Position numbers and translations under genes: made by a program. A stretch of DNA of 64,000 nt from an uncultured Prevotella sp. (GTDB lineage: Bacteria; Bacteroidota; Bacteroidia; Bacteroidales; Bacteroidaceae): NCBI GenBank assembly GCA_946614435.1, contig CAMOGW010000013.1, forward strand, positions 1-64,000, read 5' to 3'. How positions within the stretch are numbered: position 1 is the first letter of the stretch; every line of letters starts with the position of its first letter. The notes under the pieces were generated by a model. The model was not told where the DNA came from and did no database searches. It worked only from the letters and a program-made list of their open reading frames with translations. Of this stretch, positions 1 to 64,000 are shown piece after piece.

Positions 1-1
1 T

Positions 2-97
2 GGAGTGCCACACAAAGATGCTTGTCTGCTTTCTGATGAGCAAGCTCGGCAGACATTAGGGTCTTGTTTCCCTGAATTGTTATTTCACAACAAGTAA
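2..97 (+). CDS. Possible C-terminal end of an upstream gene
   Basis: Frame 2 is open from the window edge to a TAA at 95-97, about 31 codons with a protein-like composition ending in ...LLFHNK. It could be the tail of a gene that starts outside the window, but the stretch is too short to recognise and could be chance. No family is proposed. Confidence 0.2.
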   Translation, partial: GVPHKDACLLSDEQARQTLGSCFPELLFHNK

Positions 98-129
98 TTT
101 TCAATGTAATCTTATCTGGAAATAATGAT

Positions 130-137
130 GTACCTTT
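130..137 (+). promoter_or_regulatory. -7 box for the first HTH gene
   Basis: TACCTTTG matches the Bacteroidetes -7 consensus TAnnTTTG. It lies inside the 5' end of the longest ORF (125..487), so translation more likely starts at the internal ATG at 167. No good -33 TTTG is visible at the usual 19-21 bp spacing. Confidence 0.5.
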
Positions 138-166
138 GTTCGCAGATTATTAAAACTAAACAAGAC

Positions 167-487
167 ATGGAAGTAATTTCAATTGAGCGCAGTACTTACG
201 AGGAACTGCTGACAAGCTTCAACAGTTTCGTCACAAAGATGAAGGAGATGGCCAATAGAGGCAAAGACAAAGGATTGGGTGATTGGCTTGATAACCAGGA
301 CGTTTGTCAAATGCTGAACATCAGTCCAAGAACATTACAAACGCTTCGTGACAACGGGACGTTGGCCTATTCTCAAATCAACCGCAAGGTGTACTATAAG
401 CATGAGGATGTGGAGAGTATTCTTCATGTTGTGGCTGGTAGGGATAAGGATGGCAAGGTGTATAACCTTAAAACGAGTTGCCTATGA
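167..487 (+). CDS. Helix-turn-helix (HTH_17/MerR-like) protein of an integrative element
   Basis: A 106-residue protein from the ATG at 167; the ORF-track start at 125 would overlap a -7 box. The N-terminal half is charged and helical. The C-terminal half carries a winged HTH of the HTH_17 kind (LDNQDVCQMLNISPRTLQ... to ...YYKHEDVESIL), the DNA-binding fold of Bacteroides excisionase-like proteins. Its stop overlaps the start of the next HTH gene (ATGA), so the two are probably co-translated. Next to the integrase, a role in directing excision or in element regulation is likely, but this is inferred from context. Confidence 0.75.
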   Translation: MEVISIERSTYEELLTSFNSFVTKMKEMANRGKDKGLGDWLDNQDVCQMLNISPRTLQTLRDNGTLAYSQINRKVYYKHEDVESILHVVAGRDKDGKVYNLKTSCL

Positions 488-780
488 ACGAACTGATAAT
501 GCCGCATAACGTTGAGGTAAAGAATGCGTTGGAGAACATGAAGGAGTTGCTTGCCCTCTATAAGAAAGTGATAGGCAATTATCGTCCATTACTTGATGGT
601 GAACGCTACTTGACAGACAGAGAGGTCGCTAGTATTCTGAAAGTCAGCAGACGAACGTTACAGGAATACCGTAATGATGGTGTGCTACCTTATGTATTAT
701 TAGGTGGCAAGGTGCTTTATCGTGAGAGTGATTTGGAGAGGGTTCTGGAGAGTTGCTATCATCCGGCTTATAAGCGATAG
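484..780 (+). CDS. Second helix-turn-helix (HTH_17) protein, excisionase-like
   Basis: A 98-residue protein. The ORF track begins at a TTG (478), but the ATG at 484 overlaps the upstream stop codon as ATGA, which is the natural start. The layout matches its neighbour: a helical N-terminus, then an HTH (YLTDREVASILKVSRRTLQEY) and a wing (LLGGKVLYRESDLERVL). Paired HTH_17 genes like this accompany tyrosine recombinases in Bacteroidetes conjugative and mobilizable elements. It is probably a paralogue of the upstream gene; a direct role in excision is inferred. Confidence 0.75.
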   Translation: MNELIMPHNVEVKNALENMKELLALYKKVIGNYRPLLDGERYLTDREVASILKVSRRTLQEYRNDGVLPYVLLGGKVLYRESDLERVLESCYHPAYKR

Positions 781-827
781 GGGAAAAGAGACAGCCGTTA
801 GTGGTTCGTGTGCCGTGGGATGATAAC

Positions 828-873
828 GCAGAAAGACGAATGACAGACTATCGCTAATCATTCGTCTTTCTGC
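828..873. terminator. Hairpin between convergent HTH and integrase genes
   Basis: A perfect 16-bp inverted repeat (gcagaaagacgaatga / tcattcgtctttctgc) with a 14-nt loop lies between the end of the HTH operon (+) and the end of the integrase gene (-). It fits a bidirectional transcription terminator. Confidence 0.7.
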
Positions 874-898
874 TTTGAAGTATTGGGGGCGCTGTGAC

Positions 899-2119
899 CT
901 ATGTCATCTTAAGCCCTTTGAATGATGCGTTGAGCTTATTGCCGAGCATGGTTAGGTCGTTGTCGAGTTTCTGGCTTGTGATGCGGGCGTAAATCTGCGT
1001 GGTCACGATATTGGTGTGTCCCAATACACGGCTCACACTCTCGATGGGCATACCCTTTGAAAGCGCCAAGGTGGCGAACGAGTGTCTGCCACAATGGTAG
1101 GAGATGGCTTTCTCTATGCCGCAGGCTGTCATGACTGTTTTCAGCTTCTTGCACATCGACCAGTAGTTCATTTTTCCAAACACCAGTTTGTCTTCCTGTA
1201 GGTGCTTATAGCGGTCGATAATCTGCAAAGGTACGTCCATCAGCTTCACTTGGAATGGGATGTTGGTCTTGTGGCGCTTGCTGATAATCCATTTGTCGCC
1301 GTTGATGTCCACGATGTTGTCCGTCGTCAGGTTCTTTACGTCAATGAACGAGAGGGCTGTGAAGCACACGAATACAAAAATGTCACGAACGAAGGCGAGA
1401 TTATCATCCTCGAACTCATGGGTTACGACGGCCTTTAGTTCATCCTCAGTCAGGAACTCCCTTTCCTTGCAGTTGGGGCTGATGTGGAACTGCGCGAACG
1501 GGTTACGAGGAATCTTGCCGTTGTAGTGTGCCCTCAACACAACACCTTTCAACCACATGCATCGTTGCCAGATAGTGCCATTGGCTAATCCTCGGTCTGT
1601 ACTAAGATAAGCGGCGAAGTCCTTGATAAACTCTGGCGTTAGTTCCAGCATCGACAAATCCGTGCGACGATAGTGTGACTGGATGAAGTCTGCCACATCT
1701 TTCCGCGAGCGCTCCATAGCCCAAAGAGTGCTTGCCGACCTGTCCTTACCAACGCGCTTCTTCTGGTTGGCGATGTCCTTGTCGAAAGCACTCAGCAAGG
1801 TCTCGTACTCGCTGCCAAATCCCTGATAGGAGTTGCGCACCATCTCTGCCGTTACGAAAGCCTCGCGATCTGACAAATGCTGATAATGCTTGATGATTTG
1901 CGCCTTGATGTTATCCAGTTCGCGGTTAATCTGCAATGCCTCCTTGCTACGCCCCTTGGCACAATTGCCCTTCACGTCCCACATGTCAAGCGGGATCGTC
2001 TTCTTGCAACTGAACTGGCTCTGAGTTCCGTTAATCGTAACCCTGCCCATCACAGGCACCACACCATTCTTCTCCTTACTCTTGTTCACATAGAACAGAA
2101 TGTTAAAAGTACTTCTCAT
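899..2119 (-). CDS. Tyrosine recombinase/integrase, CTnDOT type
   Basis: The long ORF (to 2317) contains an in-frame ATG at 2119 starting MRSTFNILFYVNKSKEKNG, the usual start of Bacteroidetes integrases with an arm-binding domain; the upstream 66 codons look non-coding. The 406-residue protein has an N-terminal arm-type domain, a SAM-like core-binding domain and a C-terminal catalytic domain. The HxxR box (YHCGRHSFAT) and the tyrosine nucleophile (GHTNIVTTQIYARI) are clear. At the position of the first catalytic arginine it reads FTALSFIDVKNL, with Ser where Arg is usual; the same change is known from IntDOT. It integrates and excises the element whose end lies here. Confidence 0.9.
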   Translation of the reverse strand: MRSTFNILFYVNKSKEKNGVVPVMGRVTINGTQSQFSCKKTIPLDMWDVKGNCAKGRSKEALQINRELDNIKAQIIKHYQHLSDREAFVTAEMVRNSYQGFGSEYETLLSAFDKDIANQKKRVGKDRSASTLWAMERSRKDVADFIQSHYRRTDLSMLELTPEFIKDFAAYLSTDRGLANGTIWQRCMWLKGVVLRAHYNGKIPRNPFAQFHISPNCKEREFLTEDELKAVVTHEFEDDNLAFVRDIFVFVCFTALSFIDVKNLTTDNIVDINGDKWIISKRHKTNIPFQVKLMDVPLQIIDRYKHLQEDKLVFGKMNYWSMCKKLKTVMTACGIEKAISYHCGRHSFATLALSKGMPIESVSRVLGHTNIVTTQIYARITSQKLDNDLTMLGNKLNASFKGLKMT

Positions 2120-2431
2120 GTTTCTTACTCCTTTTTTAATTTTGGCTGCAAAACTACTATTTCTTTTGGCATCCATCGCTATGCAAAATGTAGCAGTTTG
2201 CGGAATAAGAAACTGGCGGTGAAAGGTGCCCCATTCTTCACCATTTTGCGTGGTAACTTTACTCGGCTTCAAGGACATAAATTGGGTTACGAATAAGAAA
2301 CCTAACTCCTTTACCAATCCTCCCTAATTTGCTTTTAGTCCAAATTTGAACTTCCCCGTTCTTCCCCGTCTTGCCTTTATTACAAGCCGAATTGCGTTAA
2401 TCTTCCAAAATCCGTTGTTCTTTACAACCTT
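2120..2431. other. Integrase upstream region, probable element end
   Basis: About 310 bp with no convincing gene. It must hold the integrase promoter and, if the element ends beside its integrase as is common, an attachment site. I cannot place the core site because the other end of the element lies outside the window. Confidence 0.35.
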
Positions 2432-2607
2432 TTTTCGTAACTCTGCGACAAAAGTCGCGAAGTTACTCTGTCTCGGCAAAAAAAGAAAAGTTTTTCTTTG
2501 TTTTGCACTCGACTTTTCGTAACTCTGCGACAAAAGTCGCGAAGTTACTCTGTCTCGGCAAAAAAAGAAAAGTTTTTCTTTGTTTTGCACTCGACTTTTC
2601 GTAACTT
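2432..2607. repeat. 82-bp tandem repeat, two full copies plus a partial third
   Basis: Copies at 2432-2513 and 2514-2595 appear identical, and a third begins at 2596 (ttttcgtaact...). Each copy contains a near-perfect 13-bp dyad (gtaactctgcgac / gtcgcgaagttac) around AAAA. The end of the second copy supplies the -33 TTTG of the dcp promoter, and the third start supplies its -7 box. In the full copies the equivalent -7 box is degenerate (TAACTCTG). Confidence 0.9.
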
Positions 2608-2609
2608 TG
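2579..2609 (+). promoter_or_regulatory. dcp operon promoter
   Basis: TTTG at 2579-2582, 19 bp, then TAACTTTG at 2602-2609, a good fit to the Bacteroidetes -33/-7 consensus. It sits 17 bp upstream of the dcp ATG and partly inside the 82-bp repeat. Confidence 0.65.
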
Positions 2610-2625
2610 CACCTGTTAAAAGTAA

Positions 2626-4728
2626 ATGAGCAAAGAAGTAAAAATGATTATAACAGATACAGGGGAAAATGAAAAAAGGGTGAACCCGTTTTTTCAACCG
2701 TATGCCACGCCGCATGATGTGGTGCCTTTCGACAGAATAAGGATTGAGGACTTTGAAGAGGCTTTTATGGAGGGCATCCGCCGCGACAACGAGCATCTGG
2801 AAAAGACAATCAATAACCCAGACAAACCGACTTTCGACAATACGATTATTGATAAGGACGACGATACCGAGGGCTACTATGACTTGCTGGATCGCGTTTC
2901 GACAGTGTTCTATAATCTGCTCTCGGCTGAGACCAACGACGAACTGGATGCGCTGGCGCAGAAGATGAGTCCCATACTGACGCAGCACGCCAACGACGTG
3001 AGGCTGAATGAACGGTTGTTTGAGCGCATCAAGTATGTGCATCGGCATCACCGCAAACTCACGCCCGAGGAGAAAATGCTGCTCGACACGACTTATGAGG
3101 GATTTGCAAGAAGTGGTGCGCTGCTTGATGCCGAGGGTAAGGAGAAACTGAGGAAGCTGACCGAGGAGGCCTCGATGCTGTCGTTGCAGTTCTCGCAGAA
3201 CCTGCTGAAGGAGAACAAGGCATACACACTGCACATCACCGACAAGGCACAGCTGGACGGACTGCCCGATACGGCTATTGAAGCTGCGGCTCAGACGGCT
3301 AAGGAACAGGAAAAAGACGGATGGGTATTCACACTCGACTACCCCTCGTACCAGCCGTTTATGACCTACAGCACGCAGCGCGAGCTGCGAAAGGAGATGT
3401 ATATGGCCCGCAACACGGTGTGTACACACGACAATCAGGAGAACAACCTGGACATCTGTAAGCGGCTCGTCAACTTGAGGAGGGAGATAGCCCAGCTGCT
3501 GGGATTCAAGACGTATGCCGACTATGTGCTGAAACACAGGATGGCCAGCAATACGCGGAACGTGTATAAGTTGCTGAACGACCTGATAGATGCCTATAAG
3601 CCGACGGCCATGAAGGAGAGAGAGGCACTGCTGAAGATGGCACAGAAGATGGAGGGCAAGGACTTCAAGATGGAACCTTGGGATTCAGCATTCTATTCGC
3701 ACAAGCTGCAGATGAAAAAGTATAATCTGGATGCGGAGATGCTGCGTCCATACTTTGAACTGCAGAAAGTGATTGACGGCGTGTTCGGTCTGGCCAACAA
3801 GTTGTACGGCATCACGTTTAAGGAGAACAAGGACATTCCCGTGTATCATCCCGACGTGAAGGCATACGAGGTGTTCGACAAGGACGGAAGTTATCTGGCC
3901 GTGTTCTATGCCGACTTCCACCCGAGAAAGGGAAAGCAGGGAGGAGCCTGGATGACGGAGTATCAGGGACAATACCTGAAGACTACTCCCAAGAAAGAGA
4001 ATGTACGCCCCCACGTGTGCGTGGTGATGAACTTCTCGAAGCCTACGGAGGAGAAGCCCGCGCTGCTCACGCTGAGCGAGGTGGAGACGTTCTTGCATGA
4101 ATTCGGCCACTCGCTGCACGGCATGTTTGCCAACACGCGGTTTGAGAGCCTGAGCGGAACCAACGTGTGGTGGGACTTTGTGGAACTGCCCTCACAGTTC
4201 ATGGAGAACTACGCTGTGGAGAAAGACTTCCTGCGCACGTTTGCCTTCCACTATCAGACGGGGGAACCTATACCCGAGGAGCTGATAGACCGCATCGTGA
4301 AGAGCCGTAACTTCATGGTGGCAATGGCTTGTCTGAGACAGGTGAGCTTCGGCTTGCTGGACATGGCTTACTATACGCAGCGGAAGGAGTTTACCGACGA
4401 TATCATACCTTTTGAGAAACATGCCTGGAAGAAAGCCATCCTGGGCAAGCAACTGCTTGATACCTGCATGACGGTGCAGTTCTCGCACATCATGTCGGGG
4501 GGCTATGCTGCCGGTTACTACAGCTATAAGTGGGCCGAAGTGCTCGATGCCGATGCCTTCAGCCTGTTCAAGAAGAACGGCATCTTCGACAAGGCCACGG
4601 CTGAAAGTTTCAGGGAAAACGTGCTGTCGAAAGGCGGAACGGAACATCCGATGACACTCTACAAGCGATTCCGTGGAGGAGAACCAACCATCAAAGCTTT
4701 ACTGAAGAGAAATGGAATCAAGCGATAA
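2626..4728 (+). CDS. dcp: M3 family peptidyl-dipeptidase Dcp
   Basis: A 700-residue zinc metallopeptidase, the normal length for Dcp/oligopeptidase A. The zinc site HEFGH is at about residues 491-495, followed about 25 residues later by the downstream Glu in the FESLSGT region, then the conserved FVELPSQFMENY segment. No signal peptide is evident, so it is probably cytoplasmic and trims dipeptides from the C-termini of short peptides. The ATG at 2644 is a possible alternative start. It is the first gene of a run with the deaminase (17-bp overlap) and the S41 protease. Confidence 0.92.
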   Translation: MSKEVKMIITDTGENEKRVNPFFQPYATPHDVVPFDRIRIEDFEEAFMEGIRRDNEHLEKTINNPDKPTFDNTIIDKDDDTEGYYDLLDRVSTVFYNLLSAETNDELDALAQKMSPILTQHANDVRLNERLFERIKYVHRHHRKLTPEEKMLLDTTYEGFARSGALLDAEGKEKLRKLTEEASMLSLQFSQNLLKENKAYTLHITDKAQLDGLPDTAIEAAAQTAKEQEKDGWVFTLDYPSYQPFMTYSTQRELRKEMYMARNTVCTHDNQENNLDICKRLVNLRREIAQLLGFKTYADYVLKHRMASNTRNVYKLLNDLIDAYKPTAMKEREALLKMAQKMEGKDFKMEPWDSAFYSHKLQMKKYNLDAEMLRPYFELQKVIDGVFGLANKLYGITFKENKDIPVYHPDVKAYEVFDKDGSYLAVFYADFHPRKGKQGGAWMTEYQGQYLKTTPKKENVRPHVCVVMNFSKPTEEKPALLTLSEVETFLHEFGHSLHGMFANTRFESLSGTNVWWDFVELPSQFMENYAVEKDFLRTFAFHYQTGEPIPEELIDRIVKSRNFMVAMACLRQVSFGLLDMAYYTQRKEFTDDIIPFEKHAWKKAILGKQLLDTCMTVQFSHIMSGGYAAGYYSYKWAEVLDADAFSLFKKNGIFDKATAESFRENVLSKGGTEHPMTLYKRFRGGEPTIKALLKRNGIKR

Positions 4729-5137
4729 GCAATATAAACTGGACTACCGCTATCTGCGCATGGCCCGCATCTGGGCAGAGAATTCCTATTGTCAGAGACG
4801 ACAGGTGGGGGCTCTGGTCGTGAAGAACAAGATGATTATCAGCGACGGCTACAATGGTACGCCGAGCGGATTCGAGAATGTGTGTGAGGACGAGGATGGC
4901 GTGACGAAGCCTTACGTGCTGCATGCCGAGGCCAATGCCATCACGAAGTTGGCCCGCAGCTCGAACAACAGCGACGGTGCCACTATCTACATCACGGCTT
5001 CGCCTTGTATAGAATGTGCAAAACTCATTATTCAGGCTGGCATCAAGCGTGTGGTGTATGGTGAAAAATATCGACTCACTGACGGCATTGAACTGCTGGA
5101 ACGCGCAGGTATCGAAGTTGTTTATCTTGCCCTCTAA
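4712..5137 (+). CDS. Deoxycytidylate/cytidine deaminase-like zinc enzyme
   Basis: A 141-residue protein of the dCMP deaminase (ComEB-like) family. The zinc ligands are HAE (near residue 71) and SPCIEC (near 98-102), with the catalytic Glu in HAE. The N-terminus (RYLRMARIWAENSYCQRRQVGAL) matches the family's substrate-side helix. Its likely reaction is dCMP to dUMP for dTTP synthesis. The start overlaps the end of dcp by 17 bp and the S41 protease follows after 9 bp, so the three are probably co-transcribed. Confidence 0.85.
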   Translation: MESSDKQYKLDYRYLRMARIWAENSYCQRRQVGALVVKNKMIISDGYNGTPSGFENVCEDEDGVTKPYVLHAEANAITKLARSSNNSDGATIYITASPCIECAKLIIQAGIKRVVYGEKYRLTDGIELLERAGIEVVYLAL

Positions 5138-5146
5138 TCATAAAAA

Positions 5147-6766
5147 ATGAACAAACAGAATCACTTCTCGCCCCTATGGCTCGCACTCAGTGCGGTAGTG
5201 GGCATCTTCATTGGCACTTTCTATGCCAATCATTTTGGCGGCAACAGGCTCAGCATCATCAATTCGGGAACGAACAAGCTGAACAACCTGCTGCATATCG
5301 TGGATGATCAGTATGTGGACACGGTCAACGTGGCCGACCTCGTAGAGAAGGCCATGCCGCAACTGCTGTCGGAACTGGATCCGCACTCGGTGTATATTCC
5401 TGCAAAGCAGAGACAGATAGCCGAAGACGACTTGCGCGGCTCGTTCTCGGGCGTGGGCATTGAGTTTGTCATCAGAAAAGACACGCTGCGTGTGCAGAAC
5501 GTGATTAAAAACGGACCTTCGGAACGGGCTGGCGTGCTGGCAGGCGACAAAATCGTGGAAGTGGATGACTCGGCGTTCGTAGGTAAGGACCTGACCAACG
5601 AGGAAGCCATGCACCGACTCAAGGGACCGAAGGACACGAAGGTGAAACTGGGCATCGTGAGGCGTGGCGAGAAAAATCTTCGCTACATCACCGTGACGAG
5701 AGGGGAGATTCCCATGAAGAGCGTGAACGCACTCTACATGCTGGATGAAGAGACGGGATATATCAGAATCAAGAACTTCGGAGAGAACACGTATCCCGAA
5801 CTGCTCATCGCACTGGCTCAGTTGGCTCAGGAAGGATTCAGCAATCTGGTCATCGACCTGCGTGGAAACACGGGCGGCTATCTGGGATCTGCCGTTCAGA
5901 TAGCGAATGAGTTCCTGCCCAAGAACGAGCTCATCGTATATACCGAGGGCCGTCGTTCGCCCCGTCAGGAATATCGCTCCGACGGACGCGGCAGCTACCA
6001 GAGCATTCCGCTCGTAGTGCTCATTGACGAGGTCACGGCTTCGGCCAGCGAGATTCTGGCAGGCGCTATTCAGGACAACGACAGGGGAACGATTATCGGT
6101 CGCCGGTCGTTCGGTAAGGGACTGGTGCAACAGCCTATCGAGTTCAACGACGGCTCAATGATGCGACTCACCATCGCCCGCTATTATTCGCCTTCGGGCC
6201 GCTGCATTCAGAAGCCCTACACCAGCGGACAAGATAAGGACTACGAGGAGGATTTGCTGATTCGTTATCAGCATGGCGAATTTTTTTCACAGGACAGTAT
6301 CAAGCATACAGGACCTGAGTTCAAGACTACGAACGGTCGTGTGGTCTATGGCGGTGGCGGCATCACGCCCGATATCTTCGTAGGCGAGGACACTACTGCC
6401 TATACATCTTATTATAAAGAGGCTTCTCTCTCGGGGCTGATTCTTCAGTTCTGCTACGACTATACGGATGATCATCGTGCTGAGCTCGCTGCCAATGAAG
6501 ACCGTATGGAACTGGAGAAGTATCTGAAGCGGCAGAATATCGTGGAGAAGTTCGTGAGCTATGCCGACCGTCAGGGACTGAAGCGCCGCAATCTGCTCAT
6601 TCAGCGTTCTTACCGACTGCTGGAACGCGCACTCATCAGCCGCCTTATCTATAATGTGCTGGACGAGCAGGCATGGATTGAGTTCCTGAATGCTGACGAT
6701 CCCGCTATCAAAGAAACACTAAAACTGTTTAAAGAAGGGAATGCTTTCCCGAAAGGGGAGAAATGA
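5147..6766 (+). CDS. S41 family C-terminal processing protease (Ctp/Prc-like)
   Basis: A 539-residue protein. Residues about 10-27 form one hydrophobic segment (WLALSAVVGIFIGTFYA), a signal anchor placing the enzyme in the periplasm. A PDZ domain follows (about 85-165, GVGIEFVIRKDTLRVQNV... NGPSERAGV). The S41 core has DLRGNTGG, the nucleophile Ser in TASASEIL (about residue 301) and the general-base Lys in RRSFGKGLV (about 324). The last ~120 residues are a helical tail common in Bacteroidetes homologues. It cleaves the C-termini of envelope proteins; the actual substrates cannot be told. Confidence 0.9.
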   Translation: MNKQNHFSPLWLALSAVVGIFIGTFYANHFGGNRLSIINSGTNKLNNLLHIVDDQYVDTVNVADLVEKAMPQLLSELDPHSVYIPAKQRQIAEDDLRGSFSGVGIEFVIRKDTLRVQNVIKNGPSERAGVLAGDKIVEVDDSAFVGKDLTNEEAMHRLKGPKDTKVKLGIVRRGEKNLRYITVTRGEIPMKSVNALYMLDEETGYIRIKNFGENTYPELLIALAQLAQEGFSNLVIDLRGNTGGYLGSAVQIANEFLPKNELIVYTEGRRSPRQEYRSDGRGSYQSIPLVVLIDEVTASASEILAGAIQDNDRGTIIGRRSFGKGLVQQPIEFNDGSMMRLTIARYYSPSGRCIQKPYTSGQDKDYEEDLLIRYQHGEFFSQDSIKHTGPEFKTTNGRVVYGGGGITPDIFVGEDTTAYTSYYKEASLSGLILQFCYDYTDDHRAELAANEDRMELEKYLKRQNIVEKFVSYADRQGLKRRNLLIQRSYRLLERALISRLIYNVLDEQAWIEFLNADDPAIKETLKLFKEGNAFPKGEK

Positions 6767-6843
6767 ACGCCTGAGTCTTCTCGGTTTTCTCCCCAAATGA
6801 GGGGGAAAACTGAGAGAGGCTGAACAGACCTCTTACTCATAAA

Positions 6844-6886
6844 AAAGAAATGGAGGAATGCAAAAATCGCATTCCTCCATTTCTTT
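6844..6886. terminator. Bidirectional terminator between S41 protease and atpG
   Basis: A perfect 18-bp stem (aaagaaatggaggaatgc / gcattcctccatttcttt) with a 7-nt loop and A/T runs on both sides, between the convergent ends of the protease gene and the ATP synthase operon. Confidence 0.9.
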
Positions 6887-6906
6887 AGAAGTAGAACACC
6901 AACTGA

Positions 6907-7881
6907 TTAGTTGTTGATTGAGCCTCCTACAATGTCGAGCAGTTCACTCGTGATGGCCTGCTGGCGACCCTTGTTGTACTGCAAGTTCAGCTGGCGCAGT
7001 AACTCGTCGGCATTGTCTGTAGCTGTCTGCATGGCTACCATACGTGCTGCATGCTCAGAAGCTACGCTGTCAAGCACAGCCGTGTAAAGCATCAGATGCG
7101 CATATTTCGGCATGAGCTGTGAGAGCACAGTGTTCATGTCAGGCTCAACAATGAAGTTATCGTTCAGAGGCTGAACCTCTCTTCCTGCATTCTCTTCTTG
7201 GCGTGCCTGACGTTTGCGCTTCAGGTAGTCCACTGCCTTCTTCGTTGCGATGTGAGAGGTCAAGTCGCGTTCATGATCACGGTTCAGCTCTTCCTCAATG
7301 TCAATGGGCAGGAACTGCTTAGTGGTCAGAATCTGAGAGCCAGCGCTCTTGAAGTGGTGGTAGATGATCTCCACACTGTCGAGCTCGCCATTAGCAAAAC
7401 GTTCGCCCAGCTCCATTGCCAAATCAATGCAGGCATGCACATTGGGCTTATCGACCAATGCACTGCGATCACCTTTGACAATATAGCCTAACTTTCGAGC
7501 CTTCTCCGTTACCTTACGACCGATGGGGTAGATCTCAACATTCTCGGCTCCTAACTCCTGAATGTAGGCATCCGCAGTCTTTTGTAGCTTTCTGATAATA
7601 TTGGCATTGAATCCACCACAAAGTGATGAGTTAGACGAAATAACAACCAACGCTGCACGCTTTACAGGACGTACCTGATCGAAAATCGTCTGAGCCTCAG
7701 CCTCAGCCGCCAGGAATGACAAGAGGATATGCTCGAGCATTGACTCATAGGGCAGCATGTTCTGGATGGCAATCTGCGCATGGTGGAGCTTGGAACTCGC
7801 CACCATCTTCATAGCAGACGTGATCTTTCGCGTGCTGTTGACTGAAGCAATACGGCCTTTAATCTCTTTTAAACTTGGCAT
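6907..7881 (-). CDS. atpG: ATP synthase F1 subunit gamma
   Basis: A 324-residue central-stalk subunit and the last gene of the ATP synthase operon. The N-terminus (MPSLKEIKGRIASVNSTRKITSAMKMVA) and C-terminus (LLRQLNLQYNKGRQQAITSELLDIVGG) are the two conserved coiled-coil halves of gamma. It is longer than the E. coli protein (287) because of an insertion at about residues 195-240 rich in charged residues (HERDLTSHIATKKAVDYLKRKR). It couples rotation of the c ring to catalysis in F1. The gap to atpA is 36 bp. Confidence 0.97.
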   Translation of the reverse strand: MPSLKEIKGRIASVNSTRKITSAMKMVASSKLHHAQIAIQNMLPYESMLEHILLSFLAAEAEAQTIFDQVRPVKRAALVVISSNSSLCGGFNANIIRKLQKTADAYIQELGAENVEIYPIGRKVTEKARKLGYIVKGDRSALVDKPNVHACIDLAMELGERFANGELDSVEIIYHHFKSAGSQILTTKQFLPIDIEEELNRDHERDLTSHIATKKAVDYLKRKRQARQEENAGREVQPLNDNFIVEPDMNTVLSQLMPKYAHLMLYTAVLDSVASEHAARMVAMQTATDNADELLRQLNLQYNKGRQQAITSELLDIVGGSINN

Positions 7882-7917
7882 AGTTCTCGAAATTGAAGAT
7901 TGAAGATCAATCCTGTT

Positions 7918-9501
7918 TTATTTGAAAGTACCAGCGATGTCGGCCATGATAGCCTCAATCTTCTGAGTTGTCTCTTCATCAATTTTTCCACTGCCTAAGG
8001 TGGTAATCACCTCGGGTGCGGTAGAACGCAGCTTGTCAAGGAACTGATTCTGGCACTGGCGTACTTTGTCGATGGGGACTTCGCGCATCAGACCGTGAAC
8101 ACCGCAATAGAGAATGGCAATCTGCTCGCCTACAGGCATAGGACTGTACTGAGGCTGAATGAGCAACTGGTTGTTCTTTCGTCCACGATCAAGTGTCATT
8201 GCGGTCACTGCATCCATATCTGATGAGAACTTGGAGAATGCCTCCAGCTCACGATACTGTGCCTGGTCAATCTTCAGCGTACCTGCCACCTTCTTCATTG
8301 ACTTGATCTGTGCTGAACCACCCACACGTGATACTGAGATACCTACGTTGATGGCGGGGCGGAAGCCCTGATTGAACAGCTGGCTCTCAAGGAAGATCTG
8401 TCCGTCAGTGATAGAGATTACGTTGGTCGGAATATAGGCCGACACGTCACCTGCCTGTGTCTCGATGATGGGGAGAGCGGTGAGCGAACCACCACCACGC
8501 ACATGACCCTTCATGCACTCGGGCAGGTCGTTCATCTGTTCGGCCACCTCCTGTTGCTCATTCATCTTAGCTGCACGCTCCAACAAACGGCTGTGGAGAT
8601 AGAACACGTCACCAGGGTAAGCCTCACGTCCTGAAGGACGGCGAAGAATGAGTGACACCTCACGATAGGCAACAGCCTGCTTGGACAAGTCATCGTAAAC
8701 AACGAGCGCGGGAAGACCACGGTCACGGAAATACTCACCAATAGCTGCACCTGCAAACGGAGCATAGTACTGCATGGCAGCAGGATCGGCTGCCGTTGCG
8801 GCTACAACAATCGTGTAGGGAAGGGCACCGTGCTCCTTCAAGGTCTGTACCAATGCTGCTACGGTACTGGCTTTCTGGCCAATAGCTACGTAGATGCAAT
8901 ATACAGGCTTGCCGGCTTCGTAGAAACTCTTCTGGTTGATGATTGTATCGACAGCAATGGCAGTCTTACCAGTCTGACGGTCACCGATGATTAGCTCACG
9001 CTGACCACGACCAATAGGAATCATTGAGTCGATAGCTTTCAAGCCAGTCTGCAGCGGCTCCTTCACGGGCTGACGGTAGATAACACCCGGAGCTTTGCGG
9101 TCAAGGGGCATCTCGAAAGAATTCGTCAAGTCGATTTCACCCTTACCATCAATGGCCTGACCTAATGGGTTGATGACACGGCCCAGCATGTTGTCGTTCA
9201 CGCGGATGCTGGCAATGCGGCGGGTACGCTTTACTACCATTCCTTCTTTAATGCCCGACGTTTGGCCCAGCAGCACACAACCCACGTTGTCTTCCTCCAG
9301 GTTCATCACGATAGCCATAGTGCCGTTCTCAAACTCTAACAGTTCATTGGCCTCAGCATTACGAAGACCGTAGATGCGAGCCACACCGTCAGATACCTGT
9401 AGTACGGTACCCACTTCATCGAACTGAGCACCATCGCTGATGCCTTTCAGCTGTTCGAGAAGCACTTGACTGACTTCGCTTGGTTTGATTTTATCTGACA
9501 T
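7918..9501 (-). CDS. atpA: ATP synthase F1 subunit alpha
   Basis: A 527-residue non-catalytic nucleotide-binding subunit of the F1 hexamer. It has a beta-barrel N-terminus, a P-loop GDRQTGKT at about residue 175, and the signature [13 protein letters not shown] that supplies the arginine finger to the beta active site. Its length and order (after atpH, before atpG) are standard. It forms the alpha3beta3 head with atpD, which lies at the other end of the operon in this phylum. Confidence 0.98.
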
Positions 9502-9510
9502 AATTTGATT

Positions 9511-10050
9511 TTACTTTTTAAGTGTGTTAAGAATATCGCGCAGCTTGCTTTGCACGCTTGCGTCCATTCTGTAAGTGTCGTACTCCAGAATGAATCCGCC
9601 CACAATGTCGGGATTCACCTCTGATTCAAACTCCACTATTCCCTGAGTCTTGCTCTCTACCATCTGGCGCATCTTCTGCTCAGTATCGGCAGTGACGGCC
9701 ATAGCGGTAATGAGCCTACCACGGATGATGTTCTTCTGCTTACGATAGAGGGTGACGTACGAATTGGCCATGAACTGAATCATGTTCTCGCGGTCTTCTT
9801 TCAAGACTAAACTGATGAAAGCCTTAGTCAGAGGAGACATACTGTCACCGCCACAGGCTGTGAACAGCAGTGCCTCCTTCTTGTCCTTCGAGAGCATCGG
9901 ATTGTCTATCGTATGCCGAAGCTGAGGCACAGTGATGTAGCTTTTGGCCAAAAGCATCATCTGCTGGTAAACAGCATCCTCAACCTTTGCATCGGTGGCA
10001 CTCTTCAGTAGTGCCCGTGCATATCGAACCGATATTACTCCTATATCCAT
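9511..10050 (-). CDS. atpH: ATP synthase F1 subunit delta (OSCP)
   Basis: A 179-residue peripheral-stalk subunit linking the b dimer to the top of F1. The start MDIGVISVRYARAL and the C-terminal beta region (ESEVNPDIVGGFILEYDTYRMDASV) are family hallmarks. It lies between atpF (12-bp gap) and atpA (9-bp gap). Confidence 0.95.
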   Translation of the reverse strand: MDIGVISVRYARALLKSATDAKVEDAVYQQMMLLAKSYITVPQLRHTIDNPMLSKDKKEALLFTACGGDSMSPLTKAFISLVLKEDRENMIQFMANSYVTLYRKQKNIIRGRLITAMAVTADTEQKMRQMVESKTQGIVEFESEVNPDIVGGFILEYDTYRMDASVQSKLRDILNTLKK

Positions 10051-10062
10051 ACGTACCTACGT

Positions 10063-10560
10063 TTATTTGTTAAAAGAAGCGTCATCCAGCATACGGTTAA
10101 TTAAATCCATCTGCGCCTTATCGCCCTGCAGGTTCTGACGAAGAACCTTCTCGGCTATCTCGACACTCAGCGTAGCTACTTGCTTACGGATGTCGGCAAT
10201 GGCTGCCTTCCTCTCCTGGTCGATGGCTATGCGGGCATCTTCCAGCAAACGGGCACCTTCTTGCCGAGCCTTGTCCTGTGCTTTTTCTACGATGGCATCA
10301 CGCGCATCAGCGGCCTCTTTCAGTATCTGAGCCTGCTTTTCACGCGCTTCTTGCAGGATGGATTCACTTTCTTTCTGTATATTGGCCAGTCGCTCGTTTG
10401 CCTCATGAGCCTTGCGCAGTGAGTCATCAATGAAAGCCTTGCGCTCGGCTACCATGTTTGTGATAACAGGAAAGCCAAACTTCCATAGGATGAATAGCAC
10501 CACGAAGAATGTCAGAGACATCCAGAATAACAGACCAGTACTTGGAATCAATAAATCCAT
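10063..10560 (-). CDS. atpF: ATP synthase Fo subunit b
   Basis: A 165-residue protein with one N-terminal membrane helix (about residues 7-27, GLLFWMSLTFFVVLFILWKFG), then a long charged coiled coil that forms the peripheral stalk. The composition (repeated Ala/Glu/Lys/Arg heptads) and the position between atpE and atpH are diagnostic. Confidence 0.95.
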   Translation of the reverse strand: MDLLIPSTGLLFWMSLTFFVVLFILWKFGFPVITNMVAERKAFIDDSLRKAHEANERLANIQKESESILQEAREKQAQILKEAADARDAIVEKAQDKARQEGARLLEDARIAIDQERKAAIADIRKQVATLSVEIAEKVLRQNLQGDKAQMDLINRMLDDASFNK

Positions 10561-10581
10561 ATTGCTGCACTTCTTAAAAGA

Positions 10582-10848
<267 letters not shown>

Positions 10849-10867
10849 TTACTTTTTGTTTCGTTTC

Positions 10868-11950
10868 TTATTCATGCTCAGGAACGGCTCTTGCCATACC
10901 AATGAACACAGAGGAGAGAAGTGTAAACACCATAGCCTGAATGAAGCAGACTAAGCATTCGAGGCACATCATGAATATAGCCATAATCACGCTCACTGCA
11001 CTCATGCTATAGAAGACACCTGCCGACATAGATGCAACGAGGAAAATGATGCATGGCATGGCTACAGCAATAGCGTGACCTGCCATCATGTTGGCGAAAA
11101 GTCGGATCATCAGTGCAAACGGCTTTGTGAAAATGCCTACAAACTCAATCAGCGGCATCAAGGGAACAGGACACTTCAGCAAGATAGGTACTTCTGGCCA
11201 GAATATTTCTTTCCAGTAATGCTTGTTTCCAGAGAACTGCACAATAACAAAGGTGCAAAATGCCAAGAAGAATGTCACGGCAATGTTGCCAGTCACATTA
11301 CCCGATCCGGGAGGGAACGGTATCAGGCCCATCACATTACAGGTGAAGATAAAGAAGAAACATGTGAGCAAATAGGGAACATATTTCTCATATCCTTTAC
11401 CGATGCCAGGCTTGATGATGTCTTCAACAACATACATGACAAGCATCTCAACTGCTCCGACAAAGCCACCTGGGGCATTATCAGAAGCTTTGTGATTCTT
11501 GTACCATCGGGCGCTGAATAAAATGCAGCACAACAATAGTATGACATTGATGAACATGACAGCGACTGTCTTTGTAATTGAGAGGTCTATCACAGGCTCA
11601 CCGTTCTCAACTATCTTGCCTGCGTGCTCGCCTTCTGTAGCGATAGCCAGTCCTTTCAGTGCTGCTGGTGCATCAGCCTTTAGCGGACGCACGCCATCGT
11701 GAGCATGATGCTCGAACTGAGAAGACATAAACACATGCCAGCCAGTTGAACTCTTGACAATGACGGGCAGCGGAATCGCTATGGGTTCCAGCGTGCCATC
11801 GGCTTTTTTAATGTCGGTGATGTGCCAGTCGTGTGAGTCCTTGATGTGCTCAAGCACAACTTCTTTAGCCGAAAATCCTTCTGCCTTTATCGTAGGCATC
11901 ATGGTTATCAGCAAGAATGCTATGCAAAGCAATCGTTTTAAATTATTCAT
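10868..11950 (-). CDS. atpB: ATP synthase Fo subunit a with N-terminal extension
   Basis: A 360-residue protein, about 90-130 residues longer than E. coli subunit a. It opens with a signal-peptide-like segment (MNNLKRLLCIAFLLITMMPTIKA), then a roughly 110-residue hydrophilic, His-rich stretch likely on the periplasmic side, then the membrane core. The essential Arg of the half-channel is in ALMIRLFANMMAGH. Extended a subunits of this kind are typical of Bacteroidetes. It provides the ion path next to the c ring. Confidence 0.95.
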   Translation of the reverse strand: MNNLKRLLCIAFLLITMMPTIKAEGFSAKEVVLEHIKDSHDWHITDIKKADGTLEPIAIPLPVIVKSSTGWHVFMSSQFEHHAHDGVRPLKADAPAALKGLAIATEGEHAGKIVENGEPVIDLSITKTVAVMFINVILLLCCILFSARWYKNHKASDNAPGGFVGAVEMLVMYVVEDIIKPGIGKGYEKYVPYLLTCFFFIFTCNVMGLIPFPPGSGNVTGNIAVTFFLAFCTFVIVQFSGNKHYWKEIFWPEVPILLKCPVPLMPLIEFVGIFTKPFALMIRLFANMMAGHAIAVAMPCIIFLVASMSAGVFYSMSAVSVIMAIFMMCLECLVCFIQAMVFTLLSSVFIGMARAVPEHE

Positions 11951-11991
11951 AATTCAATTTTTATATGCTGCTCAAGCAAATTATATTGAAA

Positions 11992-12258
11992 TCAGTGTCT
12001 AAGAGTCAATGTCGTAATCATCATCACCACATACATGGCTAAACATGCAAGGGCGAAATGAATGGCATCTTCTCTACTCGATGCGAATAATACGTAAACA
12101 CCAATGACCGTAAGGATCAGTATGATTCGTACTACTGCTACGATGAGGTAGAACTGGGGTAGGTGATCGGGTGACTTCTCTTTGACGAGATCGTAGCCTT
12201 TCACATAGATGCCCCCGAGTAGAATGAACAATAGTGCTGCGAGAATATACGAAATCAT
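11992..12258 (-). CDS. Small membrane protein in the ATP synthase operon (AtpI-like position)
   Basis: The ORF track starts at 12276, but the ATG at 12258 overlaps the atpC stop as ATGA and is preferred, giving 88 residues. Three hydrophobic segments (ISYILAALLFILLGGIYV, LIVAVVRIILILTVIGVYVLF, ALACLAMYVVMMITTLTL) indicate a small integral membrane protein. In other bacteria, AtpI or AtpQ/R sit just before atpB and help c-ring assembly or ion supply. This protein holds that position but shows no clear motif, so the functional analogy is an inference. Confidence 0.7.
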   Translation of the reverse strand: MISYILAALLFILLGGIYVKGYDLVKEKSPDHLPQFYLIVAVVRIILILTVIGVYVLFASSREDAIHFALACLAMYVVMMITTLTLRH

Positions 12259-12494
12259 TCGCTTATCTCTACGCAAAGTGACACTTCATTCTTCTGTACT
12301 TCCACGAATCCGCCAAGTATGGACAATTGGTTCCCGTCATATTCCACGATGCCTTTCTGGAGGGTGGAAATGATGGGCGCGTGGTTGTTCAGAATTTCAA
12401 AGCATCCTGTTGTGCCAGGTACCTTGATACTCGTTACCTCACCTGAGAATTCTACCTTTTCCGGCGAAACTATTTTCAATTTCAGCATGGGCAT
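12255..12494 (-). CDS. atpC: ATP synthase F1 subunit epsilon, short form
   Basis: A 79-residue protein with only the N-terminal beta-sandwich of epsilon (LKIVSPEKVEFSGEVTSIKVPG... FEILNNHAPIISTL). The C-terminal two-helix domain, which inhibits ATP hydrolysis in the ~135-residue E. coli protein, is absent. The gene lies directly after atpD, as usual. The first ATG (12494) abuts the atpD stop; the ATG at 12488 is an alternative. Confidence 0.93.
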   Translation of the reverse strand: MPMLKLKIVSPEKVEFSGEVTSIKVPGTTGCFEILNNHAPIISTLQKGIVEYDGNQLSILGGFVEVQKNEVSLCVEISE

Positions 12495-14024
<1,530 letters not shown>

Positions 14025-14072
14025 CTAATAAAAATATTTAATAAGTATTGTTGCTTTAAGCTTAAACTTTTG

Positions 14073-14080
14073 CAAAGATA
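14073..14080 (-). promoter_or_regulatory. -7 box of the ATP synthase operon
   Basis: On the minus strand TATCTTTG lies about 50 bp before the atpD ATG. The -33 region is AT-rich but lacks a clear TTTG. The rest of 14022-14243 is AT-rich leader and downstream sequence of the flavoprotein gene, with only an imperfect hairpin around 14199-14227. Confidence 0.55.
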
Positions 14081-14243
14081 CAAAAAAATACTATATTGAA
14101 GAATGATTTTGTATAAAACTTTGTAAAAGAATATGATTAGAAGTTATTTTTTCCCCTTCTTGAGGTACTTCCTATAATTGTTTGAACTAAATACAAGGAG
14201 TGTTCTACTTAGACACACTTCTTGTTTGGCTTATTTGTTTTCC

Positions 14244-15428
14244 TCAGTTGTTCGCTTTCTTGCAAATGGCTGATGCAACTGTGTAGGCTGTTGTCCAAGC
14301 AGCTTGGAAGTTGAATCCACCCGTCACGCCGTCAATGTCGAGAACTTCTCCGGCGAAGTAAACTCCCGGCTTGCTCTTGCTTTCCAAGGTGGATGGATTA
14401 ACGGATGGTAGCGAAACACCGCCGCAAGTGACGAACTCCTCTTTGAATGAGGAGCGCCCTTCAATCATGTATTGGTCGTTGGTAAGCGTGTTCGTGAGTC
14501 GGTTGAGTTCTTTTTGGTTGATGTCTTTCCAGCAATATTTCACTCTTTCGCCTAAGCATTTCGCTGCGAGATAGCTCCAAAGTCGGGAGGGTAGGGCAAA
14601 TGGCCCGACTGTAGTGATTTGTTTTTGAGAATGGACTGAAATGATGTTGCGTAACTCCTGAATCGTTTCAGATTCATTCATGCTCGTCCAGTTTACGTTG
14701 AGTGGCATTCGGTAGTTGTGGCCGGCTAACTCGCATGCGGCATAGCTGGAAAGTCGGAGGATAGCAGGCCCGCTCATGCCACAATGGGTAATGAGGAGTG
14801 GCCCTGTTGCTCGTAGTTTGGTTCCGGGAATAAAGACTGTAGTGTGCTCAACTACTGTGCCCATCAAGTTTCGTAAGTCTGGGTCGTTAATATTAAAGGT
14901 AAACAATGATGGAATAGGGCTAACAATTTCTGAATCAGTCGATTGTGTAAGCTTTGTGATTATTCCTCCGCCAGTTGTGATGACAATAAAGTCATAGTCT
15001 GCGAGCTCGTCTATTGTGTTGATCCTTTGATTGGTTCGAATTTCTATGCCAAGTTCCTGGCTGGCATGTAAGAAGCAGTTAATTATGGAATGAGAGTCTT
15101 GCGATGCGGGGAATACGCATTGGTCCTCCTGCGTCACAAGTTCCACACCGTGTCGCTCAAACCAGTCGTAGGCATCATGATGGTCGAACGCCTTGAAGAG
15201 CCGTTTTAAAAGTCTGTGTCCACGTGGGTAAACTTGTGAAAAATCAGTCACTTCTGCAAATGAATTTGTACAATTACATCGTCCTCCACCTGAAATCTCC
15301 ACTTTGCGGAGCACACGTGACATTGCTTCGAAAATGGTGACTTCCATTTGCGGCATCATTTCTTTCAGGTTGATGGCTGTAAAGAACCCTGCGGCTCCTC
15401 CGCCCACTATGGCTGTTCGTTTCTGCAT
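14244..15428 (-). CDS. NAD(P)/FAD-dependent oxidoreductase, HI0933/BaiN-like family
   Basis: A 394-residue flavoprotein. The N-terminus has a dinucleotide-binding fold (TAIVGGGAAGFFTAINL) and the family block KVEISGGGRCNCTN. The C-terminus carries the second FAD contact PGVYFAGEVLDIDGVTGGFNFQAAWTT. The family is widespread and mostly uncharacterised; some members act on bile-acid intermediates, but no substrate can be assigned here. It lies 66 bp downstream of the biotin carrier gene and may be read through from that operon. Confidence 0.85.
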   Translation of the reverse strand: MQKRTAIVGGGAAGFFTAINLKEMMPQMEVTIFEAMSRVLRKVEISGGGRCNCTNSFAEVTDFSQVYPRGHRLLKRLFKAFDHHDAYDWFERHGVELVTQEDQCVFPASQDSHSIINCFLHASQELGIEIRTNQRINTIDELADYDFIVITTGGGIITKLTQSTDSEIVSPIPSLFTFNINDPDLRNLMGTVVEHTTVFIPGTKLRATGPLLITHCGMSGPAILRLSSYAACELAGHNYRMPLNVNWTSMNESETIQELRNIISVHSQKQITTVGPFALPSRLWSYLAAKCLGERVKYCWKDINQKELNRLTNTLTNDQYMIEGRSSFKEEFVTCGGVSLPSVNPSTLESKSKPGVYFAGEVLDIDGVTGGFNFQAAWTTAYTVASAICKKANN

Positions 15429-15494
15429 TTGTTAACAAGAATGGTGACCTTGCTGAAAAAGCGGGCCACCATTCTAATATAAAGATGTGTGATA

Positions 15495-15935
15495 TTACTC
15501 AATTACAACGAGAGCATCGTCTTCCATTACGCTTTCACCGATTTTCACGCAGATGGCTGATACTTTGCCAGCTTTCTCAGCTTGCAAGTTGTTGGCCATC
15601 TTCATGGCTTCGAGCACAACGACTGTATCGCCGACTTGTACTTCATCGCCTACGTTGACTTTAATATCGGTGATAACGCCTGGCAGCGGAGCCTTGATAG
15701 CATTGTTCTTGTTGATAGCGCCATTGCTTGCAGCAGCATTTCCCTCTTCTGTAGAAGTTGTCGTAGCTGTAGCAGGCTTACCAAGTACTGGCTTCTTTTT
15801 CTCGGGCTCAGCAGGACGCTCCATCTCCACTTTGAAGTCTTCCCCGTTTACATTGACGGTCACATTGCAGTCTTCTATGTCGCCAATAGAAACTTCGTAT
15901 TTTGTGCCGTTGATGATATACTTGTATTCTTTCAT
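15495..15935 (-). CDS. Biotin carboxyl carrier subunit of methylmalonyl-CoA decarboxylase/carboxylase
   Basis: A 146-residue protein: an N-terminal ~50-residue beta domain, an Ala/Thr/Asn-rich linker (about 50-78), and a C-terminal biotinyl domain with the biotinylation site EAMKM (about residues 112-116). It carries CO2 between the carboxyltransferase (mmdA, upstream) and a second partner, a Na+-pumping beta subunit in decarboxylases or a biotin carboxylase in carboxylases. Neither partner lies next to it here. It corresponds to MmdC/GcdC-type gamma subunits. Confidence 0.9.
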   Translation of the reverse strand: MKEYKYIINGTKYEVSIGDIEDCNVTVNVNGEDFKVEMERPAEPEKKKPVLGKPATATTTSTEEGNAAASNGAINKNNAIKAPLPGVITDIKVNVGDEVQVGDTVVVLEAMKMANNLQAEKAGKVSAICVKIGESVMEDDALVVIE

Positions 15936-15951
15936 AGTTGTTGTGTGTGAT

Positions 15952-16104
15952 TTACGGATGCGCTGTCATGGTCTGTGCATAACCGTTCCACTGTGTGGGA
16001 TGCTCGGAAATAGTGATAATTCCGGGCTCCACATCGTGTACATTATTGCCTAAGTGCTCGTGTAAAGCGAGCGCGATGGCAGCATAAACTTCGTTTTTGT
16101 TCAT
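15952..16104 (-). CDS. 50-residue MmdE/OadG-tail-like subunit, missed by the ORF track
   Basis: The ATG at 16104 opens 50 codons ending in TAA at 15952: it begins MNKNEVYAAIALALHEHLG and ends in WNGYAQTMTAHP. It sits between mmdA and the biotin carrier gene, where sodium-pump decarboxylase operons carry small delta/epsilon subunits. The pattern of an EVxAAIAxAL helix, an I-x-I strand and a Trp-containing tail resembles the C-terminal segment of OadG/MmdD and the epsilon subunit MmdE, which stabilise the complex. There is no membrane helix, so it is not a full delta subunit. The family link is pattern-based. Confidence 0.7.
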   Translation of the reverse strand: MNKNEVYAAIALALHEHLGNNVHDVEPGIITISEHPTQWNGYAQTMTAHP

Positions 16105-16121
16105 AAATTAAGGTACTAAGA

Positions 16122-17687
16122 TTACATAGGTATATTACCATGCTTCTTGGCAGGCAGGGCATCGCGCTTTGTTGCGAGCTGTGCCAATGCACGGCAGATG
16201 CGGAAACGGGTGTTTCGTGGCTCAATCACATCATCAATATAGCCGTATTTGGCTGCTTGATAAGGATTTGCGAAGAGCTCGTTGTACTCGTCTTCCTTCT
16301 CTGCAATAAATGCCTTGACATCTTCGCCTGCCTCTTTCTTGGCTTTGGCTTCCTTAGCATAGAGCACTGCTGCGGCACCTGAAGCACCCATCACAGCGAT
16401 TTCTGCTGAAGGCCAAGCATAGTTGAGGTCGGTATGAAGCTGCTTTGATCCCATCACGATGTGAGAACCACCATAGGACTTGCGCAACGTAACAGTAATC
16501 TTGGGTACGGTAGCCTCTCCATAAGCATAGAGCAGCTGAGCACCGTGAAGAATGACTGCATTGTATTCCTGACCAGTACCAGGCAGGAAACCGGGAACGT
16601 CAACAAGCGAAACAATAGGAATATTGAAGGCATCGCAGAAGCGAACGAAACGTGCGCCCTTACGTGAGGCGTTCACGTCAAGCACGCCTGCATAGCATGA
16701 CGGCTGGTTGGCAACGATACCAACTGACTGACCGTTGAAGCGTGCGAATCCCACAATGATGTTCTTGGCAAACTTAGGTTGAACCTCAAAGAATTCACCA
16801 TTGTCAACGATGCTGCCTATTACCTTATACATATCATAGGCTTCGTTGGGATTTTCAGGGATAATCTCGTTGAGCAAGTCTTCCATGCGGTTGATGGGAT
16901 CGTTGCACTTCTTGCGTGGAGCCACCTCCATGTTGTTCGAGGGAATGTATGAAAGTAGGGTCTTCAGCATGGCGATACCCTCTTCCTCGGTCTTGGCGGT
17001 GAAGTGTGTAACACCTGACTTCGTGGCGTGAACCGAAGCTCCGCCCAAGTGCTCCTGGTCAATATCCTCACCCGTAACGGTCTTCACAACCTTTGGGCCA
17101 GTGAGGAACATATAGCTTGTGCCTTCCATCATCAGCGTGAAGTCTGTGAGTGCAGGAGAATAGACTGCACCACCAGCGCAAGGACCGAAGATACCGCTAA
17201 TCTGAGGAATTACACCCGAGGCGAGAATGTTGCGCTCAAAGATTTCAGCGTAACCAGCCAAAGCATTGATTCCTTCCTGAATACGAGCACCACCCGAGTC
17301 ATTGATACCAATCACGGGAGCACCCATCTTCATAGCCATATCCATGACTTTGCATATCTTCTGGCTCATGGTCTCTGACAGAGAGCCTGCATGTACGGTA
17401 AAGTCTTGTGCGAATACGAATACCAGACGACCGTCAATAGTACCGCTACCTGCAACGACACCATCGCCAGGGAATTGCTTCTTTTCCATGCCGAAGTTAT
17501 GGCAACGGTGCTCTTTAAACATGTCATATTCCTCGAACGAACCTTCGTCGAGGAGCATCTCAATACGTTCGCGAGCAGTATATTTGCCGCGCTCATGCTG
17601 TTTTTGAATAGCTTTCTCACCGCCACCGAGGCGAGCCTGTTCGCGCTTCTCGATGAGCTGCTTGATTTTCTCTAATTGCTTACTCAT
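16122..17687 (-). CDS. mmdA: Methylmalonyl-CoA/propionyl-CoA carboxyltransferase alpha subunit
   Basis: A 521-residue member of the acyl-CoA carboxyltransferase family (MmdA/PccB). Two crotonase-like halves are visible: the N half with [22 protein letters not shown] and a [12 protein letters not shown] oxyanion region, the C half with [17 protein letters not shown] and [13 protein letters not shown]. It moves the carboxyl group between methylmalonyl-CoA and biotin. The cluster mce-mmdA-small subunit-biotin carrier belongs to the succinate-to-propionate pathway known in this phylum. Confidence 0.92.
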
Positions 17688-17721
17688 TTGTATTTAATAC
17701 GTGTTATGGGTTAATGGAGTA

Positions 17722-18126
17722 TTAATGCTCGCAGAGTTCTGTTAGTACTCCTGCTGTTGACTTCGGATGCAAGAAGGCAATGTTCAAGTTCTCCGCACCT
17801 TTACGAGGAGCCTGATCAATGAGGCGTACACCTTTTTCGCTGACTTCAGCAAGCGCATTAGCTACTCCGTCTTCGATGCAGAAAGCTACGTGATGAACGC
17901 CCTTGTTTCCTTTGTCAAGCCACTTCTGAATTGTGCTTTCAGGAGAAGTGGGTTCAAGTAACTCCAGTTTTACCTCGCCACATTTCAAGAATGCGGTCTT
18001 TACTTTCTGGTCTTCAACAACTTCTGTGGCATAGCACTCAAGTCCAAGTACTTCAGTGAAGAATGGAAGACTTTCTTCGATGCTTTGGACTGCAATACCC
18101 AAATGCTCAATGTGTGAAATCTTCAT
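17722..18126 (-). CDS. mce: Methylmalonyl-CoA epimerase
   Basis: A 134-residue vicinal-oxygen-chelate protein with two beta-alpha-beta-beta-beta repeats. Metal ligands are visible as His in SHIEHLGIAV and GVHHVAFCIEDG and a Glu near the C-terminus. It interconverts (R)- and (S)-methylmalonyl-CoA, supplying mmdA directly downstream (34 bp). First gene of the operon. Confidence 0.93.
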   Translation of the reverse strand: MKISHIEHLGIAVQSIEESLPFFTEVLGLECYATEVVEDQKVKTAFLKCGEVKLELLEPTSPESTIQKWLDKGNKGVHHVAFCIEDGVANALAEVSEKGVRLIDQAPRKGAENLNIAFLHPKSTAGVLTELCEH

Positions 18127-18159
18127 AATTGCAAATTGTTATAATGAAATGTATGGGCG

Positions 18160-18191
18160 CAAAGTTACATAATATTTCTTTATCGTGCAAA
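18160..18191 (-). promoter_or_regulatory. Promoter of the mce-mmdA operon
   Basis: On the minus strand TTTG (18188-18191) and TAACTTTG (18160-18167) are 20 bp apart, an excellent Bacteroidetes -33/-7 pair about 35 bp before the mce ATG. Confidence 0.7.
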
Positions 18192-18256
18192 CGTTTCTTG
18201 ATTTACTTCTTTAACAAAACTAAAAACCATTTGCTTAAATGGGGTATAGACAAAAG

Positions 18257-18295
18257 AAAAGGAAGCTGTTCCTATGTGAAAATCAGCTTCCTTTT
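18257..18295 (-). terminator. Terminator after uxaB
   Basis: A 12-bp perfect stem (aaaaggaagctg / cagcttcctttt) with a 15-nt loop lies 20 bp beyond the uxaB stop; on the minus strand it ends in a T run. Confidence 0.8.
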
Positions 18296-18314
18296 ACTTA
18301 TTTGTGATGAAAAC

Positions 18315-19757
18315 TTACAGAATTGTCTTCACAGCTTCAAGCATACCTTTCTGCTGGATGAGGTCAAGATACTGCTTGACAAGTGCGTTGAGTCCGCTGA
18401 TCTTGTTGAGGTCTTCCTGCCAGATGAATTCAGCAGCCAACACACCATCGGCCACCTTCTGTGTGTCGCCTGTTGCCCAAAGCTGTTGCAGGAGCTCGAT
18501 GATCTTCGGATCGTCGTTTGGAACGATCTCAGTACCGTCTTCACGTTTTCCACCTTTATAATATGTGATGATGGCGGCCAGTCCGAATACGAGTCCCTTA
18601 GGCAGTTCGCCTTTGCGCTCCAAATAGGTCTTCACGCCAGGCAGGTCGCGAGCCTGGAACTTGGGGAACGAGTTGAGCATGATGCTTGTGACCTGATGAT
18701 CGACAAATGGGTTGTCGAAGCGCTCCAGAACATCACTTGCAAACTTCTCCAGCTCTTCCATGGGGAGGTCGAGTGTCTGCATGAGCTCATCGAACTGCAC
18801 TTTGTGGATGTATTTGCCGATGACCTCATGATTGCAGGCATCGCGCACGATATTGACGCCGCTCAGGAAAGCAACAGGTGAGAGCACTGTGTGCGGACCG
18901 TTCAGCAATGTCACCTTGCGCTTGTGGTATGGCTCCTCAGAGGGAACAAAGAGCACGTGGAGACCAGCCTTGTCGGCAGGGAACTCCTGAGCAACTTCCT
19001 TCGGAGCTTCAATTACCCAGAGGTGGAAGTTCTCGGCCTGAACAACGAGGTTGTCGCGGTAGCCTATCTTCTCCTGAATCTGTGCAATCTCCTTGCGGGG
19101 GAATCCGGGAACGATACGGTCCACGAGTGTTGCATAAACGCCGCAACTGTTCTCGAACCACTGGCGGAATCCTTCGGGCAACTGCCACAGGTCAATGTAC
19201 TTGCGGATGCAATCCTTCAGCACATGGCCATTCAGGAATATCAGCTCACAAGGGAAGATAATCAGACCTTTGGTTGGATCACCATTGAATGCCTGATAGC
19301 GGCGGTAGAGCAGTTGCACTAATTTGCCGGGATAAGAGGCTGCGGGCTTGTCTTCCAGTTTGCAAGTGGGATCGAAGGCGATACCAGCTTCGGTCGTGTT
19401 GGAGATCACGAAACGAATCTCAGGCTGCTCGGCAAGTGCGAGATAAGCATCGTTCTGCGCATAAGGATTCACGCAACGGCTGATCACGTCAATGCGCTCG
19501 AGCGTGTTGACGGGCTTTCCGTTCTCGCGGCCTTGCAGATTGACGTGATAGAGGCAGTCTTGACCGTTTAACCAGTCAATCATGCCACCGTTCAGCGGTT
19601 GAACCACTACAACAGAACCATTGAAGTTCGTCTTCTGGTCCATGTTCCAGATAATCCAATCTACAAAAGCGCGGAGGAAGTTGCCCTCTCCAAACTGAAT
19701 CACTTTCTCAGGCATTACGCTCTTAGGAGCGAAGTGTTTGTTTAATGGTTTTAACAT
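18315..19757 (-). CDS. uxaB: Tagaturonate reductase (altronate oxidoreductase)
   Basis: A 480-residue member of the mannitol dehydrogenase superfamily. The N-terminal NAD-binding half starts at VIQFGEGNFLRAFVDWII; the C-terminal helical half has the KvtLLNGpHT signature (RKVTLLNGPHTVLSPVAF) with the catalytic Lys upstream. It reduces D-tagaturonate to D-altronate in galacturonate catabolism. The next enzyme, UxaA, is encoded 41 kb away in this window. It is monocistronic, with its own promoter and terminator. Confidence 0.93.
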   Translation of the reverse strand: MLKPLNKHFAPKSVMPEKVIQFGEGNFLRAFVDWIIWNMDQKTNFNGSVVVVQPLNGGMIDWLNGQDCLYHVNLQGRENGKPVNTLERIDVISRCVNPYAQNDAYLALAEQPEIRFVISNTTEAGIAFDPTCKLEDKPAASYPGKLVQLLYRRYQAFNGDPTKGLIIFPCELIFLNGHVLKDCIRKYIDLWQLPEGFRQWFENSCGVYATLVDRIVPGFPRKEIAQIQEKIGYRDNLVVQAENFHLWVIEAPKEVAQEFPADKAGLHVLFVPSEEPYHKRKVTLLNGPHTVLSPVAFLSGVNIVRDACNHEVIGKYIHKVQFDELMQTLDLPMEELEKFASDVLERFDNPFVDHQVTSIMLNSFPKFQARDLPGVKTYLERKGELPKGLVFGLAAIITYYKGGKREDGTEIVPNDDPKIIELLQQLWATGDTQKVADGVLAAEFIWQEDLNKISGLNALVKQYLDLIQQKGMLEAVKTIL

Positions 19758-19806
19758 GACAGTTAGCTTGTTTTGGTTATTATTGTATGTTCATAATATC
19801 TAAATG

Positions 19807-19837
19807 CAAAAGTAAAGAATTGTTCTGAAAACTCAAA
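19807..19837 (-). promoter_or_regulatory. uxaB promoter
   Basis: Minus strand: TTTG at 19834-19837 and TACTTTTG at 19807-19814, spaced 19 bp, about 50 bp before the uxaB ATG. Confidence 0.65.
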
Positions 19838-19876
19838 AATAATTCTCAGTAGTTTCACCTTTTTTCACGTAATGGT

Positions 19877-21313
19877 TTACGATTCGGCCTCTTTGTCCGT
19901 ATTCTTGCCATGATGGCGGCCACCACGATGCCGAGGCTTGCGACTCTTCTTGGGATGATCGTCCGATGCGTTTAACGAGCTGTCCGATGCGTTTAACGAG
20001 CCGTCCGATGCGTTTAACGAGCCGTCCGATGCGTTTAACGAGCCGTCCGATGCGTTTAGCTTTTGGTTAGATGTATTCGACTTCTTATTGCGTCCTCGTG
20101 AACGATGAGACTGTGCTGGCCTGCGTCGTCTGCCATGTTCTTTCTTGCGTCCACTTCTGCCTATGTATTCAGGTCCTTCACCTATATCTTCGGGAAGCGG
20201 ATTCTTCTCGACATCTTTCTGCAGGAAGTGCTCAATAGCCATGAAGCGGCTGACGTCTTTCTCGTTGATGAATGTGATGGCACTTCCATCGCGGTCGGCA
20301 CGGGCTGTTCTGCCTATACGGTGAACATAATCTTCAGCATCGTGAGGCACGTCATAGTTGATGACCATTCGAATATCATCGATGTCTATACCGCGTGAGA
20401 CAATGTCTGTAGCCACGAGCACATCAATATGTCCGGCCTTGAACTTATACATCACCTCGTCACGCTCTGCTTGCGTAAGGTCTGAATGCATAGGGGCACA
20501 GTTGATGTTCATTCTTTTCAGTTCACGCGCTATCTCTTTCACTCGGTCTTTCTTTCCACAGAAAATGATGACGCGCTGCAAATCGCCGCCTTTGAACAGA
20601 TGCTGAATGATCTTCAGCTTTTGTGGGTCATAGCACACGTAGGCCGATTGCTTGATTTTTTCAGCAGGACGGCTAACAGCGATTTTGACTTCCACTGGGT
20701 CATGCAGGAGTGATACGGCAAGTTCCCGGATCTTGGTTGGCATGGTGGCTGAGAACATAATCTTTTGGCAAGTAGGTGGCAGCAATTTATTGATTTGCAT
20801 GATGTCCTCAGAAAATCCCATGTCGAGCATACGGTCTGCTTCGTCAAGAACAAAGAAGGAAGTACGCGAAAGGTCGAGGTTGCCTACTTTCATGTGGCTA
20901 AGCAAACGTCCGGGGGTTGCAATCACTACAGGAGCACCACCACGCAGACTTTTCAGCTCCTGGTCGAAGCGGCTTCCGTCATTGCCGCCATAGACGGCTA
21001 TTGACGAAATGTTTTCCAGGTAGTAGCTGAATCCTTCCATTGCCTGGTCTATTTGTTGAGCCAGTTCGCGAGTGGGCGACATGACGACACAGTTGATTGC
21101 ATCTTCGGGAAATCCGCCATCGTCTAACATCGATAGGATGGGGAGAAGGTATGCAGCAGTCTTGCCGGTTCCTGTCTGAGCAACACCCAGCACGTCGTGT
21201 CCGTCGAGAATTTCGGGAATACACTTTTCTTGTATGGGTGTCATATCCTCGAAGTGCATGTCGTAGAGTGCATCCAGGATGTTGTCGTTGAGATATGTTT
21301 CTTCGAAAGTCAT
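19877..21313 (-). CDS. DEAD-box RNA helicase with a 7-residue repeat tail
   Basis: A 478-residue helicase. Motifs in order: Q motif (MTPIQEKCIPEIL), I (AQTGTGKT), Ia (SPTRELAQQI), II (VLDEADRML), III (FSATM), V (VATDIVSRGIDI) and VI (HRIGRTARAD). The core ends near residue 380. The basic tail holds five tandem copies of SLNASDG-like heptads, then KKSRKPRHRGGRHHGKN, probably an RNA-binding extension. RhlE/CshA-like members act in ribosome biogenesis or RNA decay. It lies 13 bp after the LptF/G-type gene. Confidence 0.92.
   Translation of the reverse strand: MTFEETYLNDNILDALYDMHFEDMTPIQEKCIPEILDGHDVLGVAQTGTGKTAAYLLPILSMLDDGGFPEDAINCVVMSPTRELAQQIDQAMEGFSYYLENISSIAVYGGNDGSRFDQELKSLRGGAPVVIATPGRLLSHMKVGNLDLSRTSFFVLDEADRMLDMGFSEDIMQINKLLPPTCQKIMFSATMPTKIRELAVSLLHDPVEVKIAVSRPAEKIKQSAYVCYDPQKLKIIQHLFKGGDLQRVIIFCGKKDRVKEIARELKRMNINCAPMHSDLTQAERDEVMYKFKAGHIDVLVATDIVSRGIDIDDIRMVINYDVPHDAEDYVHRIGRTARADRDGSAITFINEKDVSRFMAIEHFLQKDVEKNPLPEDIGEGPEYIGRSGRKKEHGRRRRPAQSHRSRGRNKKSNTSNQKLNASDGSLNASDGSLNASDGSLNASDSSLNASDDHPKKSRKPRHRGGRHHGKNTDKEAES
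19961..20064. repeat. 21-bp tandem repeat inside the helicase gene
   Basis: Four units of gtccgatgcgtttaacgagcc (19961-20044, the first differing in its last base) and a fifth partial unit (from 20045) encode 7-residue repeats of the type SLNASDG. The copies are almost identical, so the array is recent or prone to copy-number change; a change of one unit keeps the frame. Confidence 0.95.
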
Positions 21314-21326
21314 TTAGTTATGAGTA

Positions 21327-22445
21327 TTAATTAGGTGCTTGCCTATAACAGAAATAGGCTATGAAAACATAGAGAATATTGGGCATCCATGCAGCGAGTA
21401 TGGGGGGTGTGCCTGCATTGATTGCGAATGTGGAACTAATCGTCTGTAATAATATATAGGTAAAGGACAAGGCGAGTCCTATGCCTAAGTACAATCCCAT
21501 TCCGCCCTTGCGTTTACGTGATGAAAGCGAAGCGCCGATAATCGTCAGAATGAATGAGGCAAACGATGTGGCTATGCGTTTGTGGTATTCAACCTCATAT
21601 TGCACCACATTTAGCGAACCGCGATCCTTCTGTTTCGTTATGTATCGCTTCAACTCTGGCGAGGTGAAGGTCTCCTGTTGCCCTTTATTGAAGACCAGGT
21701 CCATTGGCTCCATCATGATGAGGGTGTCGATCTCTGAGCCAGTCTCAATTTTCTCGCGAAGACCTTTTAATGTTCGGATTTTGTAGTTGATAGCTTTCCA
21801 GTGATAACGCTCGTCGGCAATCGTGTCATACTGAATGATATTTGCCGTCATGTGGCTGACCAGCTGTTTCTTTTCAAATTTGTCGAGTGAAAAGCCGTAG
21901 CCTCGCTTCGAAATGTCATCATAGTTCTGAATATAGGCAACGACTCCGGGGGCAACTTGCAACTGTACGTTCTGTGCGCTGGTGTTCTTTCGGTCGTTTT
22001 TATAAAGTGCCTCAAAGTTCTGGCGAATAATATTGCCGTTAGGGATGATGTAAGCTCCGAGAAAGTAATTGGCTACAGCAATGATGGCTGCTGAAACCAT
22101 GTAGGGGCGCATGAGTCGCTTGAAGCTCGCTCCGCTTGCCAGCATGGCAATAATCTCAGAATTGGTAGCCAGTTTTGAGGTGAAGAAAATAACGGCTATG
22201 AAGACAAACAGTGGTGAGAACAGGTTGGCGAAATAAGGAATGAAATTAGCGTAATAGTCGAATACGATAGCTTGCCAAGGTGCATGATTGGTGGCAAACT
22301 TTGACATGTGTTCGTTAAAGTCGAATACGATAGAGATGGAGATGATCAGAGCAATGGCATAGATGTATGTGCCAATAAACTTCTTGATGATGTATTTATC
22401 AAGCAGTTTTATTTTGCTCAGTGGATTCACTTTTCTCCAGTCCAT
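21327..22445 (-). CDS. LptF/LptG family lipopolysaccharide export permease
   Basis: A 372-residue YjgP/YjgQ family protein. Three N-terminal membrane helices (from about residue 18), a periplasmic beta-jellyroll region (about 130-270) and three C-terminal helices (ATSFASFILTIIGASLSSRKRKGG onward) give the expected topology. It forms the inner-membrane part of the Lpt ABC exporter that moves LPS from the inner membrane. It follows tgt by 30 bp, as often seen in Bacteroidetes. Confidence 0.9.
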   Translation of the reverse strand: MDWRKVNPLSKIKLLDKYIIKKFIGTYIYAIALIISISIVFDFNEHMSKFATNHAPWQAIVFDYYANFIPYFANLFSPLFVFIAVIFFTSKLATNSEIIAMLASGASFKRLMRPYMVSAAIIAVANYFLGAYIIPNGNIIRQNFEALYKNDRKNTSAQNVQLQVAPGVVAYIQNYDDISKRGYGFSLDKFEKKQLVSHMTANIIQYDTIADERYHWKAINYKIRTLKGLREKIETGSEIDTLIMMEPMDLVFNKGQQETFTSPELKRYITKQKDRGSLNVVQYEVEYHKRIATSFASFILTIIGASLSSRKRKGGMGLYLGIGLALSFTYILLQTISSTFAINAGTPPILAAWMPNILYVFIAYFCYRQAPN

Positions 22446-22475
22446 ATTCGTCTCTGTATTATTCTCTCACCGCGT

Positions 22476-23603
22476 CTATAGCCGATGTCCTAATTGTTCG
22501 ACTACGCTACGTTTCCATATGGTGAAGTCGCCATTCTCAATATGGGTACGGGCATCTGTCACCAAGCGCAGGTAGAAAGCAAGGTTGTGGATAGAGGCTA
22601 TCTGCATGGCCAATAGCTCTTGTGCTTTGAACAGATGGTGCAGATAAGCTTTAGAGTGCAGGCGGTCAATGTCGCAACCATCGGGGTCTATGGGCGAGAA
22701 GTCCTGCTCCCACTTCTTGTTACGCATATTCATGGTGCCGTTATACGTGAAAAGCATCGCATTGCGCCCATTGCGCGTAGGCATCACACAGTCAAACATG
22801 TCAACGCCACGCTCAATGGCTTCGAGTATGTTTTGAGGCGTGCCCACTCCCATCAGATAGCGTGGCTTGTCTTTAGGAAGAATCTCGTTTACCACTTCAA
22901 TCATTTCATACATCACCTCTGTAGGCTCTCCTACGGCCAGTCCGCCAATGGCATTTCCTTCAGCCCCTTTGTCGGCTACATATTTCGCAGCCTCTCTGCG
23001 GAGCTCCTTGAAAGTGCATCCCTGAACGATGGGGAACAAAGCCTGCTGATGGCCATATAATGGCTCAGTCTCGTTGAAGCGTTTGATGCAGCGGTCGAGC
23101 CACCTCTGGGTGAGTCCTAATGATTTCTTGGCATATTGATAGTCACTCTGTCCTGGCGGACATTCGTCGAGTGCCATCATAATATCTGCGCCAATAATTC
23201 GTTCGGTGTCCATCACATTCTCGGGAGTGAAAATGTGTTTCGAACCATCAATATGGCTTCTGAACTCGCATCCTTCTTCGCGAAGCTTGCGAATACCCGT
23301 AAGTGAGAATACCTGAAAGCCGCCCGAATCGGTCAGGATGGGGCGATCCCAAGTGTTAAACTTGTGCAGACCGCCGGCTTTGCGGAGTGTGTCAAGACCA
23401 GGACGGAGATAGAGATGGTAGGTGTTGCCCAAAATGATTTGGGCCTTCACTTGTTCGCGAAGTTCAGAGAAATGCACCCCCTTCACGCTGCCACAGGTGC
23501 CTACGGGCATGAAGATCGGCGTCTTTATCTGTCCGTGATCTGTGGTGATAAGACCTGTGCGCGCATCGCTGGCGCTATCGGTATGTTGAAGCTCAAATGT
23601 CAC
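22476..23603 (-). CDS. tgt: Queuine/preQ1 tRNA-ribosyltransferase
   Basis: A 375-residue TIM-barrel enzyme exchanging G34 for preQ1 in tRNAs of Asp, Asn, His and Tyr. Visible family blocks: TDSGGFQVFSL, GGLAVGEPTEVMYEM, YLMGVGTPQNILEAI and DMFDCVMPTRNGRNAMLFT. The usual zinc cluster (CxCxxC...H) is not intact: the segment reads IDPDGCDIDRLHSKAYLHHL, with a single Cys. lon follows upstream by only 3 bp, so they are co-transcribed. Confidence 0.93.
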   Translation of the reverse strand: MTFELQHTDSASDARTGLITTDHGQIKTPIFMPVGTCGSVKGVHFSELREQVKAQIILGNTYHLYLRPGLDTLRKAGGLHKFNTWDRPILTDSGGFQVFSLTGIRKLREEGCEFRSHIDGSKHIFTPENVMDTERIIGADIMMALDECPPGQSDYQYAKKSLGLTQRWLDRCIKRFNETEPLYGHQQALFPIVQGCTFKELRREAAKYVADKGAEGNAIGGLAVGEPTEVMYEMIEVVNEILPKDKPRYLMGVGTPQNILEAIERGVDMFDCVMPTRNGRNAMLFTYNGTMNMRNKKWEQDFSPIDPDGCDIDRLHSKAYLHHLFKAQELLAMQIASIHNLAFYLRLVTDARTHIENGDFTIWKRSVVEQLGHRL

Positions 23604-23606
23604 GGT

Positions 23607-26063
23607 CTATTGCTCTTTAGATTCTTCTTTAATGTCAAATGTCAACGGGTGTTCTACTAATTCATCGGTGAGTGCGAATTTCCACACATCCTGCACGTTC
23701 TCAACGTAGTGGAAAGTCACTCCCTTGAGATATATCTCAGGTATCTCATTGATGTCCTTCTCGTTTTCGCGGCACATGATGATATCCGTGATACCGGCTC
23801 GCTTGGCAGCAAGAATCTTCTCTTTGATGCCTCCCACGGGCAGCACTTTTCCGCGAAGGGTGATCTCACCCGTCATTGCGGTGTTCTTGCGCACTTTCCG
23901 CTGAGTGAGGGCTGAGGCAATGCTGGTGGCAATCGTGATACCTGCTGAAGGGCCATCCTTAGGAGTGGCTCCTTCAGGCACGTGGATATGCATGTTCCAG
24001 TTGTCGAAGATTCTATAGTCTATACCTAACGTGTCGGCGTGCGCTTTCACGTATTCCAAGGCCAGAATGGCACTTTCTTTCATCACGTCGCCCAGATTGC
24101 CCGTCAGTGTGAGCTTCTGTCCTTTGCCCTTCGAGAGTGAGGTCTCAATGAAAAGGATTTCACCTCCCACGCTCGTCCAAGCCAGACCTGTCACCACACC
24201 TGCATAGTCGTTGCCCTGATAAATGTCCCGGTAGTAAGGCGGCTTGCCGAGCAGCCCCTCCAGTCGGTCGGGCGTGATTTTCACGTCCTGACTCTCTTCC
24301 TGATTCATTTGGCGGTTGAAAGCCAGTTTGCGCAGCGCTTTATTGATTTCTTTCTCTAATTGTCGCACACCACTTTCGCGCGTATATTGCTCAACGATTT
24401 TCTCGATGGCCGCCTTGTTGAACGAGGGCTTGGGCTTGATGGTGTTCAGTCCCGTATTCTCTAATTCTCGCGGAATGAGGTGACGCTTGGCTATCTCTAT
24501 CTTCTCCTCAGTGATGTAGCCGCTCACCTCGATAATCTCCATGCGGTCGAGTAGGGGGCGGGGAATCGTCCCGAGGTTGTTGGCTGTAGCAATGAAGAGC
24601 ACCTTCGAGAGATCATAATCTGTGTCAAGATAGTTGTCGTGGAAAGCCGTGTTCTGCTCCGGGTCAAGCACTTCCAGCAATGCTGATGCAGGATCACCGT
24701 TGACGGTGTTCTGAGTGACCTTGTCGATTTCGTCAAGAATGAAAACGGGGTTGCTGGAACCTGCCTTCTGAAGACTCTTGATGATTCGGCCAGGCATAGC
24801 GCCGATATAGGTACGGCGATGACCTCGGATCTCGGCTTCGTCGTGCAGTCCTCCCAAGGAAATTCGTACATACTTGCGCTTCATTGCCTCGGCGATTGAT
24901 TTTCCGAGTGAGGTCTTGCCCACTCCTGGAGGACCGTATAGACAGAGAATCGGGCTCTTCAGGTCGCCACGTAGTGAGAGCACGGCAATGTATTCCAAGA
25001 TGCGCTCTTTCACCTTCTCCATGCCGTAGTGGTCGTGATCCAGGATTTTCTGAGCACGCTGCAAGTTCAGGTCATCCTTCGTGTATTCACCCCAAGGGAG
25101 CGAGATGAAAGTCTGAAGATAGTTCAGTTGCACGTTGAAGTCGGGCGACTGAGGCGACAGGTTGTCGAGCTTGTCCAGTTCTTTATAGAACAGCTTCTCC
25201 GTCTCTTCGTTCCACTTTTTCGTTAATGCCTTATCCAGCAGTTCCTTCTTCTCTGGAGTGGTCTCATTGCCAATCTCAGCCTGAATATTCTTGATTTGCT
25301 GCTGGAGGAAATAATTCTTTTGCTGCTCATCAATATCCTCACGGGTCTTGTTTCGTATGTTAGCCTTCAGGTTCTGCAGGTTGATCTCCCTGTTGAGGGC
25401 TTTCATCGTACCAAACAGGCGCTCTTTCATAGACTCAACGCTAAGGAGCTTTATTTTTTCCTTAATGCTGAATGGCATGTTGGTGCACACGAAGTTGAGC
25501 ATCATGATGTTGTTGTGGATATTGTGGATGGCGAATGTGGCTTCATCGGGAATGTCGTCTGAAACCGTCACATATTCATCGGCCATCTTCCGCAAGTCTT
25601 CAATGGCAGTCTCCCATTCGCGGTCTCGCTTTTCCGGCAGAATCTCCGGTGCGGCTTCAATTCTTCCTTTCAGATAGGGTGAAGTTCCGGTGATGCCGAG
25701 CAGGTGCATGCGTCCGAATCCCTGCACGATGGCTGTCACATTGCCGTTGGGGAGAGTCAGTTGCTTTACAACTTTGGCCAATACGCCATATTCGTGGAGG
25801 TCTTCGTCCGATGGCAGTTCCACCTCAGGATCGCGTTGGCATACGATGCCGATCAGCAGATTCTTCTTCTCTGCTTGCTTCACCAGTGTTAAGCTCGAGT
25901 CGCGGCCAATAAGGATTGGAGATACCACACCGGGAAAGAGAACTAAGTTCCTGACGGGGAGAATCGGTATTTCTTTAGGTGCTTCAACCTCTAACAAATC
26001 ATTGAAATCACCTTCAATATCGGCTATCATGGAGAAAGCCTTATTACTTTGGTTATCACTCAT
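23607..26063 (-). CDS. lon: ATP-dependent protease Lon
   Basis: An 818-residue protein from the ATG at 26063 ([10 protein letters not shown]); the ORF-track start 10 codons earlier runs into the promoter. Domains: LON substrate-binding N-domain (about 35-230, [19 protein letters not shown]), AAA+ module with Walker [10 protein letters not shown] and Walker [10 protein letters not shown], and the C-terminal protease with Ser in KDGPSAGIT and Lys in [13 protein letters not shown]. It degrades misfolded and regulatory proteins in the cytoplasm. First gene of lon-tgt-lptF/G-helicase. Confidence 0.97.
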
Positions 26064-26090
26064 TTCAAATCTAAACTGCATAATTGGATG

Positions 26091-26149
26091 CAAAGTTAGT
26101 AAATAATTAGGAATTAGAAATTAGAAATTAGGAATTATTAGTATCTTTG
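26091..26149. promoter_or_regulatory. Divergent promoters of lon and the methyltransferase gene
   Basis: TAACTTTG on the minus strand (26091-26098) precedes lon, and TATCTTTG on the plus strand (26142-26149) precedes the methyltransferase gene. Between them lies an AT-rich run of short imperfect repeats (aattaggaattagaaattag...). Confidence 0.6.
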
Positions 26150-26160
26150 CATCGTTTTTT

Positions 26161-26847
26161 ATGGCGAATGACTATTTCAAATTTAAGCGTTTCACCATCC
26201 GTCAGTCTCGTTGTGGAATGAAAGTGGGAACGGATGGTACCTTGCTTGGGGCGTGGGCTCATGGGGGCAGCACCATTCTGGATGTCGGTACTGGTACTGG
26301 CCTGATAGCCCTGATGATGGCACAACGATTCCCGTCGGCTTCCGTAACGGGCATTGATATCGATGAGGCTGCTTGCATGCAGGCAAGGGAAAATGTGGAG
26401 GATTCGCCTTTCTCTGTAAGCATTCTTCATCGAAATGTCTTGGATATGAAAGGCATTTTCGATGCCGTCGTGTCGAATCCTCCTTATTTCAGTCATTCGC
26501 TGGAGAGCCCTGATGCTCAGCGCACAATGGCGCGACATACTTCCTCGTTATCTTATGGTCAACTCATGGACAATGCTTGGCGACTTCTTGCCGAGCATGG
26601 CGAACTGTCTATTGTCATACCCACAGAGTGTAAAAGTGAGATAGAGCGTGAAGCTGCTCTTACTGGATTCTTTAAAGTGCGCGAGTGTGCGGTGAAGACC
26701 ACACCGTCGAAAATGCCGCGCCGCTATCTGATGGCCTTTCGGAAGCATCCTGATGTGCCGCTCGAAATGGAAGAAGGGATTATTGAAGTCTGTCCCAAAC
26801 AGCGCTCGGAGTGGTACCAGCGTCTTACCAATGATTTTTATCTTTAA
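26161..26847 (+). CDS. trmN6: tRNA1(Val) adenine-37 N6-methyltransferase family protein
   Basis: A 228-residue Rossmann-fold methyltransferase. The start FKFKRFTIRQSRCGMKVGTDGTLLGAW, the SAM-binding loop ILDVGTGTGLIAL and the N6-adenine motif NPPYF followed by ARHTSSLSY match the YfiC/TrmN6 family, which modifies A37 of tRNA1(Val). The start follows the -7 box by only 11 bp, so the transcript has almost no leader. Confidence 0.87.
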   Translation: MANDYFKFKRFTIRQSRCGMKVGTDGTLLGAWAHGGSTILDVGTGTGLIALMMAQRFPSASVTGIDIDEAACMQARENVEDSPFSVSILHRNVLDMKGIFDAVVSNPPYFSHSLESPDAQRTMARHTSSLSYGQLMDNAWRLLAEHGELSIVIPTECKSEIEREAALTGFFKVRECAVKTTPSKMPRRYLMAFRKHPDVPLEMEEGIIEVCPKQRSEWYQRLTNDFYL

Positions 26848-26859
26848 TTAGGCGAAAAT

Positions 26860-27645
26860 ATGAAAGTAGCTTTGTTACAAATGGATATTGCCTGGGACAA
26901 TCCAGAAGAGAATGTTCAGCGAGCCGAGGCATTACGTGCTTTACAACCAGGAGCCGATCTCTATGTGTTGCCGGAAATGTGGGCAACGGGATTTGCTACC
27001 TCTCCTGAAGGGCTGGCAGAACAGGAAAGTCAGTCAGTAGCACTTGAGTGGATGAGGCAGACGGCAAGAAGCTATTCATGTGCAGTATGCGGAAGCCTTG
27101 CCGTTGAGGTTGAAGATGAGCATGGCGCCTCTTATCGGAACAGACAGTATTTCGTAACACCTGACGGCATCAGTTTTTATGACAAACACCATTTGTTCGC
27201 GCACGGACATGAAGACGAGCATTATACCTCTGGTCAGACACATACCATTGTCAACTGGCAGGGATTCCGCTTCCTTTTGCTGACTTGCTATGACTTGCGT
27301 TTCCCTGTTTGGGCCCGCTATGGTTGGGCAGGAGAATATGATGCCATTATCTATGTGGCCAACTGGCCCCAATCGCGCATGGATGCCTGGAATGTGTTAA
27401 CCCATGCTCGCGCTATTGAGAATCAAAGCTATGTGATAGCCGTAAATAGAGTGGGGTGCGACGCTTCTTGTTCATACACAGGTGGCTCAATGATGATTGA
27501 TCCGATAGGGCGAACAATAGCAGCATGCAAAAACGAAGCTGAGCATTCGCTTTTAGCGATACTCAGCCTCAGTGATTTACAGAAAGCCCGTGCCCGTTTC
27601 AAAGTTCTTCAAGATGAAGATAAGCCGCACTTCCCGTTTGTTTAA
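26860..27645 (+). CDS. Carbon-nitrogen hydrolase, YafV/omega-amidase type
   Basis: A 261-residue nitrilase-superfamily enzyme. The catalytic triad is visible as Glu in LPEMWATGF, Lys in FYDKHHLFAHG and Cys in LLTCYDLRFP. The GHEDEHYTSG loop and DLRFPVWAR segment resemble YafV/Nit2 omega-amidases, which clear alpha-ketoglutaramate and alpha-ketosuccinamate. It follows the methyltransferase gene by 12 bp, likely in one operon. Confidence 0.88.
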   Translation: MKVALLQMDIAWDNPEENVQRAEALRALQPGADLYVLPEMWATGFATSPEGLAEQESQSVALEWMRQTARSYSCAVCGSLAVEVEDEHGASYRNRQYFVTPDGISFYDKHHLFAHGHEDEHYTSGQTHTIVNWQGFRFLLLTCYDLRFPVWARYGWAGEYDAIIYVANWPQSRMDAWNVLTHARAIENQSYVIAVNRVGCDASCSYTGGSMMIDPIGRTIAACKNEAEHSLLAILSLSDLQKARARFKVLQDEDKPHFPFV

Positions 27646-27661
27646 CAACCACCAGTCCCTG

Positions 27662-27847
27662 TTATCCTATGGTGTATGCAGCAATGACAGCGATTGCCAT
27701 AATAATTGCTATACATACAAGGACTCTCAAGCCCCATTTCGCAAATAGTTTTTTACGGGCGATAGCCCTCAGACTGTCTCTCTTGAATTCGCTTGCACTG
27801 TCCATCTTGTGATGGTGGTGGTGGTGATGATGATGTGTTTCTGACAT
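27662..27847 (-). CDS. Small membrane protein with natural nine-histidine N-terminus
   Basis: 61 residues: MSET, nine consecutive His, a charged stretch (KMDSASEFKRDSLRAIARKKLFAKWGLR), then one C-terminal membrane helix (VLVCIAIIMAIAVIAAYTIG). Both His codons are mixed (cat cat cat cac cac cac cac cat cac), unlike a cloned tag. It lies 3 bp after the GH106 gene on the same strand. Predicted topology puts the His cluster in the cytoplasm. Metal binding is possible but unproven; no family is claimed. Confidence 0.7.
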   Translation of the reverse strand: MSETHHHHHHHHHKMDSASEFKRDSLRAIARKKLFAKWGLRVLVCIAIIMAIAVIAAYTIG

Positions 27848-27850
27848 ATT

Positions 27851-30493
27851 TTAATTGATTTTAGTTAACTTTATCTGTGAAGCAAGACCGCTCGGAACAG
27901 GTTCCCAATCACTGTAGAGCGTCTTCTTGTAGTTGATGTCAACTACGTTTATTTCCTCCATCTTGCGCCATTTCACTCCTTTTCTGTCCAGTTCGGCTAT
28001 GCGGTTAGCCGGCAGATTCGTCACCTCGATGCGCAATTCGTTTTCGCCCGCCTTGAGCGTTCCTTTCGTATCGAGAATGAATGGCACCGACCATGCGCAT
28101 CCAATGAATGTGCCATTGATGAATACACGTGCACTTTCACGTACATCTCCGAGGTCTATCATCCATTTGCCTGAGGGATTGTCTTTCTTTGACAGTTTAA
28201 ACTTAGTCGTATAGACGCCCGTTCCCATGGTCGTCTTGGTCTGCTCGTCAAGTGATTCCCATGTCTGTAGCTTCGGCAGCTGGTAGGTCTTTTCCACCTT
28301 TGGGGCTTCTTCTGTGAACGAGAGAGTCCAAGCTCCGTTGAGTACGATTTCGGCAGGTGCCGTCTTCTCCTCTTTCTTTGCTGATGCAGGATTACTTCCC
28401 TTCCCTTCGTTAAAGGTCTGGAGAATCATTGACTCACCACTCCGCAGGCAGATATCAACAGCATTGTTGTCGAAGTTTGCCTCCTGTATATCGCCGTTCA
28501 GCGGATTGAACCATGTAGCACCTTTAAAGGGTACGGCCAGCTTTACGGTCTGACGTATGTCATTGGGCGAAAGGTTGGCAATGAAGTAATGGTAGCCGTT
28601 AGCATTCTTTCTGCGTATGGTCTTCAGTCCGCAGTCGGTACGCATCTGCTCAGGTGTTGCCGCCTTTGCCAGTTCGCTCCTGTCTGTAGTATAGAAGATG
28701 TGTGCGCCTTGTTTTTTCAAATCATCGACGTGTTGCTTCACGGCATCAGTCATCTCACCGCTTCCGGGAATAATCAGGCCCTTGTAGCGGACTCCTGCTG
28801 CAGTGACAAGCATGCCGTCCTGATAGGTGACTCCCGAAAGCAGGCGCTCCGAGATATAGTCGCAGTCAAAGCCTGCACGGTCGATGTTCAGGATGGTCTC
28901 AATGAACTCAGGTGCCAGTTTGCCCATTGCGTGAATAGAGAATTGCATCAACAGTTTTCCTGTCTTCTTCTTCCACATATCGCGAACGGGCAGCAGCACC
29001 AGGAAGTCGTTGTCGGGCTGTCCCCACTGCAGGAAGCTCTGGCAGCGCTCCACATAATCCATAAAGTAAGGTGCGTCACGCCAGATGCTATTGGTGGGGC
29101 TCATGTCGATAGAGGCATAGAATTTCCATCCTGGCCAAGGATCGTTCTTGGGAGAGTAGCATGTGCCGTGGAAGAACATGTGGTTCACGCCTGCACAGAA
29201 CATGAGGTCGATGTCGGGCTTCAGCTGTGAGAGCGAGGTCCGGAAGTGCTCGGTGAGCCATGTGAACGTCTCGCTGCTGGTGTATGGCTTGCCTGTGACA
29301 TGTGCAGCCGAAGGAGCATATTTCAGCATGGAAAAGTCGGAGTCGTTCTTGCGTGTCTTGCCAGGATCTTGGCGAAGTCCCTTGATGCCAAGATTGGAAA
29401 GGCCGAAGCCTTCGATCTCGGGAATGTCAACAGCTGCATAGCAGTCGATGAGGTTGGCTGGCGAACCGTGTGCCTGATTCCGGGTGATGGCTCCGTGGCT
29501 ATGCGCCCAGGCCGTCCATTGCTGTGTGAAGTTCTCTAATAGCAGGTCGCCGAGTGTCTCACGATAATCGCTGAGCACTTTTGGCTCGAATGCCATCAGT
29601 TCAGGAAGATGCTCTTCGAGCTTATAGCCACGGCGAGCTTCAAACTCCTTGAGCAGTGTGGGCGTCCACGTTGCATCGGCCACTTCGTATGAGTCGTTGA
29701 AGAAGGTGTGAGGGTAGGGGGTACCTGTGCGTTCAAAAGCCTGTTCAATGTGTTTCAGATAGTTTTGAACAGCCTTCTTGTCGAAGTGGTCGATCACAAG
29801 CCCCTCACCGCCAGGAGCAGCTCGCTTCACCTTCATCACACCATATTTAATATATATAGCGATGATCTTCTTTGGGGTGAGAGGTGAGAGGTGAGAGGTG
29901 AGAGGGCTCTTCTTGTCAAGCATCAACTGCCCATCTTTCACGAAAGCTGTCACGTCAATGGCTTTGCCATCGGCATAGAGCATCACTTTATCGAGGAAAG
30001 CATTCTTACCATCTTTTTCTGAGGGTGAGAGATCAATGGCGTCTGCGTCTTTGCCGTCAATCGTCTTTTCTACAAAGACAACTCTGCAAGCCGATTCCTT
30101 CAGCGGCACCCAAGGACCGCCGAAGGGCCAGCCTGTCCCCGTGGCCATATCTAGCTCTATGCCGTTTCGCTTGGCCTGGGCCTGGGTGAAGCGCAACATC
30201 TCCATCCATTTGTCCGACAGGTAATCTATGTTGTTGGCCTCATTGCCTTGCACTCCGTATAGAGGTGTGATCTCCAGTGCTCCAATCCCGTGCTTGGCAT
30301 ATTCGCTGATGTTCCATCGCAGATTCTCCTTATCTACAGCTGAGCCTAACCACCACCAGCGAGCGCCTGCTTTTGCCTCTTGGGTTGGCACTGGCCAACT
30401 CTGGGCAAAAGCCTGGCTAAATGATAAATGACAAATGATAAATAATAAACTTATCACCCGCCAGACGCTTCTGTTTTGCTTATTATATCTCAT
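27851..30493 (-). CDS. GH106 family alpha-L-rhamnosidase-like secreted enzyme
   Basis: An 880-residue protein with a signal peptide (about 1-31, VISLLFIICHLSFSQAFAQ). The opening ARWWWLGSAVDKENLRWNISEYAKHG and the segment ELDMATGTGWPFGGPWV are typical of GH106 enzymes, which cut alpha-L-rhamnose from rhamnogalacturonan. A C-terminal beta-sandwich (about 770-880, GKWMIDLGDVRESARVFING) resembles the accessory domain of these enzymes. It lies directly downstream of a rhamnogalacturonan acetylesterase. The signal peptide and a loop near residue 200 contain short repeat DNA captured in frame. Confidence 0.85.
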   Translation of the reverse strand: MRYNKQNRSVWRVISLLFIICHLSFSQAFAQSWPVPTQEAKAGARWWWLGSAVDKENLRWNISEYAKHGIGALEITPLYGVQGNEANNIDYLSDKWMEMLRFTQAQAKRNGIELDMATGTGWPFGGPWVPLKESACRVVFVEKTIDGKDADAIDLSPSEKDGKNAFLDKVMLYADGKAIDVTAFVKDGQLMLDKKSPLTSHLSPLTPKKIIAIYIKYGVMKVKRAAPGGEGLVIDHFDKKAVQNYLKHIEQAFERTGTPYPHTFFNDSYEVADATWTPTLLKEFEARRGYKLEEHLPELMAFEPKVLSDYRETLGDLLLENFTQQWTAWAHSHGAITRNQAHGSPANLIDCYAAVDIPEIEGFGLSNLGIKGLRQDPGKTRKNDSDFSMLKYAPSAAHVTGKPYTSSETFTWLTEHFRTSLSQLKPDIDLMFCAGVNHMFFHGTCYSPKNDPWPGWKFYASIDMSPTNSIWRDAPYFMDYVERCQSFLQWGQPDNDFLVLLPVRDMWKKKTGKLLMQFSIHAMGKLAPEFIETILNIDRAGFDCDYISERLLSGVTYQDGMLVTAAGVRYKGLIIPGSGEMTDAVKQHVDDLKKQGAHIFYTTDRSELAKAATPEQMRTDCGLKTIRRKNANGYHYFIANLSPNDIRQTVKLAVPFKGATWFNPLNGDIQEANFDNNAVDICLRSGESMILQTFNEGKGSNPASAKKEEKTAPAEIVLNGAWTLSFTEEAPKVEKTYQLPKLQTWESLDEQTKTTMGTGVYTTKFKLSKKDNPSGKWMIDLGDVRESARVFINGTFIGCAWSVPFILDTKGTLKAGENELRIEVTNLPANRIAELDRKGVKWRKMEEINVVDINYKKTLYSDWEPVPSGLASQIKLTKIN

Positions 30494-30510
30494 TTTTCTT
30501 TGTTGTTTTA

Positions 30511-31749
30511 TCAGTTTCCGTCAGGCTTCACGAGGTCGGCATTGCGGGCAGGAGCCCACTTGAATGTCTTCCAGTCGTCTGGCTGTGCGGGATTGAAGTC
30601 CTGCCAGTCTGAACGGAGGTATTTCACGATGGGCAGGTTGAGCTGTTTCATGCCCATGACCACGCACTTAGCCACTTCGTAGGCCCCGTAGGTGTTGAAG
30701 TGGGTGTTGTCGGCCAGTGCTTTCTCTTGTCCGGGGAAGGTGTTGGCCGGATAGTGAACCAGTGCTTTCTTAGAGTCTTCAAAGCCTAAGGTCTCAAAGA
30801 ACGTCTTGGTCATTCTGTTCAGGTCAATCACAGGCACGTTCTCTTTCTCAGCCACCATCTTCATAGCTGCAGGGAAGTCTCCGTGAGTGTTCTTGATGGT
30901 CTTGTTGTCACTGTCGAACAACCTGCGCTGTGTCGGGGTGCAGAACACAATCTCTGCTCCTTTTGCGCGAACTTGGTCCACAAAAATCTTCAGCTGATAC
31001 TGGTAGTGATACCATGCACCGTCGCCGGGCCGTTTCTCCTTCTCGTCGTTATGTCCGAACTCTACAAACACATAGTCGCCTTTCTTGAGCGTTGAGAGAA
31101 TCTTTTCCAGACGGAAAGAGCCGATAAACGTGCGAGCCGTGAGCCCGCTTTCGGCATGATTGCTGATGGCTACCTCAGGGCCGAACCAGCGCGTAATCAT
31201 CTGTCCCCATGAAGCCCAGGGCTCGTTGTTCTGGTCAACAACGGTAGAGTTGCCGCATAAGTAGATGGTAGGTACATCGGCTTTCTCAATATGAATGGTC
31301 TGAACGGCAGGCATGTCGCCATTGAATTCCAGCGTCAGTTTGTTGTCCCATGCCAAGTATGTCTTCTCGCGATCCTTTATCTTCACGCGTGTCTTGTCAT
31401 CTATCTGCGGAGAGCGCTTGTTCACGGTGAACTCTATCGTCTGCGTGTCCTTTTTCTTCTGCGTGGTGATGTTGTCCATCATCAGGCGGCGACCTTCAGC
31501 CCTGACTGTTGTGTTGCTGTTCTTCTTTCCGCCGAGAACAACCTTGACGCGATAGTTGCCGTCGGGTACTTTCACGGAGAAGTAGAATGGTTCCTGCGGT
31601 GACTTCGCATTCGGAGCGGGAAGCAGGTCATAGCCATAGCCGTCCTGCTCGTTATAGACTGGTTGTGGTTTCGTTAAGTCGAAGTCGAAAGTCTGTGCCA
31701 TCAGTGTCAGAGGCATCATGGCCAGAAAGAGGAATGTGTTTCTTTTCAT
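30511..31749 (-). CDS. rhgT: Rhamnogalacturonan acetylesterase, CE12-like SGNH hydrolase
   Basis: A 412-residue protein from the ATG at 31749 (MKRNTFLFLAMMPLTLMAQ, a signal peptide); the ORF-track start lies upstream in the promoter. After a ~120-residue beta-rich N-domain comes the SGNH hydrolase: block I with the Ser in LCGNSTVVDQ, block III in EFGHNDEKE, and the Asp/His pair in DNTHFNTYGA. It removes acetyl groups from rhamnogalacturonan so that lyases and rhamnosidases such as the neighbouring GH106 can act. 17 bp separate the two genes. Confidence 0.88.
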   Translation of the reverse strand: MKRNTFLFLAMMPLTLMAQTFDFDLTKPQPVYNEQDGYGYDLLPAPNAKSPQEPFYFSVKVPDGNYRVKVVLGGKKNSNTTVRAEGRRLMMDNITTQKKKDTQTIEFTVNKRSPQIDDKTRVKIKDREKTYLAWDNKLTLEFNGDMPAVQTIHIEKADVPTIYLCGNSTVVDQNNEPWASWGQMITRWFGPEVAISNHAESGLTARTFIGSFRLEKILSTLKKGDYVFVEFGHNDEKEKRPGDGAWYHYQYQLKIFVDQVRAKGAEIVFCTPTQRRLFDSDNKTIKNTHGDFPAAMKMVAEKENVPVIDLNRMTKTFFETLGFEDSKKALVHYPANTFPGQEKALADNTHFNTYGAYEVAKCVVMGMKQLNLPIVKYLRSDWQDFNPAQPDDWKTFKWAPARNADLVKPDGN

Positions 31750-31797
31750 ATTAGTAAGTTGTCTTTGCGAATAGTAATCTATTCTTAATATCAAGTG

Positions 31798-31829
31798 CAA
31801 AAATACGATGATTATTTCTTATTTCCAAA
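31798..31829 (-). promoter_or_regulatory. Promoter of the rhamnogalacturonan operon
   Basis: Minus strand: TTTG at 31826-31829 and TATTTTTG at 31798-31805, 20 bp apart, about 50 bp before the esterase ATG. It reads esterase, GH106 enzyme and the His9 protein. Confidence 0.6.
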
Positions 31830-31843
31830 TAAAAACAAAACTT

Positions 31844-34711
31844 TTAGTTGTGCCGAGCCAGCGCTTTCTTCAAAAAAGCAGATGTATAGCCCACGTTGCT
31901 TTCGGCTATTTGCTCTGGCGTGCCGGTCACGAGGATGGTTCCACCGTTGCGACCGCCTTCAGGTCCCATGTCGATGATGTGGTCGGCCAGTTTAATCACG
32001 TCGAGGTTATGCTCAATGACAATGACCGTATTGCCTCTGTCAACAAGGCGTTGCAGCACTTGCATCAGGATTCGGATGTCCTCGAAGTGGAGTCCTGTGG
32101 TGGGCTCATCGAGGATGTAGAGTGTTCGGCCCGTGTCTTTCTTTGAAAGCTCGGTAGCGAGTTTCACGCGCTGGCTTTCGCCGCCTGAGAGTGTGGTGGA
32201 GGGTTGTCCCAGTTTGATGTATCCCAGTCCCACATCCTGTATGGTCTTGATTTTCCGCAGAATGTCGGGCACGTTCTCAAAGAACTCTACCGCTTGGTTG
32301 ATGGTCATGTCGAGCACGTCGGCAATCGACTTACCCTTGTAGCGCACTTCCAGTGTCTCTCTGTTATAGCGTTTTCCGTGACATTCCTCGCAAGGCACCT
32401 GAATGTCGGGGAGAAAGTTCATCTCGATGGTCTTGTAGCCGTTGCCTCCACAGGTCTCGCATCGCCCGCCTTTCACGTTGAATGAGAAGCGTCCCGGCTT
32501 GTAGCCGCGTATCTTCGCCTCAGGCAGGTTCACGAACAGTGAGCGTATGTCAGAGAACACGCCCGTATAGGTTGCAGGATTGGAGCGAGGGGTGCGCCCG
32601 ATGGGTGACTGGTCGATGTTGATGACCTTGTCGATATGCTCAACACCTTCGATGGAATCGTAGGGCATGGGCCGCTTCTGCGAACGGTAGAAGTGCTTGG
32701 AAAGTATGGGTTGTAGCGTTTCGTTGATGAGTGTTGACTTGCCGCTTCCGCTCACACCAGTCACCACTATCAGCTCGCCTAATGGAAATTCAGCATCCAC
32801 ATGTTTCAGATTGTTGCCTGTCGCCCCTCTGAGCACTATCTTTTTGCCGTTGCCGGTGCGATGCTCTTTGGGCGTTTCGATGGTCTGCACACCGTTCAGG
32901 TATTCGGCAGTGATGGTGTGCTTGGCCATCATCTCCCGGGGCGTTCCCTGGAACACCACTTCGCCTCCTTTCCTGCCTGCCTTGGGGCCTATATCTACAA
33001 TGTAGTCGGCGGCCAGCATCATGTCTTCGTCGTGCTCCACCACAATGACGGTGTTGCCGAGGTCGCGCAGCTCCTTGAGCGACTTTATCAGGCGCTCGTT
33101 GTCGCGTTGGTGCAGGCCGATGCTCGGCTCGTCGAGAATGTAGAGCACGTTCACGAGCTGCGAGCCTATTTGCGTAGCGAGCCTGATGCGCTGGCTCTCA
33201 CCGCCCGAGAGCGATTCCGACGGACGGTTGAGTGCCAGATAGTCTAATCCCACCTCAAGCAGGAAGTTGATGCGCGTGCGAATCTCCTTGATGATCTCAG
33301 CCGCTATCTGCCGCTGCTGGTTGTCCATGTGGTTCTCCACCTCGCCCATCCAGTCGCTCAGCTCCTTGATGTCCATCGCTCCTAAGTCGGAGATGTTCTT
33401 GTCCCATATCCTGAAGGAGAGCGCCTCTTTGTTGAGCCTTTGTCCGTGGCACTCAGGACACTCACATTCGGCCATGAATTGGTCGGCCCACTTCTGTCCG
33501 CTGGCCGAGTCGTCGTTCTCCATCACGTCGCGCAGGTATTTCACGATGCCGTCGAAAGCCACGAAGTAGTCACTCGATGTGTGAACGATGTCTTTATCTA
33601 TGCGCACGTTCTCTAAAGAGCCGTAGAGTATCTCCGACATAGCCTCTTCAGGAATGTCGCATACTTTGGTCTTTACGTCACAGTCATATTTTTTCAGGAT
33701 GGCGTCAATCTGCCAGAAGATGAGCTGGTTCTTGTATTTCCCTAATGGGATGATGGCACCGTCGTGAATGCTCAGCTTCTGATCGGGTATGACTTTGGCC
33801 AAATCAATCTCGCTCACTTTCCCCAGTCCCTTACACTTAGGGCAGGCTCCTTGTGGAGAGTTGAATGAGAAATTGTTGGGTGCAGGGTCGCTATAGCTGA
33901 TGCCCGTCGTGGGGCACATCAGGCGCTTCGAGAAATACTTCACCTCCTCCTTGTCCTTGTCGAGAATCATCACCAGGCCTTCGCCTTGCTTCATCGCCAG
34001 CTGTACCGACTTCTTCAGACGTTCATTTGGCTCTGTGCTCCCACTCTCTTTGGAGAGGGTAGGGTGGAGGTTTAACTTGTCAATCACCACTTCAATGTCG
34101 TGGTTCTTGTATCGGTCCACCTTCATGCCGCGTGTGATTTCCATCAGTTCACCGTCAACACGTATCGTGAGATAGCCCTTCTGGCGCATCGATTCGAACA
34201 GCTCTCGATAGTGGCCTTTTCTCGATCTGACCAACGGGGCCAGGATGAAAATCTTCTTTCCCACATAGTCGTGCTGAATCATGTCAATGATTTTCTCTTC
34301 GGTGTATTTCACCATCGGCTCGCCCGTGACGTAGCTGTAGGCTTTGCCGGCACGTGCATAGAGCAGTCGCAGGTAGTCGTAGATCTCAGTGGTTGTGCCT
34401 ACTGTAGAGCGTGGGTTCTTGTTGGTCGTTTTCTGCTCAATGCTGATGACGGGCGAGAGGCCCGTAATCTTGTCCACGTCGGGGCGCTCCATGCCTCCGA
34501 GAAAGTTGCGGGCATAGGCCGAGAAAGTCTCGATATAGCGTCGCTGGCCTTCTGCAAAGATGGTGTCGAATGCCAGCGACGACTTGCCGCTGCCGCTCAG
34601 GCCCGTAATCACGGTGAGCGAGTCGCGTGGTATGGTTACGTCGATGTTCTTCAGGTTGTGAACCCTTGCGCCATAGACGTTTATCTTCTCACTTTCACTA
34701 TTTGTGCTCAT
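31844..34711 (-). CDS. uvrA: Excinuclease ABC subunit A
   Basis: A 955-residue damage-recognition ATPase of nucleotide excision repair. Two ABC modules are seen: Walker A GLSGSGKSS near residue 40 and GVSGSGKST near 655, each with an LSGGESQR signature. The second zinc finger is intact (CETCGGNG... CEECHGKR); the first reads CPTTG... CPKCKG, lacking one Cys of the E. coli CxxC pair. The start overlaps the stop of the upstream CHU_C gene by 4 bp. Confidence 0.97.
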   Translation of the reverse strand: MSTNSESEKINVYGARVHNLKNIDVTIPRDSLTVITGLSGSGKSSLAFDTIFAEGQRRYIETFSAYARNFLGGMERPDVDKITGLSPVISIEQKTTNKNPRSTVGTTTEIYDYLRLLYARAGKAYSYVTGEPMVKYTEEKIIDMIQHDYVGKKIFILAPLVRSRKGHYRELFESMRQKGYLTIRVDGELMEITRGMKVDRYKNHDIEVVIDKLNLHPTLSKESGSTEPNERLKKSVQLAMKQGEGLVMILDKDKEEVKYFSKRLMCPTTGISYSDPAPNNFSFNSPQGACPKCKGLGKVSEIDLAKVIPDQKLSIHDGAIIPLGKYKNQLIFWQIDAILKKYDCDVKTKVCDIPEEAMSEILYGSLENVRIDKDIVHTSSDYFVAFDGIVKYLRDVMENDDSASGQKWADQFMAECECPECHGQRLNKEALSFRIWDKNISDLGAMDIKELSDWMGEVENHMDNQQRQIAAEIIKEIRTRINFLLEVGLDYLALNRPSESLSGGESQRIRLATQIGSQLVNVLYILDEPSIGLHQRDNERLIKSLKELRDLGNTVIVVEHDEDMMLAADYIVDIGPKAGRKGGEVVFQGTPREMMAKHTITAEYLNGVQTIETPKEHRTGNGKKIVLRGATGNNLKHVDAEFPLGELIVVTGVSGSGKSTLINETLQPILSKHFYRSQKRPMPYDSIEGVEHIDKVINIDQSPIGRTPRSNPATYTGVFSDIRSLFVNLPEAKIRGYKPGRFSFNVKGGRCETCGGNGYKTIEMNFLPDIQVPCEECHGKRYNRETLEVRYKGKSIADVLDMTINQAVEFFENVPDILRKIKTIQDVGLGYIKLGQPSTTLSGGESQRVKLATELSKKDTGRTLYILDEPTTGLHFEDIRILMQVLQRLVDRGNTVIVIEHNLDVIKLADHIIDMGPEGGRNGGTILVTGTPEQIAESNVGYTSAFLKKALARHN

Positions 34712-35418
34712 TGTCCTCCAGTCGTGTTTTTCGTGTCAGTATAGCCTCTCAGCAGGTTCACGTCCTTGCGAATCTTGTATTCCTTGCCATCGGCACCCTT
34801 GGCTTCCACAAATACAAAATAGACACCCTGCTTCACGTCGTTGCCATTATATTTCCCGTCCCATCCACCGTCAGGCGAATCCCATTCATATAGCTTCTGT
34901 CCCCATCGGTTCAAGATGATGGCTCTGAAGGAAACAATGCTCTTATAGTCCTTTTTGGCGCGATAGATGTCGTTGATGCCGTCGCCGTTGGGCGAGAAGG
35001 CATTGGGAAACTCCAGCTTGCTCTCTGCAATCGTTATGGTGATGGTCTGGTCTTCCAACATATCGGTGTCATCACCGTTTGTAAGGTGAGTCTTCAGGAT
35101 GACGTTGTAAGTACCCGATTCATTGAACGTATAGTTGGTGTTCTCTTCATATCTTACAAACAGCTCGCCGGGTGTTCGCGAGTCACTGCCTTTCACCAGT
35201 TTGAAGTGCCATTCGTAGGAGGCAGTCCATTCGCCGAGGTCAGCAGGGTTCGCACGGAACGACACTGCTAAAGGAGCTTCGGCATCGTCAATACTTGTCG
35301 ACTCCATAGCATTCCCTTCTTTATCGGTATAATAAGCCTTTGGCGATACGCTCTGTCCGAAACAGCCCAGCCCTATCGATAGCAGCAGGATGGTGAGAAC
35401 AATGAGTTTTCCTTTCAT
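34708..35418 (-). CDS. Secreted protein with type B (CHU_C) type IX secretion domain
   Basis: From the ATG at 35418, 236 residues: a signal peptide (MKGKLIVLTILLLSIGLGCFGQ), one PKD/Ig-like beta domain (about 25-135) and a C-terminal gliding-motility-associated domain (FPNAFSPNGDGINDIYR ... NRWGQKLYEW ... GVYFVFVEAKG). That C-terminal domain is the type B sorting signal read by the type IX secretion system, so the protein probably reaches the cell surface or medium. Function otherwise unknown. Confidence 0.85.
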   Translation of the reverse strand: MKGKLIVLTILLLSIGLGCFGQSVSPKAYYTDKEGNAMESTSIDDAEAPLAVSFRANPADLGEWTASYEWHFKLVKGSDSRTPGELFVRYEENTNYTFNESGTYNVILKTHLTNGDDTDMLEDQTITITIAESKLEFPNAFSPNGDGINDIYRAKKDYKSIVSFRAIILNRWGQKLYEWDSPDGGWDGKYNGNDVKQGVYFVFVEAKGADGKEYKIRKDVNLLRGYTDTKNTTGGQ

Positions 35419-35440
35419 ACTTTTCATTCGTTTTAACATG

Positions 35441-35471
35441 CAAAAGTACATAATTAATCACTAACTTGCAA
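35441..35471 (-). promoter_or_regulatory. Promoter of the CHU_C-uvrA pair
   Basis: TACTTTTG on the minus strand (35441-35448) about 22 bp before the chosen ATG, with a weak -33-like CTTG 19 bp further up. Confidence 0.5.
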
Positions 35472-35526
35472 GCAAACGTCTGTTTTCTTAGTATTTTTTG
35501 TCAAGTCCCCCCCATCCTGTTATTAT

Positions 35527-35904
35527 TTACTTACGCTTTTTACTCAAATTGATGGGCGTGCTCTTCGGGAAGACGATGCTGTAGGCCTTGTCGAGGGCTT
35601 TCAGGTCAACCTTGTAGTAGCTGATGCCCAGCCTCACGCTGACGATGGCCCTGAGCATTTCGCGATGCTTGCGCGGATAGAGCGAGGGCGGCGGCAACTC
35701 GTTCCAACCTTCCTGAGGCTCATCGTTGACTGCGGCCAGACGGCACACTTTCCAGATGAAATCGTCGGTGGCCTCGAAGCCGAACCATGTCTTCAGCACC
35801 CTGCGGATGCAGAAGCGCTTGCACTGACCTCCGAGGAGGCGCCTCGTGCGCTCCAGCCGAAGCCAGAGCTGCACAAAGCATTCTTGATTGTTCTCGATAT
35901 TCAT
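35527..35904 (-). CDS. Hypothetical protein at the left edge of the island
   Basis: 125 residues, basic and rich in Arg, Leu and Trp (CIRRVLKTWFGFEATDDFIW; ELPPPSLYPRKHREML). No domain is recognised and no membrane segment or signal peptide is visible. It lies downstream of the VirE/DUF3987 gene, separated by 100 bp that contain TGACC iterations. It is probably part of the same accessory module. Confidence 0.6.
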   Translation of the reverse strand: MNIENNQECFVQLWLRLERTRRLLGGQCKRFCIRRVLKTWFGFEATDDFIWKVCRLAAVNDEPQEGWNELPPPSLYPRKHREMLRAIVSVRLGISYYKVDLKALDKAYSIVFPKSTPINLSKKRK

Positions 35905-35943
35905 GGTTAATTACATGATAATTATATGTTGAAAAATAAAATT

Positions 35944-35977
35944 GATTTTGACAAATGACCAAATGACCATAATGACC
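35944..35977. repeat. AAATGACC iterations, left copy
   Basis: gattttgac-aaatgacc-aaatgacc-ataatgacc, three tandem 8-9 bp units. The first ~26 bases match the right-hand array at 49691 except for one missing C. It lies between two minus-strand genes of the island. Confidence 0.8.
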
Positions 35978-36004
35978 AGATGGCGGTAGCCAATTCTTCA
36001 CTTT

Positions 36005-38377
36005 TCACTTTTCACTTTTCACTTTCCTGTACCGTCCGTCCTCCGTCTTCACCACCAGCCCTTGCTTGCTCCAGTTCTTCAGCATCTGGCGCACGGTGTT
36101 GTGGTTCACACCAGCGCCCTTGATGGCCACCGAGTGCTGCATGGCCTGTTCGAAGGTGAACTGCATGTCCAAGCGCTCGTAGATGGAGTCGTTCTTGCCG
36201 CGTTTGAGGCGGTTGCCGCTCATATAGCCAGCGTAGTCACGACTGTTGAAAGCATTCTCTATGCGGTCGCGGAAGAAGTGGAGTGCGTTCTCCAGCAGCG
36301 AATCGGCTATCACGTCGTAAGCCTCCAGCATCGGCGGTGTCTGGGCTTTCAGGAGCAGCTCCTTCCATAGGTTAGGATACTGCTTCAGCCGCGCCTCGGC
36401 ACCATTCATGCCGTGCTTCTGAATCAGCCCCTCGCACACCTTGCATAGCATCAGACAGCAGGTCATGCGTTGTGCCGTCACACAGACACGAATGCGCTGA
36501 CGGGCACGCACCTTGTCGTCGTTCATCATCGTCTCTATGCGGATGCGCTCCACCCACTCGCGACCCCTCTGTTCCAGCTTCGGCAGCACCACCTCGCCTT
36601 GCATCAGCGGCAGCAGATGGGCCACCTGCTGTATGCGCTCCGTCTGTCGGGGGGTGAGCACGTAGGGCTTGTCCTCCAGCTTGGCAAACGTGTTGTCGGG
36701 TGTGCGGGCTACGGCTATACGGCTCTGGAACCCGTCGGTGTAGTTCGGCACTACGCGATAGAGGGCGTCGGGCGTGCCGCACATGGTGACGTTCCACAAC
36801 AAGTGCTCGATATGCACGTTCACTGCATCGGCCGAACGAGCCTCGCGGTCGAACTTCGAACCGTCGTAGCTTTGGCGCAGCATCACCGAGAAGTCGCTCA
36901 TGGCCGTGCGGAACTTCTGTGCCACCGTGTCGGCCTCGGGCGTGAACGAGAAGGCATGCTTGCCCTCCGTGTTGGCCAGTCGCTCGGCCACGTTGGCCAC
37001 CGTGGTGTTCAGGGTGATGAAGCGCACGGGCAGCTTCGGTTCCTCGGGTTGCTCCTTCTTGTTCTTCGCCGCCCGCTTCTTGGCGCGCCACTCGTCCTCC
37101 TGCATCTGGTACATCTTGTCAAGCGCCGCCACCTCGCTCATCCAGGCATCCACCACGGGGTCGATGTCGCCCTTGCCCGAGGCAAAGTCGCCAGCGATAT
37201 AGCTGATGAGGTTCAGCCCCTTCTTGCGACCGTGAACGTCGAGCACCACACCCGTAGCCAGCGCTCCTATGCACGGACAGATGGCCGTCACCACAGGCAT
37301 GGCCAACTGAGGCCCTACGGCATCGATGCTGTCGCGTATGCCTTGCGGCATTTTTCGAGCTGACAGTTGAGAGTTGAGGGTTGACAGCTGGTCGTCTTCG
37401 CCGTCCACCTCTTCTATTTGACCTCTACTGTCATCCTTCTTCTGCGCCTTGGCATTGATTTCCCGCAACGAGGCATTCATGAACCCCTTGTCGGCATCAT
37501 ACTTGTCGTAGAAGTAGTCGATGAGTTTCTGACAGTCCTCCGTAGCCGAGTAGTTAGGCAACCTTTCGGCCACCACCGCCCGCAGTTGCTGACGGCTCAT
37601 CAACTTGGCCACCCCCACCGACAGCACCGCCATCAGGTTCGTGTGCCAGTTATGCTCACCCCACACATCCATCCCGCTCGAACTCAAGCCTGCCTGCTGA
37701 GCGCAGAGGTCGAAGGCGGTAAGAGAGGCCGCTGAAGCCTGCTCGCATTCTTTCTCTGAACACGGATTTTTCGGATCTAACGGATTCGTTCGATTCGTGT
37801 TATTCGTGTTCGACTTTTCAGCCTTATCCGTTTCATCCGTCCTATCCGTGTTCGAAATCTCAAACATCTCGTCATCGAGGAAAATCAGGTCTTCCGCTGA
37901 ACCCGTCGTGGTGAAGAACACGCGGGTGATGTCCTTCGCCCCTGCGTCATATTCCACCTGCAGGAGCTCGCTCGCCCATTTCAGGTTCTCCTCCTGGCTC
38001 AGCTCAGGGCGACGACGGAACACGAGGTGGTAGCCTGCGCCTCGGGCGCTCAGTTCCAGCATCAGCAGCCCCAGCTCGTCCTTTTTCTGTAGGATGCGCT
38101 CACGTATGGGCTGCAACTCCTCTGGTGCTATGTGGTCGATGTCCATGCCGATGGTGGTGCTCATCGTCTTCGAGCCTTTCAGCGTGCCGTCGGCGTTGGG
38201 CAGACAGGAGTAGTTCATCTGGATGAGTCGGCGCTTCTGTGCCTCGTCGCCGCTGCGCACCGCCTTCACGATGGCCCGCTGCTCACCACCGCTGCGCAAT
38301 GACAGATAGTCCTCTCGCGTGAGGACGGGGCGCATCATCTTCGCCCCATCCTTGTAGTAAATCATGTGTACGCTCAT
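36005..38377 (-). CDS. VirE N-terminal/DUF3987 primase-helicase-like protein
   Basis: A 790-residue protein from the ATG at 38377, which overlaps the BRO stop as ATGA (the ORF-track start at 38461 is in BRO). The N-terminal ~180 residues match the BT4734/VirE-N type (primase-like; TTIGMDIDHIAPEEL, GAGYHLVFRRRPELSQEENL). Next comes an Asn/Thr/Asp-rich linker (about 190-220), then a DUF3987-type P-loop region (YIAGDFASGKGDIDP) and a C-terminal winged-helix-like end. These proteins mark Bacteroidetes integrated elements and are thought to act in replication; the function is unproven. Two stretches carry dispersed short-repeat DNA in frame. Confidence 0.8.
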   Translation of the reverse strand: MSVHMIYYKDGAKMMRPVLTREDYLSLRSGGEQRAIVKAVRSGDEAQKRRLIQMNYSCLPNADGTLKGSKTMSTTIGMDIDHIAPEELQPIRERILQKKDELGLLMLELSARGAGYHLVFRRRPELSQEENLKWASELLQVEYDAGAKDITRVFFTTTGSAEDLIFLDDEMFEISNTDRTDETDKAEKSNTNNTNRTNPLDPKNPCSEKECEQASAASLTAFDLCAQQAGLSSSGMDVWGEHNWHTNLMAVLSVGVAKLMSRQQLRAVVAERLPNYSATEDCQKLIDYFYDKYDADKGFMNASLREINAKAQKKDDSRGQIEEVDGEDDQLSTLNSQLSARKMPQGIRDSIDAVGPQLAMPVVTAICPCIGALATGVVLDVHGRKKGLNLISYIAGDFASGKGDIDPVVDAWMSEVAALDKMYQMQEDEWRAKKRAAKNKKEQPEEPKLPVRFITLNTTVANVAERLANTEGKHAFSFTPEADTVAQKFRTAMSDFSVMLRQSYDGSKFDREARSADAVNVHIEHLLWNVTMCGTPDALYRVVPNYTDGFQSRIAVARTPDNTFAKLEDKPYVLTPRQTERIQQVAHLLPLMQGEVVLPKLEQRGREWVERIRIETMMNDDKVRARQRIRVCVTAQRMTCCLMLCKVCEGLIQKHGMNGAEARLKQYPNLWKELLLKAQTPPMLEAYDVIADSLLENALHFFRDRIENAFNSRDYAGYMSGNRLKRGKNDSIYERLDMQFTFEQAMQHSVAIKGAGVNHNTVRQMLKNWSKQGLVVKTEDGRYRKVKSEK

Positions 38378-39066
38378 GCCAGTGCCTCCTTCTTTTCGAA
38401 CACCTCGTGCAGGAACTTGCGGCCCTCTTCCGTCCACACCAGATAGCGCTCTGTGTGCCATACGCCCAGTCGGTTGCGGCGGCTATGGGTGCGGCTCTTC
38501 GCATAGCCCATGCGGGCAAAGTCGGCATAGAGCATGTACTCGCCGCTCTGCCAATAGACGATGCTCAGGGCAATCAGCCAGCGGTACAGCTCGGAACCCG
38601 TCATGCCCAGCTCCTTAGCCACCTGCGTCGTGGTCACGCAGTCCACCGACAGCAGCACCTCGTCGCAGTAGTCAGCCTTCGAGCCCAGCAGTCGCAGCTC
38701 CTTCGAGCCCAGCAGTCGCAGCTCCTTCGAGGTCAGCTCGTAGCGTCCCGTCTGTCGGATGGCTGGCAGCACCTCTGAGGTCACCCACCGCTTGAACGCC
38801 TTCGCCTGTGGCAGCTGAGAAGAGAGGATGAGCGAGTAGAGACCGCTCTCGTTGATGAGAATAATTGCTCGTCTCTGACCTGATACGACAATTTGTCGGG
38901 TCAGCTTATCGTCATCATCAACGTGCATCTTAATAGCTTTCTGAGGATCGCTGTATCCCAGTGCCGTTGCCACGTCTTTGCCCACGAACATGATTTGGTT
39001 ATTCACTTGGCAAGTACGAATCTCGCCGAAAATATCACTTGTAAAGATTTGAATGTTTGTATTCAT
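38374..39066 (-). CDS. BRO family N-terminal domain antirepressor-like protein
   Basis: From the ATG at 39066 (MNTNIQIFTSDIFGEI), 230 residues; an ATG 16 codons upstream is possible. The N-terminal BRO-N domain (IRTCQVNNQIMFVGKDVATALGYSDPQKAI ... LILSSQLPQAKAFKRWVTSEVLPAIRQTG) is that of phage antirepressors. The C-terminal half is unassigned and may be an HTH (TTQVAKELGMTGSELYRWL). A 24-bp duplication gives SKELRLLG twice. It overlaps the VirE/DUF3987 start by 4 bp, so the two are translationally coupled. Confidence 0.85.
   Translation of the reverse strand: MNTNIQIFTSDIFGEIRTCQVNNQIMFVGKDVATALGYSDPQKAIKMHVDDDDKLTRQIVVSGQRRAIILINESGLYSLILSSQLPQAKAFKRWVTSEVLPAIRQTGRYELTSKELRLLGSKELRLLGSKADYCDEVLLSVDCVTTTQVAKELGMTGSELYRWLIALSIVYWQSGEYMLYADFARMGYAKSRTHSRRNRLGVWHTERYLVWTEEGRKFLHEVFEKKEALA
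38677..38724. repeat. 24-bp tandem duplication inside the BRO gene
   Basis: Two identical 24-bp units (cttcgagcccagcagtcgca...) encode the repeated octapeptide SKELRLLG in the linker between the BRO domain and the C-terminal half. A third partial unit (cttcgag) follows. Confidence 0.9.
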
Positions 39067-39173
39067 TTTGTTGAGTTGAATTTTGCGAGAAGAAGTTTCG
39101 GATTCTTTGGCCATTTACTCGAGAATATCCTCCTCGGCTTCAACTCAGGTTGTTTTTTGATTTTCTGTTTTTT

Positions 39174-39668
39174 TTAATTTTCCACGCTCCTTATTCTCCT
39201 CCTGTTGCCCTGCGGTCTCACCGCGAAGTGCACCCAGTAGGCGCAGCCCTTGTGCTCCAGCAGCAGCTCGTCGAACGCCTCCTGGCTGTCGTCGCTGATG
39301 TCCAGCAGGATGGTAGCGTAGCGCAGCGCCTGTTCAGGGCCGCAAACCCGAATGTCGGCTGCGCATCCCGTGAGGTGGTTGCTCGTTGTGGAGCCCCCCA
39401 CCGCCCTGTTCACCACCTTCGAGCGATACCCGCTGCTGACGATGATCGGGTCGTTTCCCTCGCCGTAGCGCACGTTCCATTCCTCGCGCAGCTTCTCCAG
39501 CCAGCCGCACAGTCGTCGCAGGTTCTCCACCGCCTCTTCTGAGGGCGTGTTGTCGGCTCCCCTTACACTCGTTCGCGTCATCTCCGCGAGCGTGAAGTGA
39601 GGAGTCAGTCTCGTGTGTTGTCTGTCTTTCTCCATGTCTTCTAATAGTTGTTCGTATTCAAGAGTCAT
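39174..39668 (-). CDS. M15 family zinc peptidase (D-Ala-D-Ala carboxypeptidase-like, phage-type)
   Basis: A 164-residue peptidase M15_3 domain. Metal ligands appear in SNHLTGCAADIRV (His and Asp) and near the C-terminus in YWVHFAVRP (His). The block IIVSSGYRSKVVNRAVGG is the substrate-side motif of this family. No signal peptide, as for many phage endolysins and element-borne peptidoglycan peptidases. Bacteroidetes VirE/HU modules commonly carry such a gene, so a structural role in the element is likely but untested. Confidence 0.85.
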   Translation of the reverse strand: MTLEYEQLLEDMEKDRQHTRLTPHFTLAEMTRTSVRGADNTPSEEAVENLRRLCGWLEKLREEWNVRYGEGNDPIIVSSGYRSKVVNRAVGGSTTSNHLTGCAADIRVCGPEQALRYATILLDISDDSQEAFDELLLEHKGCAYWVHFAVRPQGNRRRIRSVEN

Positions 39669-39734
39669 TGCCGTTCATTTTTGTTGAGTTGAATTTAGTG
39701 AGAGAATAAATAATACTTGTGTCTTTCGACGTCG

Positions 39735-39802
39735 CAAAGGTAGAATGCGATTATGCGATTGAAAAGTTTTTCCTCAATCGCATTTTCAATCGCAAAGCCA
39801 AA
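39735..39802 (-). promoter_or_regulatory. M15 promoter with TGCGATTGAAA inverted repeats
   Basis: TACCTTTG on the minus strand (39735-39742) is the -7 box of the M15 gene. Directly upstream are tandem and inverted copies of TGCGATT(GAAA) and TCAATCGCA between 39745 and 39795. Sites repeated at a promoter in this way look like operators, but the binding protein is unknown. Confidence 0.5.
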
Positions 39803-39849
39803 CATATCCGAAACCCTTATGACATCGTAATAAAAAAATTTTTCAAAAA

Positions 39850-39889
39850 AAATGTGCGACTGAAAGCCGAAGCCTTCAATCGCACATTT
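39850..39889 (-). terminator. Terminator after the 446-residue ORF gene
   Basis: On the minus strand aaatgtgcgattgaaggc..gccttt-like sequence folds into a stem (aaatgtgcga / tcgcacattt plus inner pairs) followed by a run of eight Ts, directly downstream of the unknown gene that ends at 39919. Confidence 0.65.
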
Positions 39890-39918
39890 CAATCGCATTT
39901 TGGCGAAAACAGCAGTCG

Positions 39919-41148
39919 CTAAGCCGATGCCTTGAGATAGTCGAGCACCCAGTCGGCATAGGGCTCCTGTCGGCACTGCCCCATATACTTGCTGAAGGTG
40001 CGGTAATTGTCGCACACACCAGCACTGCGGGCAATGAGGTCCATGCTGCCCTTGACAACACCCCCCTCTCTCAGCAGCCCTACCACACAGCCGCGAATGT
40101 AGTCCTGACGTTTCGTGAGGCTCCACTGCATGGCGATATAATCCCTGTGCTCCGACCGCATCAGCGCGTTGACGAAGTTGTCAGTCCACTGATGATCATA
40201 ACGCTGGTCTACACGGTGAACGTCGAACCACTCACCCGTCAGTAGCACCTTCAGATGCTTCGACGGTGCAAAAAAGTTCAGCTGCGGGTTCAGTTCTCTA
40301 TTAGCCGCCGACTCCTCCTCCAGCAGTTTCACACGCAACTGCTGGGCCATATCAATCTTGTGCATATACTTCAGAAATGCATTGCGATGGGGCTTGGCGT
40401 TCTCCTCGTGCCTGCTGGCATAGAAATACTGCCCCGCACGCGCCGCATCGACCACCAGCATGCCGTCACGACACTCCACCAGTTTTCTCAGCGCTGCATA
40501 GTGCTTGTACACACTCTTCTTCAGCTTGTGGTCATCGTCCAGCTGGTCGAAGTCGAACTCACCCGCATAGCGCTTCGCACGCTGCATGTGCTCCACCTTG
40601 GCGCTGAACACACCCTTCTCAAACATGTGCAGCAGCTTCTCAACGATGTAGTCGTTGATATCCTCCAGGCTGGGCGTGCCGTAACACTCATTGTAGAGCC
40701 ACTCATCGAACGTGTGGCGAGCCCTTCGCGATGTTCCAGAACCCAGATAGCGACGCTTCTCCTGTTCGTACAGCCGCACATACTCCTCGTCCTTATGATG
40801 CCGCGACAGATGGTCGTCAATCTCTGCCAGCACATGGCTCAGCTCGCCCAGAGCCTCGTTCATCAGCCTCACCTGCTCATTAATGGCATCATCGGCCGCA
40901 GGGCTCTCCTCAAGCTCCACAGCCAGCACCTGTTCCGACAGCTCCGCGTAGTTCACGTCTATATCGGCATCGAGCACAGCCTCCTTGCTCACGCATGCCG
41001 TCACATTCTTCTGCAGTGTCTCGACCACCTCCCAGATGTCTGCCGTCAGCCCCATCAGCCGGAACCGCGTACCAGCCGAAGGTGTCTCCGTTCTCATCCT
41101 CTCAATCTTTTCAAAAAGGAGTTTTAGAAGATTCTTATAGTCGTTCAT
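39919..41148 (-). CDS. Unknown protein of the VirE module
   Basis: 409 residues from the ATG at 41148 (MNDYKNLLKLLFEKIERMR), which follows a TACCTTTG box at 41181-41188; the ORF-track start lies upstream of that box. Helical and highly charged, with Glu/Asp-rich stretches (VELEESPAADDAINEQ), possible coiled coil around residues 100-150, and a compact C-terminus with paired short motifs (YIRGCVVGLLREGG ... YMGQCRQEPYADW). No signal or membrane segment. I do not recognise the family; position suggests a cytoplasmic partner of the BRO/VirE genes. Confidence 0.65.
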   Translation of the reverse strand: MNDYKNLLKLLFEKIERMRTETPSAGTRFRLMGLTADIWEVVETLQKNVTACVSKEAVLDADIDVNYAELSEQVLAVELEESPAADDAINEQVRLMNEALGELSHVLAEIDDHLSRHHKDEEYVRLYEQEKRRYLGSGTSRRARHTFDEWLYNECYGTPSLEDINDYIVEKLLHMFEKGVFSAKVEHMQRAKRYAGEFDFDQLDDDHKLKKSVYKHYAALRKLVECRDGMLVVDAARAGQYFYASRHEENAKPHRNAFLKYMHKIDMAQQLRVKLLEEESAANRELNPQLNFFAPSKHLKVLLTGEWFDVHRVDQRYDHQWTDNFVNALMRSEHRDYIAMQWSLTKRQDYIRGCVVGLLREGGVVKGSMDLIARSAGVCDNYRTFSKYMGQCRQEPYADWVLDYLKASA

Positions 41149-41285
41149 TGTGATAGTCTTTTTTGTTATCCAAAGGGCTGCAAAGGTAACAAAAAAAGAG
41201 TGCCGTTCCAAACAAAACGACACCCATTTTCGGGCATTAATATTCGTTAGCAGAAGCAATGTATACGCTTATCCATGCGGATGGC

Positions 41286-41640
41286 TTAAATGCCAGACGG
41301 GTCGATTTCCACGATATTTGTGAAGTTTTTCCAGTATTGAGCTGACTGATAGGCGGACTTACTTCCTGTGGGAACCTTTAGCGTAGCATTGTAAGACGGG
41401 AAAGTATAATAGTCAATCGTTGGAGGCGTTGTATTCAGGGAAGTGATTGTGGTTAAGCCAGTGCATTGATAGAAAGCATAATCTCCTATACTCGTCACGC
41501 TGTTAGGGATAGTGATAGAGGTCAAGCCAGAGCAACCATAGAAAGCATATCTTTCTATACTCGTCACGCTGTTGGGGATAGTGATAGAGGTTAAGCCAGT
41601 GCAACCATTGAATTTGCAAATGCTTTTATATCAACGACTT
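41286..41640 (-). pseudogene. Fragment of a BspA-like leucine-rich repeat protein
   Basis: The frame carries about two and a half BspA/LRR_5 repeats ([23 protein letters not shown] type, 69-bp DNA periodicity) and a normal C-terminal cap ([25 protein letters not shown]). Upstream the reading frame continues without a Met through a degenerate repeat ([13 protein letters not shown]) to a stop near 41635. The signal peptide and nearly all of the repeats are missing. The GTG used by the ORF track lies mid-repeat, so this is a remnant rather than a gene. Confidence 0.75.
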
Positions 41641-41905
41641 GTGTATTAAACGGTAGAAAAGTGATGACGTGGATTCTACAAAGATTGAAAATGATGAAGA
41701 TTTAACGTATTTAACCTTTGTAAACCTCAAAAAAGTGTTATTTGTGCAAGTTTCACCATGATTCATAACTCATCAGCTTCAGATAACGTCAATATGTTAT
41801 CCCTATACCCCATCGTTTAACTCTATTTCGCCCCAATAATGAAATTAATTTTGTGTTTTGGGGCAAAAATATGTCAAACATTGAGATTTTCTCAATAATT
41901 GTTTG

Positions 41906-41913
41906 TACCTTTG
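41906..41913 (+). promoter_or_regulatory. -7 box of the AAA ATPase gene
   Basis: TACCTTTG, 23 bp before the ATG at 41937. The 41641-41905 stretch between the BspA remnant and this box is AT-rich and shows no gene. Confidence 0.6.
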
Positions 41914-41936
41914 CCGGCAAATAAAAGATCATCAAT

Positions 41937-43382
41937 ATGGAACAGAAGCTTATTGCGAGAGACCGAGAGTGCTCTATGCTACGGGACTGCATGGAGTCAG
42001 ACCGTTCGGAATTTGTTATCGTTTATGGAAGAAGGCGCGTGGGAAAGACCTTCCTCATAGATCAGTACTTCAAGATGAATTATGATTTCAGTTTCGTGGG
42101 CTCGCATCGTTCCACGCAAAGGGTTCAACTACGTAACTTTGGGAAAGCCATGAAACAGCATGCAGGTTTAAAGACTGTACCAAAGTATGCTGACTGGTTT
42201 GATGCCTTTGATGCGCTGGAGGAACATCTTGGCAATCTTCCAGCTAACAGGAAAAAGGTTGTGTTCTTCGATGAAATGCCTTGGATAGACACACAAAAGT
42301 CAGACTTTGTTGAAGCTTTGGAGAACTTTTGGAATGGTTGGGCCAATCGTCGGAACGATATTTTTTTTGTAGGGTCTGGTTCGGCAACATCATGGATGGT
42401 TGACAAACTGATTGAAAATCAAGGGGGACTTCATGCTCGCATCACTGCAAACATCTATCTACGTCCCTTCAACCTTAAAGAGACGGAAGAGTACCTGCGC
42501 TCTCATCACTGCAAATGGGACCGATACCAAATAGCACAGTGTTACATGCTATTTGGTGGGGTTCCTTTCTACCTTAGTCTGCTGAAGACGAATCAGAGTC
42601 TTGTCCAAAATGTTGACAGGCTGTGCTTTGCCCCGAATGCCCCACTTCGCATAGAGTTTGAGGAACTATATACGGCACTTTTCAAACATGCAGACCAATA
42701 TATCTCTGTGGTGAAAGCTCTCAGTCTGCATAAAGAGGGTATGACGCGGAACGACATGATAAAAGTTCTGAAAATAGAGGGACGCAATCTCACCACAGTA
42801 CTTCGTAATCTGGAGCGTTGCGACTTCATCGCTAAAATGGCTCGCTTCCCTAACAAGTCAACCGATGCCATTTACAGACTGGTTGACTTTTACACCTTAT
42901 TTTATTATAAGTTCCTTGCCGAAGACCTGTCGGGCGATGAGCAGTGGTGGAGCCATAATTTCCAATCACATAGTGTAGAATCCTGGATGAGCAGGGCGTT
43001 CGAACTGCTTTGCCTCTGCCACGTAGGGCAGATAAAGCGGGCGCTTGGCATTTCCGGAATGGCAACCAGTGCTTCCTCCTGGCGGCAATTGGCTGACAAG
43101 GCCAATCAAAACTCGGCCAAGAGGGAAGGCGCACAGATTGACCTTATCATTGACCGTGCAGACCGCATGGTGCATCTTTGCGAGATGAAGTTCAGCGTCG
43201 GTCCTTATGAGCTTAAGGATGCATATGAAAAGAAACTACGTCAGCGGATGACAATTTTCCGTGAGGCCACGAAATGTACAAAAGCACTAGTGAATACGTT
43301 TGTTACGACATTCGGTGTGGCTGACGGAATGCACAAAAGCATTGTAAACAGCGAAGTGACATTAGATGAACTTTTCAATTAA
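41937..43382 (+). CDS. AAA/STAND-like ATPase with C-terminal DUF234 nuclease-like domain
   Basis: 481 residues. The N-terminal ATPase_2-type domain has Walker A VYGRRRVGKTFL (about residues 30-40) and Walker B KVVFFDEMPWID (about 101-112). A winged-helix part follows (about 265-320, KEGMTRNDMIKVLKIEGRNLTTVLRNLERC). The C-terminal DUF234 region has AQIDLIIDRADRMVHLCEMKFS, the D...ExK pattern of PD-(D/E)XK nucleases. Such proteins are common and uncharacterised in Bacteroidetes; a DNA-linked role is likely. Confidence 0.82.
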   Translation: MEQKLIARDRECSMLRDCMESDRSEFVIVYGRRRVGKTFLIDQYFKMNYDFSFVGSHRSTQRVQLRNFGKAMKQHAGLKTVPKYADWFDAFDALEEHLGNLPANRKKVVFFDEMPWIDTQKSDFVEALENFWNGWANRRNDIFFVGSGSATSWMVDKLIENQGGLHARITANIYLRPFNLKETEEYLRSHHCKWDRYQIAQCYMLFGGVPFYLSLLKTNQSLVQNVDRLCFAPNAPLRIEFEELYTALFKHADQYISVVKALSLHKEGMTRNDMIKVLKIEGRNLTTVLRNLERCDFIAKMARFPNKSTDAIYRLVDFYTLFYYKFLAEDLSGDEQWWSHNFQSHSVESWMSRAFELLCLCHVGQIKRALGISGMATSASSWRQLADKANQNSAKREGAQIDLIIDRADRMVHLCEMKFSVGPYELKDAYEKKLRQRMTIFREATKCTKALVNTFVTTFGVADGMHKSIVNSEVTLDELFN

Positions 43383-43628
43383 TCAAGCCCTTAGCAGCTC
43401 TACGTTATAGGGCAAGTAATTTTCGCAGAACACTTCTTTTCCACCTCATGCAGTGGACGCAAGTAAAAAGATGAAACGCATAATGGTGTTGACAAGCCAA
43501 GGCGGGCGGGGATGAAAACGAGGCACCCTCGTCCGCTTTTTGGTAGGTAAAAAAGTGTAAAATGAAGATTTTCTGAAAGAAAGTGGAGATTCTGCGTAGC
43601 GTTTTCACTCTTTCATCGTATTATAAGT
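43383..43628. other. Intergenic region before the sigma factor gene
   Basis: About 245 bp without an ORF. It ends in AT-rich sequence that must hold the promoter of the sigma factor operon, but no -7 box of the housekeeping type is obvious, which would fit autoregulation by the ECF factor. Confidence 0.35.
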
Positions 43629-44165
43629 ATGGAACGTCTGAAGTACATATCGTTGGTAGCGGAACTGCGGCAGATTGCTGTCAGGAGGGCTTTGGCGTTA
43701 CTTGACGAAAAGGAAGAGGCTGAGGACGTGGCCGGAGAAGTGCTGATAAGGTTATGGGAACGACATGAAGGCCTACGAGATAACGCCGATGAAATAAAGC
43801 ATATGGCCGACACGATGGCAAGGAACCTCGCGCTTGACATGTTGAGACACCGACGACGACATCCCATCCTGCGCATCTTCTATAGGCAAGAGGATGACGA
43901 TGAAGAAACGGGGAGCATTCCCGACGTACCCGATTCGCTAACGCCACAACATTACGTAGAGGACAAGGAGGCTGGCTGCATTGTCCAACGCGCCATGATC
44001 CAACTGCCCTACAACTGGAGGAGAATCGTGGAGATGCGCGAACAGGAAGACATGAGCTTTGCGGAGATTGCCCAAGTGCTGGGAACCAGCGAATCGTCGT
44101 GCCGAGGCATGATGTCGAAAGCACGCCAGAGAATGTTACAACTAATAAGTAAAATGACAAGATGA
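43629..44165 (+). CDS. ECF-type RNA polymerase sigma factor
   Basis: 178 residues. Sigma region 2 is at about 10-75 (LRQIAVRRALALLDEKEEAEDVAGEVLIRLWER, then NLALDMLRHRRR) and region 4 at about 120-172 (LPYNWRRIVEMREQEDMSFAEIAQVLGTSESSCRGMMSKARQRM). It would direct RNA polymerase to a small regulon, most likely including its own operon. The downstream membrane protein overlaps its stop (atgatga), the usual arrangement with an anti-sigma partner. Confidence 0.9.
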   Translation: MERLKYISLVAELRQIAVRRALALLDEKEEAEDVAGEVLIRLWERHEGLRDNADEIKHMADTMARNLALDMLRHRRRHPILRIFYRQEDDDEETGSIPDVPDSLTPQHYVEDKEAGCIVQRAMIQLPYNWRRIVEMREQEDMSFAEIAQVLGTSESSCRGMMSKARQRMLQLISKMTR

Positions 44166-44749
44166 TGGAAAAAGAATACATACAGAAACTACTCGACAGC
44201 TACATGGCTGCTGAAACGACCAAGGAGGAAGAACAGCTTCTTTCCGAGTATTTCAGCACCCACCGCGATATTCCGGCTGAGTGGCGCGAGTTCTCCATCC
44301 TGTTCAGAGGCATCAGGCAGTACGAGCAAAAGCCATACGTTTCGTACAGGAGGATAATCATAAAATGGAGTGCTGCAGCGGCTATGATTGCTTTCGTTTT
44401 CGGAATAGGATTGTCGTTGCAACATCAGGAGGAAACGTGCAAACCTTCGCATGTCATAGCCCAAACGAAGGATGTGCCTACGCCTGTTGCCATAGAGCCG
44501 CATCTTGAGACAATCGCGGAAGTGACACCAACCGTGGCGGAGATAACGGCAAAGCCGTCTCGCTCTGTCAGAACAGGAAAGTCGGCCAAACAGAAATCAA
44601 GGGATGTGGAACAAATGATGAAATTACTGGATGAAGCTGACATGGCCTTTTCGCAAGCTACGGTACGATGTGCCATTGACATTGAAGAGAGTATTCCGCA
44701 GAGTGAGGAACAAGAGGAAACGGACAACGAAACCAATATAATCATTTAG
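44162..44749 (+). CDS. Putative anti-sigma-like membrane protein
   Basis: 195 residues. The N-terminal ~60 residues are acidic and helical (YIQKLLDSYMAAETTKEEEQLLSEYF), followed by a single membrane helix at about 63-86 (IIIKWSAAAAMIAFVFGIGLSL) and a ~105-residue C-terminal part outside. This is the layout of anti-sigma factors that hold ECF sigma at the membrane; no zinc-binding HxxxCxxC motif is present. Overlap with the sigma gene supports the pairing. Function is inferred from topology and context. Confidence 0.65.
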   Translation: MMEKEYIQKLLDSYMAAETTKEEEQLLSEYFSTHRDIPAEWREFSILFRGIRQYEQKPYVSYRRIIIKWSAAAAMIAFVFGIGLSLQHQEETCKPSHVIAQTKDVPTPVAIEPHLETIAEVTPTVAEITAKPSRSVRTGKSAKQKSRDVEQMMKLLDEADMAFSQATVRCAIDIEESIPQSEEQEETDNETNIII

Positions 44750-44754
44750 AGCGT

Positions 44755-45252
44755 ATGAGATACTTTATATTTATTACATTCCTATGGGCTTTCGCAATGG
44801 TTAGTCATGCCCAGACACACGTCAGAAAAGCCATCGACAACATGTTGTCAGAACATCCCGAGTGGGTCATTAACTCCGGGAAAAGTGAGTCTGCTATCAA
44901 GTCTGGCACACAATCGAATCGCATCTACGAGCTGTCGATAACCGACCTGACGGCCATAGACTCCCTCCTGTCCGCTTTTGATGCAGACAAAATGGATGCC
45001 TACAGCTACATACGCACCTCTGCCGCCTACAATCAGGCCATGCAGAAACGTCGCCGGACCACTGTTACATTGCAGAACGGTGAGCGCTTGGAAAGCCATT
45101 CCACGGAATACAGCTTCGTGTCGCTGTCGGTCGTTGACTCAGAGAACAAGATTTACCGAACCAACTATATACTGAAATGGTATCAGCCAAAGGATGGCCT
45201 GGTAGAAGCAAAACTATACATACTCAATGGTCCAAGACCAAACAATCAATAA
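44755..45252 (+). CDS. Secreted DUF5024-like protein of the sigma operon
   Basis: 165 residues with a signal peptide (MRYFIFITFLWAFAMVSHAQ). The mature part starts with a helix (VRKAIDNMLSEHPEW) and has a beta-rich half ending in YILKWYQPKDGLVEAKLYILNG. It resembles the first half of the next protein in layout and spacing, so they are probably paralogues. Such proteins lie beside ECF sigma genes in Bacteroidetes; their role is unknown. The DUF assignment is from memory of the family pattern. Confidence 0.6.
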   Translation: MRYFIFITFLWAFAMVSHAQTHVRKAIDNMLSEHPEWVINSGKSESAIKSGTQSNRIYELSITDLTAIDSLLSAFDADKMDAYSYIRTSAAYNQAMQKRRRTTVTLQNGERLESHSTEYSFVSLSVVDSENKIYRTNYILKWYQPKDGLVEAKLYILNGPRPNNQ

Positions 45253-45271
45253 CAAATAAACTTAAGAAACG

Positions 45272-46189
45272 ATGAAAAAGATTACAATGACCATCATGGT
45301 GCTGGCCATCACATTGACGGCCTCTGCACAAACCACAGTAGATGACCTCATCGGCAAACTACTGAAAACCTATCCAAAGACCCCGTCACGGGAAATGGTT
45401 GACAAAGACCCTGCAACAGGGAAACTTCTGCGACACATCACGGAGTATAGTTTCCGTGACATCAAACCAAAGAAATTCACCTCACTAATCAGAGCCCTAC
45501 GAAATTCGCAAAACGGTTATTTCTTCCAAGAGAATACGCTTGACGGTGGCTATGTTTACGAACTTCGTGTAGCCGACACTGCTCCAAATTTCCGCACAGT
45601 CTATATACTACAGACGAAAGACAGCAATGCCGACCTGCACGTACTCTACGGCAAGATGCCTTACAGTGAGATGTCCACCAACTTCGAATACTCACTCGGC
45701 AAATACTATACGCTCGTCAACAAGAGCACAGGCGCGAAGCTGGGTATGTCGTTCGACTATAACTATCATGCCTGTGCTTACCGCGATTCCGTACCTTCAG
45801 GTCGTGGCCCCAATGGAATCGTCATCACCGACAAAAAGGTTTTCCGCTTTAAGTTCATCCCAACGGTCGTTGTTGACACCCGTTTCTCCGACACTGTGAA
45901 TGAGGACTGTTTCATCGTCACCGAGGACATGTTTGCCTTGGAGGATGGTTCAGAGACCACGGAGGGTCAGTGGCTTATGTTCCGCTACCTCGAAAAGAAT
46001 AATCCCTATCAGCGGTGGAAACTGATAGAACAGAACGGCACGGTCACCATCATCAACAAAGCCACAGGCCGCTGTGTTGACCTGGCCGGGGGCGATACTA
46101 AAGAAGGTGCCTCCATATTCAGCTACGACATCAACGACGACCCGCAAAGCAACGCCAACCAGAAATGGTTAATAGAAGAAGCAGAGTAG
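45272..46189 (+). CDS. Secreted protein with DUF5024-like N-domain and ricin-type lectin C-domain
   Basis: 305 residues: a signal peptide (MTIMVLAITLTASAQ), a ~110-residue domain like the previous protein (DDLIGKLLKTYPKTPS ... ADLHVLYGKMPY), and a C-terminal beta-trefoil part. The last repeat is clearly ricin-B/CBM13-like (VTIINKATGRCVDLAGG ... NANQKWLI, QxW motif), and an earlier one starts at YYTLVNKSTGAKLG. It probably binds a glycan outside the inner membrane. Nothing catalytic is visible. It is the last large gene of the sigma operon. Confidence 0.75.
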   Translation: MKKITMTIMVLAITLTASAQTTVDDLIGKLLKTYPKTPSREMVDKDPATGKLLRHITEYSFRDIKPKKFTSLIRALRNSQNGYFFQENTLDGGYVYELRVADTAPNFRTVYILQTKDSNADLHVLYGKMPYSEMSTNFEYSLGKYYTLVNKSTGAKLGMSFDYNYHACAYRDSVPSGRGPNGIVITDKKVFRFKFIPTVVVDTRFSDTVNEDCFIVTEDMFALEDGSETTEGQWLMFRYLEKNNPYQRWKLIEQNGTVTIINKATGRCVDLAGGDTKEGASIFSYDINDDPQSNANQKWLIEEAE

Positions 46190-46268
46190 CTGGTAAGGAA
46201 AACCTAAAAACGGAGTTTTGATTTTCATAAGCTCAAAACGAGTTAGTAAATAATAGAACCCGGGACAG

Positions 46269-46300
46269 GCATGGGCCGCAGCGATGCACCCCATGCTTTT
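46269..46300 (+). terminator. Possible terminator of the sigma-lectin operon
   Basis: gcatggg / cccatgc (7-bp stem, 14-nt loop) followed by TTTT, 80 bp after the lectin gene. The stem is short, so confidence is moderate. Confidence 0.45.
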
Positions 46301-46323
46301 ACCCGATAAAGACGAAAAGAACA

Positions 46324-46416
46324 ATGAACAAGCAATCCATCATCCCCACACTGCAACCAGGCAACGTGGCAATCGTAAAGATTGGTGAGAAGAGTGTGAA
46401 GATAATAATGAAATAA
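46324..46416 (+). CDS. Possible 30-residue peptide gene
   Basis: ATG at 46324 to TAA at 46414-46416 encodes MNKQSIIPTLQPGNVAIVK plus 11 residues ending in KIIMK. It is too short for the ORF track. The upstream sequence aaagacgaaaagaac could serve initiation. No family is recognised. It may be chance; its position after the lectin operon's hairpin makes it only weakly suggestive. Confidence 0.3.
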   Translation: MNKQSIIPTLQPGNVAIVKIGEKSVKIIMK

Positions 46417-46679
46417 CACAAGCCGCAGGGGACTGACGCCTATTCAACAGAAACAATCGTTGCAGCAGAAAGTCCTTCATCCAGTCCCAACATAAAAATG
46501 GAGATGCTCGTTTGACAATGTAACGGAAATACTTTCAGGGTTGTGATAATGTCTCCGTCTCATGTGCATAATTCTGGTAATTACCCAGAATCTGTTCAAT
46601 ATGGATGACTTCCGAACAAGAATCCCATGTCACACCACCGCCCATCAGGTACCATTTTTCGCGTTCCTTGACGGGAACA
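46417..46679. other. Gene-poor stretch with a possible coding remnant on the minus strand
   Basis: No plus-strand gene. On the minus strand 46535-46678 stays open (..DVPVKEREKWYLMGGG.. to ..YAHETETLSQP) with protein-like composition but no start near its beginning. It immediately follows the AlbA-type remnant in another frame. It may be the tail of another decayed gene; the family is not recognised. Confidence 0.3.
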
Positions 46680-47550
46680 TCATTCTTTGTTTAGCAACTC
46701 TAACGCTATACGCTTCTCTTCTTCACTCAGTTCTTCAATCATGTGATTAACCTTTTCCGTCAAGTCACTTGACTTGGAATTACACGTCATATTTGCAAGC
46801 AGTGCCCTACCGCTTTCTGTAAGAAAATATCTTTGGTTGGGGCTTGTTGGTTTGTTCGGCAACGTCATACCAATAATTTGTGCTTCTATCAGAGGACTTA
46901 CATATTTGGCTTTGAACTTCGTTGTATTAGACCACCGATACAATTCTTTGAGCTCGGTTATGGATTTGGGTTCTTGAAGAGCTATGAACAATTTTGCAAC
47001 TTCATCCCAGCTTAGTCCCGTCTTAGTCCCAACTTGCTCCCAACTTAATCCCTGTTTAATTCCGGCTTGATTATGTTCAATCTGTTGGTCCTTTGGCTCA
47101 TATTCCATTGAGTAAATGGTGGTCATAAACTGGCTTATTGTTGATTTGAACACAGGCTTCAGCTCTTCTTTATAGCCATCTAAGGCTTTGGTCTCGTTGC
47201 AAATACGTTTTAATCCGCTGCCTCGCTTTTCCATATAATCTAACTGAGCCATTACGTCAGCCAAAATAGGATTTCTTCTATCCGATGATATTTCCTCAAG
47301 GGGTAAATCTTGCACTATCTGCCCACTATACATACCACCAGGAGAGGTTATCACCAGCCTGTCAACATATATGTCAAGATGAACTTCGCTTCCCATTACT
47401 GTATAGTCACGATGGATGAAGTGGTTTACCATTGCTTCAAGAACGGCGCGTTCCGCATACTCAGGTTTGTTCTTTCTACCATCAGGTAATTTCTCCCAGC
47501 CTTTCTTCGTGTTAGACTTCACAAAGTTCATAGCTTTACGAGCATCCCCG
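46680..47550 (-). pseudogene. AlbA/RecG-like ATP-binding regulator, N-terminus missing
   Basis: The frame (ORF track 46680..47570) holds the C-terminal part of the 'AlbA_2/HATPase_c_4' regulator family: GWEKLPDGRKNKPEYAERAVLEAMVNHFIHRDYTVMGSE, then ITSPGGMYSG and RNPILADVMAQLDYMEKRGSGLKRI, and a winged-helix C-end. Full-length members are about 480-550 residues with an N-terminal AlbA_2 domain, which is absent. The first ~10 residues of the ORF (MACQYLY...) are antisense to a YoeB toxin fragment, so the gene was truncated by a recombination near 47530-47550. Confidence 0.75.
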
Positions 47551-47704
47551 TACAGGTACTGGCAAGCCAAAGCAACTCTCCGCTGACCGAGCAGGCCAGT
47601 GGCGACGCAAGATTAGCGACAAGCATCGGCTGATTTACGAGATTCACGACACCGAGGTTGTGGTGCTCGTGATATCTGCCTACGGCCATTATGATGACAA
47701 GTAA
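47534..47704 (+). pseudogene. 3' fragment of a YoeB/Txe family toxin gene
   Basis: In the plus frame ending at TAA 47702-47704 the translation is LYEHPRTGTGKPKQLS then QWRRKISDKHRLIYEIHD and VLVISAYGHYDDK. This matches the C-terminal two-thirds of YoeB mRNA interferases (GTGKPexL, WSRRIxxxHRLVY, GHY near the end), including the C-terminal catalytic His-Tyr. The 5' part and the YefM antitoxin are missing; upstream in frame is a stop (47531) and AlbA-type sequence. Confidence 0.75.
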
Positions 47705-47746
47705 CTGTTTCATGCTTTCAGATTAACACACAAGGGGGCATTGACC

Positions 47747-48308
47747 CTACGCACCATACAATCTTCGCTGCAATTCAAAGTAGTGATCACGAATGTCGGA
47801 AACAGACATTCCTAACCTCTCCTTTGCGTCACTCATAGAATTGAACTTAATAGTGATAAAGGTCTTCAGGTTGTCAGAGCCAAGTTCCTTGAATCCATTG
47901 TTGATATAGTATTGCAGGATGAGGTTGTCGAACTCTCGCTGTCCTTGCTGGGAATGATATACTCTCCTTTGCCGTCCTTGATACCCATGTCGATAAACCA
48001 TATCTCATCGCCGTTGGTACTATAGGTATAGCGAATCTTCAGCGCATCGGCATAGAGCTTTGCTTGGCCCACGCGCCTTCAGACACGTCTTTCTCATCGC
48101 TCTTGGCTTCTATTACAGCAAGTTTTATACCCTTGTATTCAAGGATATAGTCAGCCTTCTTCGGGTTCTTGTTGCCAGTAGTTGTAATACGACCAGGCGC
48201 AATATAAGCACTTTGCTCCACAAGAATCTTACTTCCTGGAACAATCCCCCAGCCAGCATCCCTTAGCTTGGGGTCTATCTTATTGAATCGTGTCTGCGCT
48301 TCGTTCAT
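47747..48308 (-). pseudogene. Decayed type I restriction endonuclease gene (hsdR)
   Basis: Three frames join into an HsdR relic. 48039-48308 has the N-terminal nuclease domain (TRFNKIDPKLRDAGW ... KKADYILEYKGIKLAVIEAKS, with the ExK of the PD-(D/E)XK site). After a frameshift near 48065, QAKLYADALKIRYTYSTNG continues (ORF 47866..48072). Then 47747-47950 resumes with the extreme C-terminus (QREFDNLILQYYINNGFKELG ... RDHYFELQRRLYG). The whole helicase core, several hundred codons, is gone. No hsdM or hsdS is present. Confidence 0.8.
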
Positions 48309-48348
48309 AAGATAAAATGTTTATCCAAATAGAATAATAGACATTAAA

Positions 48349-49158
48349 CTACATGGTCTGATTCGCCTTAAGGTTGTTTAATCTCATCTTGAAAATATTA
48401 TTCGTATCTATCACAAATTTAAGGAAGGAATCAATTTCTTTTAGATTTGCTTCGTTGTTATGTAATCTATTTACTGATATTCTTATTTTTTCAAGATCTC
48501 TATTTTTAACATGTCTTTTAATATTCATTAATTCTTCTTCATGAATTTCCTTCAACTTATCTAGTAAGTTATTGATTTCTTGTTGTTTTGTCATATCAAT
48601 AAGAGCATAGTCTTCTATCGAATGCTCTAACGCAATTTGAACTAAAGCGGTGATGGAATTATTAGCTGCTTTCTGTTTTAAATTCATCTGCTGCATTTTT
48701 ACTACAAATTGAGACAGAACGGTTACAGCATTATTGATATCTTTAAAATTAGTATTTTCTAAAGAGGAAGTTTCCAGACCTTCATATATTGTACAAAAGT
48801 CAAGTGTGGCCTTTTGAAAATCCTTCATAATCTTTATTTCTCCTAACGAATCATTATCTGCTTTGAGCTCTTCTGGAGAAAAATCTTTCCTTATTTGTGC
48901 TATCTTATCAGTAATTTCATCCTTAATTGTTCTCTTTGGTCCAATCCCTATAATAGCAACAATGATACCAATGATGGTTAAAAGAACCATTAGAGTAGAA
49001 TAGTTAAAGACATACTTTTTCCAGAAGTTTTTATTCTCTGTTTGACTCTTTTTTTCTTCAAGCTGTTTTGTAAACTCAGCTTGATTTAGCAGATTACCTG
49101 TAGGGGCATTGATAATAGTTGCCGTTTTGTTGGTTTTCTTTTGTTTGTTCTTTTTCAT
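48349..49158 (-). CDS. Unknown membrane-anchored helical protein
   Basis: 269 residues, AT-rich codon use unlike its neighbours, suggesting transfer. A Lys/Asn-rich N-terminus (MKKNKQKKTNKTATI), one or two adjacent membrane helices at about 47-71 (YVFNYSTLMVLLTIIGIIVAIIGIG), then a ~195-residue helical region with coiled-coil character (QEINNLLDKLKEIHEEELMNIKRHVKNRDLEKIRISVNRLHNNEANLKEIDSFL). No family recognised. It stands alone between defence-gene remnants. Confidence 0.65.
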   Translation of the reverse strand: MKKNKQKKTNKTATIINAPTGNLLNQAEFTKQLEEKKSQTENKNFWKKYVFNYSTLMVLLTIIGIIVAIIGIGPKRTIKDEITDKIAQIRKDFSPEELKADNDSLGEIKIMKDFQKATLDFCTIYEGLETSSLENTNFKDINNAVTVLSQFVVKMQQMNLKQKAANNSITALVQIALEHSIEDYALIDMTKQQEINNLLDKLKEIHEEELMNIKRHVKNRDLEKIRISVNRLHNNEANLKEIDSFLKFVIDTNNIFKMRLNNLKANQTM

Positions 49159-49194
49159 AACTTTTAGTTTTATATTAATCTAATACTTGTTTTA

Positions 49195-49394
49195 ATATTG
49201 CTTGTCTTCAGCCAGTAGGAACAACTTTTCCAAGAATGTGCGGGTAGGAACAACTGTTCTTATCTTGCAATTGGCATCTGTGTCTTCTTCTTCAAAAGTC
49301 TCACAAATTAATAGCGGAACAGAATGCTATCTTCAGGCATCGCCTCTATGCGTTGTCTTAAGGTATTGTTGTCTGTAGAATGTCCATTTACCAT
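49195..49394 (-). pseudogene. Remnant of an AbiEii-type nucleotidyltransferase toxin gene
   Basis: Two minus frames: 49308-49394 (MVNGHSTDNNTLRQRIEAMPEDSILF..., then a stop) and, after a frameshift, 49195-49310, which ends ...NCKIRTVVPTRTFLEKLFLL. The PTRTFLEKxFLL segment is the hallmark of Bacteroidetes AbiEii/AbiGii toxins of abortive-infection systems. The pieces cover only a small part of a ~250-300-residue protein and no AbiEi antitoxin is near. Identification rests mainly on that one motif. Confidence 0.5.
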
Positions 49395-49575
49395 ACTACC
49401 TTTGAAATTTTGATGATTTTTCAAGTGCAAATTTACAAAAAGATTTCGAATAAAGAAGAATTACACTACTTTATTATTGAAAAATCCATAATTTGATATA
49501 GATTGCCCCATGTCGCATATCCTCCCTGTTGCCGTAGGGTATCAATGACTTGTTGAGCCTGTGTTTCTTAAAAAA

Positions 49576-49728
49576 GTGGTCAAAGTGGTCAAGGTCAAAA
49601 TGGTCATTTTCATTTTCGGATTTGGTCATTTGCTCACTATATATAAATATAATATTTATTATATAGTGGCGGATTTTGACACTAGAAAACGATTTTGACC
49701 AAATGACCAAATGACCAAATGACCGCGA
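49576..49728. repeat. AT-rich dyad flanked by GGTCA / TGACC iterations
   Basis: Left arm: five GGTCA copies (49578, 49587, 49593, 49602, 49624). Centre: a near-palindromic AT block (actatatataaatataatatttattatatagt, about 49637-49668). Right arm: tgaca then four TGACC copies spaced 8-9 bp (49691-49724). Iterated sites in inverted orientation around an AT-rich core resemble an iteron origin or a compound operator. The ORF-track entry 49474..49767 over this region is not credible as a gene. Confidence 0.75.
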
Positions 49729-49791
49729 ACTTTCTCTCTTTTTTTCAAATAGTTTTTGCCCAATCATTCGTCAACCGCAACGGGAATGTTG

Positions 49792-49799
49792 TACCTTTG
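49792..49799 (+). promoter_or_regulatory. -7 box of the HU-smalltalk operon
   Basis: TACCTTTG about 205 bp before the HU-like ATG, giving a long leader. No clear -33 TTTG. Confidence 0.55.
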
Positions 49800-49843
49800 C
49801 CGTATCAATTGAGAGCAAGAGACGAAAGCGCGCACCTCGCCAA

Positions 49844-49997
49844 GAGTTGAAGCTAAACGCACCCGGAGTTGAAGCTAAACGCGAAGCGAGTTTAGGTCAA
49901 ACGCTCCCAACGACAAAACTAACCATTATCAACTAACCATTTAAAAAATCGCCCTCTACAACTCATCCCTCCCTCGCGGGGGGATTGAGGAGGGTAA
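49844..49997 (+). promoter_or_regulatory. HU-like gene leader with direct repeat and hairpin
   Basis: gagttgaagctaaacgc occurs at 49844-49860 and again at 49866-49882, followed by a related inverted piece (gcgtttagctt-like, cgagtttaggtcaaacgc). Near the start codon ccctccctcgcggggggat forms a hairpin (about 49964-49985) and the following gaggaggg could serve as a strong, atypical ribosome site. Confidence 0.45.
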
Positions 49998-50003
49998 CCA
50001 ACT

Positions 50004-50504
50004 ATGATTTACATTAAGAAGTACCAGAACAACAACAAGAAGATGATTAACGCCTACGGCAAGTGGTACGGACGCATCATCCACACCGAGACCCTCGACC
50101 TCGACGACCTGTGCGACCACATCGCATCGCACGGCACCATCTTCACTGCCGACGTGGTGAGTGGCACCGTGAAGAAGTTCGTGCAGTGCATCCAGGAACT
50201 GCTCCTGGAGGGCAAGAAGGTGAAGCTCGACGGCATAGGCACGTTCTACCTCGCCCTGCAGACCACTGGCGCCGAATGCCTCGAGGAATTCACCATGGGC
50301 AACGTGAAGGGGGTTCGCCTGCGCTTCCTGCCCGACCAGGGCGGCAAGTCGCGCTACACCACTGCAGCCCTGTCACGCGTGGCAAAGCTCTCATCTGTAC
50401 TGCCTGGCAGCACTCCCACCGACGACGAGGAGGGCAGCGGTAGCGGCAACAGCGGCGGCCAGCAAGGCGGAGGCACCAGCGGAAGCGTGGAGGAGCAGCC
50501 GTAA
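50004..50504 (+). CDS. HU-like DNA-binding protein of the VirE module
   Basis: 166 residues. The first ~125 form an HU/IHF-like domain of the Bacteroidetes 'HU-related' type: KKYQNNNKKMINAYGKWYGRIIHTE, LDDLCDHIASHGTIFTADVVSGTVKKFV, then VKLDGIGTFYLAL. The last ~35 residues are a Gly/Ser/Asp-rich tail (DDEEGSGSGNSGGQQGGG). High GC content contrasts with the AT-rich sequence upstream. It is followed by the smalltalk peptide, the standard pair. In most such modules the VirE gene lies close by, here it is 11.6 kb away. Confidence 0.85.
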   Translation: MIYIKKYQNNNKKMINAYGKWYGRIIHTETLDLDDLCDHIASHGTIFTADVVSGTVKKFVQCIQELLLEGKKVKLDGIGTFYLALQTTGAECLEEFTMGNVKGVRLRFLPDQGGKSRYTTAALSRVAKLSSVLPGSTPTDDEEGSGSGNSGGQQGGGTSGSVEEQP

Positions 50505-50506
50505 GA

Positions 50507-50532
50507 AGAGGTGAGAGGTGAGAGGTGAGAGA
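50507..50532. repeat. GAGAGGT simple direct repeats
   Basis: agaggtgagaggtgagaggtgagaga, a 9-10 bp direct repeat directly after the HU-like stop. The same unit occurs inside the GH106 gene at 29875-29907. Confidence 0.8.
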
Positions 50533-50560
50533 ATAGTCTAATTTAACATTTAACGCTTTT

Positions 50561-50662
50561 ATGAATAGAAACGTATGGAGCACAATCCTAAATGTCGTGA
50601 TTACGGTGCTTACTGCCATAGCTACAGCACTTACGACTACCTCATGTGCGGGGCATTTCTAA
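50561..50662 (+). CDS. Smalltalk protein, 33 residues, missed by the ORF track
   Basis: ATG 50561 to TAA 50662 encodes MNRNVWSTILNVVITVLT then ALTTTSCAGHF. A polar start, one hydrophobic helix and a TTSC end are the pattern of the 'smalltalk protein' family found just downstream of HU-related genes in Bacteroidetes elements. The Cys near the end resembles a short lipobox (TTSC). Its function is unknown. It is followed by a strong terminator. Confidence 0.85.
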   Translation: MNRNVWSTILNVVITVLTAIATALTTTSCAGHF

Positions 50663-50726
50663 TGGTGGCGTTCACCAGCTGCTCAGCATTCTGAAATAAG
50701 TAAAAAGGTGTCTATTTAAAAAAAAG

Positions 50727-50760
50727 CAGTGCCTGCATCGCGGTGCAGACACTGTTTTCT
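50727..50760 (+). terminator. Terminator after the smalltalk gene
   Basis: cagtgcctgca-tcgcgg-tgcagacactg, a stem of 10 pairs with one mismatch, followed by TTTTCTT; right boundary of the island module. Confidence 0.8.
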
Positions 50761-50838
50761 TCAATCTACAACCTTTTGCATAAAAAGTGCTAAATTTTAT
50801 GTTGTTTTAGCACTGAACTGAATTTGGGCGTCGAAATA

Positions 50839-50869
50839 TTTGCAAGAATAAAAAAATATCGTAATTTTG
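50839..50869 (+). promoter_or_regulatory. leuB promoter
   Basis: TTTG (50839-50842) and TAATTTTG (50862-50869), 19 bp apart, about 40 bp before the leuB ATG. Confidence 0.6.
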
Positions 50870-50911
50870 TAGCCGTTTATAACAAAGCGAAAGTAAAAGG
50901 AGCGTAAATCT

Positions 50912-51973
50912 ATGAAATTGAAAATAGCAGTTCTTGCGGGCGACGGTATTGGACCTGAGATTATGCAGCAGGGCATTGCCGTGATGAATGCCATTGCAGA
51001 AAAGTTCAATCATGTGTTTGAATATGAGGAGGCATTGGTAGGAGCCCACGCCATTAGTGAGGTGGGCGACCCTTATCCTGAGGCCACCCATGAGGTGTGC
51101 ATGAATGCCGATGCGGTGCTGTTTGCGGCTGTGGGCGACCTGAAATATGATAATGATCCTACGTCGCCGGTACGACCGGAGCAGGGACTGCTGGCTATGC
51201 GAAAGAAACTGGGGCTTTTCGCCAATGTCAGGCCTGTGGCCACGTTCGACTGCCTGCTGCACAAGTCGCCACTGAAAGACGAACTGCTGCGTGGAGCCGA
51301 CTTCGTGGTGATTCGCGAGCTGACGGGCGGCATGTATTTCGGTGAGAAATATCAGGACAACGACAAAGCGTATGACACCGATATATATACGCGCCCCGAG
51401 ATAGAACGCATCCTGCATGTGGCATTCAAGATGGCGCAGTCGCGTCGCAAGCATCTTACTGTGGTGGATAAGGCCAACGTGCTGGCCTCCAGCAGATTGT
51501 GGCGACAGATAGCAAAGGAGATGGAGCCGCAATATCCCGATGTGCAGACCGACTATATGTTCATAGACAATGCTGCGATGCGTGTGCTGACGGAGCCTCG
51601 CTTCTTCGATGTCATCGTCACTGAGAACACGTTTGGCGATATTCTCACCGATGAGACCAGTTGCATCACGGGCTCTATGGGACTGCAACCCTCATCGAGT
51701 CTGGGCGAGCACACCCCACTGTTCGAACCTGTTCACGGTTCATGGCCGCAGGCAGCCGGACAGAACCTGGCAAACCCCTTGGCTCAGATTCTCTCGGCAG
51801 CGATGTTGCTGGAGCATTTCGGATTGACGGAAGAAGGCGGTCTCATCCGAAAGGCGGTAGATGCTTCGCTGGCTGCAAATGTGCGCACGCCTGAGATTCA
51901 GGTGGAAGGCGGCAAGCAGTATGGCACTAAGGAAGTGGGGGCTTGGATTGTGGATTACATCAAGAACAACTAA
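50912..51973 (+). CDS. leuB: 3-isopropylmalate dehydrogenase
   Basis: 353 residues of the isocitrate/isopropylmalate dehydrogenase family. Substrate and metal sites: [13 protein letters not shown] with the Arg set, [11 protein letters not shown]-type loop here as [11 protein letters not shown], and DNAAMRVL...[17 protein letters not shown] with the metal Asp residues. It oxidises and decarboxylates 3-isopropylmalate in leucine synthesis. leuA, leuC and leuD are not next to it; the accessory island lies directly upstream. Confidence 0.95.
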
Positions 51974-51989
51974 TCCGTTACTTGAATCT

Positions 51990-52640
51990 TCATTCCAGTT
52001 TTGACCCCTCTGTCAGTTTGGGACAAAGATGAGCAAGGTCGCACTTTTCACAGTGCGGCCTTCTTGATGTGCAGACGTATCTGCCATGGAGCAGCAGCCA
52101 GTGGTGGGCGCGTGGAATGAGCTCGGCGGGGATGTTCTTCATGAGCTCGCGTTCCACCTTCAACGGGGTGTTGGCTGTCTTTGGCACAAGCCCCATGCGA
52201 TGGCTCACCCGGAACACATGCGTGTCAACGGCCATCGTTGAACGCCCGAAAGCCACAGCCTGAATGACGTTGGCCGTCTTGCGGCCCACGCCGGGCAGAT
52301 CGAGCAGCAGGTTCATGTCCATAGGCACCTCGCCACCGTGGTTCTCAACCAGCTGGCGCGACAGCTCAACCAAATGCTTAGCCTTGGCATTAGGGTAGGA
52401 GACACTCTTGATGTACTTGTAAACTTCGTCGGCTTCGACCTCAGCCATGCTGCGGGCATCGGGGAAACGGCGGAACAGTTCGGGCGTCACTTGATTGATG
52501 CGTTTGTCGGTGCACTGAGCGCTCAGCACTACGGCCACTAAGAGCTGAAACACGTTGCCGAACTCTAACTCTGTGGTCACTTCAGGCATTTGCTCTTCGA
52601 AGTAGGCCAGTATCTGTTTGTATCGTTCCTTTTTCGTCAT
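51990..52640 (-). CDS. nth: Endonuclease III
   Basis: 216 residues. HhH-GPD base-excision repair glycosylase/AP lyase: helix-hairpin-helix LLDLPGVGRKTANVI with the catalytic Lys, catalytic Asp in AVDTHVFRVSHRMGL, and the 4Fe-4S cluster CxxxxxxCxxCxxxxxC at the C-terminus (CTSRRPHCEKCDLAHLC). It removes oxidised pyrimidines. Convergent with leuB; its own -7 box (TAACTTTG) is on the minus strand at 52681-52688. Confidence 0.96.
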   Translation of the reverse strand: MTKKERYKQILAYFEEQMPEVTTELEFGNVFQLLVAVVLSAQCTDKRINQVTPELFRRFPDARSMAEVEADEVYKYIKSVSYPNAKAKHLVELSRQLVENHGGEVPMDMNLLLDLPGVGRKTANVIQAVAFGRSTMAVDTHVFRVSHRMGLVPKTANTPLKVERELMKNIPAELIPRAHHWLLLHGRYVCTSRRPHCEKCDLAHLCPKLTEGSKLE

Positions 52641-52760
52641 GTCGTTTGTCGTGAAAGAATGTTTTTCTTGTTTCGGACTGCAAAGTTAAGGCAAAAACGC
52701 GGCAATCGTATCAATTTGTCAACAATTTAAGTTAAAATCAAATAAAACCATATTAATATT

Positions 52761-52790
52761 TTGTTGTTTCGTGTCAAATTGATACCTTTG
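52761..52790 (+). promoter_or_regulatory. ilvC promoter
   Basis: TACCTTTG at 52783-52790 with TTGTTG at 52761-52766 upstream, about 45 bp before the ilvC ATG. It lies inside the 5' extension of the longest ORF, which argues for the downstream start. Confidence 0.6.
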
Positions 52791-52835
52791 CAGTCAAATC
52801 ATTATAAAAGTAATAACTTTTTAATCATTTGCACT

Positions 52836-53885
52836 ATGGCAGAAATGAATTTTGGTGGTGTCGTTGAGACTGTTGTCACCAGTAAGGAGTTTTCACTCGA
52901 GAAAGCTCGTGAAGTGTTGAAAAATGAGACGATTGCCGTTATCGGCTACGGTATTCAGGGACCTGGCCAGGCTTGCAACCTGCGCGACAATGGCTTCAAT
53001 GTGATTGTGGGCCAGCGCGAAGGCAAGACGTATGACAAGGCAGTGGCCGACGGCTGGGTGCCGGGCAAGACACTGTTCTCTATCGAAGAGGCTGCACAGA
53101 AGGGTACCATCCTCTGCATGCTGCTTTCCGATGCCGGTCAGATTCAGGTGTGGCCCACTATCAAGAAGTATCTCACGGCAGGCAAGACCCTGTACTATTC
53201 GCATGGCTTCGCCATCAACTGGAGCGACCGCACAGGCGTGGTTCCCCCGAAGGACGTCGATGTGATTATGGTGGCTCCTAAGGGTTCGGGCACGTCGCTG
53301 CGCACGATGTTCTGCGAGGGACGCGGACTGAACTGCTCATACGCCGTCTATCAGGATGCGTCGGGCAAGGCTGAGGAGAAGACCATCGCGTTCGGCATAG
53401 GTATTGGTGCCGGCTATCTGTTTAAGACCACTTTCCAGCGTGAGGCCACTTCAGACCTGACGGGTGAGCGCGGTTCGCTGATGGGTGCCATTCAGGGACT
53501 GCTGCTGGCTCAGTATGAAGTGCTGCGCGAGCACGGACACTCGCCCTCAGAGGCTTTCAACGAGACGGTTGAAGAGCTCACCCAGAGCCTTGGCCCGCTG
53601 TTTGGCGAGAAGGGCATGGACTGGATGTATGCCAACTGTTCGACCACCGCTCAGCGTGGTGCGCTCGACTGGGCTCCCCGGTTCCACGATGCCATCAAGC
53701 CCGTTATGGAATGGCTCTACTATTCAGTGCTGACGGGCAATGAGGCTCAGATCAGTATCGACTCGAACTCTAAGCCCGACTACCGCGCAGGACTGGAGAA
53801 GGAGCTGGAGGCTATGCGCAATCAGGAGATGTGGCGTGCCGGTGCAGTGGTACGTCAGCTCCGTCCGGAGAACAGTCAGGACTAA
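52836..53885 (+). CDS. ilvC: Ketol-acid reductoisomerase
   Basis: 349 residues from the ATG at 52836 (MAEMNFGGVVETVV); the ORF-track start at 52761 is in the promoter. Class I KARI: the N-terminal Rossmann domain with VIGYGIQGPGQACNLRDNG, and the C-terminal knotted helical domain with Mg2+ ligands in DLTGERGSLMGAIQGLL and the ETVEELTQSL helix. It makes dihydroxy acids for valine and isoleucine synthesis. The VGQREGKTYDKA loop governs cofactor choice. Monocistronic, with its own terminator. Confidence 0.96.
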   Translation: MAEMNFGGVVETVVTSKEFSLEKAREVLKNETIAVIGYGIQGPGQACNLRDNGFNVIVGQREGKTYDKAVADGWVPGKTLFSIEEAAQKGTILCMLLSDAGQIQVWPTIKKYLTAGKTLYYSHGFAINWSDRTGVVPPKDVDVIMVAPKGSGTSLRTMFCEGRGLNCSYAVYQDASGKAEEKTIAFGIGIGAGYLFKTTFQREATSDLTGERGSLMGAIQGLLLAQYEVLREHGHSPSEAFNETVEELTQSLGPLFGEKGMDWMYANCSTTAQRGALDWAPRFHDAIKPVMEWLYYSVLTGNEAQISIDSNSKPDYRAGLEKELEAMRNQEMWRAGAVVRQLRPENSQD

Positions 53886-53926
53886 AGCGCTCTGGCTTAG
53901 CAAGACGCACAATAATAAAAAAAAGA

Positions 53927-53967
53927 CGCGGCCATTCTTTCGTGACATGAGAGAATGGCCGCGTTTT
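53927..53967 (+). terminator. ilvC terminator
   Basis: cgcggccattct / agaatggccgcg, a perfect 12-bp GC-rich stem with a 13-nt loop followed by TTTT. Confidence 0.9.
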
Positions 53968-53976
53968 GTTGTCTTT

Positions 53977-54047
53977 ATCAGTCTTTTTTATCAGTCTTTT
54001 TATCAGTTTCTTTTTCAGTCTTTTTATCAGTCTTTTTTTTAGTCTTT
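53977..54047. repeat. Degenerate TATCAGTCTTTTT repeats
   Basis: About six imperfect 11-13 bp units (tatcagtcttttt) run from the ilvC terminator into the last codons of the HAD gene. The spurious ORF 53812..54072 translates them as a Lys/Leu run. Confidence 0.8.
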
Positions 54048-54773
54048 CAGACATTGATAGAAAGACTGCCATTCGTGGCTGAAGGCTGTCATCTCGGAGA
54101 AGAGCAAGTTGGCTCCTGCACCGAGCAGTGCCTTGTCGGGCAGAGGGCCGGTGTTCACCGCTACGGTGAATATCTGTGCGGCCACACCAGCTTGCACGCC
54201 AAGCGGAGCATTCTCTACCACGATGGCCTGCCAGGGGCGGAGCTGTCCCGCCTTCTTGAGACCAGCCAGGTAAGGGTCTGGATTTGGCTTGCCTCTTCTG
54301 ATGTCGTAAGCTGTCGTAATGTTCTGTTCGTCAATAAATTCCGAGAAATCGTTTAACAGTCGGTTAATGAGTGGGCGCTGTCCGCTTCCTGTAACAACTC
54401 CTACGGTCAGTCCACATGTTTTGATTTGTGCCATCAGCTCTTTCACGCCTGGCATGATGCGCGTTTCGGGCAAGGCATGGAAGCAGCGTGTCTTCTCGTC
54501 GTACATGCGCTGTGCTTCTGCCTCGTCTATGTCGCGTCCTTGCTGCTGTCTCACCATCATGCGAATGGTGTCAACGCCGCGAGCACCTTCAGTGGCATAG
54601 GCGTCTTCGGCGGTCATGCTGATGCCGAACTTTGCCATCGACTGTTGCCAGGCAACGGCATGGTTGGGCATGGAGTCGTAGAGCACTCCGTCCATATCAA
54701 AAAGCACGGCTTTGGGGCATAATGCCTCAAAACCGTGCTTTGTGAGATATTCAATAATATATTCCTGATACAT
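54039..54773 (-). CDS. HAD superfamily phosphatase, beta-phosphoglucomutase-like
   Basis: 244 residues. Motif I AVLFDMDGVLYDSMP with the nucleophile Asp (about residue 26), a cap domain (about 40-110), motif II in VGVVTGSG, Lys in RRGKPNPDPYL and the final acidic motif reading VVENAPLGVQAG. The first ~20 residues precede the fold. Substrate is probably a sugar phosphate. It lies downstream of pgi on the same strand (30 bp), hinting at central sugar metabolism, though that is only context. Confidence 0.87.
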   Translation of the reverse strand: MYQEYIIEYLTKHGFEALCPKAVLFDMDGVLYDSMPNHAVAWQQSMAKFGISMTAEDAYATEGARGVDTIRMMVRQQQGRDIDEAEAQRMYDEKTRCFHALPETRIMPGVKELMAQIKTCGLTVGVVTGSGQRPLINRLLNDFSEFIDEQNITTAYDIRRGKPNPDPYLAGLKKAGQLRPWQAIVVENAPLGVQAGVAAQIFTVAVNTGPLPDKALLGAGANLLFSEMTAFSHEWQSFYQCLKD

Positions 54774-54803
54774 CTATTGAGTGATCACTACAGTTTCTTT
54801 TGT

Positions 54804-56159
54804 TTAAGCCTCCTTGGCCAGGCGCTCCTTGATGGCCTTCGAGTCGGCCTCATAGCCGGGCTTGTCGAGCAGGGCAAACATGTTCTTCTTGTAGGCTTCT
54901 ACACCAGGCTGGTTGAAGGGGTTCACGCCGAGCACGTTGCCACTGATGCCGCATCCGATCTCGAAGAAATAGATGAGCTGGCCAATGTAGAACTCGTTCA
55001 GCTTGGGCACTGAGATGCGGATGTTGGGAACACCGCCGTCAACATGAGCCAGACGGGTGCCGAGCTCAGCCATCTTGTTCACTTCGTCCACACGCTTGCC
55101 AGCCAGGAAGTTCAGACCGTCCAGATTCTCCTCGTCTTCGGGGAAGAGCAGCTTCTTCTCAGGCTCCTCGACAGAGATGACCGTCTCGAAAATGGTGCGC
55201 TCACCGTCCTGAATCCACTGACCCATAGAGTGCAGGTCGGTGGTGAAGTCAACGCTGGCGGGGAAGATGCCCTTCTTGTCCTTGCCTTCACTTTCTCCGT
55301 AAAGCTGCTTCCACCATTCGCTGACGAAGTGCAGCTTGGGCTGATAGTTCACCATGATCTCGATCTTCTTGCCGGCCTGATAGAGCCCGTTGCGGACGGC
55401 AGCATACTGAGCTGCCAGGTTCTCGGCGAAGGGAACGTCCTTGCCGCAGCACTTCTCCATGGTCTGTGCACCCTCTACGAGTGCCTTGATGTCGAATCCT
55501 GCACAGGCGATGGGCAGCAGTCCTACCGGCGTGAGCACTGAGAAGCGTCCGCCTACGTTGTCGGGAATAATGAAGCTCTTGTAGCCCTCCTTATCGGCAC
55601 ATGTGCGTGCAGCACCGCGCTTGGCATCGGTCACGGCCACAATCACCTTCTTGGCTTCCTCCTTGCCGCGCTGAGCCTCGCACTGCTTCTTGAGCAGACG
55701 GAAGGTGAGTGCGGTCTCGGTGGTAGTGCCGCTCTTTGAGATGTTGATGACACCAAACTTCTTGCCTTTCAGATATTCGGTCAGCTCGAACAAATAGTCT
55801 TCACCGATGTTGTTGCCGGCAAAGAGGATGGTGGGATTCTGCTTGTCCTGAATGAGCCAGCCAAACGAGTTGCTCAGTGCCTCGATGACGGCACGTGCTC
55901 CTAAGTAGCTGCCGCCAATACCTGCCACTACTACGGCTTCGCAGTTCTCGTGCAGCACCTTTGCCGTGGCTTCAATCTCTGCAAGGAATGCAGGCGTGAT
56001 CTCGCTGGGCAAGTGCAGCCAGCCAAGGAAGTCGTTACCAGGACACGTGCCATTCTCCAGGGCCTCTTGAGCGGCCTTCACCTGCGGCTCGAAAGCAGCC
56101 ACAGCACCTTCTTTCAGAAAGCATGATGCTTTTGAAATGTCAAGACTAATGTTCTTCAT
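54804..56159 (-). CDS. pgi: Glucose-6-phosphate isomerase
   Basis: 451 residues, the shorter bacterial PGI form as in Firmicutes. Two SIS domains: [16 protein letters not shown] and [22 protein letters not shown]; the catalytic Glu is near [17 protein letters not shown] and the His/Lys region in [31 protein letters not shown]. It converts glucose-6-phosphate to fructose-6-phosphate. A TAATTTTG box on the minus strand (56199-56206) precedes it. Confidence 0.95.
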
Positions 56160-56308
56160 TGATTCTGTTTTTTAGGATTAAAAAATTATATGTTTCTGCA
56201 AAATTACGAAAAATCGAGTGCCAAACACGATTTTGATTGTTAATCTAATCAAAAATACGCTGAATTTATCCGAATTTCATCTGTTGGGTGGCATGTTTTC
56301 AGGAAGTG

Positions 56309-57412
56309 TCACTCCTCGATGTGTGAGAGCGAGTGGGCGAGTGATGCGAAGAAGTTGGTGAAACTCTCCATCGGATAATAGGAGAAGTTGCGGGCTGACT
56401 GCCGCACGTGCCACATCATAGCCGACGAGTTAGAGGCGTGGACAAAGATGTCGCTGCCCTGCTGGAAATACCAGTTGGTCTTGGCCGTCCGCAGCTTGAA
56501 CAGCTCCTGCATCACCCGGTCGTCGTGCTTGCCGTTGATGGTGGTGAAGGGAATCTCGTCTTCGGTGAAGTTCAGCAGGTCGATGAGCAGGATGGCTGTG
56601 AGCAGGGCAATGCGCTTCATGTGCAGGCGGTCAATCCATTCTTGCAGTTTCACGTAGTCAACTTTGTCGCCTTCCTTCCTGAGAAATACGCCGAAGTCGG
56701 TGATATATTTGATTGATATGCCATTGCTCAGTATGTTTTGGGCGATGCGAAGCAGGATAAGTAGCATGTTGAGCGTGTTTGATGTCACCTCGATGCGTGC
56801 TTGTCCCATCTTGATGTAAGAAGGCTCGTTCTCACGGAATTCCTTCTCGATGATGTTGCTCAGCGTGTGATTGAGCAGCTTGTTAGTCAGCGTGTGCAGC
56901 CGATGGTGATGCTCAATCGTCAGTCCCTTCCATTCGTATGTCAGCATCTGACTGTCGTTGTCGTTGATTATGGTGCAGTTGTCTCTTGCCCACTTGTCGG
57001 CTTTGTTGCCTTGTGTCTGATAGGGGAAGAAGAATGCGATGTTCTGACAGGCTCTGTGCTGAGGGTGGTCGTAGAGCAGGGCCTCTTTTACTTCGCTCAT
57101 CAGGATGGGGCGCAACTGCTGCTGGTTCAGAATCGTGTAGATTTCGTGCAGGGCTGTAGTCTTTGTGGTGTACTCGCTGGCCATCTTCTCAGCCGTCTCT
57201 TTCCATGTGCTCGCCAGGTCGTCGGGTATCTGCAGGAAAAACTGGTCCCTGCACTTCACTATTCCGTCGTAGATGAGTGCAGGCAGTTCGTGCATGATAG
57301 AATACTGATAAACACGTCGCCACTTCCATGCCGACATGGGTTCTATTTCTTCTTCTTCGCCGAAGACTCCTGCACGGAGCAGTCGGAAAAAATTGCGTGC
57401 AATGATGTCCAC
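56309..57412 (-). CDS. Nucleotidyltransferase family protein (NTP_transf_5 type)
   Basis: 367 residues. The layout matches the NTP_transf_5 family: a helical N-terminus (FFRLLRAGVFGEE), a middle part with the acidic pocket expected in the family less clear than usual, and TYEWKGLTIEHHHRLHTLTNKLLN, followed by a helical C-end (LRIAQNILSNGISIKYITDFGVFL). Members often lie near glycan or capsule genes and their substrates are unknown. The usual DxD pair is not obvious (nearest is INDNDSQ), so activity is uncertain. Confidence 0.6.
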   Translation of the reverse strand: MDIIARNFFRLLRAGVFGEEEEIEPMSAWKWRRVYQYSIMHELPALIYDGIVKCRDQFFLQIPDDLASTWKETAEKMASEYTTKTTALHEIYTILNQQQLRPILMSEVKEALLYDHPQHRACQNIAFFFPYQTQGNKADKWARDNCTIINDNDSQMLTYEWKGLTIEHHHRLHTLTNKLLNHTLSNIIEKEFRENEPSYIKMGQARIEVTSNTLNMLLILLRIAQNILSNGISIKYITDFGVFLRKEGDKVDYVKLQEWIDRLHMKRIALLTAILLIDLLNFTEDEIPFTTINGKHDDRVMQELFKLRTAKTNWYFQQGSDIFVHASNSSAMMWHVRQSARNFSYYPMESFTNFFASLAHSLSHIEE

Positions 57413-57463
57413 TTTTTCTATGATGAATGAATCGTTTATATATAATAGGTGTATCGCTTTGTA

Positions 57464-58756
57464 TCAGGAGTATCTTCGGGGATAGCGCAGCAAGATGGCT
57501 CCGAGTGCGGCTATGCCAATAGCCAAGGGATAGTAAAGGTGTGGCAGTATGGCAATGGGGTTGATTGCTGCCAGTCCTGCTGCCATGAGTAGCTGTGCGC
57601 CGTAGGGTAGGAGTCCTTGCGTGAAGCAGGAGAATGTGTCGAGCAGAGAAGCGCATTTGCGAGGGTCGAGACCGAATTTCTCGCCTATTTTCCGCGCTAT
57701 GCCGCCCACCGTGATGATGGCTACGGTGTTGTTGGCTGTGCAAATATTGATGACACTCACCAGTGCTGCAATCGAAAGCTCGGCTCCTCGCTTGTTGTGA
57801 ATGTGCTGGGTAAGTCGGTTAATGATGTAGTCGATGCCTCCGTTATGCTTGATGACCTCCAGCAATCCGCCTGCCATGAGCGTGATGATGATGAGTTCAG
57901 CCATTCCGATGATGCCGTTGCCCATAGCCTGGAACCATCCGAATACATCGAAAGAGCCATTGGCCAGGCCTATGATGCCTGTGAGCAAAATGCCCAGCGT
58001 GAGTACAGCCATCACGTTGAGTCCGAATATTGCGGTGATGAGTACCACTAGATAGGGCACCACTTTCCAGAAGTCTACAGCCGAGATGTCGCTGGGAACG
58101 CTGATTCCCTGCCCAAGAAAGACATAGACCATCAAGATGACGAAAGCAGCAGGAACCACGAAGAACGAGTTGACGCGAAACTTGTCGCTCGGCTGGCAGC
58201 CTTGCGTCTGGGTAGCAATGATGGTCGTGTCGCTGATGAATGACAGATTATCGCCAAAGAACGAACCGCCCACTACGATGGCAGTCATCATTGCTACCGA
58301 GGCTCCTGTCTGTGTGGCAACGCCTGCGGCAATAGGTGTGAGTGCCACAATGGTGCCTACGCTGGTGCCGATGCTGAGCGAGATGAAGCAGGCTGCAAGG
58401 AAGAGTCCAGCCAGCAACATCTGCGAGGGAAGCAGTGATAGCGTGAGATTGACTGTGGCATCGATAGCTCCCATGACTTTGGCAGAATTGGCAAATGCTC
58501 CTGCCAGTATGAAAATCCATATCATGAGCATCATCTCAGGCGTTCCGGCACCACGACTGTACACGTTGACGCGTCGGCGCAGCTTCCCTTTTGTCGTAGC
58601 GATGGCGTAAATACTTGATGCCAAGAAAGCTACGGTGATGGGGATGATATAGAAGTTGTGGGCGACGATGCTTGTAACGAGATACAAAATGATGAACACT
58701 AACAGGGGCGATAGTGCCAGCAGTCCTTGAAGATGTTTACCAGATGTAGTGCTCAT
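57464..58756 (-). CDS. NhaC-type Na+/H+ antiporter family protein
   Basis: 430 residues from the ATG at 58756 (MSTTSGKHLQGLLALSPLLVF); the ORF-track start lies in the promoter. Roughly 11 hydrophobic helices; conserved-looking polar patches SLSIGTSVGTIVALTPIA, GGSFFGDNLSFISDTTI and VINICTANNTVAIITVGGIA are characteristic of the Na+/H+ antiporter (NhaC/YuiF) superfamily. It probably exchanges cations or small organic ions across the inner membrane. A TAATTTTG box (minus, 58781-58788) precedes it. Confidence 0.82.
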   Translation of the reverse strand: MSTTSGKHLQGLLALSPLLVFIILYLVTSIVAHNFYIIPITVAFLASSIYAIATTKGKLRRRVNVYSRGAGTPEMMLMIWIFILAGAFANSAKVMGAIDATVNLTLSLLPSQMLLAGLFLAACFISLSIGTSVGTIVALTPIAAGVATQTGASVAMMTAIVVGGSFFGDNLSFISDTTIIATQTQGCQPSDKFRVNSFFVVPAAFVILMVYVFLGQGISVPSDISAVDFWKVVPYLVVLITAIFGLNVMAVLTLGILLTGIIGLANGSFDVFGWFQAMGNGIIGMAELIIITLMAGGLLEVIKHNGGIDYIINRLTQHIHNKRGAELSIAALVSVINICTANNTVAIITVGGIARKIGEKFGLDPRKCASLLDTFSCFTQGLLPYGAQLLMAAGLAAINPIAILPHLYYPLAIGIAALGAILLRYPRRYS

Positions 58757-58852
58757 GTCGCTTATCAAATCTTTCGTCTGCAAAATTACATATTTTTGTC
58801 GGAAACAGATAAAAAACAAGCGTATATGTGAGGTCGTTATAAAAAAATAAAC

Positions 58853-58860
58853 TAATTTTG
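58853..58860 (+). promoter_or_regulatory. -7 box of the zinc metallopeptidase gene
   Basis: TAATTTTG about 30 bp before the ATG at 58890, divergent from the antiporter gene's own box at 58781-58788. Confidence 0.55.
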
Positions 58861-58889
58861 CAGAATACTAGAAATCTAAAAAAAAGAAT

Positions 58890-59771
58890 ATGAAACTGAC
58901 AGGCAGACGCGAGAGCTCGAATGTAGAGGACCGTAGAGGTATGGGAATGGGAACTAAGGCAGGAATAGGTGGTATAGGCGGTATTATCATTATCGCTCTT
59001 TTCACCTTTCTTCAAGGTGGTAATTTTGGCGATGTGATCAACAATGTAGTACAACAGGGAGGTCTTGGCTCGGTGGTTGAAGAGCAGGCTTCAGGCCAGC
59101 GCGAGTTTACGCCAGAGGAAGAGGAACTGGCTAAGTTCTCACGTATTATCCTGGCTGGAACTGAAGATGTGTGGAGCAGGATTTTCCAAGAAAACGGCTA
59201 TGGACAATACACGCCTCCCACTCTGGTACTGTTTACTGATCAAGTGAACTCGGCATGCGGATCAGCTTCCGCTGCTGTAGGACCGTTCTATTGCTCGGGC
59301 GATCAGAAACTGTACATCGACTTGTCGTTCTTCACACAAATGAAGTCGCAGCTGGGAGCCGACGGTGACTTCGCCTATGCCTACGTGATAGCTCACGAGG
59401 TGGGTCATCATGTGGAGTATCTTCTCGGAACGCTCAACCAGGCACATCAGGCTATGTCGAGAGCCGATAAAGTGACGGCCAACAAGCTCAGTGTGCGACT
59501 AGAGCTGCTGGCCGACTTTTATGCTGGTGTATGGGCTCACCACGATAATGAACTTTTCGGTTCGATAGAACAAGGCGACTTGGAAGAAGCCATCGATTGT
59601 GCCAAGAAGATAGGCGACAATTACTTACAAGAGAAAGCTCGTGGCTACTCGCAGCCAGAATCATTTACTCACGGCACTTCAGCTCAACGCATGAAATGGC
59701 TCAAACTGGGCTTCGTGACAGGTGACATGAAGCAAGGTAGAACGTTTGACTTGAGCGACGATGAGTTGTGA
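58890..59771 (+). CDS. YpfJ-family neutral zinc metallopeptidase
   Basis: 293 residues. The N-terminus is MKLTGRRESSNVEDRRG followed by a Gly-rich membrane anchor (IGGIGGIIIIALFTFLQGG), the typical opening of the KPN_02809/YpfJ family. The zinc site is HEVGHHVE (about residues 171-178), and an ELLADFYAGVWAHH block supplies the third ligand. Two pairs of Cys (ACGSASAAVGPFYCSGD) are conserved. It is probably membrane-anchored and faces the periplasm; the substrate is unknown. Confidence 0.9.
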   Translation: MKLTGRRESSNVEDRRGMGMGTKAGIGGIGGIIIIALFTFLQGGNFGDVINNVVQQGGLGSVVEEQASGQREFTPEEEELAKFSRIILAGTEDVWSRIFQENGYGQYTPPTLVLFTDQVNSACGSASAAVGPFYCSGDQKLYIDLSFFTQMKSQLGADGDFAYAYVIAHEVGHHVEYLLGTLNQAHQAMSRADKVTANKLSVRLELLADFYAGVWAHHDNELFGSIEQGDLEEAIDCAKKIGDNYLQEKARGYSQPESFTHGTSAQRMKWLKLGFVTGDMKQGRTFDLSDDEL

Positions 59772-59788
59772 CTGCTGAACGACGAGGC

Positions 59789-60604
59789 TTAATCTTCGCT
59801 GTATTCACTGAGGTTGGCGGCCTCCTCGTCGGGATCGTCGCTGCCCAGATCCATCATCGTCGAATAATTATCCTCCGTGATCTCGTCGTCGTTGGGACCT
59901 TCCATCTCAATGTCGTCCTCGTCGGGCTTATTGTAGTTGTCTTCAATCTCAACATCGCTGTCATCGTCCTCGTTCTCGTCGTCATTGTTCATGAGAGTAG
60001 CCATCTTGATGCGTGGCTTTTCTGCCTCGGGCTTTGCCTTTGCAAAGATGGCTTCCACCCAAGTGCCTTTAGCTACTTCGAGCACTTCGAATCCGTCGGC
60101 AATCTTCTTCTCATACATGCCGCCTTTCTTGTGCAAGCGGTCCTTGGGAAGGGTAGTGGTGGATATGTCGAATCCGCTTTCGATAATATCCTTGATGCTC
60201 TGCGACAGCGAGTCCCAGCCACCGCCAAAGTTACGGTCGAGCACCTCGCAGAGCTTGGCTGCCGAGATGTGGCGGATGTTCTCGTAGGTAAGGTCGGTCA
60301 CACGAACGATGGGGCGCTTCTTGATGGCCCAGAGCATCTTCTTGTCCTCGTCCACTTTGACCAGTGCCACCTTGTAGCCTTGCTTTTCATATTTTTTCTT
60401 GACAATAGGCGTGTCTTCATTGATTTCCTCAATCATGAAAGCACTTCTTATGATGTCGGTGTAGTGCCGCAGGTTATCCTTCACTTCGTTGTCTTTCTCT
60501 GCTCCTTCCAACATGCGGAAGATGTCGTTCTCCTGCACGTCCCAAACACTGCTTTTGGTCAGGGTCTTGAGCGTAAGTGTCTTTTTTTCAGAATCTTGAC
60601 TCAT
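59789..60604 (-). CDS. Conserved-looking hypothetical protein with acidic tail
   Basis: 271 residues. The first ~190 residues form a basic-to-neutral globular part (KSSVWDVQENDIFRMLEGAEKDNEV ... AIKKRPIVRVTDLTYENI ... GFDISTTTLPKDRLHKKGG); the last ~75 are strongly acidic (NNDDENEDDDSDVEIEDNYNKPDEDDIEME). No membrane or signal segment. Such tails often bind nucleic-acid-binding partners or metals, but nothing specific can be said. I do not recognise the family. Confidence 0.65.
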   Translation of the reverse strand: MSQDSEKKTLTLKTLTKSSVWDVQENDIFRMLEGAEKDNEVKDNLRHYTDIIRSAFMIEEINEDTPIVKKKYEKQGYKVALVKVDEDKKMLWAIKKRPIVRVTDLTYENIRHISAAKLCEVLDRNFGGGWDSLSQSIKDIIESGFDISTTTLPKDRLHKKGGMYEKKIADGFEVLEVAKGTWVEAIFAKAKPEAEKPRIKMATLMNNDDENEDDDSDVEIEDNYNKPDEDDIEMEGPNDDEITEDNYSTMMDLGSDDPDEEAANLSEYSED

Positions 60605-60938
60605 AGTACTATGTTGTTTTTGTTTTATATCTGCTGCAAAGATAATGAAAAGTTGTCATTTACGTCATAATAGGTGATTAGTTTTTTCTGAAAAAAGCGT
60701 TAAAAGATTCATAAGTCAAATTCGCGTCTCCGCTTTGGGGAGCACTTCAAAACATCTGCTCCCATCTGCTCCGCTGTTAATCGTTTGATTGACAGTGCGT
60801 TGCAGATGGGAGCAGATGGAGCAGATGTTTTTCAACTTTTCTCTGTAATGTGTCGAATGCCGGTTCGTGAAGTCTTCAGACCGACTTCGCAGTCTTGGAT
60901 GTCTCACAGCATGCCGCAGGCAATATTACACTGAGTTT
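60605..60938. other. Intergenic stretch with an inverted array of ATCTGCTCC units
   Basis: No gene seen. At 60752-60772 catctgctcccatctgctcc and at 60802-60828 gcagatgggagcagatggagcagatg form long inverted arms about 30 bp apart, each built of 9-10 bp direct repeats. It could fold as a large hairpin. Confidence 0.6.
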
Positions 60939-60940
60939 CA

Positions 60941-61050
60941 GTCTATATCATCTCGCGATTCTGGCTATGTCGTTTCGTGATTTAGGCTATGTCGTTTCGT
61001 GATTTAGGCTGTATCGTTCCGTGATTCAGGCTGCATCATGTTGTGATTCA
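60941..61050. repeat. 22-bp tandem repeat downstream of uxaA
   Basis: Five units of exactly 22 bp: 60941-60962, 60963-60984, 60985-61006, 61007-61028 and 61029-61050, consensus ggctatgtcgtttcgtgattta. Units 2 and 3 are identical, the others differ at several positions. A decayed sixth start (ggctatattc) touches the uxaA stop codon. Spacers are absent, so this is not a CRISPR array. Confidence 0.9.
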
Positions 61051-61060
61051 GGCTATATTC

Positions 61061-62554
61061 TTACAGTGTCACGCCGTTCTTGAAGATGGCTATCTCGCGA
61101 TAGTCGTTCTCCTCATTGCGGGCTTTCTCACCTGATGCAACAGCCAGCACCTTGTCGATGAACTCGGGCACGAGCTCTTCCATGGTGCGTCCTTCAACAA
61201 GCTGTCCGGCTGAGAAGTCAACCCAGTTGGGCTTGCGACGGGCCAAGGTGGGATTTGTGGCAATCTTCATCGTGGGAACGAATGTGCCGAAGGGGGTGCC
61301 GCGTCCGGTGGTGAAGAGCACGAGGTGGCATCCGCTGGAGGCGAGGGCAGTGGCGGCTACGAGGTCGTTGCCGGGAGCCGACAGCAGGTTGAGGCCAGTG
61401 TGCTGCAGGCGGTCGCCATACTCCATCACGCCGCTGACAGGGGCGCGTCCGCACTTCTGCGTGCATCCGAGCGCCTTGTCTTCAAGGGTAGATATGCCGC
61501 CAGCCTTGTTGCCTGGTGAAGGATTCTCGCCGACGGGCTCGCCGTGGGAGAGGAAGTAGTTCTTGAAGTTGTTGATGAGCGAGACGGTCTTCTCGAACAG
61601 CTCGGGCGTCTCGCAACGGTTCATGAGGATGGTCTCGGCACCAAACATCTCGGGCACCTCAGTGAGCACGCTCGTGCCGCCCTGTGCCACGAGCCAGTCG
61701 CTGAACTCGCCTACGAGCGGATTGGCGGTGATGCCAGAGAAGCCGTCGCTGCCGCCGCACTTGAGACCTACGCGCAGCTTCGATACAGGTACGTCCTGTC
61801 GCTTGTCGTTCTTGGCGATGGCATAGAGCTCGCGCAGTACCTGCATGGCTGCCTCTACCTCGTCGCCCTCCACTTTCTGCGTGACGAGGAGCCGGATGCG
61901 GTCCTTGTCGTAGTCGCCCAGTGTCTCCATGAAGGCATCGGGCTGATTGTTCTCGCAGCCCAGTCCCAAGACGAGCACGGCGCCAGCATTAGGGTGGAGC
62001 ACAATGTCGCGCAGCACCTTGCGGGTGTTCTCATGGTCGCCCGAGAGCTGTGAACAGCCGAAGTTGTGATGCCAGGCATACACGCTGTCGATGCCCTCGC
62101 AGCCCGTCTCCTCGCGCAGCTTCTTGGCGATTCGCTCGGCTATGCCGTTGACGCATCCCACAGTGGGCACAATCCACACCTCATTGCGAATGCCTACTTC
62201 GCCATTCTTGCGAACGTAGCCCTTGAATGTACGATTCTCTTTCTTGATGTTAAGTGGCTCGTTTACAGGATTGTATGTATATTCGAGTGTGCCAGCCAGA
62301 TTCGTCTTCAGATTATTTTCGTTCACCCATTCGCCGGCCTTCAGGTCGCGACGGGCATGACCGATGGGGTAGCCGTACTTGATGATGTTCTCGCCCTCCT
62401 TCACATCGCGGAGCAGCACTTTATGGCCAGCAGGCACGTCCTCTGCCAGTACGACGCGCTCACCTCCGGCTTCAATCACGTCGCCTTTCTTTTTCTCAAC
62501 GAGGCAGACAACTACAGAGTCTGCAGGATTAATTTTCAAATAGGTTTGTTGCAT
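61061..62554 (-). CDS. uxaA: Altronate dehydratase
   Basis: 497 residues from the ATG at 62554 (MQQTYLKINPADSVVV); the ORF-track start is 11 codons upstream. The N-terminal SAF domain (about 10-80) is followed by the UxaA C-domain with GYVRKNGEVGIRNEVWIVPTVGCVN, WHHNFGCSQL, and the metal-site Cys-rich blocks (LGLGCENNQPD, LKCGGSDGFSGITANP, GCTQKCGRAPV). It dehydrates D-altronate to 2-keto-3-deoxygluconate. It follows the LacI-type regulator by 46 bp. Confidence 0.95.
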   Translation of the reverse strand: MQQTYLKINPADSVVVCLVEKKKGDVIEAGGERVVLAEDVPAGHKVLLRDVKEGENIIKYGYPIGHARRDLKAGEWVNENNLKTNLAGTLEYTYNPVNEPLNIKKENRTFKGYVRKNGEVGIRNEVWIVPTVGCVNGIAERIAKKLREETGCEGIDSVYAWHHNFGCSQLSGDHENTRKVLRDIVLHPNAGAVLVLGLGCENNQPDAFMETLGDYDKDRIRLLVTQKVEGDEVEAAMQVLRELYAIAKNDKRQDVPVSKLRVGLKCGGSDGFSGITANPLVGEFSDWLVAQGGTSVLTEVPEMFGAETILMNRCETPELFEKTVSLINNFKNYFLSHGEPVGENPSPGNKAGGISTLEDKALGCTQKCGRAPVSGVMEYGDRLQHTGLNLLSAPGNDLVAATALASSGCHLVLFTTGRGTPFGTFVPTMKIATNPTLARRKPNWVDFSAGQLVEGRTMEELVPEFIDKVLAVASGEKARNEENDYREIAIFKNGVTL

Positions 62555-62600
62555 AACGATTAGTATTTTGTTTAGATGAATAATCATTGGTGGATGGGGG

Positions 62601-63668
62601 CTACCCCATGTTCTCGCGACGATAGAAATTAATGTTCTCGCGCGTAAGCAGTTCGATGGGCATGTAGTTGACGGGGTTCACCTCTTTCTTCATAATGATG
62701 GCATTGAACAGAGTCATCACGCAAGCATAGCCCTGCATGTAAGCATGCTGGGCCACGAGGAAGGAAATGCTGCCCTGTTTCACGCACTCTGCATTCTTGG
62801 GCACCACGTCGTAGCCCATAATCTGCACGTCGCGGCGATTGCTCTTCAAGAGAAATTCACCCACGATGTGAGCCTTTGAGTTGAAAGTGATGCAATGGTG
62901 GATGTTGGGGTGAGCCTTGAAAAACGTCTCAAGCGTGTTGTCGTAGGTCTCGGGCTTGTCCCAAGGCAGATCTACGTCAATGATGTTGACCTTTGGGAAG
63001 TGGTCGGCCATGTAGTGACGGAAGCCCGTCTCGCGGTTCATCTGCTGTTTGGAGCCCACCTGTCCGTTCTTGAGCAGCTTCATGAGCATAATCTCTTTCT
63101 CTTTCAGAGCGACCAGCATGAGCATGCGTGCAGCGAAGTAGCCGCTCTGGAAGGAGTCCTGCCCGTAGAAGGCCAATGGCTTGAGATCGGGCATGTAGGA
63201 GTCGAGCAGGATGAAGGGAATCTGCAGTTCGTGCAGCTTGTCGGTGAAGAGCCTGGTCACGTCGAGCGTTGAGGGAATGACAATCACGCCGTCGGGCTGC
63301 TCTTTCAGACATTCGCGTGCCGTCTTTGAGAAGCTTGTGGGGTTGAACCGTTCATAATACATGATGTGAAGGGTGATGCCGAAGTCGCGTCGCAGCTCTG
63401 TGGCACCGCTTGCTCCTTCCTCAATCTCGTCCCAGTAAGCCTCGTTCTCGTGGCTGGGTATGACCAGGAAAAATCGGTAGTCCTTGTTGTAGGCCAGAGC
63501 CGAAGCATACATGTTGGGACGGTAGTCCATTTCCTCGAGCGCCTTCTCTACCTTCTCTCGCGCTGCTTTCGAAACGTTGGGGCGCTCGTGCAGCACACGG
63601 TCAACGGTTCCTACACTCACGCCAGCGCGCTCGGCTATATCCTTAATACGAATTTTGTCTGAAGCCAT
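62601..63668 (-). CDS. LacI family transcriptional regulator of hexuronate use
   Basis: 355 residues. N-terminal HTH with hinge helix (IRIKDIAERAGVSVGTVDRVLHERPNVSKAAREKV) and a periplasmic-binding-protein-like effector domain of the Peripla_BP_4 type (YFAARMLMLVALKEKEIMLMKL). It is located between uxaA (same strand) and the divergent kdgK, so it most likely controls this hexuronate cluster in response to a uronate intermediate. The effector is inferred from context. Confidence 0.9.
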   Translation of the reverse strand: MASDKIRIKDIAERAGVSVGTVDRVLHERPNVSKAAREKVEKALEEMDYRPNMYASALAYNKDYRFFLVIPSHENEAYWDEIEEGASGATELRRDFGITLHIMYYERFNPTSFSKTARECLKEQPDGVIVIPSTLDVTRLFTDKLHELQIPFILLDSYMPDLKPLAFYGQDSFQSGYFAARMLMLVALKEKEIMLMKLLKNGQVGSKQQMNRETGFRHYMADHFPKVNIIDVDLPWDKPETYDNTLETFFKAHPNIHHCITFNSKAHIVGEFLLKSNRRDVQIMGYDVVPKNAECVKQGSISFLVAQHAYMQGYACVMTLFNAIIMKKEVNPVNYMPIELLTRENINFYRRENMG

Positions 63669-63693
63669 TGTTATAATAAAAGTAATCTTCTTG

Positions 63694-63824
63694 CAAAATT
63701 AGGAAAAAGAAATGAAATAACAAAACGATTGGGAGTGAACTTTCTGTCGGGCGGCCATATTTTTATGGAAAGGGCGAATTTTTTTGCTAACTTTTGTTTG
63801 TTTAGAAAAAAAACACTATCTTTG
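63694..63824. promoter_or_regulatory. Divergent promoters of the regulator-uxaA and kdgK operons
   Basis: Minus strand: TTTG (63721-63724) and TAATTTTG (63694-63701), 19 bp apart, for the regulator. Plus strand: TATCTTTG at 63817-63824 with TTTG-rich sequence upstream (63792-63800) for kdgK. A LacI-type operator palindrome would be expected here, but no clear one was seen. Confidence 0.6.
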
Positions 63825-63877
63825 CCACTGTAAATGAATAATATTTAGTTTAATCTATAAAAAACAAACAAAAATCT

Positions 63878-64000
63878 ATGGCTAAAATCGTAACATTAGG
63901 CGAGATTATGCTTCGCCTGTCGCCTCAGGGCAATGACCGTTTCATTCAGAGTGAGTCCTTCCGTATTATCCCCGGTGGCGGCGAAGCAAACGTTGCTGTG
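63878..64000 (+). CDS. kdgK: 2-keto-3-deoxygluconate kinase, 5' part
   Basis: 41 codons from the ATG at 63878 to the window end: MAKIVTLGEIMLRLSPQG, then FRIIPGGGEANVAV. This is the N-terminal signature of PfkB-family KDG kinases, with the GGxxANVA substrate loop. It phosphorylates the KDG made by UxaA to KDPG. The rest of the gene lies outside the window. Confidence 0.85.
   Translation, partial: MAKIVTLGEIMLRLSPQGNDRFIQSESFRIIPGGGEANVAV

Follow-up and report, generated by a model that had tools for sequence, protein, structure and literature searches.

A conserved inverted-iteron dyad, likely a replication origin, in VirE/DUF3987 islands of Prevotella

The window analyzed here is a 64,000-nt stretch of DNA from an uncultured Prevotella sp. 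It contains an island with genes for a VirE/DUF3987 protein and an HU-like protein, an inverted-repeat element (the dyad), and a single arm of the same element (the half-dyad or solo arm). The features of the island are as follows, with the basis of each in brackets.

35527-35904, minus strand: conserved gene of approximately 125 aa directly after the solo arm (homologous islands)
35940-35978, minus strand: solo arm (half-dyad) immediately past the 3' end of the VirE/DUF3987 gene (similarity to the dyad, homologues)
36005-38461, minus strand: VirE/DUF3987 protein of 818 aa, the proposed initiator (domain matches, model)
36023-36196, minus strand: C-terminal winged helix, residues 756-813 (model, alignment)
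36089-36091, minus strand: Arg791 codon; this residue of the recognition helix covaries with an iteron base (alignment, model)
37169-37192, minus strand: P-loop-like motif GDFASGKG, residues 424-431 (alignment)
37832-38380, minus strand: AEP-like primase domain with DxD and S..H motifs (motifs, model, fold and profile matches)
38374-39114, minus strand: Bro-N/KilAC antirepressor-like gene of the module (domain match)
39174-39668, minus strand: M15 peptidase (endolysin-like) of the module (domain match)
41937-49158, no strand assigned: variable cargo between dyad and module (PDC-S27, sigma factor, AlbA/Fic-like, HsdR fragments)
49576-49727, plus strand: complete dyad, an origin-like element in which inverted GGTCA iterons flank an AT palindrome (sequence, homologues)
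49578-49628, plus strand: left iteron array, five GGTCA with spacings of 9, 6, 9, and 22 (direct reading)
49635-49668, no strand assigned: AT-rich palindromic core CACTAT...ATAGTG, 34 bp (direct reading, cross-island comparison)
49696-49724, minus strand: right iteron array, four TGACC with a spacing of 8 (direct reading)
49792-49799, plus strand: candidate HU promoter box of the Bacteroidetes -7 type, TACCTTTG, on the downstream side of the dyad (direct reading, inference)
50004-50504, plus strand: HU-HIG/HU_rel DNA-binding protein (TIGR01201), transcribed away from the dyad (family match)
50561-50662, plus strand: smalltalk protein (NF033879), following HU in this island (family match)

In the left array the GGTCA units start at positions 49578, 49587, 49593, 49602, and 49624, and in the right array the TGACC units start at 49696, 49704, 49712, and 49720. 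The first-pass annotation had described five GGTCA and four TGACC copies bracketing an AT-rich near-palindrome; direct reading confirmed this, with a palindrome of 34 bp, and the HU-like and VirE/DUF3987 neighbors it had named were both recovered as family matches. The nine units lie within 155 bp, while the best of 200 dinucleotide-preserving shuffles of the window had five, and chance clustering was rejected on this basis. As a single strand, the dyad is predicted to fold into an imperfect hairpin (z = -5.4). Within the available part of its own genome (56% complete) the iteron pattern was found at two sites only, the dyad and a copy at 35944.

Further genomic analysis, mostly of metagenome-assembled genomes with one per species, revealed that the element is widespread in the genus. 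A 21-base pattern taken from the right arm was present in 17 of 200 same-genus genomes (2 for the backwards control), and the whole 155-bp element was matched in 72 of 398. Profile searches yielded 72 distinct full copies of approximately 145-160 bp, at one to three per genome, with a palindromic core of variable length and sharply delimited ends, (C)GTGGTCA...TGACC(G/A)C. The common arm spacings are 9-6-9 and 8-8-8, each of which totals 24 bp. Among the full copies compared, the spacers between facing iterons are non-complementary, yet iteron spacing is conserved, a pattern more in keeping with a bound protein than with a hairpin in its own right. The GGTCA/TGACC block of the window is one copy of a conserved imperfect palindrome of approximately 150-160 bp that belongs to mobile-type islands of gut Prevotella. 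One locus (L162) carries two tandem dyads (5540-5696 and 5768-5926) and one arm upstream of a single HU gene.

The surroundings of 111 distinct dyads were scored with profiles for diverged HU proteins and for VirE. HU was found within 1.5 kb of 33 dyads and VirE within 25 kb of 27, and both were transcribed away from the dyad in every case (33/33 and 27/27). Moreover, wherever a dyad had both genes they lay on opposite sides of it (15/15). A reading based on gene clustering, in which the dyad was unlinked to HU, was overturned by the profile for diverged HU proteins. The shared layout runs from HU, pointing outward, across the dyad to variable cargo, then to a Bro-N/KilAC or 142-aa gene, DUF3127, and VirE/DUF3987, followed by the half-dyad arm, the 125-aa gene, and the M15 peptidase. 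The link to HU/smalltalk modules proposed earlier stands as a conserved position upstream of HU in fixed orientation, but such dyads also occur at unrelated loci that have neither HU nor VirE, an observation that the first-pass annotation had itself named as evidence against its proposal and that counts in part against it.

The cargo of the islands includes candidate defense genes, namely the ATPase PDC-S27 of the window (41937-43382), PDC-S02/YhcG, type IIG restriction, and IetA-like genes. At 47747-48308 of the window, a type I restriction R subunit is split into separate short frames with HSDR_N and EcoEI_R_C matches, a decayed defense gene. Regulator genes of the Bro-N/KilAC, S24, and WYL types were also found in the islands. 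RAYT/Y1-like genes with an MPDHLH motif and no Pfam match are present at three loci (L080:10831-12003, L211:707-2053, and L142:3276-4400), in the same relative orientation to the dyad, and may ride as island cargo. As judged from gene content, the presence of lysozyme, antirepressor, and S24 genes points to a unit of the phage-satellite type or of prophage origin. Integrase, capsid, and phage packaging or interference genes were not recognized in the annotated part of the cargo. When VirE was searched against plasmid, phage, and viral-contig sequences, the sole match was MT839699.1 ("Bacteriophage sp."), an unverified 4-kb "phage" record from human feces. It carries DUF3127, VirE, and an arm of the GGTCATTAA class, with VirE and arm arranged as in the islands, and has no terminal repeat or structural genes. 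The record is a hint that DNA from these islands is present in sequence collections labelled as phage.

Based on sequence and structural models, the VirE protein is an AEP-like primase joined to a DUF3987 helicase-like ATPase and a winged helix. The N-terminal model is of high quality (pLDDT 95), and Prim-Pols of the AEP type were on top when it was compared with PDB folds, at a sub-threshold E of 2e-3. Residues D80/D82 and S111..H118 are invariant or nearly so among homologues, and the N-terminus matched phage VirE primase-helicases (E 1e-7); its match to BT4734-like_N (PF08800) was below threshold. A sequence search of the PDB with VirE gave no match. DUF3987 was identified by Pfam (E 3.6e-13), while the ATPase domain modeled poorly, with no confident fold prediction. 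The last 60 residues form a predicted winged helix (pLDDT about 85) with R791 in helix 3. Among homologues the N-terminal and middle modules (residues ~28-345) are swapped, whereas the ATPase part is approximately 80% identical.

The second iteron site of the window, at 35944-35977, has 94% identity to the right arm of the dyad. The recurrence at this position that the first-pass annotation reported is real, and is better described as a half-dyad that immediately follows the VirE/DUF3987 gene, a position that is conserved; in most close VirE homologues the arm lies at the stop codon or just past it. Low-complexity runs (CACTTTT, GAATTAAGAGTTAA, GGATAATT) separate the VirE stop codon from the arm, or stand in place of the arm, both in the window (35998-36034) and at three other loci (L188, L178, and L200). 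Five loci with a distant VirE C-terminus (L286, L287, L288, L284, and L375) have the same HU-dyad-VirE layout without a 3' arm, and their dyads are of the TTGCAG, TTCAG, and GTAACA classes.

Across islands the iterons fall into GGTCA, AGTCA, TTGTCA, and GTGTCA classes, as assigned by a simple NGTCA count. Islands outside the GGTCA class carry AGTCATT, TTGTCAAT, GTGTCACGAA, or GTGTCATTA at arm and dyad alike, and the core CACTAT..ATAGTG is kept in both A-class and T-class islands. In three genomes, islands of two classes coexist, GGTCA with AGTCAT (G291), TTGTCAAT with GTGTCACGAA (G307), and GGTCA with GTGTCATTA (G157), and each arm matches its own dyad. At one locus (L369) 48 bp are identical between the arm and a dyad half. 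Over 18 islands, arms shared 383 7-mers with their own dyads, whereas permuted pairings averaged 170 and never exceeded 300 (p <= 5e-6). When only the 10 islands outside the GGTCA class were counted, 212 were shared, versus 94 under permutation (p <= 5e-6).

The iteron class was further found to covary with one residue of the VirE recognition helix. For this comparison 80 further VirE loci were added, including those of the isolates Prevotella sp. tf2-5, Prevotella sp. tc2-28, and P. communis E15-14. Among 83 distinct genes, the residue corresponding to R791 was compared with the base preceding GTCA in the arm: Gln occurred with A in 10 of 10, Arg with G in 55, and His, Lys, Ile, or Thr with T in 10 of 11. 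The exceptions were three GTGTCA arms, in which Arg goes with T, and two ties; the sole His scored with A belongs to an island whose dyad is of the T class. Arg-G and Gln-A are classical protein-DNA contacts. A tree built from the ATPase part, with the winged helix excluded, requires at least 15 changes of iteron class and at least 19 of the residue. Supported independent pairs on the tree were few, with no discordant pairs for G/R and A/Q, and the phylogeny-corrected pair test on these few gave a median p of 0.06 for G/R and 0.25-0.5 for the others, with 0.5 for A/Q. As the arm and the winged-helix codons are adjacent, block exchange could account for part of their correlation. The helix residue also tracks the class of dyads kilobases away, which plain helix-arm linkage leaves unexplained, and block exchange would not produce the match to dyads at a distance of 2-12 kb. 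By inspection of the alignment, the N-terminal and middle modules do not track iteron class.

Taken together, these sequence comparisons point strongly to VirE as a protein that very probably binds both the dyad and the half-dyad through its winged helix. The VirE-N protein had been proposed, along with the HU-like protein, for a DNA-binding assay; VirE is indeed implicated, and the helix-iteron covariation places the DNA-reading part in the C-terminal winged helix and not in the VirE-N domain. The dyad itself is probably a cis-acting initiation site, most likely a replication origin, of Prevotella chromosomal islands that are phage-satellite- or plasmid-like. The parallel with SaPI Rep and SCC Cch2 would argue, with moderate confidence, for the same role. 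In the proposed mechanism, the winged helix would read the iterons (in the window copy, Arg791 would lie opposite the first G of GGTCA), and the two inverted arrays would load VirE on both flanks of the AT-rich palindrome. The core CACTAT..ATAGTG is probably the unwinding element; after VirE loading it would melt or extrude, and VirE would unwind and prime at the opened palindrome, perhaps assisted by HU and the DUF3127 protein, which is a guess. The half-dyad 3' of VirE may be a second VirE binding site that acts in copy control or autoregulation, or is a former origin. Some dyad genomes, including one that is 99% complete (G281), have no close VirE.

Many dyads are found outside this setting. 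Neither HU nor VirE was detected on the stretch examined for 66 of the 111, some of which lie between housekeeping genes. The clearest hot spot is the uvrC-dtd gap (L213, L214, L215, L217, L219, L225, L229, L238, L078, L152, and L157), where, immediately before the dtd promoter, approximately 8 of the roughly 26 species spanned have a solitary dyad. These dyads represent at least six iteron classes (GGTCA, TTGCAA, CACAG, TGACAG, GTGACA, and TTGCAG), and at L238 a TGACAG dyad is nested within TGTAAC arms. Comparison with possible empty sites yielded other dyads and dyad-free gaps, the latter too diverged for a target duplication to be read. The solitary dyads may be relics, mobile origins, or elements with a role in trans.

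Other explanations of the dyad were considered. The earlier suggestion that the dyad serves the VirE/HU module as an origin or as a compound operator is partly supported by the fixed orientation toward HU and VirE and by the iteron-helix covariation, with which an operator role is also compatible. As a compound operator alone, which we regard as unlikely, the dyad and arm would be bound by VirE or another island protein that controls the gene after VirE and the divergent promoters of HU and the cargo, without any start of replication. The dyad does lie between divergent transcription units, the arm precedes the 125-aa gene, and regulators (Bro-N/KilAC, S24, WYL) are among the island genes. However, the candidate HU promoter is ~70 bp past the array, the covariation points to a primase-helicase-like protein as the binder, and the conserved AT palindrome would be superfluous, although operator and origin roles could coexist. 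The solitary dyads and the several classes in the uvrC-dtd gap, along with the nested dyads of L238 and the frequent contig ends near dyads, would suit a recombination or mobility site, that is, a MITE-like or attachment element moved in trans, with the island copies as landing or end sites. The dyad ends are inverted repeats, as in MITEs; no target-site duplication was seen by eye, no transposase was identified, and neither recombinases nor transposases show a consistent linkage to dyads. With only one to three full copies per genome, and with island dyads fixed in place and orientation, this reading is rather improbable, and mobility alone would leave the arm-dyad-helix code unaccounted for.

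Two further readings seem very improbable. One takes the dyad for a REPIN belonging to a Y1-like transposase (RAYT), as RAYT-like genes lie 40-96 bp from the dyad in L080, L211, and L142. It was rejected as a general cause because RAYT-like matches are absent from at least 14 of the dyad genomes, and other RAYT loci have no dyads. Moreover, the RAYT-like proteins have no Pfam assignment, and the dyad arms are tandem iterons rather than GTAG-tagged hairpins. A structured RNA or terminator, to which the long imperfect hairpin (z of -5.4) might point, is equally hard to credit, as there was no Rfam match, the spacers of paired iterons are non-complementary while iteron spacing is kept, and the iterons covary with a protein helix. 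A replication origin read by VirE is preferred over these alternatives.

VirE/DUF3987-HU-smalltalk modules are present in many Prevotella genomes, and no origin or mechanism was found to have been assigned to them in the literature covered, which was incomplete; novelty is not proven by this absence. A defined DNA site with its likely reader turns the module into a testable replicon family, and the dyad/arm system explains repeated "iterons" scattered over Prevotella genomes. It also offers what is probably a natural code of protein-DNA recognition that exists in many orthogonal versions. It is conceivable, if unlikely, that nature thereby holds a large collection of mutually orthogonal origin-initiator pairs in which one helix residue sets one iteron base, with origins also spreading as free-standing dyads to core hot spots such as uvrC-dtd, possibly as parasitic or accessory origins used in trans or as island landing sites. 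Since the islands carry candidate anti-phage genes, their replication bears on the spread of defense genes in gut bacteria.

Several known systems resemble the proposed one. In SaPI Rep and SCC Cch2, the C-terminal domain binds short iterons just downstream of its own gene (PMC7581432). The SaPI (PICI) Rep-ori system would share with the islands a self-loading helicase initiator, C-terminal recognition of short iterons, and a site directly 3' of the gene (PMC7581432). Traits of this type present in the island are an ATPase core (P-loop-like motif and DUF3987, with no confident fold model) with a C-terminal winged helix, iterons matched to the initiator (by covariation and arm-dyad matching), and an iteron site just past the 3' end of the initiator gene. 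In contrast to SaPI, the ATPase family of the island initiator is DUF3987, the full dyad lies 2-16 kb upstream beside HU so that only a half-site follows the gene, and SaPI-type integrase, capsid-remodelling, and terminase genes were not recognized in the annotated part of the island. SCCmec Cch2 and its putative origin likewise have 5-nt iterons downstream of a primase-associated helicase and bound by its C-terminal domain (PMC7581432). They differ in the D5/Primase_Cterm helicase, the separate CCPol-MP primase, and the direct-repeat iterons, with inverted repeats being dispensable. P4 alpha satellites also fuse primase and helicase in one initiator (PMC7145576), but the sequence is unrelated and the origin layout is different; they were set apart without direct comparison. 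The BrickBuilt MITE of Porphyromonas gingivalis is an intergenic repeat-bearing element in Bacteroidetes as well, but it is a 23-nt tandem minisatellite with 19 copies per genome (PMC4596501) and not an inverted iteron dyad. The domain order is shared with the AEP-PriCT-(VirE/DUF927/DUF3987)-WH primases of mobile genetic elements and the BT4734-like AEP family. Kazlauskas et al. predicted that the winged helix of AEP-PriCT-DUF3987-WH proteins recognizes the origin (PMC5862659). No origin was known there, and to this prediction the island adds a matching iteron dyad and the covariation between residue and base.
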